Below are positions 1 through 64,000 of a stretch of DNA of 64,000 nt, in pieces. Position 1 is the stretch's first letter. The number at the start of each line of letters is the position of its first letter. The DNA lies in contig NZ_HE999444.1 of the NCBI RefSeq assembly GCF_000312305.1, forward strand, positions 374,423 to 438,422, given 5' to 3'. The notes under the pieces were generated by a model. It saw only the letters and a program-made list of their open reading frames with translations, was not told the origin of the DNA and did no database searches. The translations under genes and the position numbers were made by a program. This DNA comes from Prevotella conceptionensis 9403948 (GTDB taxonomy: Bacteria; Bacteroidota; Bacteroidia; Bacteroidales; Bacteroidaceae).

Positions 1-741
1 GTGCAAGGGGAACATCGCGCTCTTACCAGCACCGCCGATGAACATGAAGAACAGGGCTACGGGCATCATTACGGCCGAACCAGCCACCTGCTCGTGGAGC
101 GAAGGCATGGCGTTGAGGTCGTAGTTGAACGTTCCGACGTAGAAACTGTAAATCAAAATGCCGATAAGGAAGAACAAGTCGGCAAAGCGGGTTACGATAA
201 ATGCCTTCTTCGATGCGGCAACGGCAGCCCCTTGGGGGTAGTAGAAACCGATGAGAAGATAGGACGACACACCCACAAGTTCCCAAAATAGGTACATCTG
301 GAAGATGTTCGTGGCCACAACCAAGCCCAACATCGACATGGTGAAGAGCGAAAGGAAGGCGTAATAACGCTGGAAACCCTTTTCGCCGTGCATGTAACCG
401 AACGAGTAGATGTGCACCATGAGGCTCACGGTGGTGATAACCACCAGCATCATCACCGAAATGGGGGTGAGACGGAAACCTAGGTTGAACGTCAGCAGTT
501 CGGAAAACTTCAACCACGAGAAGTTAAACGCCGTAACGTGGGGGTAAAGTCCGTCGGCTCCACGGCCTTGTCCGATAAAGTATTCGTACGCCGTATAGAT
601 GGAAAGGCAAAAGATTGTGCCCAAAACCGCCGTACCGATGGAACCTGCCACCTTATGCGGCATCTTCATGCCTAATAGCCCTAGCACGAGGAACGATAGC
701 GCAGGCAGAAGAAGTATCAAAAATACAAAATTGTATTCCAT
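1..741 (-). CDS. nuoL: NADH-quinone oxidoreductase subunit L (partial, C-terminus outside window)
   Basis: The first 247 codons of NuoL are present; the gene runs off the window at base 1. NuoL is the large antiporter-like membrane subunit of complex I and takes part in proton pumping. The translated start MEYNFVFLILLLPALSF is a typical hydrophobic first helix. Further on are the conserved segment FWELVGVSSYLLIGFYY, carrying the key glutamate, and the lysine motif GAGKSAMFPLH of the antiporter family. It starts 7 bp after the nuoK stop, so it belongs to the same transcript. nuoM and nuoN would be expected beyond the edge. The identification is secure; only the 3' part is unseen. Confidence 0.95.
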   Translation of the reverse strand, partial: MEYNFVFLILLLPALSFLVLGLLGMKMPHKVAGSIGTAVLGTIFCLSIYTAYEYFIGQGRGADGLYPHVTAFNFSWLKFSELLTFNLGFRLTPISVMMLVVITTVSLMVHIYSFGYMHGEKGFQRYYAFLSLFTMSMLGLVVATNIFQMYLFWELVGVSSYLLIGFYYPQGAAVAASKKAFIVTRFADLFFLIGILIYSFYVGTFNYDLNAMPSLHEQVAGSAVMMPVALFFMFIGGAGKSAMFPLH

Positions 742-747
742 TGTCGT

Positions 748-1056
748 TTATAGTTTCATGTTTTCAATACTGTTCACCTGATCACTGTGGAACCTGCGGT
801 AAACGTTAAGGATGATAGCGATGGCCACTGCCGTTTCGGCGGCGTTGATGCCGATGGAGAACAAGGAAAAGAAGAAACCTTCGAGTTCGCCAGGGTAAAG
901 TATGCGGTTGAATACGGCAAAGTTGATGTCAACCGAGTTGAGCACCAGCTCGATGGAGATGAGCATCGCGATGAGGTTACGCCGCGTTACAAATCCGAAA
1001 AAGCCAATGAAGAAGAGCAAAGTGCTCAGTCCCAATAACAATTCTACGGGTATCAT
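748..1056 (-). CDS. nuoK: NADH-quinone oxidoreductase subunit K
   Basis: This 102-residue protein has the usual NuoK length and three predicted transmembrane helices (about 2-22, 29-50, 60-85). The stretch NLIAMLISIELVLNSVDINF contains the conserved membrane glutamate, and NAAETAVAIAIIL carries the second conserved glutamate; both belong to the proton path of the complex I membrane arm. The start codon overlaps the nuoJ stop by four bases, indicating translational coupling inside the nuo operon. Confidence 0.96.
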   Translation of the reverse strand: MIPVELLLGLSTLLFFIGFFGFVTRRNLIAMLISIELVLNSVDINFAVFNRILYPGELEGFFFSLFSIGINAAETAVAIAIILNVYRRFHSDQVNSIENMKL

Positions 1057-1574
1057 TTCTTATCCTCCTTTCTTGCAATCATTATTCCGCCGATGATACA
1101 TGCCAAGAGAAATACGGAAATGAACTCGAAAGGCAGCACGTACTGATACTTGCCTGCACCGACGAGCTTCTCTCCGATAACCGACATGGGCACTTCGGCA
1201 TCGACCATGCTGGCCGACATGTCTATAAATTGGTTCTTAAGCAACACCAATGCCACGGTAACCAGTCCGATAAGGGCTACCAATGCCCCAGCAACAACGG
1301 TCTTTCCGCGTTGTCTTTCTTGCAAACCTTGCAAGGTGCGCTTGGACACTAGCTGGATGGCGAAGATGTAAAGCATCGTCAATCCGCCGGCGTAGATGGC
1401 AATTTGTGCCGTGCCTAAGAAGGTATAGTCTAACAGGAAGTAAACACCTGCCACGCCAAAGAGCACGAACAGCAGGAAAGTAGCCGCCCGCATAATTCTC
1501 TTTGTGAATACGCATACGATGGCCGAGCCGATAATTACCACGGCCAAGATGCAAAACATGATGATATTTGCCAT
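1053..1574 (-). CDS. nuoJ: NADH-quinone oxidoreductase subunit J
   Basis: A 173-residue five-helix membrane protein matching NuoJ. The diagnostic stretch is LFGVAGVYFLLDYTFLGTAQ followed by IAIYAGGLTMLYIFAIQLV, corresponding to the third helix whose pi-bulge conformation varies in solved complex I structures. It sits between nuoI (14-bp gap) and nuoK (4-bp overlap), the conserved H-I-J-K order. It is a core subunit of the proton-pumping arm. Confidence 0.95.
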   Translation of the reverse strand: MANIIMFCILAVVIIGSAIVCVFTKRIMRAATFLLFVLFGVAGVYFLLDYTFLGTAQIAIYAGGLTMLYIFAIQLVSKRTLQGLQERQRGKTVVAGALVALIGLVTVALVLLKNQFIDMSASMVDAEVPMSVIGEKLVGAGKYQYVLPFEFISVFLLACIIGGIMIARKEDKK

Positions 1575-1588
1575 AAAGATGTCTACTC

Positions 1589-2122
1589 CTATTTTTTTGT
1601 TTTAGTGTTGAAAGTTCCGATTTCACTTTCCGCACCGCCGTCAATGATGTTGGGCAAGGAGCTTTGGTAGTGTTCCTTGTCTAGCTCAATGACAAGCTTG
1701 TCGCGGTTGAATACGGCGTTCTCGAAGTCGTTGGTGAACTCGATGGCGTCGAAGTTGCAGGCGTTTGTGCACAGTTCGCAGAACATGCAGTCGCCCAAGT
1801 CGTAGTCGTACTTCACCAATTGGCGTTTCTTCTTGCCCTCCTCGTTGGTCACCATTTCAGAAACAATGCGAATGGTACCATTGGGACATGCTTTTTCGCA
1901 CATCAGGCAGGCCACACATTTCACCACATCGTTCTCGTCGCGCTTCATAACGAGCCTTCCGCGCGAACGCTTTGCCACGTGCAAAGTGGTCTTTCTGTTT
2001 TCGGGGTATTGTTCGGTTACCTTCGGCGTAAAGTACTCGCGCAGCGTGACACGTAGGCCAGTGGCGAGCGACTTGATGCCATCTCGTATACCGCCAAAAT
2101 ATGATTTCTTGTTATCTTCCAT
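1589..2122 (-). CDS. nuoI: NADH-quinone oxidoreductase subunit I (two 4Fe-4S clusters)
   Basis: NuoI passes electrons through clusters N6a and N6b towards NuoB. Two ferredoxin motifs are visible: CVACLMCEKACPNG and CMFCELCTNACNFDAIEF. I chose the start MEDNKKSYFGG at 2122, ten bases after the nuoH stop. The open frame extends to 2164, but those 14 extra codons would overlap nuoH and look like nuoH reading-through sequence. The protein has about 177 residues, in the family range. With nuoE/F/G missing, NuoI is the most likely entry point for the electron donor (inference). Confidence 0.94.
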   Translation of the reverse strand: MEDNKKSYFGGIRDGIKSLATGLRVTLREYFTPKVTEQYPENRKTTLHVAKRSRGRLVMKRDENDVVKCVACLMCEKACPNGTIRIVSEMVTNEEGKKKRQLVKYDYDLGDCMFCELCTNACNFDAIEFTNDFENAVFNRDKLVIELDKEHYQSSLPNIIDGGAESEIGTFNTKTKK

Positions 2123-2132
2123 GTCTTTTTCG

Positions 2133-3221
2133 TTATTTAATGTACCAGCCAAAGGCCACGACAATTGTCATGATCACGAGGTTGAGCAAGGACAGGGGCA
2201 TCAGGTATTTCCATTCCAACTTCAATATCTGGTCGATGCGAAGGCGGGGGAACGTCCAGCGTATCCACATGAGTACCCAAACCAGGGCGAATGCCTTGCC
2301 TAAGAACCAAACGATGCCTGGAATATAGTCCATCACCTTATCAAAACCTTCCACGCCAATGTGTATCGGCATCCACCCTCCAAGGAAAACCATCGAGGCA
2401 ACACCTGCTACAATGAAGAGGTTTAGATACTCGGCCAAGTAGAAGAAACCGAAACCCATACCCGAATACTCGGTGTGATAGCCTGCGGTAAGTTCGCTTT
2501 CGGCCTCGGCCAAGTCGAACGGACCACGGTTTGCCTCGGCATTTCCTGTGATGAGGAACACCACGAAGGCGATAATGGCGGGGATATGGCCTTGGAAGAT
2601 AAGCCACCCAAAGGGGCCGCTCTGTGCTTCCACGATGCCGCTAACCTGCATTGTGCCCGTAAGAACCACGGCTGCGATGAGGCAAAGGCCCAACGACATC
2701 TCGTAAGAAATCATCTGCACCGCACCACGCATGGCCGAAATAACACTGTATTTGTTGTTGGAGCTCCATCCGGCGATGAAGATTCCAATAACGCCGATAC
2801 TCGAAATGGCCGTCATCAGGAAGATGCCGACGTTGAAATCCAAGATTGTTGCGCCTTTGTTCCACGGCATGAACGAGAATGCACCTACCGAACCAATCAG
2901 CACCAGTATGGGAGCGATGGAGTAGAGCAGCTTGTCGGCCTTGTCGACTGCGAAGATTTCTTTGATAAGCATCTTCAAAACGTCGGCGATAACTTGGAAA
3001 ATACCCCACGGACCAACACGCATCGGGCCAAGACGGCATTGGAAAGCCGCACACACCTTGCGTTCCATGAAGATAAGTAGGATAGCTAATATGGCGTAGG
3101 CAGCCAGTATGAATACACCCACGAGCACACATTCGATGAGTATGGCCCAAAAGCTGCTCAGTCCGCAAGTGTCTCGCAGCAGACTGTCAAACCACGTCGT
3201 AACGATTGAAAAGTCAAACAT
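2133..3221 (-). CDS. nuoH: NADH-quinone oxidoreductase subunit H
   Basis: A 362-residue membrane protein with about eight helices. Family marks include MERKVCAAFQCRLGPMRVGP near residue 52, the RGPFDLAEAESELTAGYHTE segment in the acidic quinone-site loop, and YSGMGFGFFYLAEY. NuoH forms the quinone-binding chamber together with NuoB and NuoD. It starts two bases after the nuoCD stop and ends ten bases before nuoI, so it is firmly within the operon. Confidence 0.96.
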   Translation of the reverse strand: MFDFSIVTTWFDSLLRDTCGLSSFWAILIECVLVGVFILAAYAILAILLIFMERKVCAAFQCRLGPMRVGPWGIFQVIADVLKMLIKEIFAVDKADKLLYSIAPILVLIGSVGAFSFMPWNKGATILDFNVGIFLMTAISSIGVIGIFIAGWSSNNKYSVISAMRGAVQMISYEMSLGLCLIAAVVLTGTMQVSGIVEAQSGPFGWLIFQGHIPAIIAFVVFLITGNAEANRGPFDLAEAESELTAGYHTEYSGMGFGFFYLAEYLNLFIVAGVASMVFLGGWMPIHIGVEGFDKVMDYIPGIVWFLGKAFALVWVLMWIRWTFPRLRIDQILKLEWKYLMPLSLLNLVIMTIVVAFGWYIK

Positions 3222-3223
3222 AA

Positions 3224-4792
3224 TTATCTGTCAATATCGGGTATAACATAATCTAACGATGCGCCGACGGCGATAAGGTCGGCTATCTTCTCGCCACGTA
3301 GCATGGTGTCTAAGGCCGAAACCAAAGGAAGACCCATCGGACGGAACTTCAAACGATAGGGGCTCTTGTCGCCTTTGCTGTCAAGGAACACGCCAATCTC
3401 GCCGCGCGAACCTTCGCATGAGAAGTACCATTGGCCTTCGGGAACCTTGATGATGGGCTTTTGCTTGATATAGAAGTCGCCTTCGGGGATGTTGTCGATA
3501 AGCGTTTCCATGATATGAACGCTCTGTTCCATCTCCTTCATGCGCACCATATAGCGGTCGTAGCTGTCTCCGTTGTTGTAGGTAATCTCTTTAAAGTCTA
3601 CCTTATCGTACACGCCGTAGCTGTGGTGCTTGCGAACATCGTTCTGCCAGCCCGTTGCACGACCTGTTCCGCCCGTACAACCATAGCTGATAGCATCCTC
3701 ACGAGATAGCACACCCACACCTTTGAAACGGTTTTCGAGAATAACGTTGCCCGTAAACACATCTTGATATTCTTTGAACATCGGCTTGATGTAGGCGCAA
3801 GGTTTCTTTACGTTCTGCACAAAGTTGGGGTCGATGTCTGCTTGGCAACCGCCAATGCGATAGTAGTTCATGATGAGTCGGCCACCAGTGGTCTCTTCCA
3901 TCACGTTGATAACCTGCTCGCGGTCGCGCATTCCATATATAAATGCTGTCAAAGCGCCAAGGTCTTGCGCACAGCAGCTGTAAAACAGCAGGTGCGAGTT
4001 AAGGCGTTGCAGCTCGTCCATGATGGTACGGATATATTTAATGCGGTCGGTAAGCTCCACGCCCTTAGCCTCTTCAATCACGCCCACCAGTGCATGGCGG
4101 TTCATTGTTGCGCTGAGATAGTCCAAACGGTCGGTAAATGCCAGTGTCTGGGGATAGACATAGCTTTCCGAAATCTTCTCCACGCCGCGGTGAATGTAGC
4201 CCAAGTGCGGGTAAATCTTCCTAATCACCTCGCCGTCTAGTATCGTTTGCAGGCGCAACACGCCGTGTGTGGCCGGGTGCTGCGGTCCGATGTTCACCAC
4301 ATAGTCGTCATCTCCGAACAGTTTATGGCGTGTTTCCACCAAATTCCCGTCTTTATCTAGGCTATATTGCAAGGTATAGTCGGGTTCGGGGTCGTCGTAC
4401 ATGTGAGCCTTGTTCTTCTCGGGGTCCATGTCGTAGTCTTTTCTTAGGGGGTAGCCCGTGAAATCGCTACGCAGATAGAGCCTTCGCATGTCGGGATGTC
4501 CGATGAACTTGATGCCGAAGAAGTCGTAAACCTCGCGTTCCAGCAGGTCGGCAGCCTTCCAAAGGCTAGTCACCGACGGCAAGTAAGGGTTCTCGCGGTC
4601 GGCGGCAACGACTTTAACCGAGATGCGTTCGTAGGTTTGAGTGTTCTCCAGAATATAGATACACCCGAAACCTTCCTCTCCAAAGTCTTCACCAACGATG
4701 GTGACGAGGAAGTCGAAATGTTTTTCATTTCTTAATTTTGCCATCTCGTTGGCAAAATCGTTCGCGTTTAATTCAATGTTATTTAGTTTCAT
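3224..4792 (-). CDS. nuoCD: NADH-quinone oxidoreductase fused subunits C and D
   Basis: One 522-residue chain combines NuoC (about 1-135) with NuoD (about 160-522). The NuoC part shows DLLEREVYDFFGIKF and GHPDMRRLYLRSDFTGYPLR. The NuoD part begins VVNIGPQHPATHGVLRLQT and contains YPHLGYIHRGVEKISE and CAQDLGALTAFIYGMRDRE, which are hydrogenase-large-subunit-like features lining the quinone pocket. The junction is seamless in one frame, so this is a real fusion. The NuoC half is short compared with stand-alone NuoC. It sits between nuoB (9-bp gap) and nuoH. Confidence 0.95.
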   Translation of the reverse strand: MKLNNIELNANDFANEMAKLRNEKHFDFLVTIVGEDFGEEGFGCIYILENTQTYERISVKVVAADRENPYLPSVTSLWKAADLLEREVYDFFGIKFIGHPDMRRLYLRSDFTGYPLRKDYDMDPEKNKAHMYDDPEPDYTLQYSLDKDGNLVETRHKLFGDDDYVVNIGPQHPATHGVLRLQTILDGEVIRKIYPHLGYIHRGVEKISESYVYPQTLAFTDRLDYLSATMNRHALVGVIEEAKGVELTDRIKYIRTIMDELQRLNSHLLFYSCCAQDLGALTAFIYGMRDREQVINVMEETTGGRLIMNYYRIGGCQADIDPNFVQNVKKPCAYIKPMFKEYQDVFTGNVILENRFKGVGVLSREDAISYGCTGGTGRATGWQNDVRKHHSYGVYDKVDFKEITYNNGDSYDRYMVRMKEMEQSVHIMETLIDNIPEGDFYIKQKPIIKVPEGQWYFSCEGSRGEIGVFLDSKGDKSPYRLKFRPMGLPLVSALDTMLRGEKIADLIAVGASLDYVIPDIDR

Positions 4793-4801
4793 AATAGCGT
4801 C

Positions 4802-5425
4802 TCATTCCTTGTCTTTATCGAAATCCTTTGGAACATCCATGATAACCAGGGGTTTCTTTTCCTTGCGGTTTGCTCCGCCAAAGAATTTCTCAACCTTCAC
4901 TTTACGTTGCAGCTGCATCATTCCGTAGAGAATGGCCTCTGGTCTTGGAGGACATCCGGGAATGAAAACGTCTACGGGAACAATCTCTTCGATGCCTCGC
5001 ACCACGTGGTAGCTCGACTTGAAAGGTCCGCCGCTGATGGCGCATCCGCCAACGGCGATAACGTATTTCGGGTCGGCCATTTCGTCGTATAGGCGTTTCA
5101 TAACGGGCGCCATCTTGTTGGTGATGGTTCCTGCGCACATGATGAGGTCGGCCTGACGAGGCGAGTTGCGCGTTACTTCAAAGCCAAAGCGTGCGAAGTC
5201 GTAGCGGGCACATCCCACCGACATGAATTCGATACCGCAACAGCTTGTTGCGAAGGTGAGCGACCACAGCGAATTGCTGCGCCCCCAGTTGATGGCTTGG
5301 TCTAGCGAACCAACAACAACGTTCACGCCACCTTCGTGTAGTTCGTTCATGATTTGTTCGAGCGTGTCGTTGTCTTTAAATTCCGCGTAGGGAATACTCT
5401 TGATATGGGGTTGTTTCACTTCCAT
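4802..5425 (-). CDS. nuoB: NADH-quinone oxidoreductase subunit B (N2 cluster)
   Basis: NuoB carries the terminal N2 iron-sulfur cluster that reduces quinone. The cysteine pattern is visible: the double Cys in FATSCCGIEFMSVGCARYD, then DLIMCAGTITNKMAP and FIPGCPPRPEAILYG. The start MEVKQPHIKSIPYAEF at 5425 gives 207 residues and overlaps the nuoA end by ten bases. The open frame runs on to 5617, but that extension lies inside nuoA and looks like out-of-frame nuoA sequence, so I rejected it. Confidence 0.95.
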   Translation of the reverse strand: MEVKQPHIKSIPYAEFKDNDTLEQIMNELHEGGVNVVVGSLDQAINWGRSNSLWSLTFATSCCGIEFMSVGCARYDFARFGFEVTRNSPRQADLIMCAGTITNKMAPVMKRLYDEMADPKYVIAVGGCAISGGPFKSSYHVVRGIEEIVPVDVFIPGCPPRPEAILYGMMQLQRKVKVEKFFGGANRKEKKPLVIMDVPKDFDKDKE

Positions 5426-5766
5426 TCCAATGCTCCTTTCCGCCAAGCATAGGCCAGGCCAAATACAAGTACCACCAAAAAGAAACCAATGCTCGCCAGA
5501 GCCAAAGCTCCAAACTGCTTGACAACCACTGCCCACGGATAGAGGAATACGGTCTCTACGTCGAACATGAGGAAAAGGATGGCAAAGAGATAGTAACCGA
5601 TGTGCACGGGAATCCACGAGGAACCGCGCGTCGGGATACCACTCTCGAATGGCTCACCTTTCACCGCATTGTACGACCGAGGCCCTATCGCCTTGGCTAT
5701 GGCAAATGCCGCCACAACCAAAAGGACAGCCGTTATCAGAACGGTAATAAATAAAATAAAAGACAT
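5416..5766 (-). CDS. nuoA: NADH-quinone oxidoreductase subunit A
   Basis: A 116-residue, three-helix membrane protein and the first gene of the nuo operon. The motif YNAVKGEPFESGIPTRGS is followed by YYLFAILFLMFDVETVFLYP, the conserved acidic second helix. Upstream on the minus strand, TACCTTTG at 5817-5810 matches the Bacteroidota -7 element; a convincing -33 TTTG is not evident. The ~290 bp upstream to the next gene hold no other gene I can support. Confidence 0.95.
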   Translation of the reverse strand: MSFILFITVLITAVLLVVAAFAIAKAIGPRSYNAVKGEPFESGIPTRGSSWIPVHIGYYLFAILFLMFDVETVFLYPWAVVVKQFGALALASIGFFLVVLVFGLAYAWRKGALEWK

Positions 5767-6056
5767 ATAACGTTATTATATAATTGTTTGTATTCAGCTA
5801 AATATGCTGCAAAGGTAATAATAAATATGAAAATGGTTACATGTTTTCTCTAAAAAATGTAATCTCCATGTTGCAAAATATGGGTATAAGGGTCATCATT
5901 ATTGAGTAGGGGCGGGTTCTTATCCCTGTCGACAAACTAGTAACAGACTCTTTTTTGCGTTTGTGGATGTGTAAGGCTTAAACCAAGCGTTTATGTTTCT
6001 TTATGTTCTTTCAATGTTAAATGTATAAGAAACATAAAAAGGTTACAGACCTAGTT

Positions 6057-7106
6057 TTAAGATACTTTGAGCACAGTTGCGCTGTCTTTTGAAACGATAA
6101 GAACGTGGTGGTTTAGGAAGAGTAATTTATCTATGGCTTTATTGTTCATGTTGTTTTTATTTAGAACGGAGAAACTCCCTTGATATTTGCCTTTGCATAA
6201 GTCGTATTTGTCTATTATATAATGAGCATGAGTGGAAATACGATAGGAAAGTACAAATAATGAATTACCTTTTGCAAATGCACCTACGTTAGAATTAAAA
6301 GTTTTACCCCTTTCAAAGATGTAGAAATCACCATACCTGATGATTGAAGGAGCCGGTACGTTATCTAGCGTTTTGACAATTCTAGTTAGTTTTCCTGTTT
6401 TGTCAAACACGTATATGTATGGAATATGCGTAAATGTGTATGTTATTGCCTCATTTGTATTAAGGAAATGGCCATCGTAAGCTAATACTTGTTCTTGATA
6501 AGTTTTGTATTTGTTATTTTCTGGCAAGTAACCTCCCTTTCCTAGCTGAGTGAATTGTTTTGTTTTCACATTTAGTATTCCAAAGCTCGTTCCATTATTA
6601 TTGGTTATGGAATCATTTTTTATTACGAGTAATGTACTGTCATTAATTGGCGTTGCATTGATAAGTAGCTGGGATAACTTCACCTTATTAAATCTAAGTT
6701 GTTCAGTTGTGTCTGAAAGAAATAGAGAAGAGCGTGAAATATAATATATTTGATTGCCGAGTTGCCCGAAAATCTGTGTGTCAAATTTGGCAGATTTGTA
6801 GATTCTAGCTATTATCCCATTCCTTTTGAGTTGTTTTATTATCGTGTTTTTATCTGTTTTATATTGTACTAGGATGTTTTCTGGGTCACAACAGACTCCA
6901 TTCGGTTTTGAAAAATCAATTCCTTTGCATGGGTTTGTACATTGTTTGAATGGATTTTTTATGTAGAACCTTTGAAAGGAGTAATTGTATTCTGCAGACT
7001 TACCTCTTATGGATAATAGTAAAAAGGACAATATACAGCATAGCAACAACAGGATTGTAGCTATGCTGTATATATGCTTTTCTTTTGTGTTCTTAAATTG
7101 TTTCAT
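6057..7106 (-). CDS. Membrane-anchored periplasmic protein, probable six-bladed beta-propeller
   Basis: The 349-residue protein has a short basic N-terminus, one membrane helix (about 12-33) and a long exported domain. After the helix comes a cysteine cluster, C56, C60, C72 and C73, within NPFKQCTNPCKGIDF and NGVCCDPEN. The rest is rich in short beta-strand pairs such as YIYVFDKTGKLTRIVK and FGILNVKTKQFTQLG, as seen in the Bacteroidota 6-bladed propeller proteins often found beside small exported peptides. That fold assignment is by pattern only. It overlaps the MauE-like gene by 14 bases and is the last gene of the cassette. The region is visibly more AT-rich than nuo and feoAB, hinting at transfer. 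Confidence 0.6.
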   Translation of the reverse strand: MKQFKNTKEKHIYSIATILLLLCCILSFLLLSIRGKSAEYNYSFQRFYIKNPFKQCTNPCKGIDFSKPNGVCCDPENILVQYKTDKNTIIKQLKRNGIIARIYKSAKFDTQIFGQLGNQIYYISRSSLFLSDTTEQLRFNKVKLSQLLINATPINDSTLLVIKNDSITNNNGTSFGILNVKTKQFTQLGKGGYLPENNKYKTYQEQVLAYDGHFLNTNEAITYTFTHIPYIYVFDKTGKLTRIVKTLDNVPAPSIIRYGDFYIFERGKTFNSNVGAFAKGNSLFVLSYRISTHAHYIIDKYDLCKGKYQGSFSVLNKNNMNNKAIDKLLFLNHHVLIVSKDSATVLKVS

Positions 7107-7497
7107 TTTTCTTTAGTAGATAGGTCAGTATGATAATAATACCTATGTTTATAGCCAGGTGCGTAGTAAAGGATAATCCATTGAGAATCCCGCCACATCC
7201 GCAAATTTCATATCTATTTAATAGGTGAAGGATAACAATATAAATGGAAAAAGTAGCCATCATACTTAACGATAGCCAAAGGCCCACTCTTTCTTTCACA
7301 AGTAAGCCTACAATAGAGACGCATTCAAAAGCCAAAGCTCCATATGCAACGTACTTAATGTGCATGGGGTGGAATAACCCCGTTTTTGCAATATTGAGTT
7401 CGAACGAAATTAGGTTAAGCAGCTTGTTGGCAAGTGTGTATGCGAAAAACAGAACGATTCCACACACAAGTACCCGATATGTAATGTTGCATTTCAT
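7093..7497 (-). CDS. MauE/DoxX-like redox-associated membrane protein
   Basis: A 134-residue protein with four predicted membrane helices (about 8-28, 48-68, 72-92, 110-128) and a Cys-Gly-Cys motif (residues 99-101) in YEICGCGGILNGLSF between helices three and four. This layout is that of the MauE/DoxX membrane family; MauE supports disulfide formation in exported methylamine dehydrogenase, and related proteins are thought to move reducing or oxidising power across the membrane. It lies two bases after the barrel gene and overlaps the propeller gene. A role in handling the cysteines of the peptide and of the propeller protein is inference. Confidence 0.7.
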   Translation of the reverse strand: MKCNITYRVLVCGIVLFFAYTLANKLLNLISFELNIAKTGLFHPMHIKYVAYGALAFECVSIVGLLVKERVGLWLSLSMMATFSIYIVILHLLNRYEICGCGGILNGLSFTTHLAINIGIIIILTYLLKKNETI

Positions 7498-7499
7498 GT

Positions 7500-9791
7500 T
7501 TATTGTTCTTTCGTTTTTGTGTCATCGTTGTTGATGTTTGTGCCAACTCGCCGTGTTCTGAAACTCTTACCAAAAGTAATGTTGGCAGAGAGTGATATTG
7601 ATGAGGTGGATAGCTTGGACGTAATGGTTCGAAACCCTGTCTTGAAATGGTAGATTGTGGTGGTGCGTTGGTTCCACCCAAACACATCTTGGTAGTTGAG
7701 TGACAGCTCCAATAGGTCTTTAAGAAAGTTTCTTTTGACAAGAATAGAAAGCGAGGGGCGATGTGTAGTGCTGCTATTTAGGTCGAAAGACTTATTTATA
7801 TAGTTTCCGTTTAGGTTGAAATACCATCCCTTAGGCGCAGAAAAGCTTAGGTTTAAGGCACTGTTGACAGTCCATCCGCTTTGTTGTATGTTTCTCATGA
7901 GCGTTTTCTCTGCAAAGCGGTTATAGAGTTTATATTGCTCATGGTTTACGCTCATGTTGAAGTTAATGTTGAGTTTGTGGCTCAACATGGGCAGATAGAT
8001 GCCTGCTCCCATCCTGTAAATGTTGGCTCGTGCTGCATTTTCGTATGTGGAGCAGTCAAGATTATCACTGAATACCAATTCTATCAAATTTGTTGTGTGT
8101 GCGTATGTGGCGAAAGCATTGAGGTAGCTATTACGCAATTGTTTCCTAATTTGTAGTGAAAAGTTGTTGGTGTATTGTGGAGCGAGGTTGATGTTTCCTT
8201 GAAACTGTTCATGTTCGCTCACATAAAATGTTTCTGGATTGAGGTAATCCACGCTTGGCCTATTGATTTTGCGACTGTAAGAGGCAGAGATACTGCCTAT
8301 TTTGCTGTTGGCATTTAGAACCAGTGTGGGTAGAAGTGTGTGATAATTGCTGTGTTTTGTTTCCATTCTGTTAGCGGTCCATTCATTCCTAACGGCCACG
8401 TATGCGTCAAACGGACCACCTAAGCTAAAACTTTCCGTAAGGAACAGGTTGTGTATGTTGGTATAGAATTTTCGTGTATAGGCACTCAGCAAGTGTTGCC
8501 TGTAAATGTTTTTGTAACCCATTTGCAGGTCGTTTCCTTTTCCGATAAAGTGCAAGTTGTTAGCTTGGTATGAAAGTTCCCCTGTAAGCTCGTTCATGCC
8601 TGTTTCGTATATTAAGGAGACAGGCTGGTCGTTCTCGTTGGTTGACTTGTATTTGCGAAAGCGGGCTTTCAAGTTTAGTAGTTTGTTCTTGCTTATTTCG
8701 TAGCAAGACACAATGTTTATGTTGTGGCTGCCGTATCCTTCGGTGATTTTTTGTTTACCAGAGAATCCTGCTTTACTCTCTGTCTGGGCGTTTATCTTGC
8801 TGTTGAAACCAAAGAAGGTATAGGCTATTGATGCTTTAAATTTCGGAGTGGCAAAAATGCTTAGTTTTGCATTTGCTGTGCATTGCCCCACTTTTGCGCT
8901 TTTGTCTGAATGATAGTTCTGTTCTTCGTTCCATGCTATAGTCTGCCACGAGTGTTGATTGGAGAGGTGTCCCGATAGGAATGCGGTGAACTCTATGCTT
9001 TGTGTACGTAGTGTTATTTGAGGGAACGTGCCGTATCGTTCTTGCGAAAAATTAGCTGCGCTTAGGCTCATCTGCCCCTTTACTAAGGACGGCAAGTGTT
9101 TTTTCTTGATGACATTTATCACTCCACCATCCGATGCTTCGTCTGTTCCGTGCCTTAGTACCTCAACTCTCTCTATATCTTTCAGGTCTAGAGTCATCAG
9201 TTCTTTTATGTCTACCTCCCTATCGTCTATGCGTAGGCTTGTAGGCTTGTTGTTCCCAGGAAGTGAAAAGGAATCTCCGCTTTTCATCACACCTGGTAAA
9301 CGGCTCAATGCCATATCGGCCTTGGCATTCACAGGAAATCCTCTTCGATCAATGTCGAATGTTGTTTTGTTGGCACTAGTGCTGGCAATACGTTTGTATC
9401 CTGTTACTTTCACCTCTTGCAGCTCCAAGTGATTGAGGCGTATCTCGTGGATTTTGGTTTGCGAAAGAGTTAGTGTCGTATCCTTGGACTGGTACATAAA
9501 GGCGTGAATGCTCACCTTACACGTGTCTGTGTCTGGTACAGGAACAATTTGTGCAACAAAGATGCCATCCTCGTTCGTTTTGCCAATTGTCTTATTGTTG
9601 GCATAGTCTATGCTTACATTAATGTCGTTGAGTGACAATCCATTGTCTATTGTTATGTGAATTTTTAGATTTTGGGGTTGCTGTGCATGTACAAAAGATG
9701 AAGAAACTAACAGTAATACGGAGATAAGGCTTAATAATTTACGGCAGACAGATGTGCCTGCCGTAAAAAATGATAGTGAAACGGTAATCAT
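7500..9791 (-). CDS. TonB-receptor-like outer membrane beta-barrel protein
   Basis: About 763 residues from the start MITVSLSFFTAG at 9791, ten bases after the peptide gene stop; the frame opens further to 9827 but would then overlap that gene. A signal peptide ends near VSSSFVHAQQ. Residues about 40-115 form an Ig-like carboxypeptidase-regulatory domain (NEDGIFVAQIVPVPDTD). A plug follows with LSRLPGVMKSGDSF, RIDDREVDIKELM and the typical end VEVLRHGTDEASDGGVINVI. The remainder has alternating barrel strands and a short C-terminal tail after FGKSFRTRR. It resembles the outer membrane beta-barrel family (PF14905-type). No SusD partner is present. The substrate is unknown; the neighbouring exported peptide is a candidate cargo (inference). 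Confidence 0.75.
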   Translation of the reverse strand: MITVSLSFFTAGTSVCRKLLSLISVLLLVSSSFVHAQQPQNLKIHITIDNGLSLNDINVSIDYANNKTIGKTNEDGIFVAQIVPVPDTDTCKVSIHAFMYQSKDTTLTLSQTKIHEIRLNHLELQEVKVTGYKRIASTSANKTTFDIDRRGFPVNAKADMALSRLPGVMKSGDSFSLPGNNKPTSLRIDDREVDIKELMTLDLKDIERVEVLRHGTDEASDGGVINVIKKKHLPSLVKGQMSLSAANFSQERYGTFPQITLRTQSIEFTAFLSGHLSNQHSWQTIAWNEEQNYHSDKSAKVGQCTANAKLSIFATPKFKASIAYTFFGFNSKINAQTESKAGFSGKQKITEGYGSHNINIVSCYEISKNKLLNLKARFRKYKSTNENDQPVSLIYETGMNELTGELSYQANNLHFIGKGNDLQMGYKNIYRQHLLSAYTRKFYTNIHNLFLTESFSLGGPFDAYVAVRNEWTANRMETKHSNYHTLLPTLVLNANSKIGSISASYSRKINRPSVDYLNPETFYVSEHEQFQGNINLAPQYTNNFSLQIRKQLRNSYLNAFATYAHTTNLIELVFSDNLDCSTYENAARANIYRMGAGIYLPMLSHKLNINFNMSVNHEQYKLYNRFAEKTLMRNIQQSGWTVNSALNLSFSAPKGWYFNLNGNYINKSFDLNSSTTHRPSLSILVKRNFLKDLLELSLNYQDVFGWNQRTTTIYHFKTGFRTITSKLSTSSISLSANITFGKSFRTRRVGTNINNDDTKTKEQ

Positions 9792-9801
9792 TCTGCTACG
9801 T

Positions 9802-10005
9802 TTAAATTTCCACCCACTTTCCAACAAGTTGGGTCCCTTTCGTTGTTATTCCACAAGTGCCTTCCTCACCGAGACATCCACTGAATCCTGGCCCATAATC
9901 GACAGGTGGATTTGAGGGGTCTTCTACTTTTGCAGTTGTTGTACTAAACAAACTTGCTAGCACAATACCTGTGCAAATCATAGTTAATTTAAAAATTGTT
10001 TTCAT
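9802..10005 (-). CDS. Small exported two-cysteine peptide precursor
   Basis: A 67-residue protein with a clear signal peptide (MKTIFKLTMICTGIVLASLF, cleavage likely after STTTA) leaving about 42 residues. The mature part is Pro/Gly-rich (DPSNPPVDYGPGFSG) and has cysteines at 44 and 51 in GCLGEEGTCGITTKG, spaced for a disulfide loop. It resembles in size and layout the small exported precursors of Bacteroidota (NVEALA and DUF6520-type) that sit beside propeller and MauE-like genes, but lacks the NVEALA motif itself. A -7 element TAAATTTG lies at 10083-10076 on this strand. It is the first gene of the cassette. Confidence 0.7.
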   Translation of the reverse strand: MKTIFKLTMICTGIVLASLFSTTTAKVEDPSNPPVDYGPGFSGCLGEEGTCGITTKGTQLVGKWVEI

Positions 10006-10256
10006 GTTATTTTGTTTTTAGTTGTTATTTGCTGATGCCAGAAAAAGGCGCAGCAATTTTGATTAATTCTCATGGCAAATTTACAAATAAAATGCTTTAT
10101 TGTCTTCTTTTTGGTGGTTAAAAAAGGTTAATGCCTATGTGCCTGTATGCATATTACTAAAAACCGAGGTGCTATCGGCCACCTTCCAGCGCTTACTGAA
10201 AGCGTTTCTTGATGGCTCCTATATAAATAAGGAGTGGGGGAGAAGGGGGCGAGTGC

Positions 10257-12845
10257 CTAACTTCCCATTATCAAACTGCCCACTTGATATACCGCGGCAC
10301 TAACAACCCACGCCAGGCCTGTGGTGTAAAAGGCGGCGAACAATGCCCAACGCCACGAGCCGCTTTCGTTGCGAATGGCGGCAACCGTGGCAATACAGGG
10401 GAAGTAAAGCAACACGAAAATGAGGTAGGCATAGGCCGAGATGGGCGAAATGCCGTCGTTCAGCATTTGTCTACGCAAGCGTGTGTATTTCTCGGTGTCG
10501 TCGCCAGAGCTGTTGTCGTCGCTAAAACTGTCGTCGTCGGCATACAGCACGCCCATCGTTGAGGCCACAATCTCTTTTGCGCCAACGCCTGCAAGCAAAC
10601 TGACGTCTAGTTTCCAATCGAAACCTTGCAGACGGAATGCCGGCTCAATGGCCTTACCCATCCTGCCGATGATGCTTTGTTCTTGTTGCTGTTGCTTGTC
10701 TAGCTCGTCGTTGTGTGGGAAATATCCCAATGCCCAAACAATGATACTGGCCACAAGGATGATGCCGCCCATCTTCTGCAAATATTGTTTGCCTTTCTCC
10801 CATGTGTGTCGGGCGATGGCTTTTTTTGTGGGGAAACGATACGGCGGCAACTCCATCACGAAGGGCGTATCTTCGCCTTTCACCAAGAAACGACTGAAAA
10901 TCTTGCTCATTATCACGGCCATGAGTATGCCCACAACGTAAAGCGAAATCATAATTGCCGAGCGATACTTCAAGGCGAAGAACGTTCCCGTTATCATGAT
11001 GTAGATAGGCAGGCGCGCCGAACAACTCATCATGGGCAGGATAAGCATGGTTATCAGTCGGCTACGCCTGCTTTCGATGGTGCGTGTGGCCATTACCGCA
11101 GGCACATTGCAGCCAAAACCCATGATAAGGGGTATGAACGATTTGCCGTGCAGCCCCATCTTGTGCATCAACTTGTCCATGATAAAGGCCGCGCGAGCCA
11201 TGTATCCGCTGTCTTCCATGAACGAGATGAAGAAGTAGAGGATGAGAATTTGCGGCAGAAACACGATAACCGCGCCCACGCCGGCAATAATTCCATCGGC
11301 CAACATGGCCTTTACTGGCCCATTGGGCAGGGTCTGCTTTACCCATTCTCCCAGCCAATTTACGCCTTGGTCTATCCAATCCATAGGATATTGCCCCACG
11401 GTGAACGTTACCTGAAACATGATGTAGAGCAGCAAGAAGAAGATGGGGAACCCCCAAAACTTATGGGTAATGATGGCATCTAGCTTGTGGGTAAGCTTGT
11501 AGGTGTCGGTGGCTTTGCCCTCCTTGTAGCCTGCCTTGGCCAAAACGCCATGAATAAAGGCGTATTTGGCATCCATAATGGCTGTTTCGCAGTCCTCGTT
11601 AAGTTGTGTTTTTATGCTTTGTGCCTCCTTGTCGCGCGTGGCCAATATGGCCTTGGCGTTGCTTAACGAGGCCACTTCGCGTTCTGTTTCGGCATCGTTC
11701 TCCAACAGTTTGATGGCCAGGTATCGCGTATGGAACTTGTGCCTAACCTCTGGGTTCTGCTCAATTTGCAGTTTCAGGCGGTTGATACATAGTTCCAGCC
11801 TTGGGCCATGATTGATATGTACGTGTCTCGATACCTTGTTGTGCGGCTTAGCATCGGTTGTGGCAAAGTCTTCTTGGTGCTCGGTGGGCACGTCGTTCTT
11901 ATAGTCCTCGTGCCACTTTTGCAGGTCGGCAGCCACTTCGGGGTTGATGTTGCCGTCCTTGTCGATAAAGTCCATTCCCTCATACATGTTGATGATGATG
12001 TGGAAAAGCAGCTGCACGCCGCGCCCAGTCTTAAATACGGTGGGTATCATGGGCACACCCAATTGCTTGCCCAGCATTTCAAGGTTTATGGTGTCGCCGC
12101 GTTTCTCAAACTCGTCGTACATGTTTAGGGCGCACACCATACGCAAGTTCATGTCTACGAGTTGGGTGGTGAGGTAAAGGTTACGTTCCAAATTACTGGC
12201 ATCTAGCACGTTGATAACCACGTCGGGCGTTTTTTCAACGATCTGTTTGCGCACATATAGCTCCTCCGGACTATATGCCGAGAGCGAGTAAGTGCCTGGC
12301 AGGTCTACCAAATGAAACTCATAGCCCTCGAAACGTGCGACACCTTCCTTGGCATCGACGGTTACGCCCGAATAATTTCCCACCTTTTCGTGTGCTCCCG
12401 ATGCGAAGTTGAACAGCGATGTCTTTCCGCAGTTGGGGTTTCCCACCAGTGCCACGTTTATCACGCGGCGCTTGTGGCGTGCCGCTTGTTGCATCTTTTC
12501 TTCGCTAACGGGCATGTCGGTTGCCGTTGGCTGCGGCATGTCGTCCCTTTCGGCGTTCGTGCCCAATGTGTTTTCGGTGTCTTTCGTTTCGTCGTTGGGC
12601 GTGTCGATAAGCTTGGCTTCTTCTTCCGAAACCACTTCAATCATTTGCGCCTCGTCGCGGCGGAGCGAAATTTCGTAACCAAGTATCTTGTATTTCACGG
12701 GGTCTTGAAGGGGCGCATTGAGCAACACCTCCACGGTTTTACCCTTAATAAAGCCCATCTCTACAATGCGTTTTCTAAAACCGCCGTGGCCCAAAACTTT
12801 CACCACAACGGCTTTTTCTCCCGTTCTTAGTTCCGATAATCTCAT
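10257..12845 (-). CDS. feoAB: Ferrous iron transporter, FeoA-FeoB fusion
   Basis: An 862-residue chain. FeoA, an SH3-like domain, spans residues 1-75 (MRLSELRTGEKAVVVKVLGH). A polar linker follows (about 78-125). The FeoB GTPase domain has G1 VGNPNCGKTS at 134-143, G3 DLPGTYS and G4-like ALNMYDE. The membrane part has gate-type segments, including GFGCNVPAVMATRTIE and SCSARLPIYIMI. It imports Fe(II) across the inner membrane. The fusion of A and B is common in Bacteroidota. A -7 motif TAACTTTG lies at 12888-12881 on the minus strand; the nearest TTTG is 23 bp upstream, longer than ideal. No separate FeoC is visible. Confidence 0.95.
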   Translation of the reverse strand: MRLSELRTGEKAVVVKVLGHGGFRKRIVEMGFIKGKTVEVLLNAPLQDPVKYKILGYEISLRRDEAQMIEVVSEEEAKLIDTPNDETKDTENTLGTNAERDDMPQPTATDMPVSEEKMQQAARHKRRVINVALVGNPNCGKTSLFNFASGAHEKVGNYSGVTVDAKEGVARFEGYEFHLVDLPGTYSLSAYSPEELYVRKQIVEKTPDVVINVLDASNLERNLYLTTQLVDMNLRMVCALNMYDEFEKRGDTINLEMLGKQLGVPMIPTVFKTGRGVQLLFHIIINMYEGMDFIDKDGNINPEVAADLQKWHEDYKNDVPTEHQEDFATTDAKPHNKVSRHVHINHGPRLELCINRLKLQIEQNPEVRHKFHTRYLAIKLLENDAETEREVASLSNAKAILATRDKEAQSIKTQLNEDCETAIMDAKYAFIHGVLAKAGYKEGKATDTYKLTHKLDAIITHKFWGFPIFFLLLYIMFQVTFTVGQYPMDWIDQGVNWLGEWVKQTLPNGPVKAMLADGIIAGVGAVIVFLPQILILYFFISFMEDSGYMARAAFIMDKLMHKMGLHGKSFIPLIMGFGCNVPAVMATRTIESRRSRLITMLILPMMSCSARLPIYIMITGTFFALKYRSAIMISLYVVGILMAVIMSKIFSRFLVKGEDTPFVMELPPYRFPTKKAIARHTWEKGKQYLQKMGGIILVASIIVWALGYFPHNDELDKQQQQEQSIIGRMGKAIEPAFRLQGFDWKLDVSLLAGVGAKEIVASTMGVLYADDDSFSDDNSSGDDTEKYTRLRRQMLNDGISPISAYAYLIFVLLYFPCIATVAAIRNESGSWRWALFAAFYTTGLAWVVSAAVYQVGSLIMGS

Positions 12846-13447
12846 TTCCTATTTGTCTGTGTTACGTGTTTATGCCTACACAAAGTTATAACATTTCCGT
12901 TTGAGGGGTGGCAAATGGCGCGTTATCCTTTTTTAAAATACCTATAAATGGGTAGTGTTGGGCGTGCGCTTGCCACTTGGTTTACCTATTATTGATGATT
13001 TTTTCTGCCTTATATTTTGCTTTTCTCTTGTGCTGGTTAATGTAAGTAGTGCAGTTGTTGCACAGCATGTCACGGCATTTACACCCAAGCGGACTAATGC
13101 GCGATATGGGTTAAAATACGAATGTACCCATTTTAAGTGTCCATTTTACTCTCTTTTTACAATGGTAAGTATAACTATGATTTGTTAAATGGGTAATAAT
13201 GTTTTACAAAGCACACTCTTTGTGGCACCACCTTCTAGACGAAAATGAGGTGAAAACATATATAAAACGCACCGAAAAAAATCAATTTTGCACACCGCTC
13301 CAACGCGTTTTCTCCGCCATTTTTTGCAATCTCATATAACATTGCATCTCTCTTTGCTGAAAATAATCGCCCACTTTGCACCCTCAATAACACGAAAATG
13401 TATGAATATCTCTCGCTAATATGTGGTAAATATGCAGCAAAACCTAC
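12846..13447. other. Non-coding AT-rich stretch upstream of feoAB
   Basis: Apart from the feoAB promoter region near 12881 I see no gene here. Short open frames lack coding character and family resemblance. The sequence becomes AT-rich and leads into the repeat array that starts at 13448. Confidence 0.5.
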
Positions 13448-13850
13448 TGCAATATGCACCAAAACGGACTGCGTTTAGCATCAAAACGCGCTGTATTTAG
13501 CACCAAAACACACTGCATTTAGCACCAAAACGCAATTCAATATGCTGCAAATTACCATATTTTGGTGTTGATTTGTGGTCTATATCCGGGATAAAATGGT
13601 TTAGAATGTATATTTGACGGCAGGTAGTGACAAAGAAATGAAAAATAGCTTGATGAGTGTTTGGCTGACCCTTTAACCGTATAAATATTCTGCTTGCCGA
13701 CCATTAATGTGGGTGTTTTGCCTGATATTGGTGTAATATGCAATAAGTCAGGTTGTTACAAGTTTGCGGAATACGAGCGAAAATTCGCCTAATGTCCAGA
13801 TTTTTTGCGGTGAGGGCACTCATAATGTTAAAAAATGGTACGATATTTTT
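13448..13850 (+). repeat. Partial copy of the ~620-bp core repeat, with a 22-bp array
   Basis: Four 22-bp units start at 13448, 13470, 13492 and 13514, with consensus TGCRTTTAGCAYCAAAACGC. After a divergent middle, the 3' mark of the core appears at about 13784-13845: ATTTTTTGCGG, then GAGGGCACTCATAATGTTAA, matching the ends of the copies at 30184, 51609 and 63094. The first part of the core and any terminal inverted repeats were not recognised, so this copy looks degenerate. Confidence 0.7.
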
Positions 13851-14101
13851 ACAATGTTTGTAGGGCAGCTAGTGGCAAGTAAACTCGTATTAGTGGTTCG
13901 CCAGCTGGTGCCTATGGCTTATAAACACGATGTGTTAGTGTCTATAAATACCAGTTTATCCGACTTATACACCTTTGTAGTTGGCATCGCTAGACCAGCA
14001 AAAGTTTGTGAAGAGGTACTTAAAGAATGGCTTGCCTTTGGTTAAGACTTATATAGTGAAGTGGGCAATGTGGGTGCGAGCAGTGTCACAGCGTGTTGCA
14101 A

Positions 14102-14605
14102 CTATCTCCAAAGCATTTGAACAATCTGTGCTTCGGTATATTCAAAGTATTCGCCTTTATCGTTTATATTCCTTTCAAACAGCTTAGGGTCGTACGTATT
14201 AAAGTTTCTTTCCAAGAACAGCTTATAATACTCGTCTAGATGATATTTAAAAAGCTCTTTCAACGAACCATCTTCAGAGGATGTGTAGATGTCGGTTTTA
14301 AGCCTTTTTACAACCTCATAAAGTTCGTCCATAGTGATATTGTGTACGCATTGAGGTTCGGGCAGCACAATTTTGAAGGCCAAAACCTCGGCACCTTCTT
14401 CTTCCCACCATTCCCAAAGATTAAATTGCGACATGTCTTTCCCCGTAAGCTGATGAAGATAGTCGGCCAATTTGTTATATTCCACCAAATCTTCGTCCCC
14501 GTTTTCATCGCAATATGCTGTATAACTCATTATTGCTTTAAGGGCTATTGGGTAGCGTTTCTCAACCGTTTCGAAGTCGGGTTCTATCTCTTTTCTTAGT
14601 CGCAT
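14102..14605 (-). CDS. Hypothetical protein, acidic, soluble
   Basis: A 167-residue protein I do not recognise. It is rich in acidic and aromatic residues (FNLWEWWEEEGAEVLAF, YCDENGDEDLVEYNKLADY) and has no signal peptide or membrane segment. The pattern suggests a mostly helical cytoplasmic protein with one strand pair around residues 78-92. It is followed at lower coordinates by the repeat region and preceded by the ABC ATPase gene 104 bases away on the same strand, which may be co-transcribed. The reading frame is intact and clean, so I treat it as real. Confidence 0.6.
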   Translation of the reverse strand: MRLRKEIEPDFETVEKRYPIALKAIMSYTAYCDENGDEDLVEYNKLADYLHQLTGKDMSQFNLWEWWEEEGAEVLAFKIVLPEPQCVHNITMDELYEVVKRLKTDIYTSSEDGSLKELFKYHLDEYYKLFLERNFNTYDPKLFERNINDKGEYFEYTEAQIVQMLWR

Positions 14606-14709
14606 GTTCGCAATTGTGTTTATGTACGTCCTTTCTTATAGTGGGGCGTTTATCGCATATCTAGGTGCTTAAAGCCACGCCGTGCTTGGGAAAAACATTT
14701 TTGTAGAGG

Positions 14710-15414
14710 CTATTGGGCAGCGAAATAGTTTTCCAATTCGCGTATGGCAGCCGTATCAACAGTTTTGAAGTCGTTGATGATGAGGCCTTTTTCTAGTAAA
14801 ACGATGCGTGTGGAAATGTCGATGGTGTGTTGTAGGTTATGGCTCGACACGATAACCGTTGTGCCTTCGCGTTGTCCAAACTTAGAAAGTATGGCCTTTA
14901 AGGCATTTTGGCTGGTAGGGTCGAGAAAGTTAAAGGGTTCGTCGAGAATAAGAAATTGCGGGTGTGCAAGCATGGCGGCAATGATGCCCACCTTTTGTTT
15001 GTTGCCTGCCGAGAGGTCGCGTATAAGTTTCTTTTGGCCAAGTATTTCGCCAGCCATAAAGTTTTCAAACTGCTGCAACGTTTGTTCTAGGCTTTCATTG
15101 TCCATGCCCGATATGCTTGCAACGAAGTCGAAATACTCTTCGGGCGTTAGGTAGTCGATGAGAAAGCCCTCGTCGAGGTACACGCCCGTGTGTTGTTTCC
15201 ACGACTCGCTTTGCGTAGGGTCCACACCATTGAGGCTCACTTCGCCCGTGTTGGCTTTAACCAAGTCGGTAAGAAGTCTGAAAAAGGTGGTTTTTCCAGA
15301 GCCGTTGTTTCCCACTAGTCCTACAATTTCGTTGTCTGACATAGAAAAAACGGGGATAGAAACTGCCGTTTTATCCCCGTATTTTTTTGTAAGGTTGTTG
15401 ATGTTTACTTGCAT
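14710..15414 (-). CDS. ABC transporter ATP-binding protein (no adjacent permease)
   Basis: A 234-residue ATPase subunit. Visible motifs are Walker A LVGNNGSGKTT at about 33-43, the signature LSAGNKQKV, Walker B FLILDEP and the switch histidine in VIVSSHNLQHT. The closest type is the single-domain exporter ATPase that works with a separate membrane protein. No permease gene lies next to it: one side has secA, the other a soluble hypothetical protein. The partner is therefore encoded elsewhere or is unusual. A -7 motif TACCTTTG at 15716-15709 could serve it, with a leader of roughly 290 bases. Confidence 0.85.
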   Translation of the reverse strand: MQVNINNLTKKYGDKTAVSIPVFSMSDNEIVGLVGNNGSGKTTFFRLLTDLVKANTGEVSLNGVDPTQSESWKQHTGVYLDEGFLIDYLTPEEYFDFVASISGMDNESLEQTLQQFENFMAGEILGQKKLIRDLSAGNKQKVGIIAAMLAHPQFLILDEPFNFLDPTSQNALKAILSKFGQREGTTVIVSSHNLQHTIDISTRIVLLEKGLIINDFKTVDTAAIRELENYFAAQ

Positions 15415-15750
15415 CTTGTGCTTGTTTATGGCGGGTTATGCAATGCCATAGGCTCAACTTAACCCGCTTTGTTGGTGTGTATTTTCCTCCCCACAAAAGC
15501 GTTTTGCAGGGAGAAAAATGTTGTTGCGATGTTGTATAGGCATGTTCTATAAATCCCCCACAAGGGGTCAATTGACGTTCGTTGTATTGCTCTTCACTGT
15601 CTTTTTGCTTTTATCTGGCATCTTTCGCTTACGCTTTCAGAAAGCATAGTTCACAATGCTCCATCAAGAAGTAAGCAAAACCTGCTGAGCTAAAAGCTAA
15701 AAATATAGCAAAGGTAATTTTTAGAACCAGCCTATAACTCTGTTAGTGGC
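15415..15750. other. Intergenic region between secA and the ABC ATPase gene
   Basis: No gene is seen. The TACCTTTG motif at 15716-15709 (minus strand) is a plausible promoter for the ABC gene. The short palindrome AGCTAAAAGCT at about 15688-15698 lies just behind the secA stop but has no strong T-run, so I do not call it a terminator. Confidence 0.45.
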
Positions 15751-18700
15751 TTACACGATGCCCCTTCCGTGGCAGTCTTTAAACTTCTTTCCGCTACCGC
15801 AAGGACATGGGTCGTTCCTTCTGGGCATGTGTTCCTTCATCACGGGCGTACGGTTTTGCGGTGCAGCACTCTCGCGTGTGTCTTGCTGCCTAGCAGCTCT
15901 TTGCGCCTGCTCGTCGAGGTCTTCCTTGCTCTCGGTGTACTGTTGTTGCTGGCGTACTTCGGGTGCGGCCTCTTGAACTTGTTGCTCAACGTGCAGTTGT
16001 GCGCGCATGAGCAAGCTTGTTATGCGGTCGTTCATCTCGTTAACCATATTGTCGAACAGTTTCACACTTTCGAGTTTAAACACCAAAAGCGGGTCTTTTT
16101 GCTCGTACGATGCGTTTTGTACGCTGTGGCGCAGTTCGTCTAGTTGGCGCAGGTTCTCTTTCCAGCAGTCGTCGATGATGTGTAACATCACATTTTTCTC
16201 GAACTGCTTAATCACCGATTTGGCCTCCGTTTCGTAAGCCTCTTTCAGGTCGCACACAATCTGTACGATGCGTTTGCCGTCGGTTATGGGCACAACAATG
16301 CGTTCAAAGCGGTCGCCTTGTGTTTCGTACACCTCCTTAATGGTGGGGTAGGTTACCTCTTGCAGGCGGTCGGTTTTGCGTTTGAAGGTTCCCATAGCCA
16401 TTTGGAAGGTTCTTTCTTCCAATACGTCGTGTGGGGTATTGATGAATTCCTCTTCGGTGAAGGGGCATTCCATCGCGAATATCTTAATGAACGCCTCTTT
16501 GCAACCTTCGTAATCGTTGGTTTGTATGATGTTGATAACGCGGTCCCAAATAATGTTGGTGATGTCCATGCCGATACGTTCGCCCAGCAAGGCGTGGCGT
16601 CGTTTCTCGTAAATCACGGTACGTTGCTTGTTCATCACGTCGTCGTATTCCAGCAGGTGCTTACGAATACCGAAGTTGTTTTCCTCTACTTTCTTCTGTG
16701 CACGCTCAATACTCTTCGAAATCATTGGGCTTTCGATGCGTTCGCCCTCTTTAAATCCAAGGCGGTCCATGATGCTTGCGATGCGTTCTGATGCGAAAAG
16801 GCGCATCAGCTTGTCTTCGAGCGAAACGTAGAATACAGAAGAGCCAGGGTCGCCTTGACGGCCGGCACGTCCGCGCAGCTGTCTGTCTACACGACGGCTT
16901 TCGTGCCTTTCGGTACCGATGATGGCCAAACCGCCTGCAGCTTTCACTTCGGGCGACAGCTTAATGTCGGTACCACGACCTGCCATGTTTGTGGCGATGG
17001 TCACTGCTCCCAGTCCGTTGGTAGACTGTCCGGCCTTTGCCACGATTGATGCCTCCTTTTGGTGTTGCTTGGCATTAAGCACTTCGTGGTCTATCTTGCG
17101 CATGTTGAGCATCTTGCTAAGCAACTCGGATATTTCAACCGACGTTGTACCAACGAGCACAGGGCGACCTTGCTTGCGCAGGTCTTCAATCTCGTCGATA
17201 ACGGCAGCGTATTTTTCTCTGGCCGTTTTGTACACGCGGTCGTCCATGTCGTTACGTGCGATGGGGCGGTTGGTGGGAATTTCCACCACGTCTAGCTTGT
17301 AGATGTCCCAAAACTCGCCTGCCTCGGTAGATGCCGTACCCGTCATACCAGCCAGTTTGTGGTACATACGGAAATAGTTTTGCAGGGTAATGGTTGCGAA
17401 CGTTTGCGTAGCGGCCTCTACTTTCACGTGTTCTTTAGCCTCAACAGCCTGATGCAGTCCGTCGCTCCAACGTCTTCCTTCCATAATACGGCCCGTTTGC
17501 TCGTCCACAATCTTCACTTCGCCGTCGATAACCACGTATTCGTCGTCTTTATTGAACATGGTATAGGCTTTGAGGAGTTGTTGGAGGGTGTGCACACGCT
17601 CGCTTTGCACGGCGTAGTGGTTAAGAAGTTCGTCCTTAAGGTCAATCTTCTGCTCGTCGCTCATGGTCTTATCGGCTTCAAGTGCCGAGAGTTGGGTAGC
17701 GATGTCGGGCAAAACGAAGAGCTTGGCGTCGTTAACCTGCTTGGCCAACCATTCTGTACCCTTGTCGGTAAGGTCGCACGAGTTTTGTTTTTCGTCAACA
17801 ACGAAGTACAACGGTGCAACGGCCTCTGGCATTTTGCGGTTGTTGTTCTCCATATAAATCTCTTCGGTCTTCAGCATTCCTGCTTTGATGCCCTCTTCGG
17901 AGAGATATTTGATGAGCGGTTTGTTCTTTGGTAGCGACTTGAACGACCGATAGAGCGAGAGGAAACCCTCGTCTAGTTTCTTTTGGTCGTTCTGTTCCTG
18001 GCCTTCTGTTATCAGCTGTTTGGCCTCGGCAAGGTATTGTGTGGCCAGCTTGCGTTGTACGTCTACAAGGCGTTCTACCAAAGGTTGGTATTCTTCGAAC
18101 ATTTGGTCGTCGCCCTTGGGGATAGGACCTGCGATGATAAGTGGCGTACGGGCATCGTCGACAAGCACCGAGACGACCTCGTCGACTATGGCGTAGTTGT
18201 GTGCCCTTTGCACCAAGTCTTCGGGCGAGTTCGACATGTTGTCGCGCAGATAGTCGAAACCGAACTCGTTGTTTGTACCAAACGTAATGTCGGCCATGTA
18301 TGCCTTGCGGCGTTCGGGCGAGTTGGGGCGATGCTTGTCGATACAATCAACCGACAGACCGTTGAACTCGTAGAGCGGACCCATCCACTCGGAGTCGCGC
18401 TTGGCAAGGTAATCGTTCACCGTAACAACGTGTACGCCGTTGCCAGTAAGCGCGTTTAGGAATACGGGGAGCGTGGCCACGAGGGTTTTTCCTTCACCCG
18501 TTGCCATCTCGGCAATCTTTCCTTGGTGCAAGGCAATACCGCCGAAGATTTGCACGTCGTAGTGAATCATGTCCCACTTGGTGTCGTTTCCGCCAGCAAT
18601 CCAGTGGTTAGAATATATGGCATTGTCGCCTTCGATGCGCACGAAGTCTTTGGTGGCGGCCAAATCGCGGTCGAAATCGGTAGCCGTTACCACAATTTCT

Positions 18701-19074
18701 TCGTTCTCGGTAAAACGTCTGGCGGTGTCGTGCATAATGCCGAACGCCACGGGCATCACCTCGTTGAGGGCTACTTCGTAAACTTCGAGAGCCTCTTTCT
18801 CCAACTTGTCAATCTGATTGAACAGCGATTCGCGCTCGTCGATGGGCGTTTCTTCAATCTGTGCTTTCAGTTGGGCAATCTTTTCTTTTTGTTCTTTTGC
18901 CGCGTTTTGCACATGCGCCTGTATTTCTTTGGTTTTGGCGCGCAGCTGGTCGTTGCTAAGGGCCTTAATTTCATCGTAAGTGGCCTTTACCTTTTCAACA
19001 AGTGGCTGGATAAGTTTCATGTCGCGCGTCGACTTATTGCCGAAGAGCGATTGTAGGATTTTATTTAAATTCAT
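15751..19074 (-). CDS. secA: Preprotein translocase ATPase SecA
   Basis: The 1107-residue SecA is long, as in other Bacteroidota, because of an insertion in the first nucleotide-binding domain (about 345-420). Motifs: Walker [10 protein letters not shown] at 189-197, [17 protein letters not shown], the preprotein-binding region after [29 protein letters not shown], and [18 protein letters not shown]. The C-terminus ends in the zinc-binding SEC-C motif [20 protein letters not shown]. Motif II reads DEVV (298-301) where DEVD is usual. It drives Sec-dependent export. A -7 motif TAATTTTG sits at 19186-19179. The coding sequence is intact throughout. Confidence 0.97.
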
Positions 19075-19243
19075 TTTCGTTGTATTATCTGTGTTGTGTG
19101 ATGAAAGTTTGCATCATTGGCGTAAGCCTATGGTGTGCATTGGCACACGTTGCTTTTGGCGTTGCGCCTAAATGTCTGCAAAATTACAAATAAATTGGTT
19201 TATTTGGCTCGAAATTAGCCAACAATCCGCCTTTATCGTAGAA

Positions 19244-20658
19244 TTATTTAAGTGGGAGCGGCGGTACAACACAGGCATTGGGCGCCCTAATGCGGATAAA
19301 ACGGGCAATGGTGGGCGCAATGCGGTTGGTGGTTACGGGCGTGGAAATGGTATTGGGTTTCACGCCAGCCCCGTAAATGATGATGGGGAAGGGCAGGCTG
19401 GCAGTAGCAGGCAGATGCTCTTCCCTGGTTTCTTCGTTGTAAATCTTCCATCCCGGAGCCACTTTCACGATGATGTCTCCGCTTACGGCGTGGTTGAAAG
19501 CGTTGCGCACTTTCGACGAAACGCCGTTGCGAGCAGCAGCTGGTCGGCTGTGTATACTTCTTTCACGCCCGAAATCTGCACAAGAAACTCGCGTGCGTGG
19601 CGCAAAACCTCGCTGATGTTGATTCGCTTTTGCTCTAAGATGGTTTTGTTGAGATATATCTCGTTGTTCAAAACGCCGTCTACCAATCGGTTAATGCCGT
19701 AAATGGCGTTGAGGTACATGTTCAGGAGATTGGCCGTTCGGTTGATGTAGAACGTGCCAGTGGGTACGTTGTACTTGGCGTAGTTTTGTATGTTGCTCTC
19801 CGAACGCCCCGTGGCGGTAAGCACAAAGAGCACGTTTTCTTTGCCCACCTTTTGCTCGATGTTCTGAATTAAGTCAGACAGGTTCTTGTCTAGTTCCCTA
19901 TACGTGTTCTCTCTGGCGAGCAAAGGGTTGCTCTCGGCAGTTGAGTTGCTGGCCGAAAGGGTGACGAAAAGCAAGTCGGCATGTGCGTCGCGCCCCATAA
20001 CATGGTCGCTAATGCAGTCTAATGCAAATTGGCAAGTGGCCTGATTGGGGCTCTTCTTCGCCACATCTAGCCCCGGCATGCGCAGGTAAGTGTCGAGCCA
20101 CGTTTGCGCGGAGCGAGGATAGAAGGCCGACGTTTTCCAATTTTTTGTGGCCTCGTCAATCCAAAACACCCCGTCGGCAGCATGTCCACCCTGCAATACG
20201 GCCGCATCTTGGTTGGCAGCTACCGAAAACACCAATGCGTTTCCGTTGCTGGCCATCTTCATTTCGTCGCCGATGGTAGACGATTTCACGTTGTTTGGCG
20301 AGACGAAAAACTTCTTGTCGAAGGTGCATCCCACGGGTCGGAGCGTTTCGCGACTAACCCATCGCTCGGCCGTTATGCCGTTGTCTACAGGCGATGCGCC
20401 CGTGGCAATGGCTGTTGTGGCCGATGCCAAGTTGATGGGAGCGAAGTCGTATTGGGCGTTTTCGTACACCACGCCTTCTCGGAGCAGCTTTTTGAAACCG
20501 CCATTTCCGTAAAGTGCGGCGAACTGTTCCATGTCGTCGCTGTTCAGTTGGTCAACGGTAATGCCCACAACAAGGCGCGGAACGGCCACGTTAGGCTGCG
20601 CCTTGCATTCGATGTTGGCCAGTGTGGCCAACGCAAAGAGGGTTATGTACTTGTTCAT
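19244..20658 (-). pseudogene. Alkaline phosphatase/phosphodiesterase-family protein, split by a frameshift
   Basis: Two frames together make one family member of about 470 residues. The N-terminal part (19483-20658) has a signal peptide ending at ECKA, VVGITVDQLNSDDMEQF and the nucleophile-region segment SATTAIATGASPVDNG. It runs correctly to ADQLLLATA and then ends in an unrelated tail. The C-terminal part (19244-about 19520, one frame over) supplies VRNAFNHAVSGDIIVKVAPGW and PFPIIIYGAGVK, with a clean end at PNACVVPPLPLK. One missing base near 19522 explains the change. Its start overlaps the DUF4105 stop (ATGA). It could be a true mutation or a sequencing error; no homopolymer lies there. 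Confidence 0.75.
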
Positions 20659-21857
20659 GCCCTTTTATGTCGATATATTAAATATATGTATCTAATGAGC
20701 AAAGATAGTGCCAAAAACCTCACTCCTTCGGCATAGTGTTGGAAAAAGCCGCCAATGAGGAAGAGCGAAATAAGTATGCACCATATCTTTATGCCGCGCA
20801 AAAACTGCGTTTCCTTGCCTTTTTTAACGGCCTTATATATATATAATAAGGTGTAAGGGCAGAAAAAGAGTATTTGGAGGTTGATGCTGACGGTGGGATG
20901 TTGCGAGAAAATCATCACAAACAGCAGGATGCCGATTAGTCCGCAGATAAGAAACCAAAAGCCATCAAACCATCTGAAACGCGTGTTAAGCTTGCTTTCG
21001 ATGGCTGTTGTGCCGAGAATTATCGCCGCAAGAATGAGCATGAGGGCCGTGGGCGATAGGGGAAACGAAGACGAGGAGGTTTGGACGCCTGGCTGAGCAA
21101 CCCATCCCGAAGAGGCAACAAGCTTGCGTTTGGTGGGCGAACCGTTGTTTAGCGTGGCGCGTTCGAAGTCGTTCATGAGGTTTGCAGGCAAGAACTGGCG
21201 TTGCGCTCTGTTGATGGGCAGGTCGGCCTTAATGCCTAGCAGCATGTCGTTACCAAACCTTATCCAAGGCGTTTGGCTGGCGCATTGGTGCACAATCTGG
21301 CGATAAGAGGTGGCATTCTCCGCTTTTTCGTTGCCATATTCCACGCTAGCTTGCAGGTGGTTGGTAATCATGTCGCGTGCACGAGTGGTGCAATTGTCGT
21401 AGAAGTAGTTGTACCTGTACACGCGATTTTGTGGTTCGTAGTTGGTGTCGATGGCCTTGGCGATGGCTAGTTTCTCTTCGGGCGTGAGGTTAAGCACCTG
21501 CTCGTACACGCCACTTCCATACGAGGCGTATTCTGCGCAGAAAGCGTCGAACGACTCGATGCCCATTTCGTAGTCGGTAAGTCCGGACACGAAACGCAGC
21601 ACGAAGTAGGGTTTGTGAAACGAGAACATACCATAGTTCACGGCTATGTCTGTTCCGCGTGCCACATCCTGATACCTGATGGCCGTGTGTCCGTAAATGC
21701 TATATACTTCTTCGTGGGGCTGACAAGTGAGCAAGGATATGCGCACGGCGTCCATATCCTTTAATTCAAGAGTGCCTTGAGCCTGTGCCGAGAGTTGGAA
21801 AGCACATAACAAAACTGCGGCAAGAAGGTGCCGCAAAAGCAACATAATTGGTTTCAC
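20655..21857 (-). CDS. DUF4105 domain membrane protein
   Basis: A 400-residue protein. A signal peptide (MKPIMLLLRHLLAAVLLCAF, to SAQAQ) is followed by a periplasmic DUF4105 (Lnb N-terminal-like) domain with HEEVYSIYGHTAIRYQD and YFYDNCTTRARDMI; the Cys and His residues fit a papain-like active site. The C-terminal third (about 265-395) has five predicted membrane helices. The stop overlaps the next gene by four bases (ATGA), so the two are coupled. A -7 motif TATTTTTG lies at 21869-21862. The enzymatic activity in Bacteroidota is not known to me. Confidence 0.8.
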   Translation of the reverse strand: MKPIMLLLRHLLAAVLLCAFQLSAQAQGTLELKDMDAVRISLLTCQPHEEVYSIYGHTAIRYQDVARGTDIAVNYGMFSFHKPYFVLRFVSGLTDYEMGIESFDAFCAEYASYGSGVYEQVLNLTPEEKLAIAKAIDTNYEPQNRVYRYNYFYDNCTTRARDMITNHLQASVEYGNEKAENATSYRQIVHQCASQTPWIRFGNDMLLGIKADLPINRAQRQFLPANLMNDFERATLNNGSPTKRKLVASSGWVAQPGVQTSSSSFPLSPTALMLILAAIILGTTAIESKLNTRFRWFDGFWFLICGLIGILLFVMIFSQHPTVSINLQILFFCPYTLLYIYKAVKKGKETQFLRGIKIWCILISLFLIGGFFQHYAEGVRFLALSLLIRYIYLIYRHKRA

Positions 21858-22021
21858 GATGCAAAAATAACCTTATTTTTGAACATTTGATGCGATTATA
21901 TCGTTTTTTTTCGATAATTTTGCCCCTAATTTGGCGTACCATAACAAGTCTGTATGTTTTTCGCCACATTTAAAAACGGATAAATGGAGCCCCCAGCTCC
22001 GCAATAAACATATAACTCATA

Positions 22022-23317
22022 ATGAAGAAAGTAATAGGCATTGTCTTGGCGTCTACTGTCAGTATGGCGGCTTTTGCGCAGAGTGGAACTAATTCTCCTT
22101 ATAGTCAGTTCGGTTTAGGTGTGCTCTCCGAGCAGTCCAGCGGATTTAACCGAGGCATGAATGGACTGGGATTAGGTTTCCATGAAGGCAATCAGGTGAA
22201 CTACCTTAACCCCGCATCTTATGCTCGACTGGATACGCTTACATTCCTTTTCGATGCCGGCATATCGTTGCAACTCACCAATTTCTCGGAGAAAGGTGTG
22301 AAGCGTAACGCTAAAAACGCCAATATAGAATATGTGGTTGCAGGCTTTAAGGCCGCCCGTAGGCTGGGATTGAGCTTTGGTTTGATACCTTTCACAAACG
22401 TGGGGTATCAGTATTCGGCCGCTCAGGCATTGACAGATCAGCCGGATGCTACCATATTAACCAACACCTACACGGGTACGGGCGGCGTGCGCCAAGCTTA
22501 TTTGGGCATTGGTTGGGAACCCATTAAGGGCTTGGCCTTGGGTGCTAACATGTCTTACATGTGGGGAGATTACGATCGCAGGCTCATCAACAGTTACAGC
22601 GACGGCTCCGTCAACAACCTCGTGCATCAGTACACGATGGATATCCGAAGTTATAAGGTAGACTTCGGCGTGCAGTACACAGCCAAAGTGTCGTCTAAAG
22701 ACAACATCAACTTGGGCTTAACGTTTAGTCCTACGCACAAGATTGGCGGCAAACCCAAATTGCAAGAGATACTTACCAACTCGCAAACGAACGTGTCGGA
22801 CACCACCTCTTATGGCGGAAACTTCGACTTAAACTTGCCGAACTTCTTCGGTGTGGGGCTTATGTGGGACCACAACGGCAAATGGAAGGTGGGCGCAGAC
22901 TACACTTTGCAACAGTGGTCGACTGTGAAATTCCCCAGTTACGAAACCAATGGGGGTGTTTCTAGCTTTGCCTTACGCGACAATATGCTTACCGACAGGC
23001 ACAAGTTAACCCTTGGCGGCGACTTCTGTCCTGCGCCATTTAGTCGCAATTTCTTCAATCGCATACACTATCGCGCAGGTGTTTCCTACGCCACTCCTTA
23101 TATAAAGGTGTACGGCAACGATGGTCCAACGGAGATGAGTGCCAGCATTGGCTTTGGCATTCCCATCATCAACCCATACAACAACCGCTCGTTCCTCAAC
23201 GTTAGCGCACAATGGGTGCGTTCAACAGCAAAGAACTATATTCAGGAGAATGTGTTCCGCATCAACGTGGGGCTAACTTTCAACGAACTATGGTTCAAGA
23301 AATGGAAGTTGGAATAA
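22022..23317 (+). CDS. Outer membrane beta-barrel protein, FadL-like
   Basis: A 431-residue protein with a clear signal peptide (MKKVIGIVLASTVSMAAFAQ) and alternating amphipathic strands throughout. The early segment NSPYSQFGLGVLSEQSSGFN, then NYLNPASYARLDTLTFLFD, resembles the N-terminal hatch of long-chain fatty acid transporter-type barrels in Bacteroidota. The last strand ends in EQW-like aromatic sequence (TFNELWFKKWKLE). It precedes lptC by 27 bases on the same strand, so the pair may be transcribed together. A -7 motif TAATTTTG is at 21915-21922. Substrate unknown. Confidence 0.7.
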   Translation: MKKVIGIVLASTVSMAAFAQSGTNSPYSQFGLGVLSEQSSGFNRGMNGLGLGFHEGNQVNYLNPASYARLDTLTFLFDAGISLQLTNFSEKGVKRNAKNANIEYVVAGFKAARRLGLSFGLIPFTNVGYQYSAAQALTDQPDATILTNTYTGTGGVRQAYLGIGWEPIKGLALGANMSYMWGDYDRRLINSYSDGSVNNLVHQYTMDIRSYKVDFGVQYTAKVSSKDNINLGLTFSPTHKIGGKPKLQEILTNSQTNVSDTTSYGGNFDLNLPNFFGVGLMWDHNGKWKVGADYTLQQWSTVKFPSYETNGGVSSFALRDNMLTDRHKLTLGGDFCPAPFSRNFFNRIHYRAGVSYATPYIKVYGNDGPTEMSASIGFGIPIINPYNNRSFLNVSAQWVRSTAKNYIQENVFRINVGLTFNELWFKKWKLE

Positions 23318-23344
23318 GCCCTTTATCGTAAAAATAAACTGCGC

Positions 23345-23995
23345 ATGTACACCTTGTTAAGAACTTCGGGCTTAGCGTTTATGCTGTGTTGCATCGTGGC
23401 ATTGACCGCTTGCGAACAGGCGGTGGAGCATACCGCACCTGCGGTAAACCCCAAAGACTCGGTGCCAACGATGGTAACTTATGGCGTAAATACGCTTATT
23501 TCTGACTCTGGTGTGGTGAAATACCGCATCGTTACAGAGCGATACGAGGTGAACCAAGTGAAGAACCCACCACGTTGGACCTTCGATAAGGGCGTTTTTC
23601 TCGAAGAATTCGACGAAAACTTTCATGTGCAACTCTACATTCAGTGCGATACGGCCTACTATTACGACCAACAACGCCTATGGGAACTGCGTGGAAGAGT
23701 GCGCGTAAAAACCAAAGACGGCGTGCGCTTTTATAGTGAAGAGCTGTTTCGTGATGAGAACAGACACGAGCTTTACTCCAATAAGTTCTCCCGACTTATC
23801 ACTCCCGACCGCCAGTTGCAGGGCAATTACTTCCGTAGCGACGAGCGTATGACTAAGTATTACGTGTCTAACTCGAAGGGCTCGTTTGCACGAACCGACA
23901 TCGCCGGCAAGAACGACAGCCTCAGTTCCGCACCCGATACCCTCAAAGAAACCATTCGCCCCTCGGCCATGCCCCAGCGCAAGTTGGGTGGTTAG
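23345..23995 (+). CDS. lptC: LPS export ABC transporter periplasmic protein LptC
   Basis: A 216-residue lipoprotein-like or anchored protein with N-terminal hydrophobic stretch and lipobox-like ALTAC at about 19-23. The LptC hallmark is the beta-jellyroll sequence around YRIVTERYEV, then LEEFDENFHVQLYIQCDTAYYYDQQRLWELRGRV split across strands, and FYSEELFRDENRHELYSNKF. LptC bridges the inner-membrane LptBFG and periplasmic LptA in lipopolysaccharide transport. It follows the barrel gene closely and precedes a CNNM-type gene by 70 bases. Confidence 0.85.
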   Translation: MYTLLRTSGLAFMLCCIVALTACEQAVEHTAPAVNPKDSVPTMVTYGVNTLISDSGVVKYRIVTERYEVNQVKNPPRWTFDKGVFLEEFDENFHVQLYIQCDTAYYYDQQRLWELRGRVRVKTKDGVRFYSEELFRDENRHELYSNKFSRLITPDRQLQGNYFRSDERMTKYYVSNSKGSFARTDIAGKNDSLSSAPDTLKETIRPSAMPQRKLGG

Positions 23996-24065
23996 TAGTC
24001 ATAGCCTGCGCCAACGCACGGCTCAACACATCAAACCATAACAAAAAGACAACTCTAAGTTCTAT

Positions 24066-25340
24066 ATGGACGACCCTATTAGTATAAGCCTTGTACTCGG
24101 AATAATCGTCACGATGGTGTTTTCCGCGTTCTTTTCGGGCATGGAAATAGCCTTTGTCACCAGCAACCGCATGCTTGTTGAGATGGACAAGGAACGCAAC
24201 GGCCTTTCGCAAAAGGTTCAGGCCATCTTCTATAAAAATCCCAACAACTTTGTAAGTACAATGCTTGTGGGTAACAACATCGCGCTTGTGGTATATGGTA
24301 TACTTATCGCTAAATTCTTCGACAATACCATCTTTCGCGGCATGGATGCCAGTTTCACCGTGCCGGCCGATACCATCCTCTCAACGCTTATCGTGCTTTT
24401 TACGGGCGAATTTCTGCCAAAGACCTTCTTTAAGAGCAATCCCAACAGGCTGTTTTCTTTTTTCGCCGTGCCGGCTTACCTCTGTTACTTGCTGCTTTGG
24501 CCTTTCAGTCGGTTCTCAACGTTTCTGGCACGCGTGCTTATGCGTATCTTTGGCGTAAGGATTGAGAAGGAAAACGAGAACATTCTCTTTTCAAAGACCG
24601 ACTTAGACTACCTCGTACAGAGCAGTTTAGACAGTGCCAAGAACGAAGATGACATCAACGATGAGGTGAAAATCTTTCAAAACGCCTTGGAATTTAGAGA
24701 TACCAAGGTGCGCGATTGCATGGTGCCGCGAACCGAAATCAATTCGGTAGACCTCAACGACTGCACCATCGACGAGCTTACTCAGAAGTTTATCGAAAGC
24801 GGAAACTCTAAACTCATCGTCTATCAAGAAGACATCGACCACATCGTTGGCTATATACACTCCTCCGAACTGTTTCGTAATCCCGACCAATGGAAACAGC
24901 ACATCCGCAAAATGCCATTCGTTCCCGAAACGATGGCGGCCCAAAAGCTGATGCAAACGTTCTTGATGCAGAAACGTAGCTTAGGAGTTGTGGTCGACGA
25001 GTTTGGCGGAACCAGCGGAATTGTTTCGCTCGAAGACATCGTTGAAGAGATATTCGGCGACATCGAAGACGAACACGACAACCAAAAGTATGTGGCCAAG
25101 CAAACAGCAGAAGGCGATTATGTGCTGTCCGCCCGCTTGGAGATTGATAAGGTGAACAATATGTTCGACTTAGCCCTGCCCGAAAGCGATGATTACATGA
25201 CCATCGGCGGACTTATTTTGCACCATTATCAGAGTTTCCCGAAGATAAACGAGGAGGTGAACATTGGTCCCTACCAGTTTCGCATTCTCAAAAACACGAT
25301 GAATAAAATCGAACTCGTGAAACTAAAAGTGCATCAATAA
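24066..25340 (+). CDS. CNNM/CorC-type membrane protein with CBS pair (GldE-like)
   Basis: A 424-residue hemolysin-family protein. The N-terminal DUF21 membrane domain (about 1-185) contains SAFFSGMEIAFVTSNRM and an ion-path NNIALV segment. Two CBS domains follow (about 205-330; CMVPRTEINSVDLND, GTSGIVSLEDIVEEIFGDI). The C-terminal CorC_HlyC domain is at about 345-420 (DYMTIGGLILHH). The family transports or regulates divalent cations; Bacteroidota members are sometimes named GldE because of gene neighbourhood. Placement next to lptC and the PpiD-like gene suggests an envelope-related transcript, but no further partner is seen. Confidence 0.85.
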   Translation: MDDPISISLVLGIIVTMVFSAFFSGMEIAFVTSNRMLVEMDKERNGLSQKVQAIFYKNPNNFVSTMLVGNNIALVVYGILIAKFFDNTIFRGMDASFTVPADTILSTLIVLFTGEFLPKTFFKSNPNRLFSFFAVPAYLCYLLLWPFSRFSTFLARVLMRIFGVRIEKENENILFSKTDLDYLVQSSLDSAKNEDDINDEVKIFQNALEFRDTKVRDCMVPRTEINSVDLNDCTIDELTQKFIESGNSKLIVYQEDIDHIVGYIHSSELFRNPDQWKQHIRKMPFVPETMAAQKLMQTFLMQKRSLGVVVDEFGGTSGIVSLEDIVEEIFGDIEDEHDNQKYVAKQTAEGDYVLSARLEIDKVNNMFDLALPESDDYMTIGGLILHHYQSFPKINEEVNIGPYQFRILKNTMNKIELVKLKVHQ

Positions 25341-25517
25341 AGCACTTTTTGCACGAAACGTTAAAGAATATCATTTCTTTTTCGTATTTTTGTGCGCATT
25401 TTAAAGCTCATTAGCCCTAGCCAATTGCTTTTGCCATGCAAGCGTCTACGGCGTGATGACAGCTTGGGGCTCGCCCCAACCAAAGCTCGAATAATAAATT
25501 AAACAACTAAAATAATA

Positions 25518-27659
25518 ATGGCAGTATTAGGAAAAATTAGAAGCCGTGGCATGATTCTCATCGGAATCATTGGTCTTGGCTTGTTGGCATTTATTGCCGA
25601 AGAGGCATTCCGTTCTTGCGAGGCCACACGCAACAACCAACGACAACAGGTTGGCGAGGTGAATGGCGAGAAAATCAGCGTTCAAGAATTCCAAAAGATG
25701 GTTGACGAGTACGCCGAGGCTATCAAAATGCAACAAGGACAGGATAACCTGAACGACGAGCAACTTAACCAAGTGAAGGACATGGTGTGGACTAGCTATG
25801 TGCAAAACAAGCTCGTTGAGAAGGAAGCCAAAGAGTTGGGGCTCACCGTTACCGACCAAGAGATGCAAAACGTCTTGAACCAAGGAACCAATCCCATGCT
25901 GATGCAGACACCCTTTGTTAATCAACAGACGGGGCGTTTCGATGCAAGCTCGCTTAAGAAGTTCTTGGCTGAATACAAGAACCAACAAACAACCAATCCC
26001 CAGATGGCCCAACAATACGAATCCATCTACAAGTTTTGGACATTTATCGAAAAACAGCTGCGCACACAGCTACTTGCACAAAAATATCAGAGCCTGCTGG
26101 CTCACTGCCTGCTCTCTAATCCCGTTGAGGCTAAGATGGCTTTCAAGGAAGAGAACGAAGAAAGCCAAATACAGTTGGCCGCTTTCCCTTATTCGAGCAT
26201 CGAAGACAGCAAGGTACAAGTTTCCGAATCAGACCTCAAAGCCAAATACGAAGAGCTGAAACCGCGCTTTAAGCAATATGTTGAAACGCGCGACATCAAG
26301 TACATCGACATACAGGTAGAGGCGTCTCCTGAGGACAAGGCTGGCTTGAAAAAGCAGTTTGCCGACTACACGAAGGAACTGACCGAGGCTGCCGACCCAA
26401 CTAACGTGGTACGCAAGAGCTCGTCGCTCGTAAACTATTTGGGCTTGCCCGTTGGCAAAGACGCTTATCCAAGCGACATCGCAGCACGTCTCGACTCGAT
26501 GAGTGTAGGCTCGGTGTATGGTCCTGTTGAGAATAAGCAAGACAATACGCTCAACCTGGTTAAGCTTGTTGCCAAGGTTCAGCTGCCCGATTCTGTTGAA
26601 TACCGCCAAATCCAAGTGGGTGGTGCAACGCCAGAGGCTGCACACAAAACCGCAGACTCTATCTACACCGCCCTCACCAACGGTGCCGACTTCGAGGCAT
26701 TGGCCAAGAAATACGGACAAACTGGCGAGAAAACATGGATGACCACACGTCAATACCAAATGGCACCCTCGATGGATAAAGACACAAAAGACTATATCAA
26801 CAGTCTGAACACGATGGGTGTGAACGACATTAAGAACATCACCTTGGCGCAAGGCAACATCATTTTGCAGGTGCTCAACCGCAAAGGCATGGTTACCAAG
26901 TACCAAGCAGCCGTGGTAAAGCGCACCATCGACTTCTCGAAAGAAACCTATCGCAAGGCTTACAATCAGTTCAGCTCTTTCGTTAGTGCCAATGCCACAG
27001 CCGATGCCGTGGTGAAGAATGCCGTAAAGAATGGCTATCGCCTGCAAGAGGCTAAGGACGTTACCACCTCTCAGCACAATTTGGCTGGCATACGCAGTAC
27101 GCGCGAGGCATTGAAATGGCTCTTCGATGCTAAGGAAGGCAGCGTATCGCCCCTTTACGAGTGTGGCGACAACAACCACTTGCTGCTTGTAATTCTCGAT
27201 CACATCAATCCTATGGGCTATCGTAGCCTTACCGACTCCCAAGTGAAAGAGATGGTGAAGGCCGAAGTGATAAAGGATAAGAAGGCCGAACAGATTTTGG
27301 CTAAGCTCAATGGCGTAACAAGCATTGCCGCAGCAAAGGCAAAAGGTGCGGTAGTAACACCCGTTAACCAGGTTACTTTTGCTTCGCCCGTGTTCCTTAC
27401 CGCAACAGGCGCAAGCGAACCAGCACTTAGCGGTGCCGTTGCAGCCACTGCCAAGGGTGCTTTCGATAAGACTCCTGTTAAGGGTAACGCCGGTGTTTAC
27501 ATGTTCCAAGTAACAGGTCGCACCATGCGCCCCGTGAAGTTCAACGCTAAGGAAACCGAAATGCGCCTCCGTCAGCGTGCCATGCAATATGCGGGCAACT
27601 TCATGAACCAGCTGTACATCAACGGCAAGGTTGTAGACAACCGCTATTTGTTCTTCTAA
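25518..27659 (+). CDS. Periplasmic peptidyl-prolyl isomerase, PpiD/SurA-like
   Basis: A 713-residue protein anchored by one N-terminal helix (LIGIIGLGLLAFIAEEAF). A SurA-N-like chaperone domain follows (about 40-230; VGEVNGEKISVQEFQKMVDE, LVEKEAKELGLTVTDQEM). A parvulin domain is at about 355-460 (YRQIQVGGATPEAAHKTAD, LAKKYGQTGEKTW), then further helical repeats. Such proteins assist outer membrane protein folding at the Sec exit. A -7 motif TATTTTTG lies at 25385-25392. The 176-bp gap before it is otherwise empty. A strong terminator follows at 27790. Confidence 0.88.
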   Translation: MAVLGKIRSRGMILIGIIGLGLLAFIAEEAFRSCEATRNNQRQQVGEVNGEKISVQEFQKMVDEYAEAIKMQQGQDNLNDEQLNQVKDMVWTSYVQNKLVEKEAKELGLTVTDQEMQNVLNQGTNPMLMQTPFVNQQTGRFDASSLKKFLAEYKNQQTTNPQMAQQYESIYKFWTFIEKQLRTQLLAQKYQSLLAHCLLSNPVEAKMAFKEENEESQIQLAAFPYSSIEDSKVQVSESDLKAKYEELKPRFKQYVETRDIKYIDIQVEASPEDKAGLKKQFADYTKELTEAADPTNVVRKSSSLVNYLGLPVGKDAYPSDIAARLDSMSVGSVYGPVENKQDNTLNLVKLVAKVQLPDSVEYRQIQVGGATPEAAHKTADSIYTALTNGADFEALAKKYGQTGEKTWMTTRQYQMAPSMDKDTKDYINSLNTMGVNDIKNITLAQGNIILQVLNRKGMVTKYQAAVVKRTIDFSKETYRKAYNQFSSFVSANATADAVVKNAVKNGYRLQEAKDVTTSQHNLAGIRSTREALKWLFDAKEGSVSPLYECGDNNHLLLVILDHINPMGYRSLTDSQVKEMVKAEVIKDKKAEQILAKLNGVTSIAAAKAKGAVVTPVNQVTFASPVFLTATGASEPALSGAVAATAKGAFDKTPVKGNAGVYMFQVTGRTMRPVKFNAKETEMRLRQRAMQYAGNFMNQLYINGKVVDNRYLFF

Positions 27660-27789
27660 ATCATTGCTACAAACGGGGGCAAAAGCCGTTAAGTTGTTTT
27701 AATAACCCAAACAGCTTTTATACCCTGCGATATAATCGCGCTGTTGTGTGTCAACGCGATGCACACAGTAGCGAGTAACAATCAACCCA

Positions 27790-27821
27790 ATGGCTCCGAA
27801 CATGTTTCGGGGCCATTTTTT
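27790..27821 (+). terminator. Rho-independent terminator after the PpiD-like gene
   Basis: ATGGCTCCGAA pairs with TTCGGGGCCAT around a short ATGT-type loop, with one wobble pair, and is followed by a T-run. It ends only 12 bases before the next start at 27834, so it may also act in the leader of that gene. Confidence 0.75.
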
Positions 27822-27833
27822 ACTTTATAAACA

Positions 27834-28700
27834 ATGAAAACAAAAGAAATCTATCTTTGGCGCACGCTCGCCTCTTTCCTAGTTGTGCTGTTTTCCATGC
27901 CCTTGGGTCATGCGCTGATGATTATCATGGAGCATACCATGAATCCTTCTGTCATGCACGTTGCAGGTTTCCTTTTGGGGCTTGTTGGCCTTGTTATGGT
28001 TATTGTTGGCGTGTTCGTTAAGGGCGATACGCGACAAACCATTTGGGGTTTGATAGGTGGCCTGCTCTTTTGGACAGGTTGGGTAGAGTTCCTTTTCCTT
28101 TATTATGCTCGCCGTTATGGTGTTCAGCCCGAAATAGAGAATGGCGAAGTTGTTACCAAACCCGAATATCTCATCATGCCTGCATCCTTTGGCTTGTGGA
28201 TGATGGTGATGGTGATGTACATTTTCAGTACGCGCAACGGTTGCGATTTCATCACCTGGATACAAAAGGTTTGTTTCCGCAACCAGCGCAAAGTAATCGT
28301 TGCACAGCCCATGACACGACACACCAGCATCGTTACCTTTATGGAAGTAAACATGATGCTTTGGGGTTGTTATCTGCTTTTGATGTTCTGTTACGACAAG
28401 AATTTCCTTGGCGACCACCATCCCGTTACCTTCCTCGTTGGTCTAGGCTGCCTTGTTGGCTCGCTTTTCATGTTCAAGCGCCAGTTGTATTTGGCCTCAT
28501 GGGGAGCCAACATCCGCATGGCCATCGCCACGGTTATCGTCTTTTGGACGCCCGTTGAGATATTGGGACGTATCAATTTCTTTAAGGAGTTTTGGACCGA
28601 ACCCCAACATTACGTCTTCGAGTTGTCTTCCATCCTTGCCGTTTTCCTGCTCCTCCTTCTGTATCTTTGGATGAAAGGAGCCAAGAAAAAGAAGGGATAA
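27834..28700 (+). CDS. Polytopic membrane protein of unknown function
   Basis: A 288-residue protein with about seven predicted helices, including FLVVLFSMPLGHALMIIM, FLLGLVGLVMVIVGVF, LGGLLFWTGW-type, YLLLMFCYDK and ILAVFLLLLLYLWM. The sequence is conserved in style with Bacteroidota proteins annotated only as membrane protein. A positively charged tail (MKGAKKKKG) points to a cytoplasmic C-terminus. Conserved-looking polar spots inside helices (EFLFLYYARR, TRHTSIVTFMEVN) might mark a functional site. No function can be assigned. Confidence 0.6.
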   Translation: MKTKEIYLWRTLASFLVVLFSMPLGHALMIIMEHTMNPSVMHVAGFLLGLVGLVMVIVGVFVKGDTRQTIWGLIGGLLFWTGWVEFLFLYYARRYGVQPEIENGEVVTKPEYLIMPASFGLWMMVMVMYIFSTRNGCDFITWIQKVCFRNQRKVIVAQPMTRHTSIVTFMEVNMMLWGCYLLLMFCYDKNFLGDHHPVTFLVGLGCLVGSLFMFKRQLYLASWGANIRMAIATVIVFWTPVEILGRINFFKEFWTEPQHYVFELSSILAVFLLLLLYLWMKGAKKKKG

Positions 28701-28751
28701 CACGCCGCTTGTCTTGCTCTATGTAGCATAGGCATGGCTATACAAAATAAC

Positions 28752-28808
28752 GATAAGTGCGTTACACACTTGCTTGTTGGGTGCAGCTAGCGTGTAAACG
28801 CACTTATC
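28752..28808. repeat. Inverted repeat between two plus-strand genes
   Basis: GATAAGTGCGTT at 28752-28763 is a perfect reverse complement of AACGCACTTATC at 28797-28808, with ACAC/GTGT extending the pairing inwards. There is no following T-run, so it is either a processed hairpin or a binding palindrome rather than a classic terminator. The rest of 28701-29043 holds no gene that I can support. Confidence 0.7.
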
Positions 28809-29043
28809 ATGTTCTACTTACAGGTAGCTGTGCCAAAATGCCATCGAATTTATAAAACCATTGCAAGTGCTTTTCACTGCTTATGCCATGTTACTTACAT
28901 CACAATAATACATGCTTGCGTGAGAAAGGCTTTGCAATACCGCTTTCCTCTTGCTTTTAGTCCAACAAGCATTCTTTATGCTTTGGCAATAGAAATTTAG
29001 CTGTCGGCATCTTTAAGTGTAATACCATATAATACCATTCTAT

Positions 29044-29634
29044 ATGAATGCGATGAAAGCTTTTGTTTTAGCGATAGTTGCTCTTGTTGTAGCTGCTGGA
29101 TGCGCTCATACTGGTAAGCCTCGCACTTTTGATCGTGAACAAGCGAAACTTTACCCTCGTGTACTTTACAAAGCCATTAACGACAATAAAGATTCTCTTG
29201 ACTTTATCCTGTCATTAGAAGCGTTTTATGAGGAGTTTGGGAAAGATAAGAAACCTTATCAATTATCGGTTGATGAAATGAAAATGGCCAAAAAAATATT
29301 GGAAAAATATGTGGAGAATGGGGGAAACCACCTCGTTGCCGATCCTAAGGCGAGCGCGAAAACGGGGAAAGAGGGGTGCGACGTAATGGAGAACATAAAG
29401 CCCTTACCTCTGACACATTATTATAAGCAGTACCTTGGGTATGAGCAAAAGGGGCATCTAATTGTGGAAATAAACTTGCTTGCTTTTGTTTATGTGAACT
29501 ATGGGGAAAGTGTGAGTGCTTACCTTCAACGTGTTTACAGCCTCCCGCATGACGGTGGAAAGCATTTTGGCAGAGTGTTGGTCGACCTTACAGAAAAGAA
29601 GGTGATACGTTTCTCTTTGAATGCAGTTTCGTAA
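29044..29634 (+). CDS. Hypothetical lipoprotein
   Basis: A 196-residue protein with lipobox VAAGC after a hydrophobic leader (MKAFVLAIVALVVAAGC), so it is likely lipidated at Cys-20. Starting at the second Met (29053) would shorten it by three codons. The mature protein begins with AHTGKPRTFDREQAKLYPRV, has a helical acidic first half (FYEEFGKDKKPYQ) and a C-terminal strand-rich part ending RVLVDLTEKKVIRFSLN. I recognise no family. It stands alone between a membrane-protein gene and a repeat element. Confidence 0.65.
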   Translation: MNAMKAFVLAIVALVVAAGCAHTGKPRTFDREQAKLYPRVLYKAINDNKDSLDFILSLEAFYEEFGKDKKPYQLSVDEMKMAKKILEKYVENGGNHLVADPKASAKTGKEGCDVMENIKPLPLTHYYKQYLGYEQKGHLIVEINLLAFVYVNYGESVSAYLQRVYSLPHDGGKHFGRVLVDLTEKKVIRFSLNAVS

Positions 29635-30183
29635 GACCGCTCGTTTGACACTTACTTCTAGAATGTGACAGTTTCCGTTTATGTTAGAACACGATGCAAT
29701 AACGTTTTTGTGTCGTTTTTGAGAAGTTCTTTCCATGTTCTTATCAATGTCTCTCTCATACACCATGATAATGCCTTTGATAAGTTAGTGTTTTTATTGG
29801 GCGACATCATTTTTTTCGTATTTGCTTGGATTTTCTTCGTTGTTCCATCGTCAAACGAGCATTAATATTACCAAAACTGTGGTTTGGCGTAAAGATAACT
29901 CGCCTAACGTACATTACCTCGTTAGTATGTTAACCACATTATCAACTTTCTAATTTAAGTCATTGTGTCTTACACAATAAGGCCGTTTTGACTTTTAATA
30001 TTTCTATAAAATACGAGAAGTTTATTGTCTTTGTGCCGTAAAACCGAGATAAACGCTCCTATCATATACGAAGAGGTGGACAAACCAACTCACAGGCTTA
30101 TAATCCCACAAAAAAACAACAACACCCTAATACATCAATTCATCAACTTGCAAAGCCAAAGACCCATCAACTCAAAATCTTAA

Positions 30184-30815
30184 ATTGTTGTCTTTTATTT
30201 TACAATCACTCTTTGTTTTTCACTTCGTTCTAGCGAAAAAACAGGTTAAAAAGTAGGTAAAAAGCCACTATTTCTAGCTTTTCAAGCATCTCGTTTTGTC
30301 TATTTTTAAGGACAAAACCTGCATTTTGCACCATTTTGCCTTTCTAGATTGCTTGCCAACTCATTATTTCTCACGCCCAAAAAAACACTTTTAGCCCCTG
30401 AAATGCCACTTTTTAGTGTCTATTTTGCCCTTTCCAGCCATGTTTTTAATGGTTCTAAAAGGTTTTGTTTATACATTTGCGGTGTATTTTTATGCTTTTC
30501 ACCTTTCATTTAGCAGCATTTTGCCCTGTATTTAGCACCATTTTACCTTGCATTTAGCACCAAAACGCACTGCATTTAGCATCAAAACGCATTGCGTTTA
30601 GCGGCATATTGCACTGCGTTTAGCAGCAAAACGCACTATATTTTGCTGCAAATCGCCAAAAAACGGGTGTTAGTGGCGGTCGGTTTAAATAAAAATTCAT
30701 TTTGCTGGCATGTACAACTAACCCCTTTTTGCATCAAAACGAACCTTCGCGAGAATCGATTTTTTGCGGCAAGGTGGACGATTGTTGGCGAAAACTGCAC
30801 TCATAATGTTAAATT
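30184..30815 (+). repeat. Core repeat, copy at 30 kb
   Basis: Homologous to 51609-52250, 63094-63733 and the reverse complement of 42370-43017. Landmarks in order: CTTTTATTTTACAAT, GTTCTAGCGA, CCACTATTTCTAG, TTTCTAGATTGCTTGCC, GGTTTTGTTTATACA, the 22-bp array at 30505-30658 (seven units), CTTCGCGAGAATCGATTTTT and CATAATGTTAAATTTCTT. Reading frames through it are not conserved between copies, so I regard it as non-coding. Confidence 0.8.
30505..30658 (+). repeat. 22-bp tandem palindrome array (seven units)
   Basis: Units start at 30505, 30527, 30549, 30571, 30593, 30615 and 30637, exactly 22 bases apart. The consensus TGCRTTTAGCASCAAAACGC is itself an imperfect palindrome: TGCRTTTWG faces CWAAAYGCA. 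There are no unique spacers, so it is not a CRISPR array. Confidence 0.85.
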
Positions 30816-30835
30816 TCTTACTAAAAATAAGACAA

Positions 30836-30967
30836 AACAGATTATGCTGCGTACACATGCAAAGGCAACGGCGACGGAAAGCATGTACGCTTACAACCGC
30901 CAACGCGAGCAGTTGCAGGGCATGCTGCCCACGGTCAACGGAGACGGCATCATGCAAACACAGAAAT
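30836..30967 (+). other. GC-richer segment inside the composite element, possible captured gene fragment
   Basis: This stretch differs from the AT-rich repeat around it. One frame reads MYAYNRQREQLQGMLPTVNG then DGIMQTQK and a stop, which has protein-like composition. It has no start region of its own and is not found in the copy at 51 kb, where a hairpin repeat occupies the same place. It may be the 3' end of a gene picked up by the element. Confidence 0.4.
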
Positions 30968-31460
30968 AACCAGCCATTGGCAACCAGTTTTCAACTTATA
31001 GCAAATACATTGAATAACTTCCGCAAGTAACCTTTTTGAGGTATAACCACGTTCTGCCACAGACAAAAGGCGCAGAATTTCAGATTTTATCGTTTACTTG
31101 TCCAGTACTTCGTACATGCGCGGAGTGTTTATCTTGGTTTTACGGCACAAAGATAATAAGCACCCCTCACTTTGTAGAAATATTAAAAGCCAAGGTGAAC
31201 TCAATAAACAAATTACTCAAATTATTTTGATAAAATTGGCGTATAGTTTGAAATATTGATTATATTTGTAGCGAATATCAGAAGATTCACAAACTTAAAA
31301 TAAGATAGCTTTGATAATACATTGATTTTAGCAGCAATACTTATAATAAACTAATCAACCTTGACTATTAGAGTGGGTTTGATTCAGTTTAATAAGATGT
31401 TGATATTGATCATTGAGTATGACAAGAGAAAAACAATAACAAACTAATAGTATAGATATT

Positions 31461-31994
31461 ATGTTTACAAGTGATAATCCAACTTCATATCGTGTGGAAT
31501 ACAAGTTTATTGTAGTGTATGATAAGTTTACTAAGCCTGTAGCTAACTCTATAAAGAACAAGGCTCGCGCTCTGTCTATCAGTAGTACAGCTTGGAGTGA
31601 GAAACAGTATCTTAGTCAAGAACCAAGTCTGAGTAACGATAACCATGTTCTTTTTCTGTCAAAGTCATTGTTAAAGGAAAACTTATCAAATCCTCAACTT
31701 CAATTAAAGAAGTTAACTAATGGCACTAAATACAAGAGTCAGGGAAATGTAGCGGGTATTTTTGTTGAAAAGGTTGATTTTATTGAAGTTGCAAGGCAGC
31801 TTAGTGCTAGTTTGAACGAAAAATGGTTATATGTTGTTACAACTCTAATTTGTACAACAACTATAGGTCAATTATTAGCTGCATGGCAGTACATGTCTAA
31901 GAAAAAGAAAGCAGAGCTGTACTTACTTTACAAGGCAACTGACAAGTTTGCGAAAGATAATCTTAAATCTTTTGTGGCTGGTAAATTGAAGTAG
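31461..31994 (+). CDS. Unknown protein with alpha/beta domain and one membrane helix
   Basis: A 177-residue protein I do not recognise. Residues about 10-112 look like a compact alpha/beta domain: strands at VEYKFIVVYD, NHVLFLSKSL and NVAGIFVEKVD alternate with helices. Residues about 122-143 (WLYVVTTLICTTTIGQLLAA) form one membrane helix, followed by the basic stretch MSKKKKAELYLL and a short helical tail. It is AT-rich compared with flanking housekeeping genes. The next gene starts two bases after its stop, so the two form one operon. A -7 motif TATATTTG at 31261-31268 gives a leader of about 190 bases. A nucleotide-sensing or immunity-type role is possible but unproven. Confidence 0.55.
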   Translation: MFTSDNPTSYRVEYKFIVVYDKFTKPVANSIKNKARALSISSTAWSEKQYLSQEPSLSNDNHVLFLSKSLLKENLSNPQLQLKKLTNGTKYKSQGNVAGIFVEKVDFIEVARQLSASLNEKWLYVVTTLICTTTIGQLLAAWQYMSKKKKAELYLLYKATDKFAKDNLKSFVAGKLK

Positions 31995-31996
31995 TT

Positions 31997-33508
31997 ATGA
32001 AGTTATCTTTTGAAAGAGGATATGAATCTTTTTCCAACATAGTTGGTGCTGTACATGGAGTGCATAGTGCGGCAGGTTATGTTGGCAAAGTATCTGATGC
32101 TTGTAATGAATTGCAATCTAACATTAATAAGTTTAAGGGATTTGAAACAGGCATTAAACAGTTGAAAGGTGATGTTTTTGAGTTTCGTTCATCTGGAAGT
32201 TTTAATATTAGTGCTGCAATTAATGAATCTCAATATTGTACGATAGTTGATAGAAATCACGGCTATGCATCAGCTGATATAACAACGAATTGGGGTGAAG
32301 ATTATGGATTAAAGGCTTTATTTAACGGAGTAGCTTCTGCTAAAGCGCAGTCTGTAAGCCATTTTCAGAGGTTCATAGAGTATAGAGCTGCATCGGGGAG
32401 AGCTGATTTGACATTTGAAACGTTTGTTACTGAAAAGGGATTAGATCCATTAGTCGTATTGAAAACAGACCCAATCTATTTAGGTCAAAAGCGTTTGTTC
32501 CCTTCAGACCAGTTGAAAGAAGCAGTAATTTATTTGAAAAAACAAATAGCAAACAGAACGATTACCAATCCTGATGAAGTAAGAAGGTACCAGGAAACTC
32601 TTGAAAATTTAACTTCAATGATTATTGCTCCAGATGGAACCACGTCTTATGCCGTTAGTACAGAACACTTGCTCGATATAGCAGAAAAGGCTAAGAAGGG
32701 AGAATATGATGCAGCAAGAGATGGTTTTTCCACTGAGCAATTAATAAAGATTGAACATGTTCTTAAACAGGGAAATAAAGCTGGGCTTACTTCTGCAACA
32801 ATTTCACTTGTTCTTAAAACTGCTCCAGAGATTTATAAGTGTCTTGATGAGCTTATTTCTACAGGAGGAATTAATGAGCAGCAACTCAAGTCACTCGGCT
32901 TTGCAGCCCTTGATGGGTCTACCGATGGATATATCCGTGGTTTTGTTTCTGCAACAGTAACTGTATCTTGCACCGCAGGGTTATGGGGGGAAACGCTTAA
33001 ATCAGTTAGCCCTGAAGTTGTAGGGGCATTGACGGTTGTAGTGATGAATACACTTAAAGATTCATTTTTGTTAGCTAAAGGTAGTATTTCACGACATGAC
33101 TTTACGTATAATTTGCAAAGAAACATGTTTGTTACTGCTTGTGGCTTAGGAGGTGGAACGCTTCTTCAAAGCTGCTTGCCCATGCTACCATTTGCTTACT
33201 TACTTGGAAGTTTTGTGGGTTCAATGGTAGGCTCCTTTGCTTTTTTTGCGTATGACCAAGCGATACTTTCATATTGTGTTTCTTCTGGAAGTACTTTCTT
33301 CGGCATTGTAGACCAAGACTATAAACTCCCTGAAGAAGTCTTGAAGGAATTAGGCCTGTCATTATTTGAATATGAGAAGTTTCTCCCTCATGAAAGTTCA
33401 TTCAGTACTTATATACCAGGCCGTTATGAGATAAATCAATACAGTTCATCAATGATTAAGGTGTTAAGAAGGGGGGTAATAGGAATTAGACAAATTGGTT
33501 ATCTATAA
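31997..33508 (+). CDS. Unknown 503-residue protein with a glycine-rich hydrophobic C-terminal half
   Basis: No family could be named. The N-terminal 60 residues are helical and Gly/Ala-rich. Residues 55-120 include VFEFRSSGSFNISAAI, ADITTNWGEDYGLKALF and SAKAQSVSHFQRF, a polar, motif-like block that could hold an active site. A helical middle follows (about 165-290). The C-terminal part is hydrophobic with Gly-zipper character: GYIRGFVSATVTVSC, ACGLGGGTLLQS and YLLGSFVGSMVGSFAFF (about 310-425), ending in a soluble tail. The shape recalls proteins that insert into membranes. It is translated with the 177-residue partner, is AT-rich, and is flanked by a repeat element, which all suggest an accessory island. 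Confidence 0.55.
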   Translation: MKLSFERGYESFSNIVGAVHGVHSAAGYVGKVSDACNELQSNINKFKGFETGIKQLKGDVFEFRSSGSFNISAAINESQYCTIVDRNHGYASADITTNWGEDYGLKALFNGVASAKAQSVSHFQRFIEYRAASGRADLTFETFVTEKGLDPLVVLKTDPIYLGQKRLFPSDQLKEAVIYLKKQIANRTITNPDEVRRYQETLENLTSMIIAPDGTTSYAVSTEHLLDIAEKAKKGEYDAARDGFSTEQLIKIEHVLKQGNKAGLTSATISLVLKTAPEIYKCLDELISTGGINEQQLKSLGFAALDGSTDGYIRGFVSATVTVSCTAGLWGETLKSVSPEVVGALTVVVMNTLKDSFLLAKGSISRHDFTYNLQRNMFVTACGLGGGTLLQSCLPMLPFAYLLGSFVGSMVGSFAFFAYDQAILSYCVSSGSTFFGIVDQDYKLPEEVLKELGLSLFEYEKFLPHESSFSTYIPGRYEINQYSSSMIKVLRRGVIGIRQIGYL

Positions 33509-33640
33509 AGGCATGAGTTTTGGTGTTCAATAATGAAAGCTCATGACTTCTGAACCTTGCATGTGTATATTGTTGAGATAACCTTTTGATTTGAATAAGT
33601 AGCATAGTTGCTGTTTAATAGAAAGACTCAAAAGAATTGT

Positions 33641-33680
33641 GGATAAGCAAACGGCATGCTTGTTTGCCATTTGCTTATCC
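33641..33680. terminator. Bidirectional terminator-like hairpin between convergent genes
   Basis: GGATAAGCAAA and TTTGCTTATCC form a perfect 11-bp stem, extended by GGCA/TGCC after one mismatch. It lies between the plus-strand 503-residue gene (stop 33508) and the minus-strand uvrA (stop 33713), so it could end both transcripts, although T-runs are weak. Confidence 0.6.
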
Positions 33681-33712
33681 CCAATAGCCTTAAATGTAAT
33701 GCAATTTTATGC

Positions 33713-36541
33713 TTATTTACCCATTTCTAGTTCTTGTTTTAAGAACTTGGGGGTAAATCCTGCCTTGCTTTTGGCCACCTCTTCGGGTGTGCCAGCCGAG
33801 AGAAGGAGGCCGCCGTTGCGCCCACCCTCGGGACCCATGTCGATGATATGGTCGGCAAGTTTAATCACATCGAGGTTGTGTTCGATGATTAGCACCGTGT
33901 TGCCGCGGTCTACCAGTTTCTGTAACACGTCCATTAGGATGCGAATATCCTCGAAGTGCAGTCCTGTTGTGGGTTCGTCGAGGATGTAGATGGTCTTTCC
34001 TGTGTCGCGTTTGCTTAGTTCGGTGGCCAACTTTACACGCTGACTCTCGCCGCCCGACAGTGTTGTGGAGGGTTGCCCCAGTTTGATATAGCCTAAGCCC
34101 ACATCTTGAATGGTCTTTATTTTCTGCAAGATGTTGGGCACGTTTTCGAAAAATTCCACCGCTTGGTTGATGGTCATGTCCAGCACATCGGCAATGCTCT
34201 TGCCCTTATATCTCACTTCCAGCGTTTCGCGGTTATAGCGTTTGCCGTGGCAAACCTCGCAAGGCACCATCACATCGGGCAGTACATTCATTTCAATGGT
34301 TTTGTATCCGTTGCCCGAACAGGCCTCGCAACGGCCGCCCTTGACGTTAAACGAGAAACGACCAGGCTTATAGCCCCTTATCATTGCCTCGGGAAGATTT
34401 ACGAAAAGGTTGCGGATGTCGTTGAAAACGCCCGTGTAGGTTGCGGGATTAGAACGTGGCGTGCGCCCCAGGGGCGACTGGTCTACGTTTACTACCTTGT
34501 CAACGTTGTCAATTCCCTCCACATCATCGTATGGCATGGGTCTTTTCAGCGAGCGATAGAAGTGTTGCGAGAGTATGGGTTGCAGTGTTTCGTTGATGAG
34601 CGTCGACTTTCCAGAGCCGCTTACGCCCGTAACGACAATCAGTTTGCCCAAGGGTATCTCCACATCCACGTTTTTTAGGTTGTTGCCTTTGGCTCCGCGT
34701 ATCCAAATGCTTTTGCCATTGCCCGCTCGTCTGTGGGCGGGCACATCTATTTTCATTTGTCCGTTAAGGTAATTGGCGGTGATGGTGTTGCCTTTCAGCA
34801 TGTTTTGGGGCGTGCCTTGGTACACCACTTCGCCCCCTTTGCGGCCAGCCTTAGGTCCGATGTCTATGATGTAGTCGGCGGCCAGCATCATATCTTTGTC
34901 GTGTTCCACAACGATGACGGTGTTTCCAAGGTCGCGCAGTTCTTTAAGCGAGGCAATCAGCCGCTCGTTATCGCGCTGATGCAGGCCAATGCTTGGCTCG
35001 TCGAGGATGTAAAGCACGTTAACCAGTTGCGAACCAATCTGTGTGGCGAGCCTAATGCGTTGGCTTTCGCCACCCGAAAGCGACACCGACTGGCGGTTAA
35101 GCGTGAGGTAATCGAGTCCCACTTCGAGCAGAAAGCTCACGCGCGTTCGTATTTCCTTCACAATCTCGGCCGCAATCTTGCGCCCTTTGGTGTCAAGATG
35201 CTCTTCAACGTTGTCTAACCACGTCTTCAAGTCGCTGATATCCATGCTGGCTAGCTCGGCAATGTTCTTGTCCCACACGCGATACGCCAACGATTCGCGT
35301 TTTAGTTTCTGCCCTTTGCAGTCGGGACACTGGCATGTAGCCAAGAATTGGTCGGCCCATTTCTGACTGCTGGCCGAATCGTCGTTGTCCATCACGCTTT
35401 TAAGATACTTTATCAGGCCGTCGTAAGTGCTGAAAAAGTCGCTCGAAGTGTGTACGAGTTCCTTTGCAATCTTCACTCTTTCCATCGAACCATACAGTAT
35501 TTCGTCGAGTGCATCGGCAGGAACATCCTTGATGGAGGTCTTTAATTCGCAGTCGTACTTTTTGAGAATGGCATCAATCTGCCAAAAAATCATTTGGTTT
35601 TTATACTTTCCCAACGGTGCGATAGCTCCTTCGTAGATGCTTTTATTGGTGTCGGGGATAACCTTTTTGAGGTCGATCTCATTGACATAACCCAGTCCCT
35701 TGCACTTAGGGCATGCGCCTTCGTGCGAGTTGAACGAGAAGTTGTTGGGTGCAGGCTCGGGGTAAGAGATGCCCGTAACGGGGTCCATCAGTCGTTTAGA
35801 GTAGCTTTTCAGTTCGTCGTTGTCCTTATCCAGAATCATAATAACGCCGTCGCCCTGTTTCATGGCCACCTCAACGGTCTTTTTTAGCCGTTGGTCGTCC
35901 TTGCCTTGGACCTTCAACTTGTCTATCACCACTTCTATATTGTGGTTTTTGTAGCGGTCTACCTTCATGCCGCGGGTAATCTCTGTTATTTCGCCGTCAA
36001 CGCGCATGTAGAGATACCCCTTTCGCCGCATGCTCTCAAACAGTTCTCGATAGTGGCCTTTTCGTTGGTGAACCAATGGCGCGAGAATGTAGATGCGCTT
36101 GTTGGCATAGCGTTCCAAAATCATTTGTATCACCTTTTCCTCGGTGTACTTCACCATCTTTTCGCCCGTAGCATAGCTATATGCAGTGCCGGCGCGTGCA
36201 TAAAGCAGTCGCAGATAGTCGTAAATCTCTGTTGTTGTGCCTACAGTAGAGCATGGGTTTTTGTTGGTTGTTTTCTGTTCGATGCTGATAACGGGGCTTA
36301 GGCCTGTTATCTTGTCCACGTCGGGGCGCTCCATGTTGCCCAAGAAGTTGCGTGCGTAGGCAGAGAACGTCTCCATATAGCGACGTTGACCTTCGGCAAA
36401 GATGGTGTCGAAGGCCAACGACGACTTGCCCGAACCCGACAGTCCGGTGATGACCGTGAGGCTATTGCGCGGTATTTCCACATCTATGTTTTTGAGATTG
36501 TGCACCCGCGCGCCCCACACATTTATCTTTTCGTCTTGCAT
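33713..36541 (-). CDS. uvrA: Excinuclease ABC subunit A
   Basis: The 942-residue UvrA finds bulky DNA damage and loads UvrB. Two ABC ATPase modules are present: Walker [15 protein letters not shown] near residue 33 and [10 protein letters not shown] near 643, with signatures [12 protein letters not shown] and [12 protein letters not shown], and Walker [15 protein letters not shown] and [12 protein letters not shown]. Zinc-finger modules show [21 protein letters not shown] and [10 protein letters not shown] with [10 protein letters not shown]. The damage-recognition insert [17 protein letters not shown] is present. It is intact and stands as a single gene. Bacteroidota often have a second uvrA, so this may be one of two. 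Confidence 0.96.
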
Positions 36542-36622
36542 TTTGTTGTCCTGTTGTTATTATTGTTGGGCGATGTGCTTTTTTGTTTGTCGCCCTTAGC
36601 CGGCCCATGTCTTAGGGGCACA

Positions 36623-37321
36623 TTATTCTATATAGCTTCTTAGCAGGTTAACGTCTTTCTTGATGTTAAACACTTTGCCGTCGGCACCTTTGGCATTAAC
36701 CTGTACAAAGTACACGCCCTCTTTCACATCTTGTCCGTTAAACTTGCCATCCCAACCGCCAGCAGGGTCTTTCCATTCGTATATTTTCTGCCCCCAGCGG
36801 TTGAATATGTAGGCCTTGAACTCCACAAGCGACTGATAACCGGGCTTTGCTCGGTACACATCGTTCACGCCATCGCCGTTGGGTGTAAAGGCATTGGGCA
36901 TTTCCAGCTTGCTTTCGGCAATGCTAACGCGTATGGGGTCGGCCGTTTTCCAGTACTCTTGCGTATATTCTACGGTGTCTGTGCCTTGCACAAAGGTGGC
37001 ATAAAGCTCCACATAATGGGTGCCGGCCACGGTGAACGTCACCTCGGTGTCCTTTTCAAAACGCGAGAGATATGGTGTTTGGCGTTTGGGGTCGGTGTAA
37101 AACCGCCACTCGTAGTGCGCGTTCCAGCCGTCGGCATTGGCAACGTTGGCCTGAAATCGTGCCCTAAGCGGTGCCGAACCTTGGTAATCGCTGCTTTGTT
37201 CTTCGCCGTTTGGGGTGAAGAATGTGGCCACGGGGCTGATGGTTGGTGCGCCGTCGGCAAAGGCGAAGGTTGCCATAGCCGCGAAAAGCAGTGTGAATGT
37301 AGTGCGTATGATGGTTTTCAT
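36623..37321 (-). CDS. Secreted protein with T9SS type B C-terminal sorting domain
   Basis: A protein of 232 residues from MKTIIRTTF at 37321; the frame opens to 37375 but those codons overlap the TPR gene. A signal peptide ends at FAFADG. The middle (about 25-140) is a PKD/Ig-like domain (YEWRFYTDPKRQTPYLSRFE, TVAGTHYVELYATF). The C-terminal ~85 residues are the gliding-motility-associated CHU_C domain: PNAFTPNGDGVNDVYRAKPG, IFNRWGQKIYEW, GGWDGKFNGQDVKEGVYFV. That domain directs export through the type IX secretion system and surface anchoring. It is the last gene of the three-gene operon starting at 40483. Confidence 0.85.
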   Translation of the reverse strand: MKTIIRTTFTLLFAAMATFAFADGAPTISPVATFFTPNGEEQSSDYQGSAPLRARFQANVANADGWNAHYEWRFYTDPKRQTPYLSRFEKDTEVTFTVAGTHYVELYATFVQGTDTVEYTQEYWKTADPIRVSIAESKLEMPNAFTPNGDGVNDVYRAKPGYQSLVEFKAYIFNRWGQKIYEWKDPAGGWDGKFNGQDVKEGVYFVQVNAKGADGKVFNIKKDVNLLRSYIE

Positions 37322-37322
37322 C

Positions 37323-39578
37323 CTAATCGTTATTAATGTTTGGCGAGTTGTTTGCCTCCATTTCGTCGGCCACAATGTCTGTCAATATCCTTATGTCTAT
37401 GGCCGAACGGTTGTATTTCTCGGCCATAGAGTCCAGCAAATGCAATATCTCGTCTATTCCAGAGCGGGTTTCGCTGGGCTTTTCGCCTGTTTTTTTGAGG
37501 AAGTTCACAAACAGTTCGATGGCCTTTTGCGTGTTGTTGCCCAGCCAATGGGCGGCCGCCAGGTAGAGAATGTCTCTTGTATCGCTTTCATTGTTGTTGT
37601 AAACAATGCTGTTCAGCAGGTCGATGGCGGTTTCGGCTCTGCCCTCTTGCAGTTGGGTTAGTGCCAACTGGCGTTTCACTTCCGTGTTGTCGGGGTGCTC
37701 GTAGTTGAGTTTGAACAACAGTTCGATGGCTTTCTCGGCCTTTCCTGTACGGGCATAGCCCTTGGCAAGGTACAGTTCTTGTTCGGGCGAGATGTTTCCT
37801 TTGCCCTGTAACCGTTCTAACACCTGCTCTGCTTGGGCGAAATCGTGGCTTCTGATGCATGTTTCCACATAGCCGTGAGCCACTTTGTCGTCTTCGGGCA
37901 AGCGGTTCATCAGTTCGGCGAAGTGCCTTTTAGCCTCGCCGTACTTACCTGTTTGCATGGCTGCCACGGCGCGAAAGTAGAGCCACTCGTTGCTGGTTAG
38001 GGTGGTGTCTAACTCGTATATCGAGGTAAATAGTTGCAGCAGCTGCCAAAGTCCTCTTTTATAAAGGAACTTACCAAAGGTTACGAACTGCGACGACAGC
38101 CCCACTTGTGCCAGCAGTTGGTTGCCGAAAAACAGTCCGCGCATCACAATTCCTCCGCCCCGGAAAGGGTTGACGAACTCTTCTTTCATGTTGTTGAGGA
38201 AGAAAAAGCGGTACAAGTCTTGCAAGTACATGCGCCTGATGTAGGCCGGGTTGCTTTTGTCGACGTCCATATCGCCTTGTATCTCGATGCCATTGGCATT
38301 GATGGCGTTTTTCAGTTCGGCAGGAATTTGGTTGGCAATCATGGCCATAGCCAATTCCAACGAATACTTATCCGAGTTGCAGAACGAGCTGTGCGCAAAT
38401 ATGTTTTGCTCTAAACGGGTTTCGTCTAGCCCTTCAAGGGGTTTCAGTTCGGGGTGTTCGGGGTAGTATGGCACGAACCAATTGCTGGCCCGATTGAAGA
38501 ATGGGAAACGTTTCATTTGCGAAAAGCCCCCGAAATACACGTCCACGCCCTTTTGTTGCATGTCCATCATGCGCATATAGCTTTTCTCCAACTCTTCCAT
38601 TGCCCGTTCCTCGGCATCGGGGTTGAGGATGTCTTGCAGCTTTTGTTCTTCTGTTTCAGTGCCCAAGACGATGTTTTGGCCGCGCATCATTGTGGGGAGA
38701 ATGTCGCGATGTATTTCTTGCATGGCCTTTTCGGCGTTGATGCAATACACTATTTGGTATTGTAGTTCAAGCAATTCGCGCTGAACGGCTTGCGAACTGA
38801 CAGTTTTGTGCAGCTGTTCGGCCAGGTTGGGATAAAGCGTTATCTCTATTTTTGGCAGCGTAAGCGCCCATCCCACCAAGGCGCGTTGCTTTACTTGCGG
38901 GTCTGTGGCGTACTGATAGAGGTAGAGTAGGGTGGAAAACTTACGCGCATCGAAGGCTAAGAGCAAGGCTAAGAGTAAGGCGGCGGCAAGTAACTGCGCA
39001 TCCATGCTGTCGATAGTGGGCGACAGCAGCAGTTCTTGGTAGAACTTCTGTGTCTCTTCATTCCAATGCGTGTCGGTCATCAGGTGATAAAACAGGGCTG
39101 TCGTCAGTTCGTGATGCTCTGCGTATATAGTCTTTTTCTTTTCGCTGTTGGTTGCCGATGGGTCGAGCGAAAGTAGTGCGGTGTCTTGCACGAAACTTTC
39201 CAATCGTTGCCTAATATCGTCTAGCGACATGGCGGCCACGTTGAACGGCGAGTAATAGTTAAAGCCCGTCGTGTTTTGCTTTCTGTGCGTTATCATCACG
39301 TCGCAGTGCAGATGGTACAGCCTTTTAAGCAGACTGTTGTACACTTCCTCGCGCTTGGGGTCGTCGAAACCGCGCTTAATGAAGTCTTTCATCAAGCGAT
39401 AGTCCTCCTCGATGCTTTCCAAACGTTCGTAAAACTTCCTTAGTCCGGAGCTGTTTATGTCGTTACGCATCCTGTTGAGTGCCTCCCCTAGTTCTTTCGA
39501 CAAGAGAATAAGTCCGGGGATGCTCTCTTTTTCGGGCGTAATATTCCACCTTATGTTGTTAATGTCGTCTTTATTCAT
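37323..39578 (-). CDS. Large cytoplasmic TPR protein
   Basis: A 751-residue protein without a signal peptide. The C-terminal 250 residues contain tetratricopeptide units, for example WLYFRAVAAMQTGKYGEAKR, HGYVETCIRSHDFAQAEQVL, YLAKGYARTGKAEKAIEL and LALTQLQEGRAETAIDLL. The N-terminal part is helical and repeat-like. TPR arrays hold partner proteins together; the partner is unknown. The gene overlaps the upstream lipoprotein stop by four bases and ends one base before the downstream start, so the three genes are tightly coupled. Confidence 0.75.
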   Translation of the reverse strand: MNKDDINNIRWNITPEKESIPGLILLSKELGEALNRMRNDINSSGLRKFYERLESIEEDYRLMKDFIKRGFDDPKREEVYNSLLKRLYHLHCDVMITHRKQNTTGFNYYSPFNVAAMSLDDIRQRLESFVQDTALLSLDPSATNSEKKKTIYAEHHELTTALFYHLMTDTHWNEETQKFYQELLLSPTIDSMDAQLLAAALLLALLLAFDARKFSTLLYLYQYATDPQVKQRALVGWALTLPKIEITLYPNLAEQLHKTVSSQAVQRELLELQYQIVYCINAEKAMQEIHRDILPTMMRGQNIVLGTETEEQKLQDILNPDAEERAMEELEKSYMRMMDMQQKGVDVYFGGFSQMKRFPFFNRASNWFVPYYPEHPELKPLEGLDETRLEQNIFAHSSFCNSDKYSLELAMAMIANQIPAELKNAINANGIEIQGDMDVDKSNPAYIRRMYLQDLYRFFFLNNMKEEFVNPFRGGGIVMRGLFFGNQLLAQVGLSSQFVTFGKFLYKRGLWQLLQLFTSIYELDTTLTSNEWLYFRAVAAMQTGKYGEAKRHFAELMNRLPEDDKVAHGYVETCIRSHDFAQAEQVLERLQGKGNISPEQELYLAKGYARTGKAEKAIELLFKLNYEHPDNTEVKRQLALTQLQEGRAETAIDLLNSIVYNNNESDTRDILYLAAAHWLGNNTQKAIELFVNFLKKTGEKPSETRSGIDEILHLLDSMAEKYNRSAIDIRILTDIVADEMEANNSPNINND

Positions 39579-40483
39579 TGCGTTGGAAAGTCTTTAATGG
39601 CGTTTCTGTCTTTCTCTCTCACGGCCGACATCTTGGCAAAGGCTGTTTTAGGCAGTGCCTTTACGGCAGCGTCGTTCAGTTGGAAGTGGGTCTTCAGCAG
39701 GTCGGCATAATGCTGTATGCCCCTGATGTTGAGCGAATCGCACGCCCTATCGTATGCCTTAACAAAGGCAGGCAGTGCTTGGCGCACCTTCTTTTGGTCT
39801 TTGGCGGCCATGCTGAACACGGCCACGCCTAGCCTAATGTCCTTCGTTTTGGTGTCGGCCAGTACGTTGTTTTTGCCCATTCGGGCCACAGTGGCTTGCG
39901 GTTCGGGCATGAAAGCGGCGTCTATTTCGTAGCCAACGAGCATCTTCAAGCGGATAAACACATTGTTAACCTGTATGCGGAAAACCTCGTTTTTGGGCTT
40001 ACTGCGGTCGATGAGGTCGGCAGTAAGAAAGTCGGTTGCCGAGAAACGGGTCATGCCCACCATCTTGTCTCCTAGTTGTTGCACGTCCTTTATGCGCGCA
40101 TTGCGGTTACTTATCAGCTGCCAATGCAGGTTTGTTGCACCCACTTCGTGCAGATTGGCCCCCTTTTGGCGCAGGCGTTGGGCACGAACCAAGTCGGTGA
40201 ACACGCCCTGAACCCTGCCTCTAAGTATGGCTGTGTCGCAATCCATCTGTGCCGTGTATTTCATTAATCGCACGTTGAGGTGCTCTTCGCCGAACAATCC
40301 CGTTGCATCTGCCACGTAAAGCGGCAGGCAATCGAGTGTGGGCATCACCGCAATTCGCAGTGTCGAGTCGTTTGTCGTTTGCCGTTCGCTTTGCTTTTGC
40401 GGCGCATTGCCCTTGCCGTTGCAGGCAAAGAGCAGCGTGGTTAGCGTGGCCAAGGCGAGCGTGCGAATGTGAAATAGGGTCAT
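39575..40483 (-). CDS. ABC-type substrate-binding lipoprotein (NMT1/SsuA/ThiY-like)
   Basis: A 302-residue lipoprotein with lipobox LFAC at about 18-21. The mature protein has the fold pattern of NMT1-type periplasmic binding proteins: RIAVMPTLDCLPLYVADATG (strand, then binding loop), LFGEEHLNVRLMKY, GVFTDLVRAQRL, KMVGMTRFSATDFLT and IDAAFMPEPQATVARM. Relatives bind thiamine precursors, sulfonates or nitrate. No permease or ATPase lies near; instead it leads an operon with a TPR protein and a T9SS-exported protein. A -7 motif TAAATTTG is at 40564-40557, close to the divergent radA promoter. The ligand cannot be told. Confidence 0.7.
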   Translation of the reverse strand: MTLFHIRTLALATLTTLLFACNGKGNAPQKQSERQTTNDSTLRIAVMPTLDCLPLYVADATGLFGEEHLNVRLMKYTAQMDCDTAILRGRVQGVFTDLVRAQRLRQKGANLHEVGATNLHWQLISNRNARIKDVQQLGDKMVGMTRFSATDFLTADLIDRSKPKNEVFRIQVNNVFIRLKMLVGYEIDAAFMPEPQATVARMGKNNVLADTKTKDIRLGVAVFSMAAKDQKKVRQALPAFVKAYDRACDSLNIRGIQHYADLLKTHFQLNDAAVKALPKTAFAKMSAVREKDRNAIKDFPTQ

Positions 40484-40572
40484 TATAATTGGTGTTTGCA
40501 GTTAAATACCTTGTTTGCCGTATTCAAGGCGGCCTCTTCGTGAGGTTTTATCCTTGCAAATTTAGCAATAAT

Positions 40573-40603
40573 TTTGTTGCGAAAAAAAGATTTAGTAATT
40601 TTG
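40573..40603 (+). promoter_or_regulatory. radA promoter, predicted leaderless start
   Basis: TTTG at 40573-40576, a 19-bp spacer and TAATTTTG at 40596-40603 fit the Bacteroidota consensus. The -7 element ends six bases before the radA ATG at 40610, so transcription should start at or within a base or two of the start codon. Confidence 0.65.
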
Positions 40604-40609
40604 TAGACC

Positions 40610-41998
40610 ATGGCAAAAGATAAAACAGCATACGTTTGCGACAATTGTGGACACGAGTCGGTGAAATGGATTGGCAAATGTCCGAGTTGTGGGCAGTGGA
40701 ATAGCTTTAAGGAAATACGCGTAGCTCCTTCGGTATCGGGAGGAGGGAAGCGGCTAACAGCGGGTGGAGTTGGCAACACTTCGTCCACGCGTAACACGCC
40801 CATGCCCATCTCGAAGGTGCAAGCCAAAGACGAACCACGTATCGACCTGCACGACGATGAACTGAATCGCGTACTTGGTGGCGGACTAGTGCGTGGCTCT
40901 ATCGTTTTGCTTGGTGGCGAGCCAGGCATTGGAAAGAGTACCCTAGTGTTGCAAACCATTTTGCGAATGCCCGAAAAGCGAATACTCTACGTTAGCGGCG
41001 AAGAGAGCACGCATCAGCTGAAGATACGTGCCGATCGCATAGAAGAAAACGTGGCAGACAACGTTATCGTGCTGAGCGAAAACGCGTTGGAGAAGATTTT
41101 GATGCAGGTAGACGATGTTAAGCCCGACTTGCTTATCGTGGATTCTATCCAAACCATCGAGAGCGAAGCCATCGACAGCTCGCCAGGAAGTATCGTTCAG
41201 GTGCGCGAATGTGCCTCGGCGTTGCTTAGGTATGCCAAAACGTCGTCTGTTCCTGTGCTGCTCATTGGCCATATCAATAAAGAGGGGGTGCTGGCTGGCC
41301 CCAAAATATTAGAGCATATTGTAGACACAGTGCTGCAATTTGAGGGCGACCAGCATTATATGTACCGCATATTGCGCTCTATCAAGAACCGTTTTGGCTC
41401 TACTTCCGAGTTGGGCATCTACGAAATGCAGCAAAATGGACTCCGCCCTGTGTCTAATCCCAGCGAACTACTGCTCACTCGCGACCACGAAGGGCTTTCG
41501 GGCATTGCCATTAGCTGCGCCATCGAGGGTGTACGGTCGTTTTTGGTGGAAACGCAAGCCCTGGTTTCGACTGCCGCCTACGGCACACCGCAACGCAGTA
41601 CCACGGGTTTCGACCAACGCCGACTGAACATGCTCTTGGCCGTACTTGAAAAACGCGTGGGTTTTAAGCTTATACAGAAAGACGTTTTTGTGAACATCGC
41701 CGGTGGTTTGCGCGTAACCGACTTGGCAATGGACCTTAGTATCATTGCCGCCGTGCTGTCTAGCAATGTAGATACGCCCATTGATAAGGAGTGGTGTATG
41801 GCAGGAGAGGTGGGACTTAGTGGCGAAGTGCGCCCCGTGAACCGCATAGAACAACGCATTGCCGAGGCCGAAAAGCTTGGCTTTACCGATATGGTGATAC
41901 CCAAAAACAACCTTTCGGGCATCGACCCATCGCGTTATCACATCAAGCTGCACCCCGTCCGTAAGGTAGAAGAGGCATTGCGCATCTTGTTTGGATAA
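40610..41998 (+). CDS. radA: DNA repair protein RadA
   Basis: The 462-residue RadA has all family parts: the zinc finger CDNCGHESVKWIGKCPSCGQ at 10-30, Walker A GGEPGIGKSTL near 103, the RadA-specific LRSIKNRFGSTSELG, and a C-terminal Lon-protease-like domain (about 295-460; AGEVGLSGEVRPVNRIEQR). It promotes branch migration in recombination. Length is normal. It diverges from the substrate-binding operon, sharing a 126-bp control region. The gene is followed by repeat-rich non-coding DNA. Confidence 0.95.
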   Translation: MAKDKTAYVCDNCGHESVKWIGKCPSCGQWNSFKEIRVAPSVSGGGKRLTAGGVGNTSSTRNTPMPISKVQAKDEPRIDLHDDELNRVLGGGLVRGSIVLLGGEPGIGKSTLVLQTILRMPEKRILYVSGEESTHQLKIRADRIEENVADNVIVLSENALEKILMQVDDVKPDLLIVDSIQTIESEAIDSSPGSIVQVRECASALLRYAKTSSVPVLLIGHINKEGVLAGPKILEHIVDTVLQFEGDQHYMYRILRSIKNRFGSTSELGIYEMQQNGLRPVSNPSELLLTRDHEGLSGIAISCAIEGVRSFLVETQALVSTAAYGTPQRSTTGFDQRRLNMLLAVLEKRVGFKLIQKDVFVNIAGGLRVTDLAMDLSIIAAVLSSNVDTPIDKEWCMAGEVGLSGEVRPVNRIEQRIAEAEKLGFTDMVIPKNNLSGIDPSRYHIKLHPVRKVEEALRILFG

Positions 41999-42114
41999 GG
42001 TTGTAACGACGTTATTTTGATTATTGATGGTCTTTTCAACCTGTTATGTCGAATGTAAAAAAGCTTTGGCATGACATGTTGGTTTGGAATAAAAGCCTAT
42101 GTTGGCCTGAATAA

Positions 42115-42251
42115 AACGTTCTTTTTTCGTTCCTCAAAAGTGCGTTTTGCCTTTCCACTTCGCCCAAAGCTCCGTGTTGGCGATTTCCAATTCTCGCCAT
42201 GACAATGTCCGAGCAAGCTCGACATTGTTCATTTGGCTTAACGAAAACGTT
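42115..42251 (-). repeat. Hairpin repeat family, long copy
   Basis: This is the reverse complement of the copy at 53545-53640 with an extra ~40-bp middle section (around 42150-42195). Shared blocks are AACGTTCTTTT, CGTTCCTC, AAAAGTGCGTTTT, CTCGCCATGACAATGTCC, GAGCAAGCTCGACATTGTTC and AACGAAAACGTT. The last two blocks pair into a stem. Confidence 0.8.
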
Positions 42252-42369
42252 GAGATAGTAGTTGGAATTGTGCCAACCGCATTGCGGTTGTTTACGCATT
42301 GTTTCCCTTGGTAGAGCATACAATATAAAGAATATAGTTTGCAAGCTCTAAGTTTGTAAAACTTTCAGC

Positions 42370-43017
42370 ACGTTTTTTAACATTATGAGTGCCCTTTCTC
42401 CTCACCAATTGCCCACCTTGCCGCAAAAAATCGATTCTCGCGAAGGTTTGTTTTGATGCTGAATAGGGTTAGCATGGGAATACTGCAAAATGAATTTTTA
42501 TTTAAAAAGATTGCCATTAGTACTTGTTTGGGGGCTATTTGCTGCAAAATAGAGTGCGTTTTGCCGCTAAATGGAGTGCGTTTTGGTGCTAAACGCAGTG
42601 CGTTTTGGTGCAAAATGGAGTGCGTTTTGGTGCTAAAGGCAAGACAAAATGCTGCAAAATGCAGTGCGATTTGCCCCTAAATGCGCGACGAAAAGCATAA
42701 ATATCCACTGCAATTGTATAAACAAAACCTTTACTAACCATGAAACACATGGCTAGAAAGGGCAAAACGGCCATTAAAAAGTGGGGTTTTAGGGGCTAAA
42801 AGCATGTATTTGGGCTTGAAAAATTACGAGCCGGTGACCAATCTAGAAAGGCAAAATGGTGCAAAATGCAGGTTCTAGGCTTAAAAACATACGAGCTCCA
42901 AGGCATGAAAGGGTAGAAATAGTGGCTTTTTGCCTACTTTTTAACCAATGTTTTCGCTAGAACGGAGCGAAAATTAGAGCTGGTTTGTAAAGTAAAAAAT
43001 AACATTTTAAGTTTTTG
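42370..43017 (-). repeat. Core repeat, copy at 42 kb (reverse orientation)
   Basis: Reverse-complement copy of 30184-30815. On the plus strand it opens with TTTAACATTATGAGTGCCC, then AAAAATCGATTCTCGCGAAG at about 42426, the array at 42554-42685, GTATAAACAAAACCTTTACT and CGCTAGAACGGAGCGAAAAT. I did not find matching terminal inverted repeats around it, so it may be a core without element ends. Confidence 0.8.
42554..42685 (-). repeat. 22-bp tandem palindrome array (six units)
   Basis: Units begin at 42554, 42576, 42598, 42620, 42642 and 42664, with plus-strand consensus GTGCGTTTTGGTGCTAAA. It is the reverse-complement form of the arrays at 13448, 30505, 51935 and 63422. Confidence 0.85.
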
Positions 43018-43145
43018 AACTGGTGAGTTGATGAGCTCGTTAGTTCTTGGCTTGATAAGTTCGTTAGTTCTTGAGTTGATAAGTTTATGAGATTTTGAGT
43101 TTGTAAGTTGATGAGTCGATGTATTCGGGAGTTGTTGGGTTTTCG
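43018..43145. repeat. Low-complexity 9- to 10-bp repeat phrases
   Basis: Loose tandem repetition of GAGTTGATGAG and GTTAGTTCTTG phrases flanks the core at its outer side, as do A/C-rich complements at 30100-30180 and 62980-63085. No coding potential is seen here or in the ~110 bases up to the rloB-like gene. Confidence 0.6.
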
Positions 43146-43259
43146 TGAATTTATGAGTCTTGTTTCATTTTTTTGAGTGTTTTTTATGTGAATACATCAA
43201 TGAGTTGTTTTAAGAACAAGCCTTTATCCCGAACAGGCTAACCATACATTTGCTTGCGC

Positions 43260-43865
43260 CTATATCGTTTTAAGTAATTCAATAACCTTGTGGATCTCCG
43301 AATAAGCCTTTAAATCTTCGGGCGACTCTTGGCATAGTTGGCATAGTTTCTCAGAGTTTTGCACGGCCCTTTCTAAGTCGCCATGCTCAGTTAGATACTT
43401 ATATAGGTTTGTTTTGGTGAAGTAGCGTTTCGTTTTCTCGTATCCCGGCATGTGTTTCTGCAGTTCGGGCAGCAACTGCTCGTAGCTTTCGTATTGCCGA
43501 CACACCACATTGGGCAAGAAATGCAGTAAGAACCAAAACTCCGTACAAGGATTTGTTTCTATGAACATCACTCTTCCCGCATATTTCTTTGCTGCGTATT
43601 TCTTTTTGGCGTTGTTGTAAAGCCGCATTTCAGAGGGCTGTTGTAGAAGTCTATCCATGTCGAACAGACAGACGATGAAATCGTATTGTTGTTTGTTAAG
43701 GTACGATTCTACTAGCTTTAAAATGTGTTTGACGTCACTGTGTTGTGGAAAATCGGGAGCCACTTTGAAGGGATAGCGGCACGTTATCCTCAGCGAATCG
43801 AAGTAAAACCACTCTGTTTCTCCTTCGCCAATGATGGCTACACTCTTTGTAACAGTCCGTTTCAT
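43260..43865 (-). CDS. rloB: RloB-like (AbiLii-type) protein of an abortive-infection pair
   Basis: A 201-residue RloB-family protein. A Toprim-like pattern is visible: IIGEGETEWFYFDSL (acidic residue at 14-16), FIVCLFDMDR with the D-x-D at 69-71, and FIETNPCTEFWFLLHF at 102-116. Relatives include RloB and the second component of lactococcal AbiL, believed to be nuclease-like. It lies four bases after the AAA ATPase gene. Together they form a two-component anti-phage module. Codon use resembles the chromosome less than radA does, and repeats flank it. Whether it is active cannot be read from sequence. Confidence 0.85.
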   Translation of the reverse strand: MKRTVTKSVAIIGEGETEWFYFDSLRITCRYPFKVAPDFPQHSDVKHILKLVESYLNKQQYDFIVCLFDMDRLLQQPSEMRLYNNAKKKYAAKKYAGRVMFIETNPCTEFWFLLHFLPNVVCRQYESYEQLLPELQKHMPGYEKTKRYFTKTNLYKYLTEHGDLERAVQNSEKLCQLCQESPEDLKAYSEIHKVIELLKTI

Positions 43866-43869
43866 GGGG

Positions 43870-45168
43870 CTAATCGTTAAGGTTCAGATATTGGCTGCCT
43901 AAGAAAGGCAACTTAACCAGCTTTCCTTGGCGGTAAGCATTGTATGGCGAAAGGTTTTTATGGAGACCAAGCGATGAGAGACGAGCTAGTTTTGTTTCTC
44001 CCAGTTCGTCTTTATCGGTAAACCAAATTGTGTCGCGACGGATAAAGTCTTCGTTGAGAAGGTTGATGTCGTGTGTAGTCAATAGCAATTGGGATGTTTG
44101 GTTGCTATTGGCCAAAAACACCTTGATGAAGTAGGACAGCAGCTCATAATGAATGCTAGCCTCCACTTCGTCGATAGCCACAAACTGCTTTTCTCTCAAC
44201 AGTAAGTTCAGTATAACAGCCATTCCTAATAATCTTATTGTGCCATTCGATTCGTTTTCTTCGGGCAAGGTGTATTTTTTTTCACCAGCATGGTGGGTGA
44301 ACATCAGTTCCAAGTTTGTTGTTCTCCCCTTATTTAGTATTTTCTCTTTCGTCTTGTCGTCTATGGGAGCTTTCGAAATCAGTTGCCTTAGTTCGGAAGT
44401 AAACATCTTATTGCCCTTATGTAGGGCAATGTCTTCGATGTTAAAGTCGGATGCTCTCAGAAAGTTCAATAAAAAACGTTTCAGCTCTCCACGCTCGTCT
44501 GTGCTCAAATGCACCTTTACGTAATCAGACAACCGTATGTCTGGTGTCAACACCTCCCTAATATGGTAGGCAAAATATTCGTAAACCTCGTTCAATCTGG
44601 TTCTTTCCACATTGCTTTTCCCGAATGCGGCAAGCACGCTGCAATTGTTGATGGTGTTTCCTAAGATAACATCTTGGCTCTTTTTTGTAAGTTTTAGATT
44701 GGCCCCAAACGCAATTGTTGTAGAGTCTGTGCTCTTGTCATAGCTACGAATGTATAGCTTTGTAGGTCTGTTTGAGTCGTAAACAATTAATGTTTCAGCA
44801 CAGATGCGCTCTTCGTCTAATTCAAAATTAAGCACGAATTTGGTTTGATTGACATAAAACGCCATAGACATCTTTGTTGTTTCGTTCCTTGAAGTGTCGT
44901 TCAACAGAAAAGGAACAACGCCCGTTTTCTCATTGCGGTCTTGTGGCATTCTTAGTACGAGCGTCTTAAAAAAGTCGATAGCGTTCAGTATGTTGCTTTT
45001 TCCCGAAGCGTTCGCGCCATAGATGATGCCAATCTTCAGCAATCTTACTCCATCCTTAACTTCACACGAATACTCGTCAGACATAAATGTATCTGACGTA
45101 GGTTCAAAGCTAATGGTTTGAGGTTTCTTTATAGAAAAGAAATTCTCAATAGTAAATTCTGCAATCAT
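43870..45168 (-). CDS. rloA: AAA ATPase of an abortive-infection pair (RloA/AbiLi-like)
   Basis: About 432 residues from MIAEFTIENFFSIKKPQ at 45168; the extra upstream codons to 45201 are His/Tyr-rich and not family-like. Walker A YGANASGKSN lies near residue 45. The distal half holds the ABC-type signature region GTIRLLGMAVILN, Walker B QFVAIDEVEASIHYELL and the switch LLLTTHDINLL. This is the AAA15/21 OLD-like group paired with RloB. The -7 motif TACCTTTG at 45206-45199 is a probable promoter. Confidence 0.85.
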   Translation of the reverse strand: MIAEFTIENFFSIKKPQTISFEPTSDTFMSDEYSCEVKDGVRLLKIGIIYGANASGKSNILNAIDFFKTLVLRMPQDRNEKTGVVPFLLNDTSRNETTKMSMAFYVNQTKFVLNFELDEERICAETLIVYDSNRPTKLYIRSYDKSTDSTTIAFGANLKLTKKSQDVILGNTINNCSVLAAFGKSNVERTRLNEVYEYFAYHIREVLTPDIRLSDYVKVHLSTDERGELKRFLLNFLRASDFNIEDIALHKGNKMFTSELRQLISKAPIDDKTKEKILNKGRTTNLELMFTHHAGEKKYTLPEENESNGTIRLLGMAVILNLLLREKQFVAIDEVEASIHYELLSYFIKVFLANSNQTSQLLLTTHDINLLNEDFIRRDTIWFTDKDELGETKLARLSSLGLHKNLSPYNAYRQGKLVKLPFLGSQYLNLND

Positions 45169-45206
45169 AGTGATGATATGTGATAGGTAATGATGATGCA
45201 AAGGTA

Positions 45207-45530
45207 CAAATAAAACCGTGATATTTGAATTATATTAATGTATTTCGTAGTTTTATTACGGATTTTTAATTTAAAAACAAACGCTTGTCGATTGTGCTAA
45301 GGGTTTTGGTTGAGCCTTTACACTTGTACACATAGGAAGATTTCTTCCTTATTTCTTGCGTGTTTAAGTTATTTTTGCGAAATTCGCAACTTAGTTGCAT
45401 GCGGTGCCGTTGCTTAGCTTTAAGTTTTGTTCTGCAAGTGTTATGCAGTACGTAGGCATGTATGCGCGGTTTTGAACAGTTTGGTTTGGTGGCTAAATCC
45501 ACCAATCAAGTTTAATGATATAATAAGCAA
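45207..45530. other. Intergenic region between rloA-like gene and queC
   Basis: No gene is supported. I looked for a preQ1 riboswitch ahead of queC and did not see its conserved core. Only short AT-rich stretches and a small palindrome, GGAAGATTTCTTCC at about 45336, are visible. Confidence 0.4.
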
Positions 45531-46184
45531 ATGAAAGATTCGGTAATTGTAGTGAGTGGCGGAATGGACAGCGTTACGCTGCTTTACGAAAAGAAAGACG
45601 AGATTGCATTGGGCATTTCTTTCGACTATGGCAGCAACCATAACCACAACGAACTGCCTTTGGCGGCCTTGCATTGCCAACGCTTGGGCATTGAGCATGT
45701 GGTTGTTCCACTTGGCTTTATGCACCAATATTTTAAGAGTAGTTTGTTGGAGAGCGGCGACAGCATACCCGACGGAAGTTATGACGAGGAGAATATGAAG
45801 TCGACCGTTGTGCCTTTTCGCAACGGCGTGATGCTCGCAGTGGCGGCAGGCATAGCCGAAAGCAATGGCTTGACTAAGGTTCTTATTGCCAATCACGGTG
45901 GCGACCACACCATTTATCCCGATTGTCGCCCCGAATTTATCGCCGCTATGGATGCTGCTGTTGAGGCAGGCACATTCGCTCGTGTACGCGTTGTGGCACC
46001 ATATACCAACATCAGCAAGGCCGACATTGCGCGCCGCGGCAGGGCTTTGGGCATAGATTATGCCGAAACGTGGTCGTGTTATAAGGGTGGCCACGTGCAT
46101 TGTGGCACTTGCGGCACTTGTGTTGAGCGTAAGGAGGCTTTGCGCGAGGCCGGAATAGAAGACAACACCACATACCAATCGTAA
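45531..46184 (+). CDS. queC: 7-cyano-7-deazaguanine synthase
   Basis: A 217-residue QueC, which makes preQ0 from carboxydeazaguanine in queuosine synthesis. Motifs: the PP-loop VVSGGMDSVTLLYEKK near residue 7, FRNGVMLAVAAGIAES, and the zinc-binding end SCYKGGHVHCGTCGTCVERK. The other queuosine genes (queD, queE, queF) are not in the window. Length is normal for the family. It precedes the Fe-S/FMN membrane gene by 76 bases. Confidence 0.94.
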   Translation: MKDSVIVVSGGMDSVTLLYEKKDEIALGISFDYGSNHNHNELPLAALHCQRLGIEHVVVPLGFMHQYFKSSLLESGDSIPDGSYDEENMKSTVVPFRNGVMLAVAAGIAESNGLTKVLIANHGGDHTIYPDCRPEFIAAMDAAVEAGTFARVRVVAPYTNISKADIARRGRALGIDYAETWSCYKGGHVHCGTCGTCVERKEALREAGIEDNTTYQS

Positions 46185-46260
46185 TGCCGATGTTTGCGAA
46201 AGCGTAGCTTGGCGCGTGATTTTCGCGAGTTGATGATAACCAACACAGCACATATATATA

Positions 46261-47364
46261 ATGAGTAAACCGGCAAAATGGCAACAACTGCTAAGTCTTA
46301 TCACCTGTTTTCTGCTTGTGCTTGGCGTGAGCATTCGCAGGGATGGTAAGATACAAGGACACGACCTGTTGCAGAAGGGAAAGGCAATTGCAGCCGGCGA
46401 AGACACGATAAGGACGTTGGACGACGGCACGGTGGTTGTTAATACCACTGCCCTAGGCAAAGACATTATTGGGTATAGCGGAACAGTGCCTTTGGAAATA
46501 TCGTTGAAAGACGATCATGTGGTTGGGGTGAAGGCACTGGACAATGCTGAAACGCCTGAGTTTTTTGAAGAGGCTTCGCAACTGCTCACCAAGTGGAACG
46601 GTAAATCTATTGATGAGGCACAGCGCATGCAGGTGGATGCCGTGTCGGGTGCAACGTTCACTTCCAAAGCCATTGTAGAGAACATGCAAAGGGGATTGCA
46701 GTATGCGGCCAAGGCAAAGGCCGAGGCTAGTATTTGGTCTAAGTTAGACCTTTCTGCCAAATCGCTTGTTGCGTTGGGCGTTGCATTGATGGCAGCCATA
46801 CTTCCGCTCTTCATTAAGAATAGGCTTTACCGACTTGTGCAGCATGTGTTGAATGTGGCGATACTAGGCTTTTGGTGCGGTACGTTCCTCAATTACACCT
46901 CAATGGTGGGCTACATGTCTAACGGCATGAACGTTCTTGCTCTGCTCGTTCCTGTTGTGATGCTTGTCACGGCTTTTGTTTATCCACTTTTTGGTAAGAA
47001 ATCGTACTATTGCACCAACGTGTGCCCCTATGGCTCGTTGCAAGAACTAGCAGGCAAGTGCGTGCGTTACAAGATAAAGATGAGGCCCAGGGCTATGAAA
47101 CGCCTAGACCTGTTCAGGCAAATACTTTGGGCCGTGCTGATGTTTTGTTTGTGGACAGGCGTGTGGTTCGATTGGATAGACTACGAACCCTTCTCTGCAT
47201 TCATCTTCGGGTCGGCCTCTTGGGTGGTCATTGGCATAGCCTTAGCTTTCGTTTTGCTTTCAACGGTGGTTGTTCGTCCCTATTGCCGTTTCGTTTGCCC
47301 AACGGGTTCGCTCTTTAAATATAGCCAATATTCAACTCCGTCTGGTAAGAAATATAAGTCATGA
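46261..47364 (+). CDS. Membrane FMN-binding and 4Fe-4S protein (NosR/RnfG-like)
   Basis: A 367-residue protein. A leading helix is followed by an exported FMN-binding domain (about 45-150) with the flavin-attachment motif SGATFTS near residue 138. Four to six membrane helices follow (from about 165), with two cytoplasmic polyferredoxin-type motifs, CTNVCPYGSLQELAGKC and CRFVCPTGSLFK, which lack some of the usual cysteines. Such proteins pass electrons across the membrane to exported reductases. The stop overlaps the nitroreductase start by four bases (ATGA), coupling the two. The electron acceptor outside the membrane is probably that protein (inference). Confidence 0.8.
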   Translation: MSKPAKWQQLLSLITCFLLVLGVSIRRDGKIQGHDLLQKGKAIAAGEDTIRTLDDGTVVVNTTALGKDIIGYSGTVPLEISLKDDHVVGVKALDNAETPEFFEEASQLLTKWNGKSIDEAQRMQVDAVSGATFTSKAIVENMQRGLQYAAKAKAEASIWSKLDLSAKSLVALGVALMAAILPLFIKNRLYRLVQHVLNVAILGFWCGTFLNYTSMVGYMSNGMNVLALLVPVVMLVTAFVYPLFGKKSYYCTNVCPYGSLQELAGKCVRYKIKMRPRAMKRLDLFRQILWAVLMFCLWTGVWFDWIDYEPFSAFIFGSASWVVIGIALAFVLLSTVVVRPYCRFVCPTGSLFKYSQYSTPSGKKYKS

Positions 47365-48002
47365 AGATTTCAACAATACTCAATTTTGCGCTGGCCTTGG
47401 CTTTGGTGTTTCTTTGCGCCAAGCTAGCCATGAGCGGTGGGGCCGGTTCGCAAGCCGCTGCTGGCGATGATGTGGTATACAACAACATCCTTTCGCGCAC
47501 ATCTGTTCGTGCCTATCAAGACAAAGCCGTGGAGAAAGATAAGGTGGAAAAGTTGCTCCGCGCTGGTATGGCGGCACCTACGGCTGTGAATAAGCAGCCG
47601 TGGCACTTCGTGGTGGTTACCGAAAAGAAGTTGTTAGCGGCTCTTGCCGAGACCGATGCCCACGCAGATTTTGCCAAAGATGCACCCCTTGCCATCGTGG
47701 TTTGTGGCGACATGACCAAGGCCATTGAGGGAGCAGGGCGCGAATTTTGGGTTCAAGACTGCGCTGCTGCCACCGAAAACATCTTGCTTGCTGCCCATGC
47801 TATGGGGCTTGGGGCGGTGTGGACAGGCGCTTATCCCCTAGAAGAACGTAGTTCTGAAATGAGCAAAGTGCTGAAATTGCCCGAAACGATGGTGCCACTA
47901 AGCGTTGTTGTTATTGGTTATCCCAAGGGTGAAGCGAAGGCAAAAAACAAGTGGGATGCCCAAAAGGTATCGTATAACGTGTATGGGGGACAAAAGATGT
48001 AA
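47361..48002 (+). CDS. Membrane-anchored nitroreductase-family protein
   Basis: A 213-residue nitroreductase with an unusual N-terminal hydrophobic anchor (ILNFALALALVFLCAKLAMS) preceding the flavin fold. Family motifs: SRTSVRAYQDKAVEKDKVEK, MAAPTAVNKQPWHFVVV, CAAATENILLAAHAMGLGAV and VIGYPKGEAK. Cytoplasmic relatives use NAD(P)H; here the anchor and translational coupling to a transmembrane electron carrier suggest it works on the periplasmic side. The substrate is unknown. Confidence 0.82.
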   Translation: MKISTILNFALALALVFLCAKLAMSGGAGSQAAAGDDVVYNNILSRTSVRAYQDKAVEKDKVEKLLRAGMAAPTAVNKQPWHFVVVTEKKLLAALAETDAHADFAKDAPLAIVVCGDMTKAIEGAGREFWVQDCAAATENILLAAHAMGLGAVWTGAYPLEERSSEMSKVLKLPETMVPLSVVVIGYPKGEAKAKNKWDAQKVSYNVYGGQKM

Positions 48003-48300
48003 CGGAGCAAAGCGGAAACGAACGGCATAAAAGGTGGGACATCGCGCCTGGCATAATGTGGCTTTCCCCCACGTTCAGCGTGCGTGGTCTGCACATGGGG
48101 CGGTGTTGTTTCGCTTGTCTGCTTGGCGAATGGGTTTGGCAAGTGTACATTGCAAATTACGTTTGGTGGTGCCAGTAAAGCCGTATCTTATAAGCTAAAA
48201 GGCGAATTTCCTATCAAAAAAAGCTGTATATCAAGATAAATCACTAACTTTGTGCATGTCAATTCAGGCATAAAACAAAATATTCATAACATTAATAAAG
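48003..48300. other. Intergenic region before pgk with a -7 element
   Basis: TAACTTTG at 48245-48252 is a probable -7 element for pgk; no good -33 TTTG is found at the right distance. The rest shows no gene. Confidence 0.5.
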
Positions 48301-49554
48301 ATGAAAATCGAACAATTCAACTTTGCCGGCAAAAAGGCAATTGTACGTGTGGACTTTAACGTGCCATTGGACGAGAACGGAAACATCACCGACGACACCC
48401 GTATTCGTGGTGCTCTCCCCACTTTGAAGAAGATATTGGCCGACGGTGGCGCCGTTATTATGATGAGCCACATGGGCAAACCCAAAGGCAAGGTGAACCC
48501 CAAGTTGTCGCTCTCGCAAATCGTTAACAAGGTATCAGAACGTTTGGGCGTACCCGTAAAGTTCGCCGACGATTGCGCTAACGCCACCGAAGCAGCCGCC
48601 AACCTCAAGATGGGCGAGGCTCTGTTGCTAGAAAACCTACGATTCTACCCCGAAGAAGAGGGCAAGCCTGTGGGCATTGACAAGGCCGACCCCGCTTACG
48701 ATGAGGCAAAGAAAGAGATGAAGGCTAAGCAAAAAGACTTTGCCAAGAAGCTGGCCTCGTATGCCGATGTATATGTTAACGATGCTTTTGGAACGGCTCA
48801 CCGCCGTCATGCCTCGACTGCTGTCATCGCCGATTACTTCGATGCCGACTCGAAGATGCTGGGTTACCTGATGGAAAAAGAGGTGACAGCCATCGACAAC
48901 GTGTTGAAGAATGCGCAACACCCCTTCACCGCCATCATCGGTGGCTCGAAAGTAAGCTCCAAGTTGGGCGTAATTAAGAACTTGCTTGACAAGGTAGACA
49001 ACCTCATCATTGGCGGCGGCATGGGCTATACCTTTGTAAAAGCACAGGGCGGGAAGATTGGCGACTCGCTGCACGAGGACGATTTGATGCCCGAAGCACT
49101 GAACGTTATCGCTGCTGCAAAGGAAAAGGGCGTTAACCTAAGCTTGTCTGTGGCTACCGTTGCTGCCGATAAGTTTGACAATAACGCCAACCGTAAGGTG
49201 GTGCCCATCGACCAAATACCCGACGGATGGGAAGGTATGGACGCCTCGGAAGAGTCGTTGGCCATCTGGAAGAAAATCATTCTCGAATCTAAGACCATCC
49301 TTTGGAACGGTCCCGTAGGTGTATTCGAGTTTGAAAACTTTGCTCACGGAACGGGCGAAATTGCCAAGTACGTTGCCCAAGCAACACAAGAAAACGGCGC
49401 ATACTCGCTTGTAGGCGGTGGCGACTCGGTTGCTGCGGTTAACAAATTTGGTCTTGCCGACAAGGTTTCTTACGTTTCTACGGGTGGTGGTGCCATGCTC
49501 GAGGCCATCGAAGGTAAGGTTTTGCCCGGCGTTGCTGCCCTACAAGGCGAATAA
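48301..49554 (+). CDS. pgk: Phosphoglycerate kinase
   Basis: The 417-residue glycolytic enzyme that makes ATP from 1,3-bisphosphoglycerate. Conserved parts: [87 protein letters not shown] and [13 protein letters not shown]. The coding sequence is intact and codon use is strongly regular, as expected for a highly expressed gene. A terminator follows at 49654. Confidence 0.97.
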
Positions 49555-49653
49555 GTTTCCTCGGAAGGGCGATGGTTTTGGCAGCACTTTGCGGCCTTGT
49601 TTGGCCAAAGCGTGCCTGCATAACACGCCTTAAACGATAGAAATGAATATGTA

Positions 49654-49697
49654 TCGGCAAGCCTAAACCCATGTGTTAGGCTTGCCGATTTTTCTTT
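49654..49697 (+). terminator. Rho-independent terminator after pgk
   Basis: TCGGCAAGCCTAA pairs perfectly with TTAGGCTTGCCGA around a ~9-base loop and is followed by TTTTTCTTT. This ends pgk transcription before the next gene at 49726. Confidence 0.88.
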
Positions 49698-49725
49698 CTC
49701 CTAACCCCCTTACACCTTTTATCGC

Positions 49726-50976
49726 ATGCTTATGCGCCCATTACGATTTGCCCTTTTTATGCTCTGCCTGTGGCTTTCGCTTGCAGGCTGGGCTCAGCGC
49801 AACCGCATTTTAAACCCCGACATCGCCTCGTTGCAGGTGGTGGCCGGCAATAATTGGCTCTCAATGCCTGTTATCGGCTTGGGGGAATGCGTGCCGGTGA
49901 ACATCGCTTTCGACGACCTGACGCACGAATATCGACGTTATGCCTATAAAGTGGAGCATTGCAACGCCGATTGGAGCACGTCTGGCGACCTCTTTGTGAG
50001 TGATTATATCGACGGATTTAATGCAGATAATGTGATTGAGCATGTGGAACAGTCGATAAACACAAACATGCTGTACACACATTATCGGTTTCAGATTCCC
50101 AACGAGCGGTGCAAACTGACGATGAGCGGCAACTACCGCGTTACCATCTACGATGCCAACGACGACGATAAGGCCGTGGCCGAATGCTGTTTCATGGTGG
50201 TTGAACCGCGCGTGGGCATTAAACTCAGCGTAGATGCCAATACGGATAAGGGCATTAATAGCCGGTGGCAGCAGGTGGCAATGGAGGTGAAGTATGGCGG
50301 AGGCCTCTCTGTAACCGATGTTCAGCGGCAAATTTACACCGTGGTGATGCAAAATGGACGATGGGATAATGCCGTGGTGAACGCCAAACCCCAGTTTGTG
50401 ATGGGCGACGGACTGCGTTGGTCGCACAATGCACAGCTTGTTTTCGAGGCAGGTAACGAGTATCGCAAGTTCGAAATGTTGGATGTGCGACATGCCAACA
50501 TGGGTGTTGAGAAGATTGATTGGGACGGCGAGGCCTACCACGCCTACCTTTGGCCCGACGAACCACGCGGCAGTTACGTGTTCGACGAAGATGCCAACGG
50601 CGCGTTTTACATCCGCAACAGCGACAATAGGGAAAACAACAGCACCTCCGAATACATTCATGTGCACTTCACTTTGCGTTCGCCGCGTTTGGCTGGCGAT
50701 GTGTTTGTGAACGGCGTGTGGACAAACGACCAACTTTCCGCGCCTTATAAGATGCAGTTCGACGAGGGGGCGCAGTGCTATCGCTTGTCGCTTTTGCTCA
50801 AACAGGGTTATTATTCGTACCAATACGTTTGGCAACAGTCCAACGGACAGACAGCGACTGTACCTTCGGAGGGTTCGTTTTACCAAACTGAGAACCGCTA
50901 CCAAGCCCTTGTTTATTATCGAAAGCTGGGCGAAAGGGCTGATAGGCTGGTGGGTTTTGCAGAGATAAGGCGGTAG
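49726..50976 (+). CDS. DUF5103 protein, type IX secretion system plug
   Basis: A 416-residue secreted protein with signal peptide (LRFALFMLCLWLSLAGWAQ). The remainder matches DUF5103, recognised as the plug that closes the SprA translocon of the type IX secretion system: NRILNPDIASLQVVAGNNWL, YAYKVEHCNADWSTSGDL, VSDYIDGFNADNV, AYLWPDEPRGSYVFDEDANG, YIHVHFTLRSP and KQGYYSYQYVWQ. It lies alone between a terminator and a repeat tract. It fits with the T9SS-sorted protein at 36623. Confidence 0.85.
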   Translation: MLMRPLRFALFMLCLWLSLAGWAQRNRILNPDIASLQVVAGNNWLSMPVIGLGECVPVNIAFDDLTHEYRRYAYKVEHCNADWSTSGDLFVSDYIDGFNADNVIEHVEQSINTNMLYTHYRFQIPNERCKLTMSGNYRVTIYDANDDDKAVAECCFMVVEPRVGIKLSVDANTDKGINSRWQQVAMEVKYGGGLSVTDVQRQIYTVVMQNGRWDNAVVNAKPQFVMGDGLRWSHNAQLVFEAGNEYRKFEMLDVRHANMGVEKIDWDGEAYHAYLWPDEPRGSYVFDEDANGAFYIRNSDNRENNSTSEYIHVHFTLRSPRLAGDVFVNGVWTNDQLSAPYKMQFDEGAQCYRLSLLLKQGYYSYQYVWQQSNGQTATVPSEGSFYQTENRYQALVYYRKLGERADRLVGFAEIRR

Positions 50977-51126
50977 GTAAAGGAGTTATGGAGTTAAGGA
51001 GTTAAGAAGTTAAGGAGTTAGGGAGTTAAGGGGTCAAGGTGTTGAGGGAGTTAAGGAGTTAGGGAGTTAAGGTGTTGAGGAGTTAAGGAGTTAGGGAGTT
51101 AAGGAGTTAAGGAGTTAGGGAGTTAA
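50977..51126 (+). repeat. 9-bp minisatellite (GGAGTTAAG type)
   Basis: Near-perfect short repetition of GGAGTTAAG and GGAGTTAGG begins six bases after the DUF5103 stop and runs about 150 bases. It forms no conserved protein frame. Confidence 0.85.
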
Positions 51127-51154
51127 GCCAAATGCGTGGTTATAGAGTGCTATG

Positions 51155-51260
51155 TAGCCTTGTTAACACGTTAACACGTTAACTCGTCAACTTATCAACT
51201 CGTCAACCCGCCAACCAGTCAACTTGCCAACCCGTCAACCCGTCAACTCGTCAACCAATA
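51155..51260 (+). repeat. 9-bp minisatellite (CGTCAACTC type)
   Basis: Tandem 9- and 10-base phrases based on CGTCAACTCGTCAACC, roughly the complement of the GTTGACGAG phrases at 63750-64000. It ends just before the left arm of the element at 51271. Confidence 0.8.
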
Positions 51261-51369
51261 ATCCGACATTGAAGTCATCTAGACTTTTTAAATCTCGACA
51301 AATTGAGAGGAGTTTGTTATCTTTGAAGTCGTCTTGACTTTTAATGTTTCTATAAATTGAGAGAAGTGC

Positions 51370-51605
51370 TTGACAAACCAACTCACTGGCTTATAAACTC
51401 ACAAAAGCCCAACAACTCCCGAAGACGTCAACTCACAAATTCACAAACGCCCCAACTCCAAAGCCCATTAAACCAAAACATCATCAACTTAAAAGTTCAT
51501 CAACTCAAAAGCTTCCCAACTCCAAAGCCCATTAACTCCAAAGCCCATTAACTCCAAAACATCATCAGCTCAAAAACTTATCAACTCAAAAGCTCCCCAA
51601 CCCAA
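51370..51605 (+). repeat. Short A/C-rich tandem phrases
   Basis: Repeated AACTCCAAAGCCCATT and AACTCAAAAGCTCCCC phrases lie between the left arm and the core. Similar tracts occur at 30100-30180 and 62980-63085. Confidence 0.75.
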
Positions 51606-51608
51606 AAA

Positions 51609-52250
51609 CTTAAATCGTTATCTTTTATTTTACAATACCGCTCAAATTTTCGTTCCGTTCTAGCGAGAATATTGGCCATAAAGTAGGTAAATTGCCACTA
51701 TTTTGGGTCTTTTACGTCTTCCGATATGTTCAATTTTAAGAAAAATACCTACGTTTTGTACCATTTAGCCTTTCTAGATTGGTTGCCAACTCATTATTTT
51801 TTATCCCCAATTACCCACTTTTAGTCCCTAAAACCTCACTTTTTAACCACCATTTTGGCCTTTTCTGCCATATGTTTCATGGTTCTTAAAGGTTTTGTTT
51901 ATACCATTTCGGCGTATATTTATTCTTTTCGTCTTGCGTTTAGCCGCATTTTGCACTGCATTTTGCACCATTTTACCTTGCGTTTAGCATCAAAACGCAC
52001 TGCATTTTGCACCAAAACGCACTGCGTTTAGCGGCATATTGCACTGCGTTTTGCTGCAAATTGCAGTACATTTAGCCGCAAATGGCCCCAAATGTGGTAC
52101 AAATGGCGGTTTCTTGAAATAAATATTCATTTTATCGAATTCACAGACCAACCCCTTTTTGCATCAAAACAAACCTTCGCGAGAATCGATTTTTTGCGGC
52201 AAGGTGGACGATTGGTTGGTAAAAAGGGTACTCATAATGTTAAATTTCTT
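51609..52250 (+). repeat. Core repeat, copy at 51 kb
   Basis: Direct homologue of 30184-30815. Landmarks: ATCTTTTATTTTACAATACC, CGTTCTAGCGAGAATA, GCCTTTCTAGATTGGTTGCC, AAGGTTTTGTTTATACC, the 22-bp array at 51935-52088, AACCTTCGCGAGAATCGATT, TTGCGGCAAGGTGGACGATT and ACTCATAATGTTAAATTTCT. Confidence 0.85.
51935..52088 (+). repeat. 22-bp tandem palindrome array (seven units)
   Basis: Units start at 51935, 51957, 51979, 52001, 52023, 52045 and 52067. Two unit types alternate in the loop position (TTTAGC and TTTTGC), both palindromic with the CAAAACGCA half. Confidence 0.85.
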
Positions 52251-52323
52251 GCGGAAAAGTTGACAGAGTATGGTAAGTTGACAAGTTAACAAGAAGACAA
52301 GTGGACAAGTGAACGAGTTGATT

Positions 52324-52415
52324 GTTCTTTTCTCGTTCCTCTAAAAGTGCGTTTTCTCGCCATGACAACGTCCGAGCAAGCTCGACAGCGTTCAATTGAC
52401 TTACTTAAAACGTTC
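52324..52415 (-). repeat. Hairpin repeat family, short copy inside the 51-kb element
   Basis: Reverse-complement form of 53545-53640: CTCGTTCCTCTAAAAGTGCG, TTCTCGCCATGACAACGTCC, GAGCAAGCTCGACAGCGTTC and TTAAAACGTTC. The GTCC..GAGC/GCTC..GAC part can pair. Confidence 0.75.
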
Positions 52416-52625
52416 TTTTCTCGTGTGTTGGCATAAACACGTCCACTTTTGACATAAGAACATAAGAAACATAAAGAAACGCTCTTTACTTTTTCCTCAT
52501 TATGAGCCACTGACAGTCTGTTTTCAACTTGTAGCGGATGCACTGAATGGCCTCCGCCAGGTTGCTTTTAGTAACACAACAGCGTTTTGCCACCGACAAA
52601 TGTGGCAAGATTACAGTTTTTATTG

Positions 52626-52633
52626 TATCTTTG
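52626..52633 (+). promoter_or_regulatory. -7 promoter element in the right arm of the repeat, upstream of kdsB
   Basis: TATCTTTG fits TAnnTTTG and faces kdsB, whose start is 124 bases downstream. A -33 element is not convincing. It lies in the right part of the composite element. Confidence 0.4.
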
Positions 52634-52756
52634 TCCAGTACTTCGTACATGAGAGGAGTGTTTGTCTTGGTTTTACAGCAAAGGATAATAAACTCCTCTC
52701 AACTTGTAGAGATTTTAAAAGTCTGGCTGACTTCATTTATAAAAACAAAACAGGCA

Positions 52757-53509
52757 ATGAAATTTATAGGCATAATTCCCGCCCGCTATGGCTCTTCGCG
52801 CTTTCCGGGCAAACCGCTGGCACAGCTTGGAGGGAAACCAGTGATACAACGCGTGTACGAACAGGTGGCGCAAGCGCTAGACGAGACCTATGTGGCCACA
52901 GACGACGAGCGTATATATAATAAGGTGTTGGCGTTTGGCGGAAAAGCCGTGATGACTTCAACCGAACACCAAAGCGGTACCGACCGCGTGAACGAGGCTG
53001 TGCAAAAGATTGGCGGCAACTACGACGTGGTGGTGAACATTCAGGGCGACGAACCCTTTGTGCAGCGTTCGCAGATAGATGCCATTTGCCAGTGCTTCGA
53101 CACCGATGGCGTACAAATAGCCACACTAGGCATTCCCTTTAAGACCATCGACGAGGTGCGCAACCCCAATTCGCCCAAGATTGTGGTGAGCAATGGCGGC
53201 TTTGCGATGTACTTTTCGCGTTCGGTTATTCCTTTCGTACGTGGCACAGAGCCCGAACAATGGCTTGAGGCTTACCCTTTTCTTAAGCATTTGGGCATAT
53301 ATGCCTATCGTCCGGAGGCACTTAGGGCGATAACGGCCTTGCCGCAATCGTCGTTGGAGAAGGCCGAGAGCCTCGAACAGCTGCGTTGGTTGCAGAATGG
53401 TTATCAGATAAAGGTGGGGCTTACGCAGGTTGAAACCGTGGGAATAGACACGCCCGAAGATTTGCAGCGCGCCGAAGAGTTCTTGAAAGCGCACGCTGCG
53501 GGTTGTTAA
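52757..53509 (+). CDS. kdsB: 3-deoxy-manno-octulosonate cytidylyltransferase
   Basis: A 250-residue enzyme that activates Kdo as CMP-Kdo for lipid A-core synthesis. The start MKFIGIIPARYGSSRFPGKP at 52757 carries the nucleotide-binding motif at once. Further motifs: VATDDERIYNKV, TSTEHQSGTDRVNEAV, VVNIQGDEPFV, HLGIYAYRPEAL and VGIDTPEDLQRAE. The frame is open from 52547, but the first 70 codons are repeat-element sequence and are rejected. The gene is placed only 22 bases behind a mobile-looking element that supplies its likely promoter. Confidence 0.95.
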   Translation: MKFIGIIPARYGSSRFPGKPLAQLGGKPVIQRVYEQVAQALDETYVATDDERIYNKVLAFGGKAVMTSTEHQSGTDRVNEAVQKIGGNYDVVVNIQGDEPFVQRSQIDAICQCFDTDGVQIATLGIPFKTIDEVRNPNSPKIVVSNGGFAMYFSRSVIPFVRGTEPEQWLEAYPFLKHLGIYAYRPEALRAITALPQSSLEKAESLEQLRWLQNGYQIKVGLTQVETVGIDTPEDLQRAEEFLKAHAAGC

Positions 53510-53544
53510 TACCTCGTGTTCAGAACGTCATTGCTCACACCATT

Positions 53545-53640
53545 GAACGTTTTCGTTAAGCCAAATGAACAATGTCGAGCTTGCTCGGACATTGTCATGG
53601 CGAGAAAACGCACTTTTCGAGGAACGAAAAAGAACGTTTT
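53545..53640 (+). repeat. Hairpin repeat family, copy after kdsB
   Basis: Starts 35 bases after the kdsB stop. ACAATGTCGAGC and GCTCGGACATTGT (53569-53595) pair with one bulged base; the flanks GAACGTTTTCG and CGAAAAAGAACGTTT add outer complementarity. It may end the kdsB transcript as well as being a repeat. The remaining bases to pyk hold the -7 motif TACCTTTG at 53699-53706. Confidence 0.8.
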
Positions 53641-53809
53641 TTGTTCCATATCCACGATAATAATTACAAAAGGTCAAGGTGTTCGCGATTTTTTTCAGTA
53701 CCTTTGCAAAGGGCAGGCAAACGTTAACGGAAGTGTGGCGACACGCCGTGACAACGCTTGACGCGCTTGCCCATTGTTTACATTTATATAAAGGACATTT
53801 CAATAAGAT

Positions 53810-55312
53810 ATGAAACAGACAAAGATTGTGGCCACCATCAGCGACCGCAGGTGTGATCAGGAATTTATACGAAAGCTTTTTTTCGCTGGGATGAACGTGG
53901 TGCGAATGAACACTGCGCATGCCCCCGAAGAGGGAATGAAGGAAATCATTAAGAATGTGCGTGCCGTTTCGTCGCATATCGCCTTGATGGTAGACACCAA
54001 AGGACCGGAAATAAGAACCACCAGTGTTGCAGAACCCATACAATATAAGAGTGGAGACATCGTGAAAATATTCGGTCGCCCCGAAATGGAGACAACGCAC
54101 GACATACTGAACGTGTCTTATCCCGACATCGCCAACGACGTGAAGGTGGGTGATAGCATTCTCTTCGACGACGGCGAGCTGGACATGAAGGTGCTCGACG
54201 TGCAAGGTCCGATGCTCGTAACGCAGGTTCAAAACGACGGTAAGCTTGGTGCACGCAAGAGTGTGAACGTGCCTGGCGAGCATATCGACCTGCCTGCGCT
54301 CACAGAGAAAGACCGAAACAACATTCTTTTCGCCATAGAACAAGACATCGACTTTATCGCACACTCGTTTGTTCGTTCGGCCGAAGATGTTCATGCGGTG
54401 CAAAAGGTACTAGACGAGCACAACAGCGACATCAAAATCATATCTAAAATAGAGAACCAAGAGGGCATCGACAACATCGACGAGATTATAGACGCATCGT
54501 ATGGCATTATGATTGCGCGCGGCGATTTGGGCATTGAGGTTCCATTGGAGTGCATCCCCGGGTTGCAAAGGGAAATTATACATAAGTGTATATTGAAGAA
54601 AAAGCCTGTAATTGTGGCCACGCAGATGCTGCACACCATGATTAACAACCCACGTCCGACGCGTGCCGAGGTAACAGACATTGCCAATGCCGTGTATTAT
54701 CGCACCGATGCGCTGATGCTTAGCGGCGAAACGGCATCGGGAAAGTATCCCGTTGAGGCCGTAAAGACTATGGCTGCCATTGCAGAGCAGGCCGAGAAAG
54801 ACCGCCTGCGCTTAAAGGGCTTGCAGATTTCGCTTGCACCCAATTGCAGTCAGAAAGAGTTTTTGGCCTATTCGGCCATCGAGTCTACGCGTCGGTTGGG
54901 TGTTGCGGGCATCATCACCGACAGCGAAACGGGCGAAACGGCGCGCATCCTAGCTTCGTTCCGCGGTTCAACGCCCATCTTGGCCATGTGCTATAAGGAG
55001 AAGTTGCAACGTTGGCTCAACCTAAGTTACGGTGTTATTCCCGTTCATCAGAAAGAACACCTTGCGCCCCAATTCATATTTACGGCAGCCATTCGTATGT
55101 TGAGGCAAAAGGGCTACATCAACTTGGAGGATAAGATAGCTTACCTTAGCGGTAGTTTCGGCGAGGGCGGTGGCACCACTTTCGTTGAAATCAACAAGGT
55201 GGCTAAGGCACTTAACGCCGACAGCAACTACCGTTTCCACCTGCCCGAACACCCTTCGAAAAAACAAACAGGTGAACCTGAGGCCGAAGAAACCTGGGCT
55301 GGGGAAAACTAA
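53810..55312 (+). CDS. pyk: Pyruvate kinase
   Basis: The 500-residue enzyme of the last glycolytic step. Motifs: FAGMNVVRMNTAHAPEEG, ALMVDTKGPEIRT, ISKIENQEGIDNIDEII, the active-site GIMIARGDLGIEVPLE, VIVATQMLHTMINNPRPTRA and LSGETASGKYPVEAV. The C-terminal domain is present (ITDSETGETARILASFRG). An extra tail (PSKKQTGEPEAEETWAGEN) follows the core. The first catalytic segment reads MNTAH where MNFSH is common, a mild difference. The promoter has TACCTTTG at 53699-53706 with no clear -33 box. Confidence 0.96.
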   Translation: MKQTKIVATISDRRCDQEFIRKLFFAGMNVVRMNTAHAPEEGMKEIIKNVRAVSSHIALMVDTKGPEIRTTSVAEPIQYKSGDIVKIFGRPEMETTHDILNVSYPDIANDVKVGDSILFDDGELDMKVLDVQGPMLVTQVQNDGKLGARKSVNVPGEHIDLPALTEKDRNNILFAIEQDIDFIAHSFVRSAEDVHAVQKVLDEHNSDIKIISKIENQEGIDNIDEIIDASYGIMIARGDLGIEVPLECIPGLQREIIHKCILKKKPVIVATQMLHTMINNPRPTRAEVTDIANAVYYRTDALMLSGETASGKYPVEAVKTMAAIAEQAEKDRLRLKGLQISLAPNCSQKEFLAYSAIESTRRLGVAGIITDSETGETARILASFRGSTPILAMCYKEKLQRWLNLSYGVIPVHQKEHLAPQFIFTAAIRMLRQKGYINLEDKIAYLSGSFGEGGGTTFVEINKVAKALNADSNYRFHLPEHPSKKQTGEPEAEETWAGEN

Positions 55313-55382
55313 ACCAATGGCATAGTTTTGCATCCCAACGCTAAGAGGCAAGCTCTTGTGGCGGATGGAAACGTCGTTCAAG

Positions 55383-55420
55383 CGGGTAGGCACGTAAAGC
55401 AAAGCGTGTTTGCCCGTTTT
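55383..55420 (+). terminator. Probable terminator after pyk
   Basis: CGGGTAGGCACG pairs with CGTGTTTGCCCG, including wobble pairs, around a ten-base loop and is followed by TTTTCC. It lies about 70 bases after the pyk stop. Confidence 0.65.
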
Positions 55421-55547
55421 CCTATTTTGTTAGTCCCTTTTTATAAGTGTGATGAGCAAATTGTAAAAGATAAATTCTTGTTAACCAAGCGTATTATATA
55501 GACTTTAACGCCTCTTTGCAATGAATAAGTTAAAAAAGTCTGTATGC

Positions 55548-55579
55548 TTTGCACCGCTAGTACGAATGTTATAACTTTG
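55548..55579 (+). promoter_or_regulatory. Promoter of the small outer-membrane barrel gene
   Basis: TTTG at 55548-55551, an exact 20-bp spacer and TAACTTTG at 55572-55579: a full match to the Bacteroidota consensus, 64 bases before the start codon. Confidence 0.8.
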
Positions 55580-55643
55580 CCCCCAGAAAAAGATTAGTAC
55601 GTGTTTTTTTTAATACATCAGTTGAATTTAATCAGGAATAAAG

Positions 55644-56207
55644 ATGAAAAAGATTTTGATGACCTTGGTTGCAGCGGTGATCGCTGTTAGTGCAAGTGCA
55701 CAACAAGTTTATGTAGGAGGTACCCTTGGAATAGGTGTTAGTAAGGTAAAAGGTGGTGATGAAGTAACCACTTACAAAGTTTTGCCCGAAGTGGGTTACA
55801 GTTTCAACGACGATTGGGCCATCGGTACGGTGCTCGGATGGGGTAAAGGAAATCCCGTTTCGGTTGCAGATGCCAAAACAACGCAAGCCCGGTTCTTCAC
55901 CGTTTCTCCTTATGTGCGTTACACTTTCCTACATTCTAAGTATGTGGACGTCTTTGTCGACACGGGCTTAGACTATCTTCGCTACCAAGGAGGCGACAAC
56001 GAGTTGGGAGTTGGCGTAAAACCAGGTGTGGCCATAAACCTTAACAGGCACTTCACGTTCTTGGCAAAGGTGGGATTTGCTGGTTGGAAGAACGAAAGAG
56101 GAACATATACGGACCCTCGAGTCGGCGAAGTAAAAATCAACAACCAGGCATGGGGTGCATCGTTTGATGGCAACAATTTAAGTTTCGGTGTATATTACAA
56201 CTTCTAA
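55644..56207 (+). CDS. Small outer membrane beta-barrel protein
   Basis: A 187-residue protein with signal peptide MKKILMTLVAAVIAVSASAQ and about eight amphipathic strands, each with alternating aromatic residues (VYVGGTLGIGVSKVKGG, FNDDWAIGTVLGWGKGN, FTVSPYVRYTFLHSKYVD). The last strand ends in YYNF, the usual C-terminal aromatic signal for barrel assembly. This is the OmpX/OprF-like porin-family type common in Bacteroidota. Strong promoter and strong terminator bracket it as a single transcription unit, pointing to high expression. Confidence 0.8.
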   Translation: MKKILMTLVAAVIAVSASAQQVYVGGTLGIGVSKVKGGDEVTTYKVLPEVGYSFNDDWAIGTVLGWGKGNPVSVADAKTTQARFFTVSPYVRYTFLHSKYVDVFVDTGLDYLRYQGGDNELGVGVKPGVAINLNRHFTFLAKVGFAGWKNERGTYTDPRVGEVKINNQAWGASFDGNNLSFGVYYNF

Positions 56208-56243
56208 AAAACAGCATAACCCTTTGGGTTAAAGCCTAAATGC

Positions 56244-56277
56244 AATGGCGCGCCAGTTTGCTGGCGCGCCATTCGTT
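56244..56277 (+). terminator. Strong terminator after the small barrel gene
   Basis: AATGGCGCGCCAG and CTGGCGCGCCATT form a perfect 13-bp stem around TTTG, followed by CGTTTTA. Confidence 0.85.
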
Positions 56278-56466
56278 TTATAGTAAACGCCATAAAAGTT
56301 AGCCATAGAATTGCCTTGGCATGGGGGATTTTATGCGGCATGCCTTTATCAGTTCGATTTCTTTTCGTAAATTTGCACTATAAGAAATTTTTTAGCGTCG
56401 CATGCGTGTCCTTATATAATAAGGTATGTTGTTCGACGAACGTTTTGTTAAGAAGAGAAGATAAGG

Positions 56467-57450
56467 ATGAAAGAAATAAGTTGGGGATTTATAGGTTGCG
56501 GCGAAGTGACCGAGACAAAATCGGGTCCTGCCTTTAACGAAGTGGAAGGCTCGCACGTGCATGCGGTGATGAGTCGCACTGAAGACAAGGCACGTTCGTA
56601 TGCCGAGCGGCATCGCATACGCAAATGGTACACCGACCCAAACGAACTTATCGGCGACCCCGACGTAAATGCCGTGTACATCGCCACGCCGCCATCCAGC
56701 CACGCCACCTTTGCCATCATGGCCATGAAAGCAGGAAAACCCGTGTATGTGGAAAAACCCCTGGCTGCGAGCTACGAAGACTGCGTGCGCATTAACCGAG
56801 TGAGCGAACAGACGGGCGTGCCTTGTTTTGTGGCTTACTATCGCCGTTACCTGCCTTATTTCCAAAAGGTAAAAGCCATAGTTGATAGTGGTGCCATTGG
56901 CAAAATCACCAACGTGCAAATTCGTTTCGCTGTTCCGCCGCGCGATTTGGACTATTCCACCAACAGCAACCTGCCTTGGCGACTTCAGCCCGACGTGTCG
57001 GGAGGCGGTTATTTCTACGATTTAGCCCCACATCAGCTAGACTTGATACAAGAACTCTTTGGCGTTATCACCCGCGCGCACGGCTATTTGTCGAATAGGG
57101 GGCGATTATACGGCGTTGAAGACACCGTGAGTGCGGCCTTCGAGTTTGAAAGTGGCGTGGTGGGAAGTGGCAGTTGGTGTTTCGTTGCACACCAAAGTGC
57201 AAAGGAAGACTGCATCGAGGTGATTGGCGAACGTGGTCTGCTGTCGTTCTCGGTGTACACCAACAACCCCATTCAACTTGTAACAAGTGATGGCGCAACA
57301 AGCTTTAACGTAGACAATCCTGCATACGCACAACTGCCCATCATAAAGGCAGTTATCGAAGACTTGCAAGGCATTGGCCATTGCTCGTGCACCAGCGTGA
57401 GCGCAACACCGGTAAACTGGGTGATGGACCGAATACTCAACAAATTCTGA
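56467..57450 (+). CDS. Gfo/Idh/MocA-family oxidoreductase
   Basis: A 327-residue NAD(P)-dependent dehydrogenase. The Rossmann start is WGFIGCGEVTETKSGPAF; the family motif VYVEKPLAASYEDC carries the catalytic-region lysine, and the second domain has DVSGGGYFYDLAPHQLDLI with the expected histidine. Relatives act on sugars and inositols; the substrate cannot be told. A -7 motif TAAATTTG at 56368-56375 with TTTA 19 bases upstream is a likely promoter. The next gene follows after one base, suggesting an operon with DUF4421 and DUF1460 proteins. Confidence 0.85.
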   Translation: MKEISWGFIGCGEVTETKSGPAFNEVEGSHVHAVMSRTEDKARSYAERHRIRKWYTDPNELIGDPDVNAVYIATPPSSHATFAIMAMKAGKPVYVEKPLAASYEDCVRINRVSEQTGVPCFVAYYRRYLPYFQKVKAIVDSGAIGKITNVQIRFAVPPRDLDYSTNSNLPWRLQPDVSGGGYFYDLAPHQLDLIQELFGVITRAHGYLSNRGRLYGVEDTVSAAFEFESGVVGSGSWCFVAHQSAKEDCIEVIGERGLLSFSVYTNNPIQLVTSDGATSFNVDNPAYAQLPIIKAVIEDLQGIGHCSCTSVSATPVNWVMDRILNKF

Positions 57451-57451
57451 C

Positions 57452-58546
57452 ATGCTTAAAACCCTACTCACATCGTTTCTTCTCTGCTTGTTGAGCGTGG
57501 TTGCCAGGGCCGAAGTGTCCGATACTGCTGCTGCACTACAACCGGCCAAACGTTCGTTGGTGAAACGAATGGCAGACGGGGTGAAACAATTTGTTAACAG
57601 TTTCAGCGATGTGGATACCACTTACATCGAGCCGCAACGGTACATTTATACCGTCATGTTGCAGAACACCTACACTTACGAACTGTACAAGCTGAGCACG
57701 GCCGAGGGCAACTCGGTGACCTTCGCACCCGAACCCACCGTTAAGTTCGGGCCGTATGTGGGGTGGCAGTGGCTGTTTTTAGGTTATACCGTAGACCTTC
57801 GCCGCCTAAATGGTAACAACAAGCAAGAGTTCGACCTGAGTTTCTATACCTCGCAGATTGGCATAGACCTATTTTGGCGCAACACGGGCAACAACTACAA
57901 GATAAAAAGCCTAACACTGGCCAAAGACATCAAGCCCGATGCGGTGTTGGGAAGTGCTTTTAGCGGTTTCGAGGCACGCATCCGAGGGTTTAACCTTTAC
58001 TACATACTCAACCATCGGCGCTTTTCTTATCGTGCGGCATTCAGTCAGAGCACGGTGCAAAGGCGCAGTGCGGGCAGCATGCTCTTCGGGGTGGGCTGCA
58101 CATGGCATAAGGTGAATGTGGACGTGGCGCAGCTAGACCAGCTTATTACCGACCGGTTGGGGGCGAATGCCACCATGACCGCACCAGGCGATACGGCAAA
58201 CTTCGGCAAGGTGCAGTATACCGACCTTTCCGTTTCTGCGGGATATGGCTACAATTGGGTGTTCGCCCGCAACTGGTTGCTGGCAGGTTCGCTCTCGTTG
58301 GCTTTGGGTTACAAGCGCACCACGGGTAATGTCAGTGCTCGCCGTACGTCGTTGGGCGACTTCTTGTCGTATAACATGGCCCTTGATGGGGTGGGGCGCT
58401 TTGGTCTTGTGTGGAACAATACGCGCTGGTATGCCGGTGCCAGCACCATCTTGCACACCTATAACTATCGCAAAAACAGGTTTTCTACCAATAACATGTT
58501 TGGAAACCTCAACATATATGTAGGCTTTAATTTTATTAGACGATGA
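57452..58546 (+). CDS. DUF4421 outer-membrane barrel protein
   Basis: A 364-residue protein with a signal peptide (LLTSFLLCLLSVVARAEV). The sequence matches the Bacteroidota DUF4421 family: VDTTYIEPQRYIYTVMLQNT, FGPYVGWQWLFLGYTVDL, FDLSFYTSQIGIDLFWR and the ending LNIYVGFNFIRR, which is a final barrel strand. The protein is predicted to be an outer membrane barrel of unknown function. It overlaps the DUF1460 gene start by four bases (ATGA). Confidence 0.8.
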   Translation: MLKTLLTSFLLCLLSVVARAEVSDTAAALQPAKRSLVKRMADGVKQFVNSFSDVDTTYIEPQRYIYTVMLQNTYTYELYKLSTAEGNSVTFAPEPTVKFGPYVGWQWLFLGYTVDLRRLNGNNKQEFDLSFYTSQIGIDLFWRNTGNNYKIKSLTLAKDIKPDAVLGSAFSGFEARIRGFNLYYILNHRRFSYRAAFSQSTVQRRSAGSMLFGVGCTWHKVNVDVAQLDQLITDRLGANATMTAPGDTANFGKVQYTDLSVSAGYGYNWVFARNWLLAGSLSLALGYKRTTGNVSARRTSLGDFLSYNMALDGVGRFGLVWNNTRWYAGASTILHTYNYRKNRFSTNNMFGNLNIYVGFNFIRR

Positions 58547-59388
58547 AAAAAACAATCCTCGTGTGTTTATTATTCCTGGCCGCATTGCCCCTTTTGGCCC
58601 AGGCGCAGTACACTTCGGCAGACAGTGCCAAGGTGGTTAAACTATTGTTAGAAGGCAAACGCCATAAGGACAAGCAAAATTTGGTGTTGTTTTTCGCCCG
58701 CAAGTTTTTGGGTGTTCCTTACGTAGCAAGCACCTTGGAGAACAATGCTGACGAGCGTTTAGTGATTAATTTGCGCCAGCTAGACTGCACCACGTTTGTA
58801 GAGAATGTGTTGACACTGACGCTTTGCACGCAAAACGGCAAGACTACTTTTGCCGATTTCTGCGACCAACTGCGCAAGATACGCTATCGAAACGGCAAGG
58901 TTGGCTATCCCACACGTCTGCATTATTTCTCCGAATGGATTTCGGACAACGCCCGAATGGGGTACGTTGAAGAGACGCAAGCGCCCAATCCGCCTTTTTC
59001 CGCAGTGCAAACGTTGCAAATAAATTTTATGAGTACGCACGTGGACAAGTACCCGATGTTGGTTCGCACGCCTGCTTTCGTCAAGCCCATTGCCCAAATG
59101 GAGAGCGAACTCTGCGGCAAAACATGTCGTTATATTCCCAAAGCGGGCATCCTGAACAATGCCGCATGCAAGCAAGCGGTAAAAGATGGCAACATTTTGG
59201 CATTGGTAACAAGTCGTGCAGGCCTAGACACTAGTCATGTTGGCTTTGCTGTTTGGAAGAAAGATGGTTTGCATTTGTTCCATGCGTCGTCGCTGCAAAA
59301 GAAGGTTGTAGAAGACAAATCGCTGCTGCGCAGCTATATGAAGAAACAAAAGTCGCAACTTGGTATTCGTGTGGTAAAAGTGAAATGA
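58543..59388 (+). CDS. DUF1460 amidase-like periplasmic protein
   Basis: A 281-residue exported protein (signal MKKTILVCLLFLAALPLLAQ). DUF1460 members are cysteine amidases resembling NlpC/P60 enzymes and cleave N-acetylmuramoyl-L-alanine bonds or related links. The catalytic cysteine is seen in RQLDCTTFVENVLTLTL, the histidine in LDTSHVGFAVWKKDG. Substrate-pocket residues FLGVPYVASTLE precede them. Coupled to the barrel gene upstream, it may act on cell-wall fragments (inference). Confidence 0.82.
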   Translation: MKKTILVCLLFLAALPLLAQAQYTSADSAKVVKLLLEGKRHKDKQNLVLFFARKFLGVPYVASTLENNADERLVINLRQLDCTTFVENVLTLTLCTQNGKTTFADFCDQLRKIRYRNGKVGYPTRLHYFSEWISDNARMGYVEETQAPNPPFSAVQTLQINFMSTHVDKYPMLVRTPAFVKPIAQMESELCGKTCRYIPKAGILNNAACKQAVKDGNILALVTSRAGLDTSHVGFAVWKKDGLHLFHASSLQKKVVEDKSLLRSYMKKQKSQLGIRVVKVK

Positions 59389-59389
59389 G

Positions 59390-59460
59390 TTTTTGAGTTC
59401 ATGAGTTTTTATGTTCATGAGTTTTAAGCTTATGAGTTTTGAGTTATAAGTTGTTGGCTA
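59390..59460 (+). repeat. Short GAGTTTT phrase repeats
   Basis: Loose tandem repeats of ATGAGTTTTTGAGTTC directly after the DUF1460 stop, of the same style as the tracts at 43018 and 62980. Confidence 0.6.
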
Positions 59461-59542
59461 AGTTGCTAACATTATTCACATCGGTTTAAACCATCACTTT
59501 TGAGAAATAAAGGCTACATTGCATTGTAGTAACAACACATAT

Positions 59543-59582
59543 CACTCCCCTCTCCCCTTGGAGAGGGGCTGGGGGTGAGGCC
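59543..59582. repeat. GC-rich palindrome (REP-like)
   Basis: CCCCTCTCC and GGAGAGGGG face each other around CCTT, followed by CTGGGGGTGAGG. This kind of sequence recurs in intergenic DNA of many bacteria. Here only one copy is seen. Confidence 0.6.
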
Positions 59583-59684
59583 GGTAGTAGTGGGGGATGC
59601 TGGTGTTGAGGCTGCTATTAGGATGCTAAGCGGGCAGTTGTTCGGTCTTTTTTGAAGTCTGTTCTTGAAAAAGTGGGCGATTTG

Positions 59685-59716
59685 TTTGGCTGTTCCGAAA
59701 TAATAAGTTACCTTTG
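59685..59716 (+). promoter_or_regulatory. Promoter of the tRNA-Lys pair
   Basis: TTTG at 59685-59688, a 20-bp spacer and TACCTTTG at 59709-59716, about 44 bases ahead of the first tRNA. Full consensus match. Confidence 0.8.
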
Positions 59717-59759
59717 CACTCGCAAAAAAGGACAGGTGTCCTCGTCATGCAAACGACAT

Positions 59760-59832
59760 GCATCCTTAGCTCAGTTGGTAGAGCAACTGACTCTTAATCA
59801 GTGGGTCTAGGGTTCGAATCCCTAAGGATGTA
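59760..59832 (+). tRNA. tRNA-Lys (anticodon CTT), first copy
   Basis: A 73-base cloverleaf: acceptor GCATCCT with AGGATGT (one G-U pair), D-arm GCTCAGTTGGTAGAGC, anticodon loop CTCTTAA giving CTT, T-arm TAGGGTTCGAATCCCTA, discriminator A. CCA is not encoded. Confidence 0.95.
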
Positions 59833-59852
59833 CAAAGGTTTGCATGCGGTAT

Positions 59853-59925
59853 GCATCCTTAGCTCAGTTGGTAGAGCAACTGACTCTTAATCAGTGGGTC
59901 TAGGGTTCGAATCCCTAAGGATGTA
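59853..59925 (+). tRNA. tRNA-Lys (anticodon CTT), second copy
   Basis: Identical in all 73 bases to the copy 93 bases upstream, separated by a 20-base spacer. Both share one promoter and one terminator. Confidence 0.95.
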
Positions 59926-59932
59926 CAAAGAG

Positions 59933-59963
59933 GTAGCAAGGCCAATGGCTTTGCTACTTTTTT
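59933..59963 (+). terminator. Terminator of the tRNA transcript
   Basis: GTAGCAAGGCC pairs with GGCTTTGCTAC (one wobble) around AAT and is followed by six T residues, eight bases after the second tRNA. Confidence 0.85.
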
Positions 59964-60077
59964 GTTTGTATGCAAAACGAGGAGCGTGCCACATTACAGC
60001 TGATGCGCTCGCTAACCCAAAAGTTCTTGTTCTTGCAAATTAATAAACCCAAAAACTGGCAGAACATTCTGCAAATA

Positions 60078-60109
60078 TTTGTAGTTCTCGTTGGATATGT
60101 GTACTTTTG
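60078..60109 (+). promoter_or_regulatory. aspS promoter
   Basis: TTTG at 60078-60081, a 20-bp spacer and TACTTTTG at 60102-60109, 30 bases before the aspS start. Confidence 0.8.
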
Positions 60110-60138
60110 CAAACATAATTTAAATTGATAAGAATAAC

Positions 60139-61899
60139 ATGTATAGGACAAGCACTTGTGGAGAACTACGCCTAGCCGATGCAGGTAAAACGGTAACGTT
60201 GGCAGGGTGGGTTCAGCGAGTTAGGAAGATGGGCGGAATGTCGTTCGTTGACCTTCGCGATAGATATGGCATTACCCAACTCGTGTTCAACGAGAACGAA
60301 GACAAGGAACTTTGCGACTGTGCCAATAGGTTGGGGCGCGAATTTTGCATACAAGTGACGGGCACGGTGAACGAACGCCAAAGCAAAAACGCCAACCTTG
60401 CCACAGGCGACATTGAGATTATTGCATCGCAACTCAATGTGCTAAGCGAAAGCGAAACGCCACCTTTCACCATTGAGGAGAACACCGACGGCGGCGACGA
60501 CATCAGAATGAAGTATCGTTACCTTGACTTGCGCCGTCCCAATGTGCGCAAGAACTTGGAGTTGCGCCACAAAATGACCATCCTTATACGCAACTTCCTC
60601 GATAGCAAAGACTTTATCGAGGTGGAAACACCTATACTTATTGGCTCTACACCAGAGGGCGCACGCGATTTCGTTGTGCCTTCGCGCATGAATCCCAGAC
60701 AATTCTACGCCCTTCCACAAAGTCCACAAACGCTAAAACAATTGCTTATGGTGAGCGGTTTCGACCGTTACTTCCAAATTGCCAAATGTTTTAGGGACGA
60801 AGACCTGCGTGCCGACCGTCAACCAGAGTTCACGCAGATTGACTGTGAGATGAGTTTCGTAGACCAAGACGATGTTATCAACCTCTTCGAAGACATGGCA
60901 CGCCACTTGTTTAAGGAACTTAGAGGTGTAGAACTGCCTGCCAAGCTGCGCCAAATGCCGTGGCACGAGGCCATGAAACGATACGGAAGCGACAAGCCCG
61001 ACTTGCGTTTCGGTATGGAGTTTGTTGAGTTGGCCGACGTTCTTAAAGGTACAGGCGAGTTTAGCGTATTTAACGAGGCCGAATATATCGGCGGAATATG
61101 CGTGCCCGGCTGCGCCGACTATTCGCGTAAGCAGCTTAACGAGTTGACAGATTTCGTAAAACGTCCGCAGGTTGGCGCAAAGGGACTTGTGTTTGTGAAG
61201 TACGAAACCGACGGTTCGGTAAAGAGCAGCATCGACAAGTTCTACTCGCCAGAGGTGTTTGCCCAACTAAAACAAGCTATGGGAGCAAAAGATGGCGACT
61301 TGGTGCTTATCATGAGTGGCGACAAGGCCAACAAAACACGTGTGCAATTGTGCAACCTTCGCTTGGAAATGGGCGACCGCTTGGGCCTTCGCGATAAAGA
61401 TAAGTTTGAGTGCCTATGGATTGTAGACTTCCCGCTGTTTGAATGGAGCGACGAAGAACAGCGACTCATGGCCACGCACCATCCATTTACCATGCCCAAT
61501 CCCGACGACATTCCTTTGTTGGATGAGCATCCCGAACGTGTTCGTGCCTTGGCCTACGACTTTGTTTGCAATGGCATCGAAGTGGGCGGTGGTAGTCTTC
61601 GTATTCACGATGGGGCATTGCAAGAAAAGATGTTTGGCATCTTAGGTTTTACGCCCGAACGCGCTATGGCTCAGTTCGGTTTCCTCATCAATGCCTTTAA
61701 ATATGGTGCGCCGCCCCACGCTGGTTTGGCTTTCGGACTGGATCGCTTTGTTTCAATCTTCGCAGGACTGAACTCCATTCGCGACTGTATAGCCTTCCCA
61801 AAAAACAACAGTGGGCGCGACGTGATGCTGGATGCACCATCGGTTATTGACGACAAACAGTTGGAAGAACTTCATCTTCGGGTTGATTTAGGTCAATAA
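60139..61899 (+). CDS. aspS: Aspartyl-tRNA synthetase
   Basis: The 586-residue class II synthetase. An N-terminal OB-fold ([20 protein letters not shown]) binds the anticodon. Motif 2 is [18 protein letters not shown]; the GAD insertion domain is at about 290-405; motif 3 is [19 protein letters not shown]. The ending RVDLGQ is short and normal. The bacterial type is clear from the GAD domain and overall length. Gene intact; single transcription unit with a clear promoter. Confidence 0.97.
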
Positions 61900-62037
61900 A
61901 TCGTATCGCATTGCTATCAAAGGCTTTACTTTTCTTGTATAAAGTTGCCGCATGTTAAATAAATGTACTAATTTTGCCGACGATAAATTTGTGTTTGTTG
62001 TTCCATTCAGTGTACAAAACACTTAAATTTTATAACT

Positions 62038-62340
62038 ATGGCAGAAAAGAAAGCAACAAAAAGCGCTGAAGAGACCAAAACCTCGACAGCGAAAAAGCCT
62101 GCAGCAAAGAAAACTGCAACAAAGAAAGTTACACAACCCGATTGGGTGATAGACGCAGAAAGCGTTGGTTTTAGGGCCGGCGACGTTTATCAAGCCCTAT
62201 CGGCAGCAGGTAAACCTCTTAGTGTAGCAGAGATTGCCAAGGCTTCTGATAAGAGCGAAGAAGAAGTTTTGCTCGGTATCGGATGGCTCTTTAAAGAAGG
62301 AAAGATTAAAGGTGAAGACAAACTCGTCACTTTAGCTTAA
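62038..62340 (+). CDS. Winged-helix protein with a histone-H1-like tail
   Basis: A 100-residue protein. The first ~33 residues are Lys/Ala/Thr-rich (AKKPAAKKTATKKVTQ), as in bacterial histone-H1-like tails. The rest is a winged helix of the DUF2582 type: SVGFRAGDVYQALSAAG, LSVAEIAKASDKSEEEVLLG and WLFKEGKIKGEDKLVTL. Such a layout suggests a DNA-binding chromatin protein. A -7 motif TAATTTTG is at 61969-61976. A terminator follows at 62348. Confidence 0.8.
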   Translation: MAEKKATKSAEETKTSTAKKPAAKKTATKKVTQPDWVIDAESVGFRAGDVYQALSAAGKPLSVAEIAKASDKSEEEVLLGIGWLFKEGKIKGEDKLVTLA

Positions 62341-62347
62341 CGAGATA

Positions 62348-62382
62348 AGGGCCACCAAATAGCATGGTGGCCCTTATTTTGT
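62348..62382 (+). terminator. Terminator after the winged-helix gene
   Basis: AAGGGCCACC pairs with GGTGGCCCTT around a nine-base loop, then ATTTTG. The alternative ATG at 62364 of the next frame falls in this loop, which supports the later start at 62391. Confidence 0.8.
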
Positions 62383-62390
62383 GTTTTTGT

Positions 62391-62735
62391 ATGTCTGCCA
62401 TTAAATACGAACAAGAGATTTTTAGGGTGTTAACCGAGGCGGGAGAAGAAGGTCTCGCCGTGCAAAAAATAGCCCTGCATGTGTACAACGCTTGTAACTC
62501 GCTTTTCAATCCCGTGAGTTACGAAGATGTGCATGCGTTTGTTTCGCGATTTCTCATTACTAAATCGCGCATGCCGCATTCGCTTATCGAGCGCACCGCC
62601 TATCGGGGTGTGTACCATTTAAACTTCAATTTGAAAGAAACGCAACAACTGGTGCTGCAATTTAAGCAGGAAACGGATGCGGATGTTGAAGAGCCAAAGG
62701 CTCCGCCTGTGGACATGTCGCTTTCGTTGTTTTAG
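62391..62735 (+). CDS. Small hypothetical protein, winged-helix-like
   Basis: A 114-residue protein from MSAIKYEQEIFRVLTEAGEE at 62391. The helical first part (EIFRVLTEAGEEGLAVQKIA, HVYNACNSLFNPVSYEDVHA) and the strand-like RTAYRGVYHLNFNLKE suggest a winged-helix fold. An acidic, proline-containing tail follows. It sits directly after the H1-tail protein terminator, with only nine bases between hairpin and start. Function unknown; a role linked to its neighbour is possible. Confidence 0.6.
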   Translation: MSAIKYEQEIFRVLTEAGEEGLAVQKIALHVYNACNSLFNPVSYEDVHAFVSRFLITKSRMPHSLIERTAYRGVYHLNFNLKETQQLVLQFKQETDADVEEPKAPPVDMSLSLF

Positions 62736-63093
62736 GCAGTGAACCTTATTTTCCTAGCGGCGTTTGTAGGCAAATGTCTTTGCGTAGAACTCATGCAATG
62801 ACAGTAGTTGAAGAGGAAATGAAAAGAGAATGTGCCTGTGTTTGTTTTTTTTCTTTACAAAGCCATGTAGCCGTCTTGACTTTTAATATTCCTATTGATT
62901 GATAGGAGTTTGTCACTTCTGTGATGCCAACGCAAGATGAGCGACCACTCATATACGAAATGCAAGGCAACTCAACTCACTGGCTTGCAAACTCACAAAC
63001 TCACGAACTCATAAATTCACAAGCTTACAAACTTGCAAACTTGCAAACTCACAAACTCACGAACTCACAAACTTATCGCCTCGTTAATCCAAA

Positions 63094-63733
63094 GAGTTAA
63101 ATTATTACCTTTTACTTTACAATATTATTCTAATTTTCACTCTGTTCTAGCGAGGAAATAGGTTAAAAAGCATGCAAATAGCCACTATTTCTAGTCTTTC
63201 ACTTCTTGTGCTTTGTCTGTTTTTAAGAAAAGAACCTGCATTTTGCACCATTTAGCCTTTCTATTTTGTTTGCCAACTCATTATTTATTACACCCAATTA
63301 CCCACTTTTTGCCCCTAAAAACCCACTTTTTAATGGCTATTTTGCCCATTTTAGCCATGTTTTTCATGGCTCTAAAAGGTTTTGTTTATACCATTGCAGT
63401 GTATATTTATGCTTTTCGTCTTGCATTTAGCAGCAAAACGCACTGCATTTTGCACCATTTTACCTTGCGTTTAGCACCAAAACGCACTGCATTTAGCGGC
63501 ATTTACCTTGCGTTTAGCATCAAAACGCATTGCATTTTGCAGCAAATTGCAGTGCATTTAGCTGCAAATAGCCCCAAATGTGGTGCAAATGGCGGTTTCT
63601 GTAAATAAATATTCACTTTGCCACATGCACGGGCTACCTCCTTTTTGCATCAAAACAAACCTTCGCGAGAATCGATTTTTTGAGACAAGGTGAGCGGTTG
63701 GTGGATGATTTGGGTACTCATAGTGTTAAAAAT
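63094..63733 (+). repeat. Core repeat, copy at 63 kb
   Basis: Homologue of 30184-30815 and 51609-52250: ACCTTTTACTTTACAAT, CTGTTCTAGCGAGGAAATAG, AAAGGTTTTGTTTATACC, the 22-bp array from 63422 and ACCTTCGCGAGAATCGATTT, ending at ACTCATAGTGTTAAAAA. The open frame at 63213-63608 lies fully inside and is rejected as a gene. Confidence 0.8.
63422..63573 (+). repeat. 22-bp tandem palindrome array (seven units, one of 21 bp)
   Basis: Units begin at 63422, 63444, 63466, 63488, 63509, 63531 and 63553. The fourth unit is one base short; all others keep the 22-base step. Same consensus as the other arrays. Confidence 0.8.
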
Positions 63734-63749
63734 TATGCTGAAAAGAAGA

Positions 63750-64000
63750 CTAATGGTGACCAGTTGACGAGTTAACAAGTAGACAAGTTGACGAGTAAAC
63801 AAGTAGGCTGGTTGACGAGTAGGAAAGTGGACGAGTTAACAAGTAGACAAGTTGACGAGTAAACAAGTTGGCAAGTTAACGAGTAGACTGGTTGACGAGT
63901 ACACAAGTTGGCGAGTTAGTAAGTAAACAAGTTGGTGAGTAGAGGGGTTAGTAAGTTGGCTATTTAGCAAGTAAACAAGTTGACGAGTAGGCTGGTTTCT
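63750..64000 (+). repeat. 9-bp minisatellite (GTTGACGAGTA type)
   Basis: Phrases such as GTTGACGAGTAAACAAGTAG repeat to the window edge. The step is nine bases with many substitutions. It occupies the place taken in the 51-kb copy by a short GTTGACAAGTTAACAAG tract (52270-52320). Confidence 0.8.

Follow-up and report, generated by a model that had tools for sequence, protein, structure and literature searches.

MauE-family proteins are named after methylamine metabolism, and in methylamine dehydrogenase a heavy chain folded as a propeller goes together with a small chain rich in cysteines and with MauE. The part of the decRiPPter study used here mentions speculation that MauE acts in forming disulfides of the beta-subunit of that enzyme, and also describes three candidate RiPP families of Streptomyces that occur with MauE and whose precursors carry at least 8 Cys (PMC7794033). 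According to the sections of the bacteroidetocin study on which we draw, Bacteroides is without general disulfide machinery, and the regions encoding bacteroidetocins also encode thiol oxidoreductases that likely form their bonds (PMC6671954). In the open-licence papers, a body of literature that leaves subscription papers and preprints outside, no mention of DUF6520, NVEALA or DUF4221 was found, nor any biochemistry on MauE with peptide disulfides of Bacteroidetes.

The locus described here lies in a stretch of 64,000 nucleotides of Prevotella conceptionensis, which was analysed as a whole and is called the window in the following. Its features, by position in the window, are:

10257 to 12845: flanking feoB, identified from its translation by reading
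10076 to 10083, minus strand: TAAATTTG, a -7-like element 70 bases before the peptide ATG, by consensus match only
9802 to 10005, minus strand: gene of an exported peptide, 67 aa, an open reading frame with a Sec-type leader (1-25) and a mature part (26-67)
9805 to 9930, minus strand: predicted mature peptide of 42 residues, from reading the translation
7500 to 9791, minus strand: outer-membrane beta-barrel, 763 aa, with a PF14905 match, an N-terminal leader and a plug-like segment
7093 to 7497, minus strand: MauE-family four-helix membrane protein, 134 aa, from PF07291 and its hydrophobic segments
7195 to 7203, minus strand: Cys99-Gly100-Cys101 of a C-x-C-G-G ... H motif, periplasmic if the topology holds
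6057 to 7106, minus strand: membrane-anchored beta-propeller-type protein, 349 aa, from a weak profile match and a predicted model
6888 to 6941, minus strand: cysteine cluster C56-x3-C60-x11-C72-C73 of the anchored protein, from the translation

The first-pass annotation, made from the letters of the window, had described a four-gene set consisting of an exported two-cysteine peptide of about 42 residues, a barrel, a MauE-like protein with Cys-Gly-Cys and an anchored protein, and this set is real. The list of open reading frames and the translations show four frames in one tight run on the minus strand, in the order peptide, barrel, MauE and anchored protein. The gene of the peptide, its leader and both cysteines are present, as is the Cys-Gly-Cys of a protein that passes the Pfam cut-off for MauE. 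Peptide and barrel genes are separated by 10 bases and barrel and MauE genes by 2 bases, and the MauE and anchored-protein genes overlap by 14 bases, a spacing as in a single operon. In the list of frames, the barrel (7500-9827) opens at a TTG that lies within the gene of the peptide. It most likely starts instead at an in-frame ATG at 9791, 10 bases past the peptide stop, which provides the barrel with a leader of its own. Upstream of the peptide, TAAATTTG fits the Bacteroides -7 consensus, TAnnTTTG. The set is flanked by feoB and nuo genes, both named from their translations by reading. Its GC content is 39.2%; overlapping stretches of equal size in the window average 46.5%, and 6 of 121 of them lie lower than the set. 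The 500-base values range from 33 to 45% within the set and mostly from 47 to 53% across the flanking feoB and nuo genes.

Related modules were found outside Bacteroidales. The family DUF6520 (PF20130) was searched in 148 genomes of the phylum, 10 of which gave a match at E up to 0.001 and 8 a match over the cut-off. When 12 of the 13 PF20130 places were read with wider flanks, MauE was present at all 12 and an anchored propeller at 11 (all but L114), fused to MauE in 9 of these 11. A genome collection of 84,980 species was then scanned with a MauE alignment and the pattern [FY][VIE]PCSCGG[IV], which yielded at least 581 relatives among 597 stretches. The best 80 of these were examined, and by their record titles all belong to Flavobacteriia, Sphingobacteriia or Chitinophagia. 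The MauE rows used to draw the relatives came from DUF6520 loci, and the DUF6520 branch is thereby favoured. The scan pattern gives C-x-C-G-G in 80/80 by construction, and MauE with the ICGCGGI of the window falls outside it.

In the best 80 of the at least 581 relatives, MauE and propeller are fused at 73 loci and adjoin each other at 7, a His follows C-x-C-G-G in every MauE, and a signal-bearing cysteine peptide adjoins the MauE-propeller pair at 79 loci; since related genomes are not independent, such locus counts overstate the number of events. The 79 peptides comprise 73 accepted out of 75 flagged (the frames at L165 and L193 were dropped as spurious) and 6 further ones that had been hidden by opposite frames (L122, L143, L156, L176, L165 and L193), and the remaining locus, L138, ends at a contig end where the peptide would be cut off. 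By an automatic rule, a signal-bearing cysteine peptide lies downstream of 63 of 72 fused genes and of 7 of 456 other genes at the same loci. Without the signal requirement, these numbers are 65/72 and 25/456. The number of cysteines is even in 73/73 peptides after trimming of long frames to an internal start, and the 6 further peptides carry 4 Cys each by reading. An S9 peptidase is found near 70 and SusD near 66 of these best 80 loci, confirmed by Pfam at L119 and called elsewhere by similarity to L119, and SusC-like genes were called by size and place alone. Two neighbours of the relatives' modules were checked against Pfam: the one at L133 is a PAS/HTH_18 regulator, the one at L119 a TPR protein whose HTH_18 match lies below the cut-off. 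Taken together, the comparisons indicate that the peptide, MauE and the propeller form one unit, which we regard as well supported.

The MauE protein of the window ties it more clearly to these modules than the anchored protein does. It matches PF07291 over residues 5-128 with 63 bits (cut-off 27) and has four hydrophobic regions and the motif C99-G-C101-G-G ... H113. The two Cys, the two Gly and the His are unvarying across the 13 rows of alignment A2, whose rows besides that of the window come from loci found through DUF6520 (12 of 13 matches read). If the N-terminus is inside, the four helices would make the C-x-C loop that joins helices 3 and 4 periplasmic, and the next helix would bring the propeller to the side where the exported peptide is. 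Compared with 12 DUF6520-linked MauE, the protein scores 34-55 bits, and against the NVEALA-linked and longer BT_3928-like MauE that were compared it reaches at most 16 bits. In a tree, a branch with 100/99 support sets it together with the DUF6520-linked MauE, the branch of the module, and apart from the NVEALA-linked and BT_3928-like proteins; the profile that gathered the rows was built from the MauE of the window and DUF6520-linked ones, the other kinds being 7 BT_3928-like and 5 NVEALA-linked proteins, and the window's own branch is long. Neither the MauE of L146, a Pedobacter locus treated below, searched against plasmids nor that of the window searched against phages gave a match.

The anchored protein has a single strong hydrophobic segment at residues 15-33. 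Pfam gave nothing for it even with a limit of E 10, NCBIfam had no match, and PHROGs returned one with an E of 0.083. A profile of 11 relatives scores 11.6 bits on residues 214-323 (E 0.006 for a small set), a weak match that surpasses all 1000 of 1000 shuffles, the best of which reached 6.5 bits; single propeller sequences of relatives did not reach significance against it. By this weak match, a propeller of the same family adjoins MauE in the window as well, with overlapping genes. Its predicted model is of middling quality (mean pLDDT 68.7, pTM 0.64; pLDDT below 50 at residues 59-79, 97-116 and 118-150) and shows a helix at 7-40 followed mostly by strands. Propellers predominate among the best Foldseek rows, whose E values are about 1e-5 to 1e-4 and whose query TM-scores are low, at 0.2-0.4; among the rows is also the BtuG lipoprotein, a partner of the vitamin B12 transporter. 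In a PDB sequence search, the protein found nothing below E 0.9 and profile A3 gave one match at E 2.7. The earlier guess of a propeller is backed by the profile match and the model, and a propeller fold shows no function. For the fused protein of a Chryseobacterium (L119), a model with a pLDDT of 85.9 and a pTM of 0.73 was obtained, which contains the MauE helices, a further long helix and strands that we counted as six blades, and its Foldseek rows are again propellers. VIA-align put the DUF4221 protein 3s9j first for this model (Z 20.1, rmsd 3.7, 291 aligned), followed by a match at 18.4. The cysteines of the window protein lie at 23, 24, 56, 60, 72, 73 and 304. The four clustered ones (56-73) had been suggested to be part of the pathway, an idea that did not hold as a general feature: in 44 relatives, the stretch aligned with the cluster contains one Cys at most. 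Any role of the cluster would therefore be special to the genome of the window.

The leader of the peptide is of the Sec type, with a predicted cleavage after Ala25 that was placed by eye using the signal peptidase rule, and the mature part carries Cys44 and Cys51 in a C-x6-C spacing, an even number as in the peptides of the module. The window holds 77 frames that begin with ATG and encode 60-100 aa; 5 of them are signal-bearing in appearance, and 3 of these 5 have at least two later Cys, the peptide being one of the 3. On its own merits the peptide thus appears only modestly above chance, and its standing rests on the operon and the relatives. With a limit of E 10, Pfam gave nothing for it (PF20130 included), and NCBIfam and a PDB sequence search were likewise without a match; PHROGs yielded no informative match either. 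Against a profile of 74 relatives' peptides its score is not significant, being equalled by 140 of 1000 shuffles, or by 252 of 1000 for the mature part alone. It has 2 Cys, compared to 4 Cys in 72 of these 74. The first spacing of the relatives' peptides, a count that takes in the second L146 peptide, is 6 in 56/74, as in the window, and 5 in 14/74.

The first-pass annotation had counted the barrel as a member of the pathway, for which the evidence is divided. The protein passes the cut-off of OMP_b-brl_3 (PF14905) with 125.9 bits (cut-off 27), and its match to the Pfam Plug family (14.6 bits) lies below the Plug cut-off. Homologues at E up to 0.001 occur in 72 of 100 genomes of the genus, the own genome included, and scores above 200 bits to the window barrel were obtained in these genomes from the own genome and two places in G064 alone (269 and 227 bits), the others reaching at most 43. 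Beside both G064 copies, the nearest relatives in the genus, no MauE, propeller or cysteine peptide was recognised by reading, which speaks against membership. In the best 80 of the at least 581 relatives, where S9 peptidase and SusD are the usual companions, sequence similarity revealed a window-like barrel at 0/80 loci. This test missed the barrel of L146, which was revealed by PF14905 in a scan confined to L146 among the 80. The barrel, as far as these sequences indicate, is not a constant part of the module.

L146 (Pedobacter rhodius, NZ_JAPWGL010000002.1) argues in favour of the barrel and is, by gene content, the nearest locus in composition to the window set. Here two peptides of 62 and 64 aa, a propeller, MauE and a PF14905 barrel (54.8 bits) form one run. 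All four components are therefore present, with C-x6-C in each peptide and with propeller and MauE unfused as in the window; on the other hand, the gene order differs, there are two peptides instead of one and a trypsin-like protease follows. The two MauE are 34% identical over 120 columns (E 7e-18), and single comparisons showed weak similarity of the barrel (E 4e-6) and of the propeller (E 6e-4). BLASTP of one L146 peptide against that of the window gave no alignment. In local alignment of the window peptide with each of the two L146 peptides, a fraction of 0.0125 and 0.041 of the shuffles scored as well, a weak similarity. The L146 barrel scores 28.5 bits to that of the window, compared to 13.5 and 1.1 bits to the G064 barrels. 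Since it is nearer to the window barrel and the latter is far nearer to those of G064, a shared subtype and a separate recruitment are both possible.

Within Bacteroidales, the set is rare. The own genome was the sole one with a match to the propeller profile among 344 genomes of the order, to the MauE profile, with a limit of E 1e-8, among 398 of the genus and to a single-sequence MauE query among 301 of the family. A propeller query in 301 genomes additionally gave G374, where the match holds a stop and no propeller frame was recognised, so it was dropped. Scanning the genome collection with the window propeller returned 69 stretches and no relative. In 39 other genomes, no match to the four-gene stretch was found at the DNA level beyond one of 45 bases in G546; matches to the feoB part and to the nuo part lay away from each other, and in G004, G010 and G016 more than 100 kb separate them on one contig. 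The comparative search for the four-gene order, which the first-pass annotation had named as its own check, thus found the full set in its own genome alone among the sampled Bacteroidales, while three of the parts are conserved together elsewhere. Low GC and absence elsewhere are in keeping with an acquisition from outside; given the divergence, the set is not a recent copy of any locus seen.

MauE itself is common in the family. Pfam MauE was detected in 289 of 301 genomes, and among the matches listed these are mostly long frames, called BT_3928-like because of their length and because other MauE match that model weakly. We searched again the 51 genomes of the family with at least two MauE matches and took 20 loci. 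Stand-alone MauE of Bacteroidaceae were found to cluster with NVEALA-type peptides, six-bladed PF17170 propellers, a signal peptidase and a Wzy_C/TPR protein. All 3 peptides scanned match PF14055 below its cut-off, all 4 propellers scanned carry PF17170, and one signal peptidase and one Wzy_C/TPR protein were scanned. A profile built from these four propellers detected one or more of the PF17170 type at 12 of the 20 loci, and a loose motif detected one or more NVEALA-like peptides at 14. L088 among the 20 turned out by reading to be a 143-aa DoxX-like frame and not a MauE cluster. The peptide and the propeller of the window gave no NVEALA or PF17170 match in Pfam, and the propeller scores 0.1 bits on the four-member PF17170 profile. 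The NVEALA clusters are therefore a parallel and not the home of the set.

We propose, with a probability of roughly 0.55, that the window set belongs, as a divergent member, to a Bacteroidota module of wide occurrence in which MauE and propeller oxidise an exported peptide, and that the barrel may move this peptide. Of the single redox-linked pathway suggested earlier, the association of peptide, MauE and propeller stands, being conserved and including fusions, and the barrel is supported in part. In the mechanism, of which we infer the topology, the oxidation, the electron acceptor, the transport by the barrel and the purpose, the peptide would be exported by Sec and then trimmed. The periplasmic C-x-C-G-G loop of MauE would draw electrons from the two thiols of the peptide, thereby closing the disulfide, and by analogy MauE might pass them on to quinone. 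The propeller could be held against MauE and present the peptide. In the window, the barrel would most likely be the peptide's route in or out; at most of the relatives' loci compared, that place is taken by an S9 peptidase together with SusD. A peptide-specific oxidase seems plausible in view of the speculation on MauE and disulfides (PMC7794033) and the missing general disulfide machinery (PMC6671954), as given in the parts of these papers used here. More tentatively, and at somewhat less than even odds, exported disulfide peptides may form an undescribed class that spans the phylum, in which every peptide has a dedicated oxidase-chaperone of MauE and a six-bladed propeller as well as an outer-membrane partner that varies by lineage, either an OMP barrel or SusD and the protein paired with it, accompanied by an S9 peptidase; the window would then hold a rare, horizontally acquired two-Cys member whose extra thiol cluster joins the disulfide exchange.

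Other purposes of the same genes have to be weighed. The peptide might be a signal or sensed ligand that is captured at the outer membrane by SusD and its partner or by a barrel and read by a redox-active MauE-propeller pair, which informs a neighbouring regulator. Such a role is compatible with oxidation by MauE and would suit the regulator at L133, the TPR protein at L119 and the frequent S9 peptidase and SusD; in or beside the window operon, on the other hand, no regulator was recognised by reading, and we consider this role rather unlikely. It also seems unlikely that the peptide is a secreted antagonist of the bacteriocin kind with MauE as its dedicated disulfide oxidase, a reading that differs from the one we favour in purpose only. 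Bacteroidetocins are a precedent, as they are described in the sections used here as 42-residue Cys peptides whose bonds likely come from locally encoded thiol oxidoreductases (PMC6671954). Against it, reading of the leader and the operon revealed no double-glycine and no ABC peptidase-transporter, no immunity gene was recognised, and the SusD and S9 peptidase that accompany the relatives' peptides look more like uptake or processing.

A redox enzyme like methylamine dehydrogenase, in which the peptide is the small subunit, the propeller the large subunit and MauE a maturation factor, would account for the trio, since that enzyme unites the same kinds of parts. Additionally, aromatic amine dehydrogenase appears at rank 39 of the Foldseek rows of the window propeller, at low TM-scores of 0.33; the 50 rows that VIA-align gave for the fused relative do not include it. 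A tryptophan-derived cofactor is hard to reconcile with the peptides, 34 of 73 of which contain a Trp, so that none is conserved. The propeller is also membrane-anchored and fused to MauE in most relatives, neither peptide nor propeller matches an amine dehydrogenase heavy or light chain in Pfam at E up to 10, and no other mau genes were recognised in or beside the operon by reading. This makes an amine dehydrogenase improbable. Finally, unrelated low-GC genes may have collected between feoB and nuo genes by chance. The region is GC-poor, its flanks are apart in G004, G010 and G016, and barrel homologues elsewhere in the genus stand without the other genes. However, the genes are tightly packed on one strand, three of the four are associated in relatives, with fusions, and L146 has a comparable locus. 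A chance gathering of peptide, MauE and propeller is already unlikely, and for the set as a whole we regard it as highly improbable.

The recurring MauE-propeller fusion next to an exported Cys peptide suggests another role for MauE, in a dedicated peptide disulfide factory in the envelope of Bacteroidota. If this reading is true, it would provide a function for DUF6520 and a pointer to unexplored secreted peptides. Among known systems, bacteroidetocins share with the window a mature Cys peptide of about 42 residues and a dedicated thiol oxidoreductase in Bacteroidales. They differ, in the sections used here, by a double-glycine leader, an ABC peptidase-transporter and four Cys in the two founding members, and MauE has 0 occurrences in the main text (PMC6671954). 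In the Streptomyces candidates of decRiPPter, a MauE homologue likewise adjoins a cysteine-rich precursor and a modification is proposed; their precursors have at least 8 Cys, and no propeller is mentioned in the part used here (PMC7794033). The DUF4221 protein BVU_1028 (PDB 3s9j) is the best fold match of the relatives' propeller, not of the window protein, with 9% identity. NVEALA clusters also hold a small exported Cys peptide, a propeller and a stand-alone MauE close together; in contrast to the window, their MauE lies on the other branch, their propeller is of the PF17170 type and they include signal peptidase and Wzy_C/TPR genes. Compared with DUF6520 modules, the window peptide is shorter, has 2 Cys and is without a PF20130 match, MauE and propeller are separate genes, a barrel is present and the propeller has an extra Cys cluster; no S9 peptidase or SusD was seen beside the operon, whose neighbours are by reading the feoB and nuo genes. 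What the window shares with DUF6520 modules is an exported Cys peptide, a MauE of the same branch and a profile-related anchored propeller, directly adjoining, and by these sequence relationships it would add a divergent member of a common module rather than the discovery of one.

A protein of 55-63 aa is encoded 5′ of the gene that joins MauE and propeller in one protein in three Chryseobacterium-type loci of relatives (positions within each locus):

L118, 9716-9904
L119, 9767-9934
L130, 9750-9932

All three proteins share the pattern C-x2-S-G-x-W-E ... M-P-[ED]-Y-C-G. In L118 and L130 they are preceded by a small lipoprotein-like protein, and neither of the two small proteins of L118 matched a Pfam family.

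The window itself contains three further features:

5990-6038, perfect 12-base inverted repeat (arms 6027-6038 and 5990-6001), found by eye directly past the last operon gene
29044-33508, low-GC stretch
43260-45201, minus strand, RloB-like protein (PF13707) and adjoining AAA ATPase

The inverted repeat past the operon end is possibly a terminator. The low-GC stretch includes the window minimum of 3.9-kb GC, which begins at 29501. For the proteins of 196, 177 and 503 aa encoded there, a Pfam scan with an E limit of 0.01 gave no match. The RloB-like protein matched PF13707 with 115 bits, and PADLOC matched this gene and the ATPase gene to AbiLii and AbiLi; they are a candidate abortive-infection pair.

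In Bacteroidaceae, NVEALA-type clusters (L083 and other loci gathered through their MauE matches) combine a stand-alone MauE with PF17170 propellers, small Cys peptides, a signal peptidase and a Wzy_C/TPR protein. These clusters are apparently a second, parallel arrangement of MauE, propeller and peptide.
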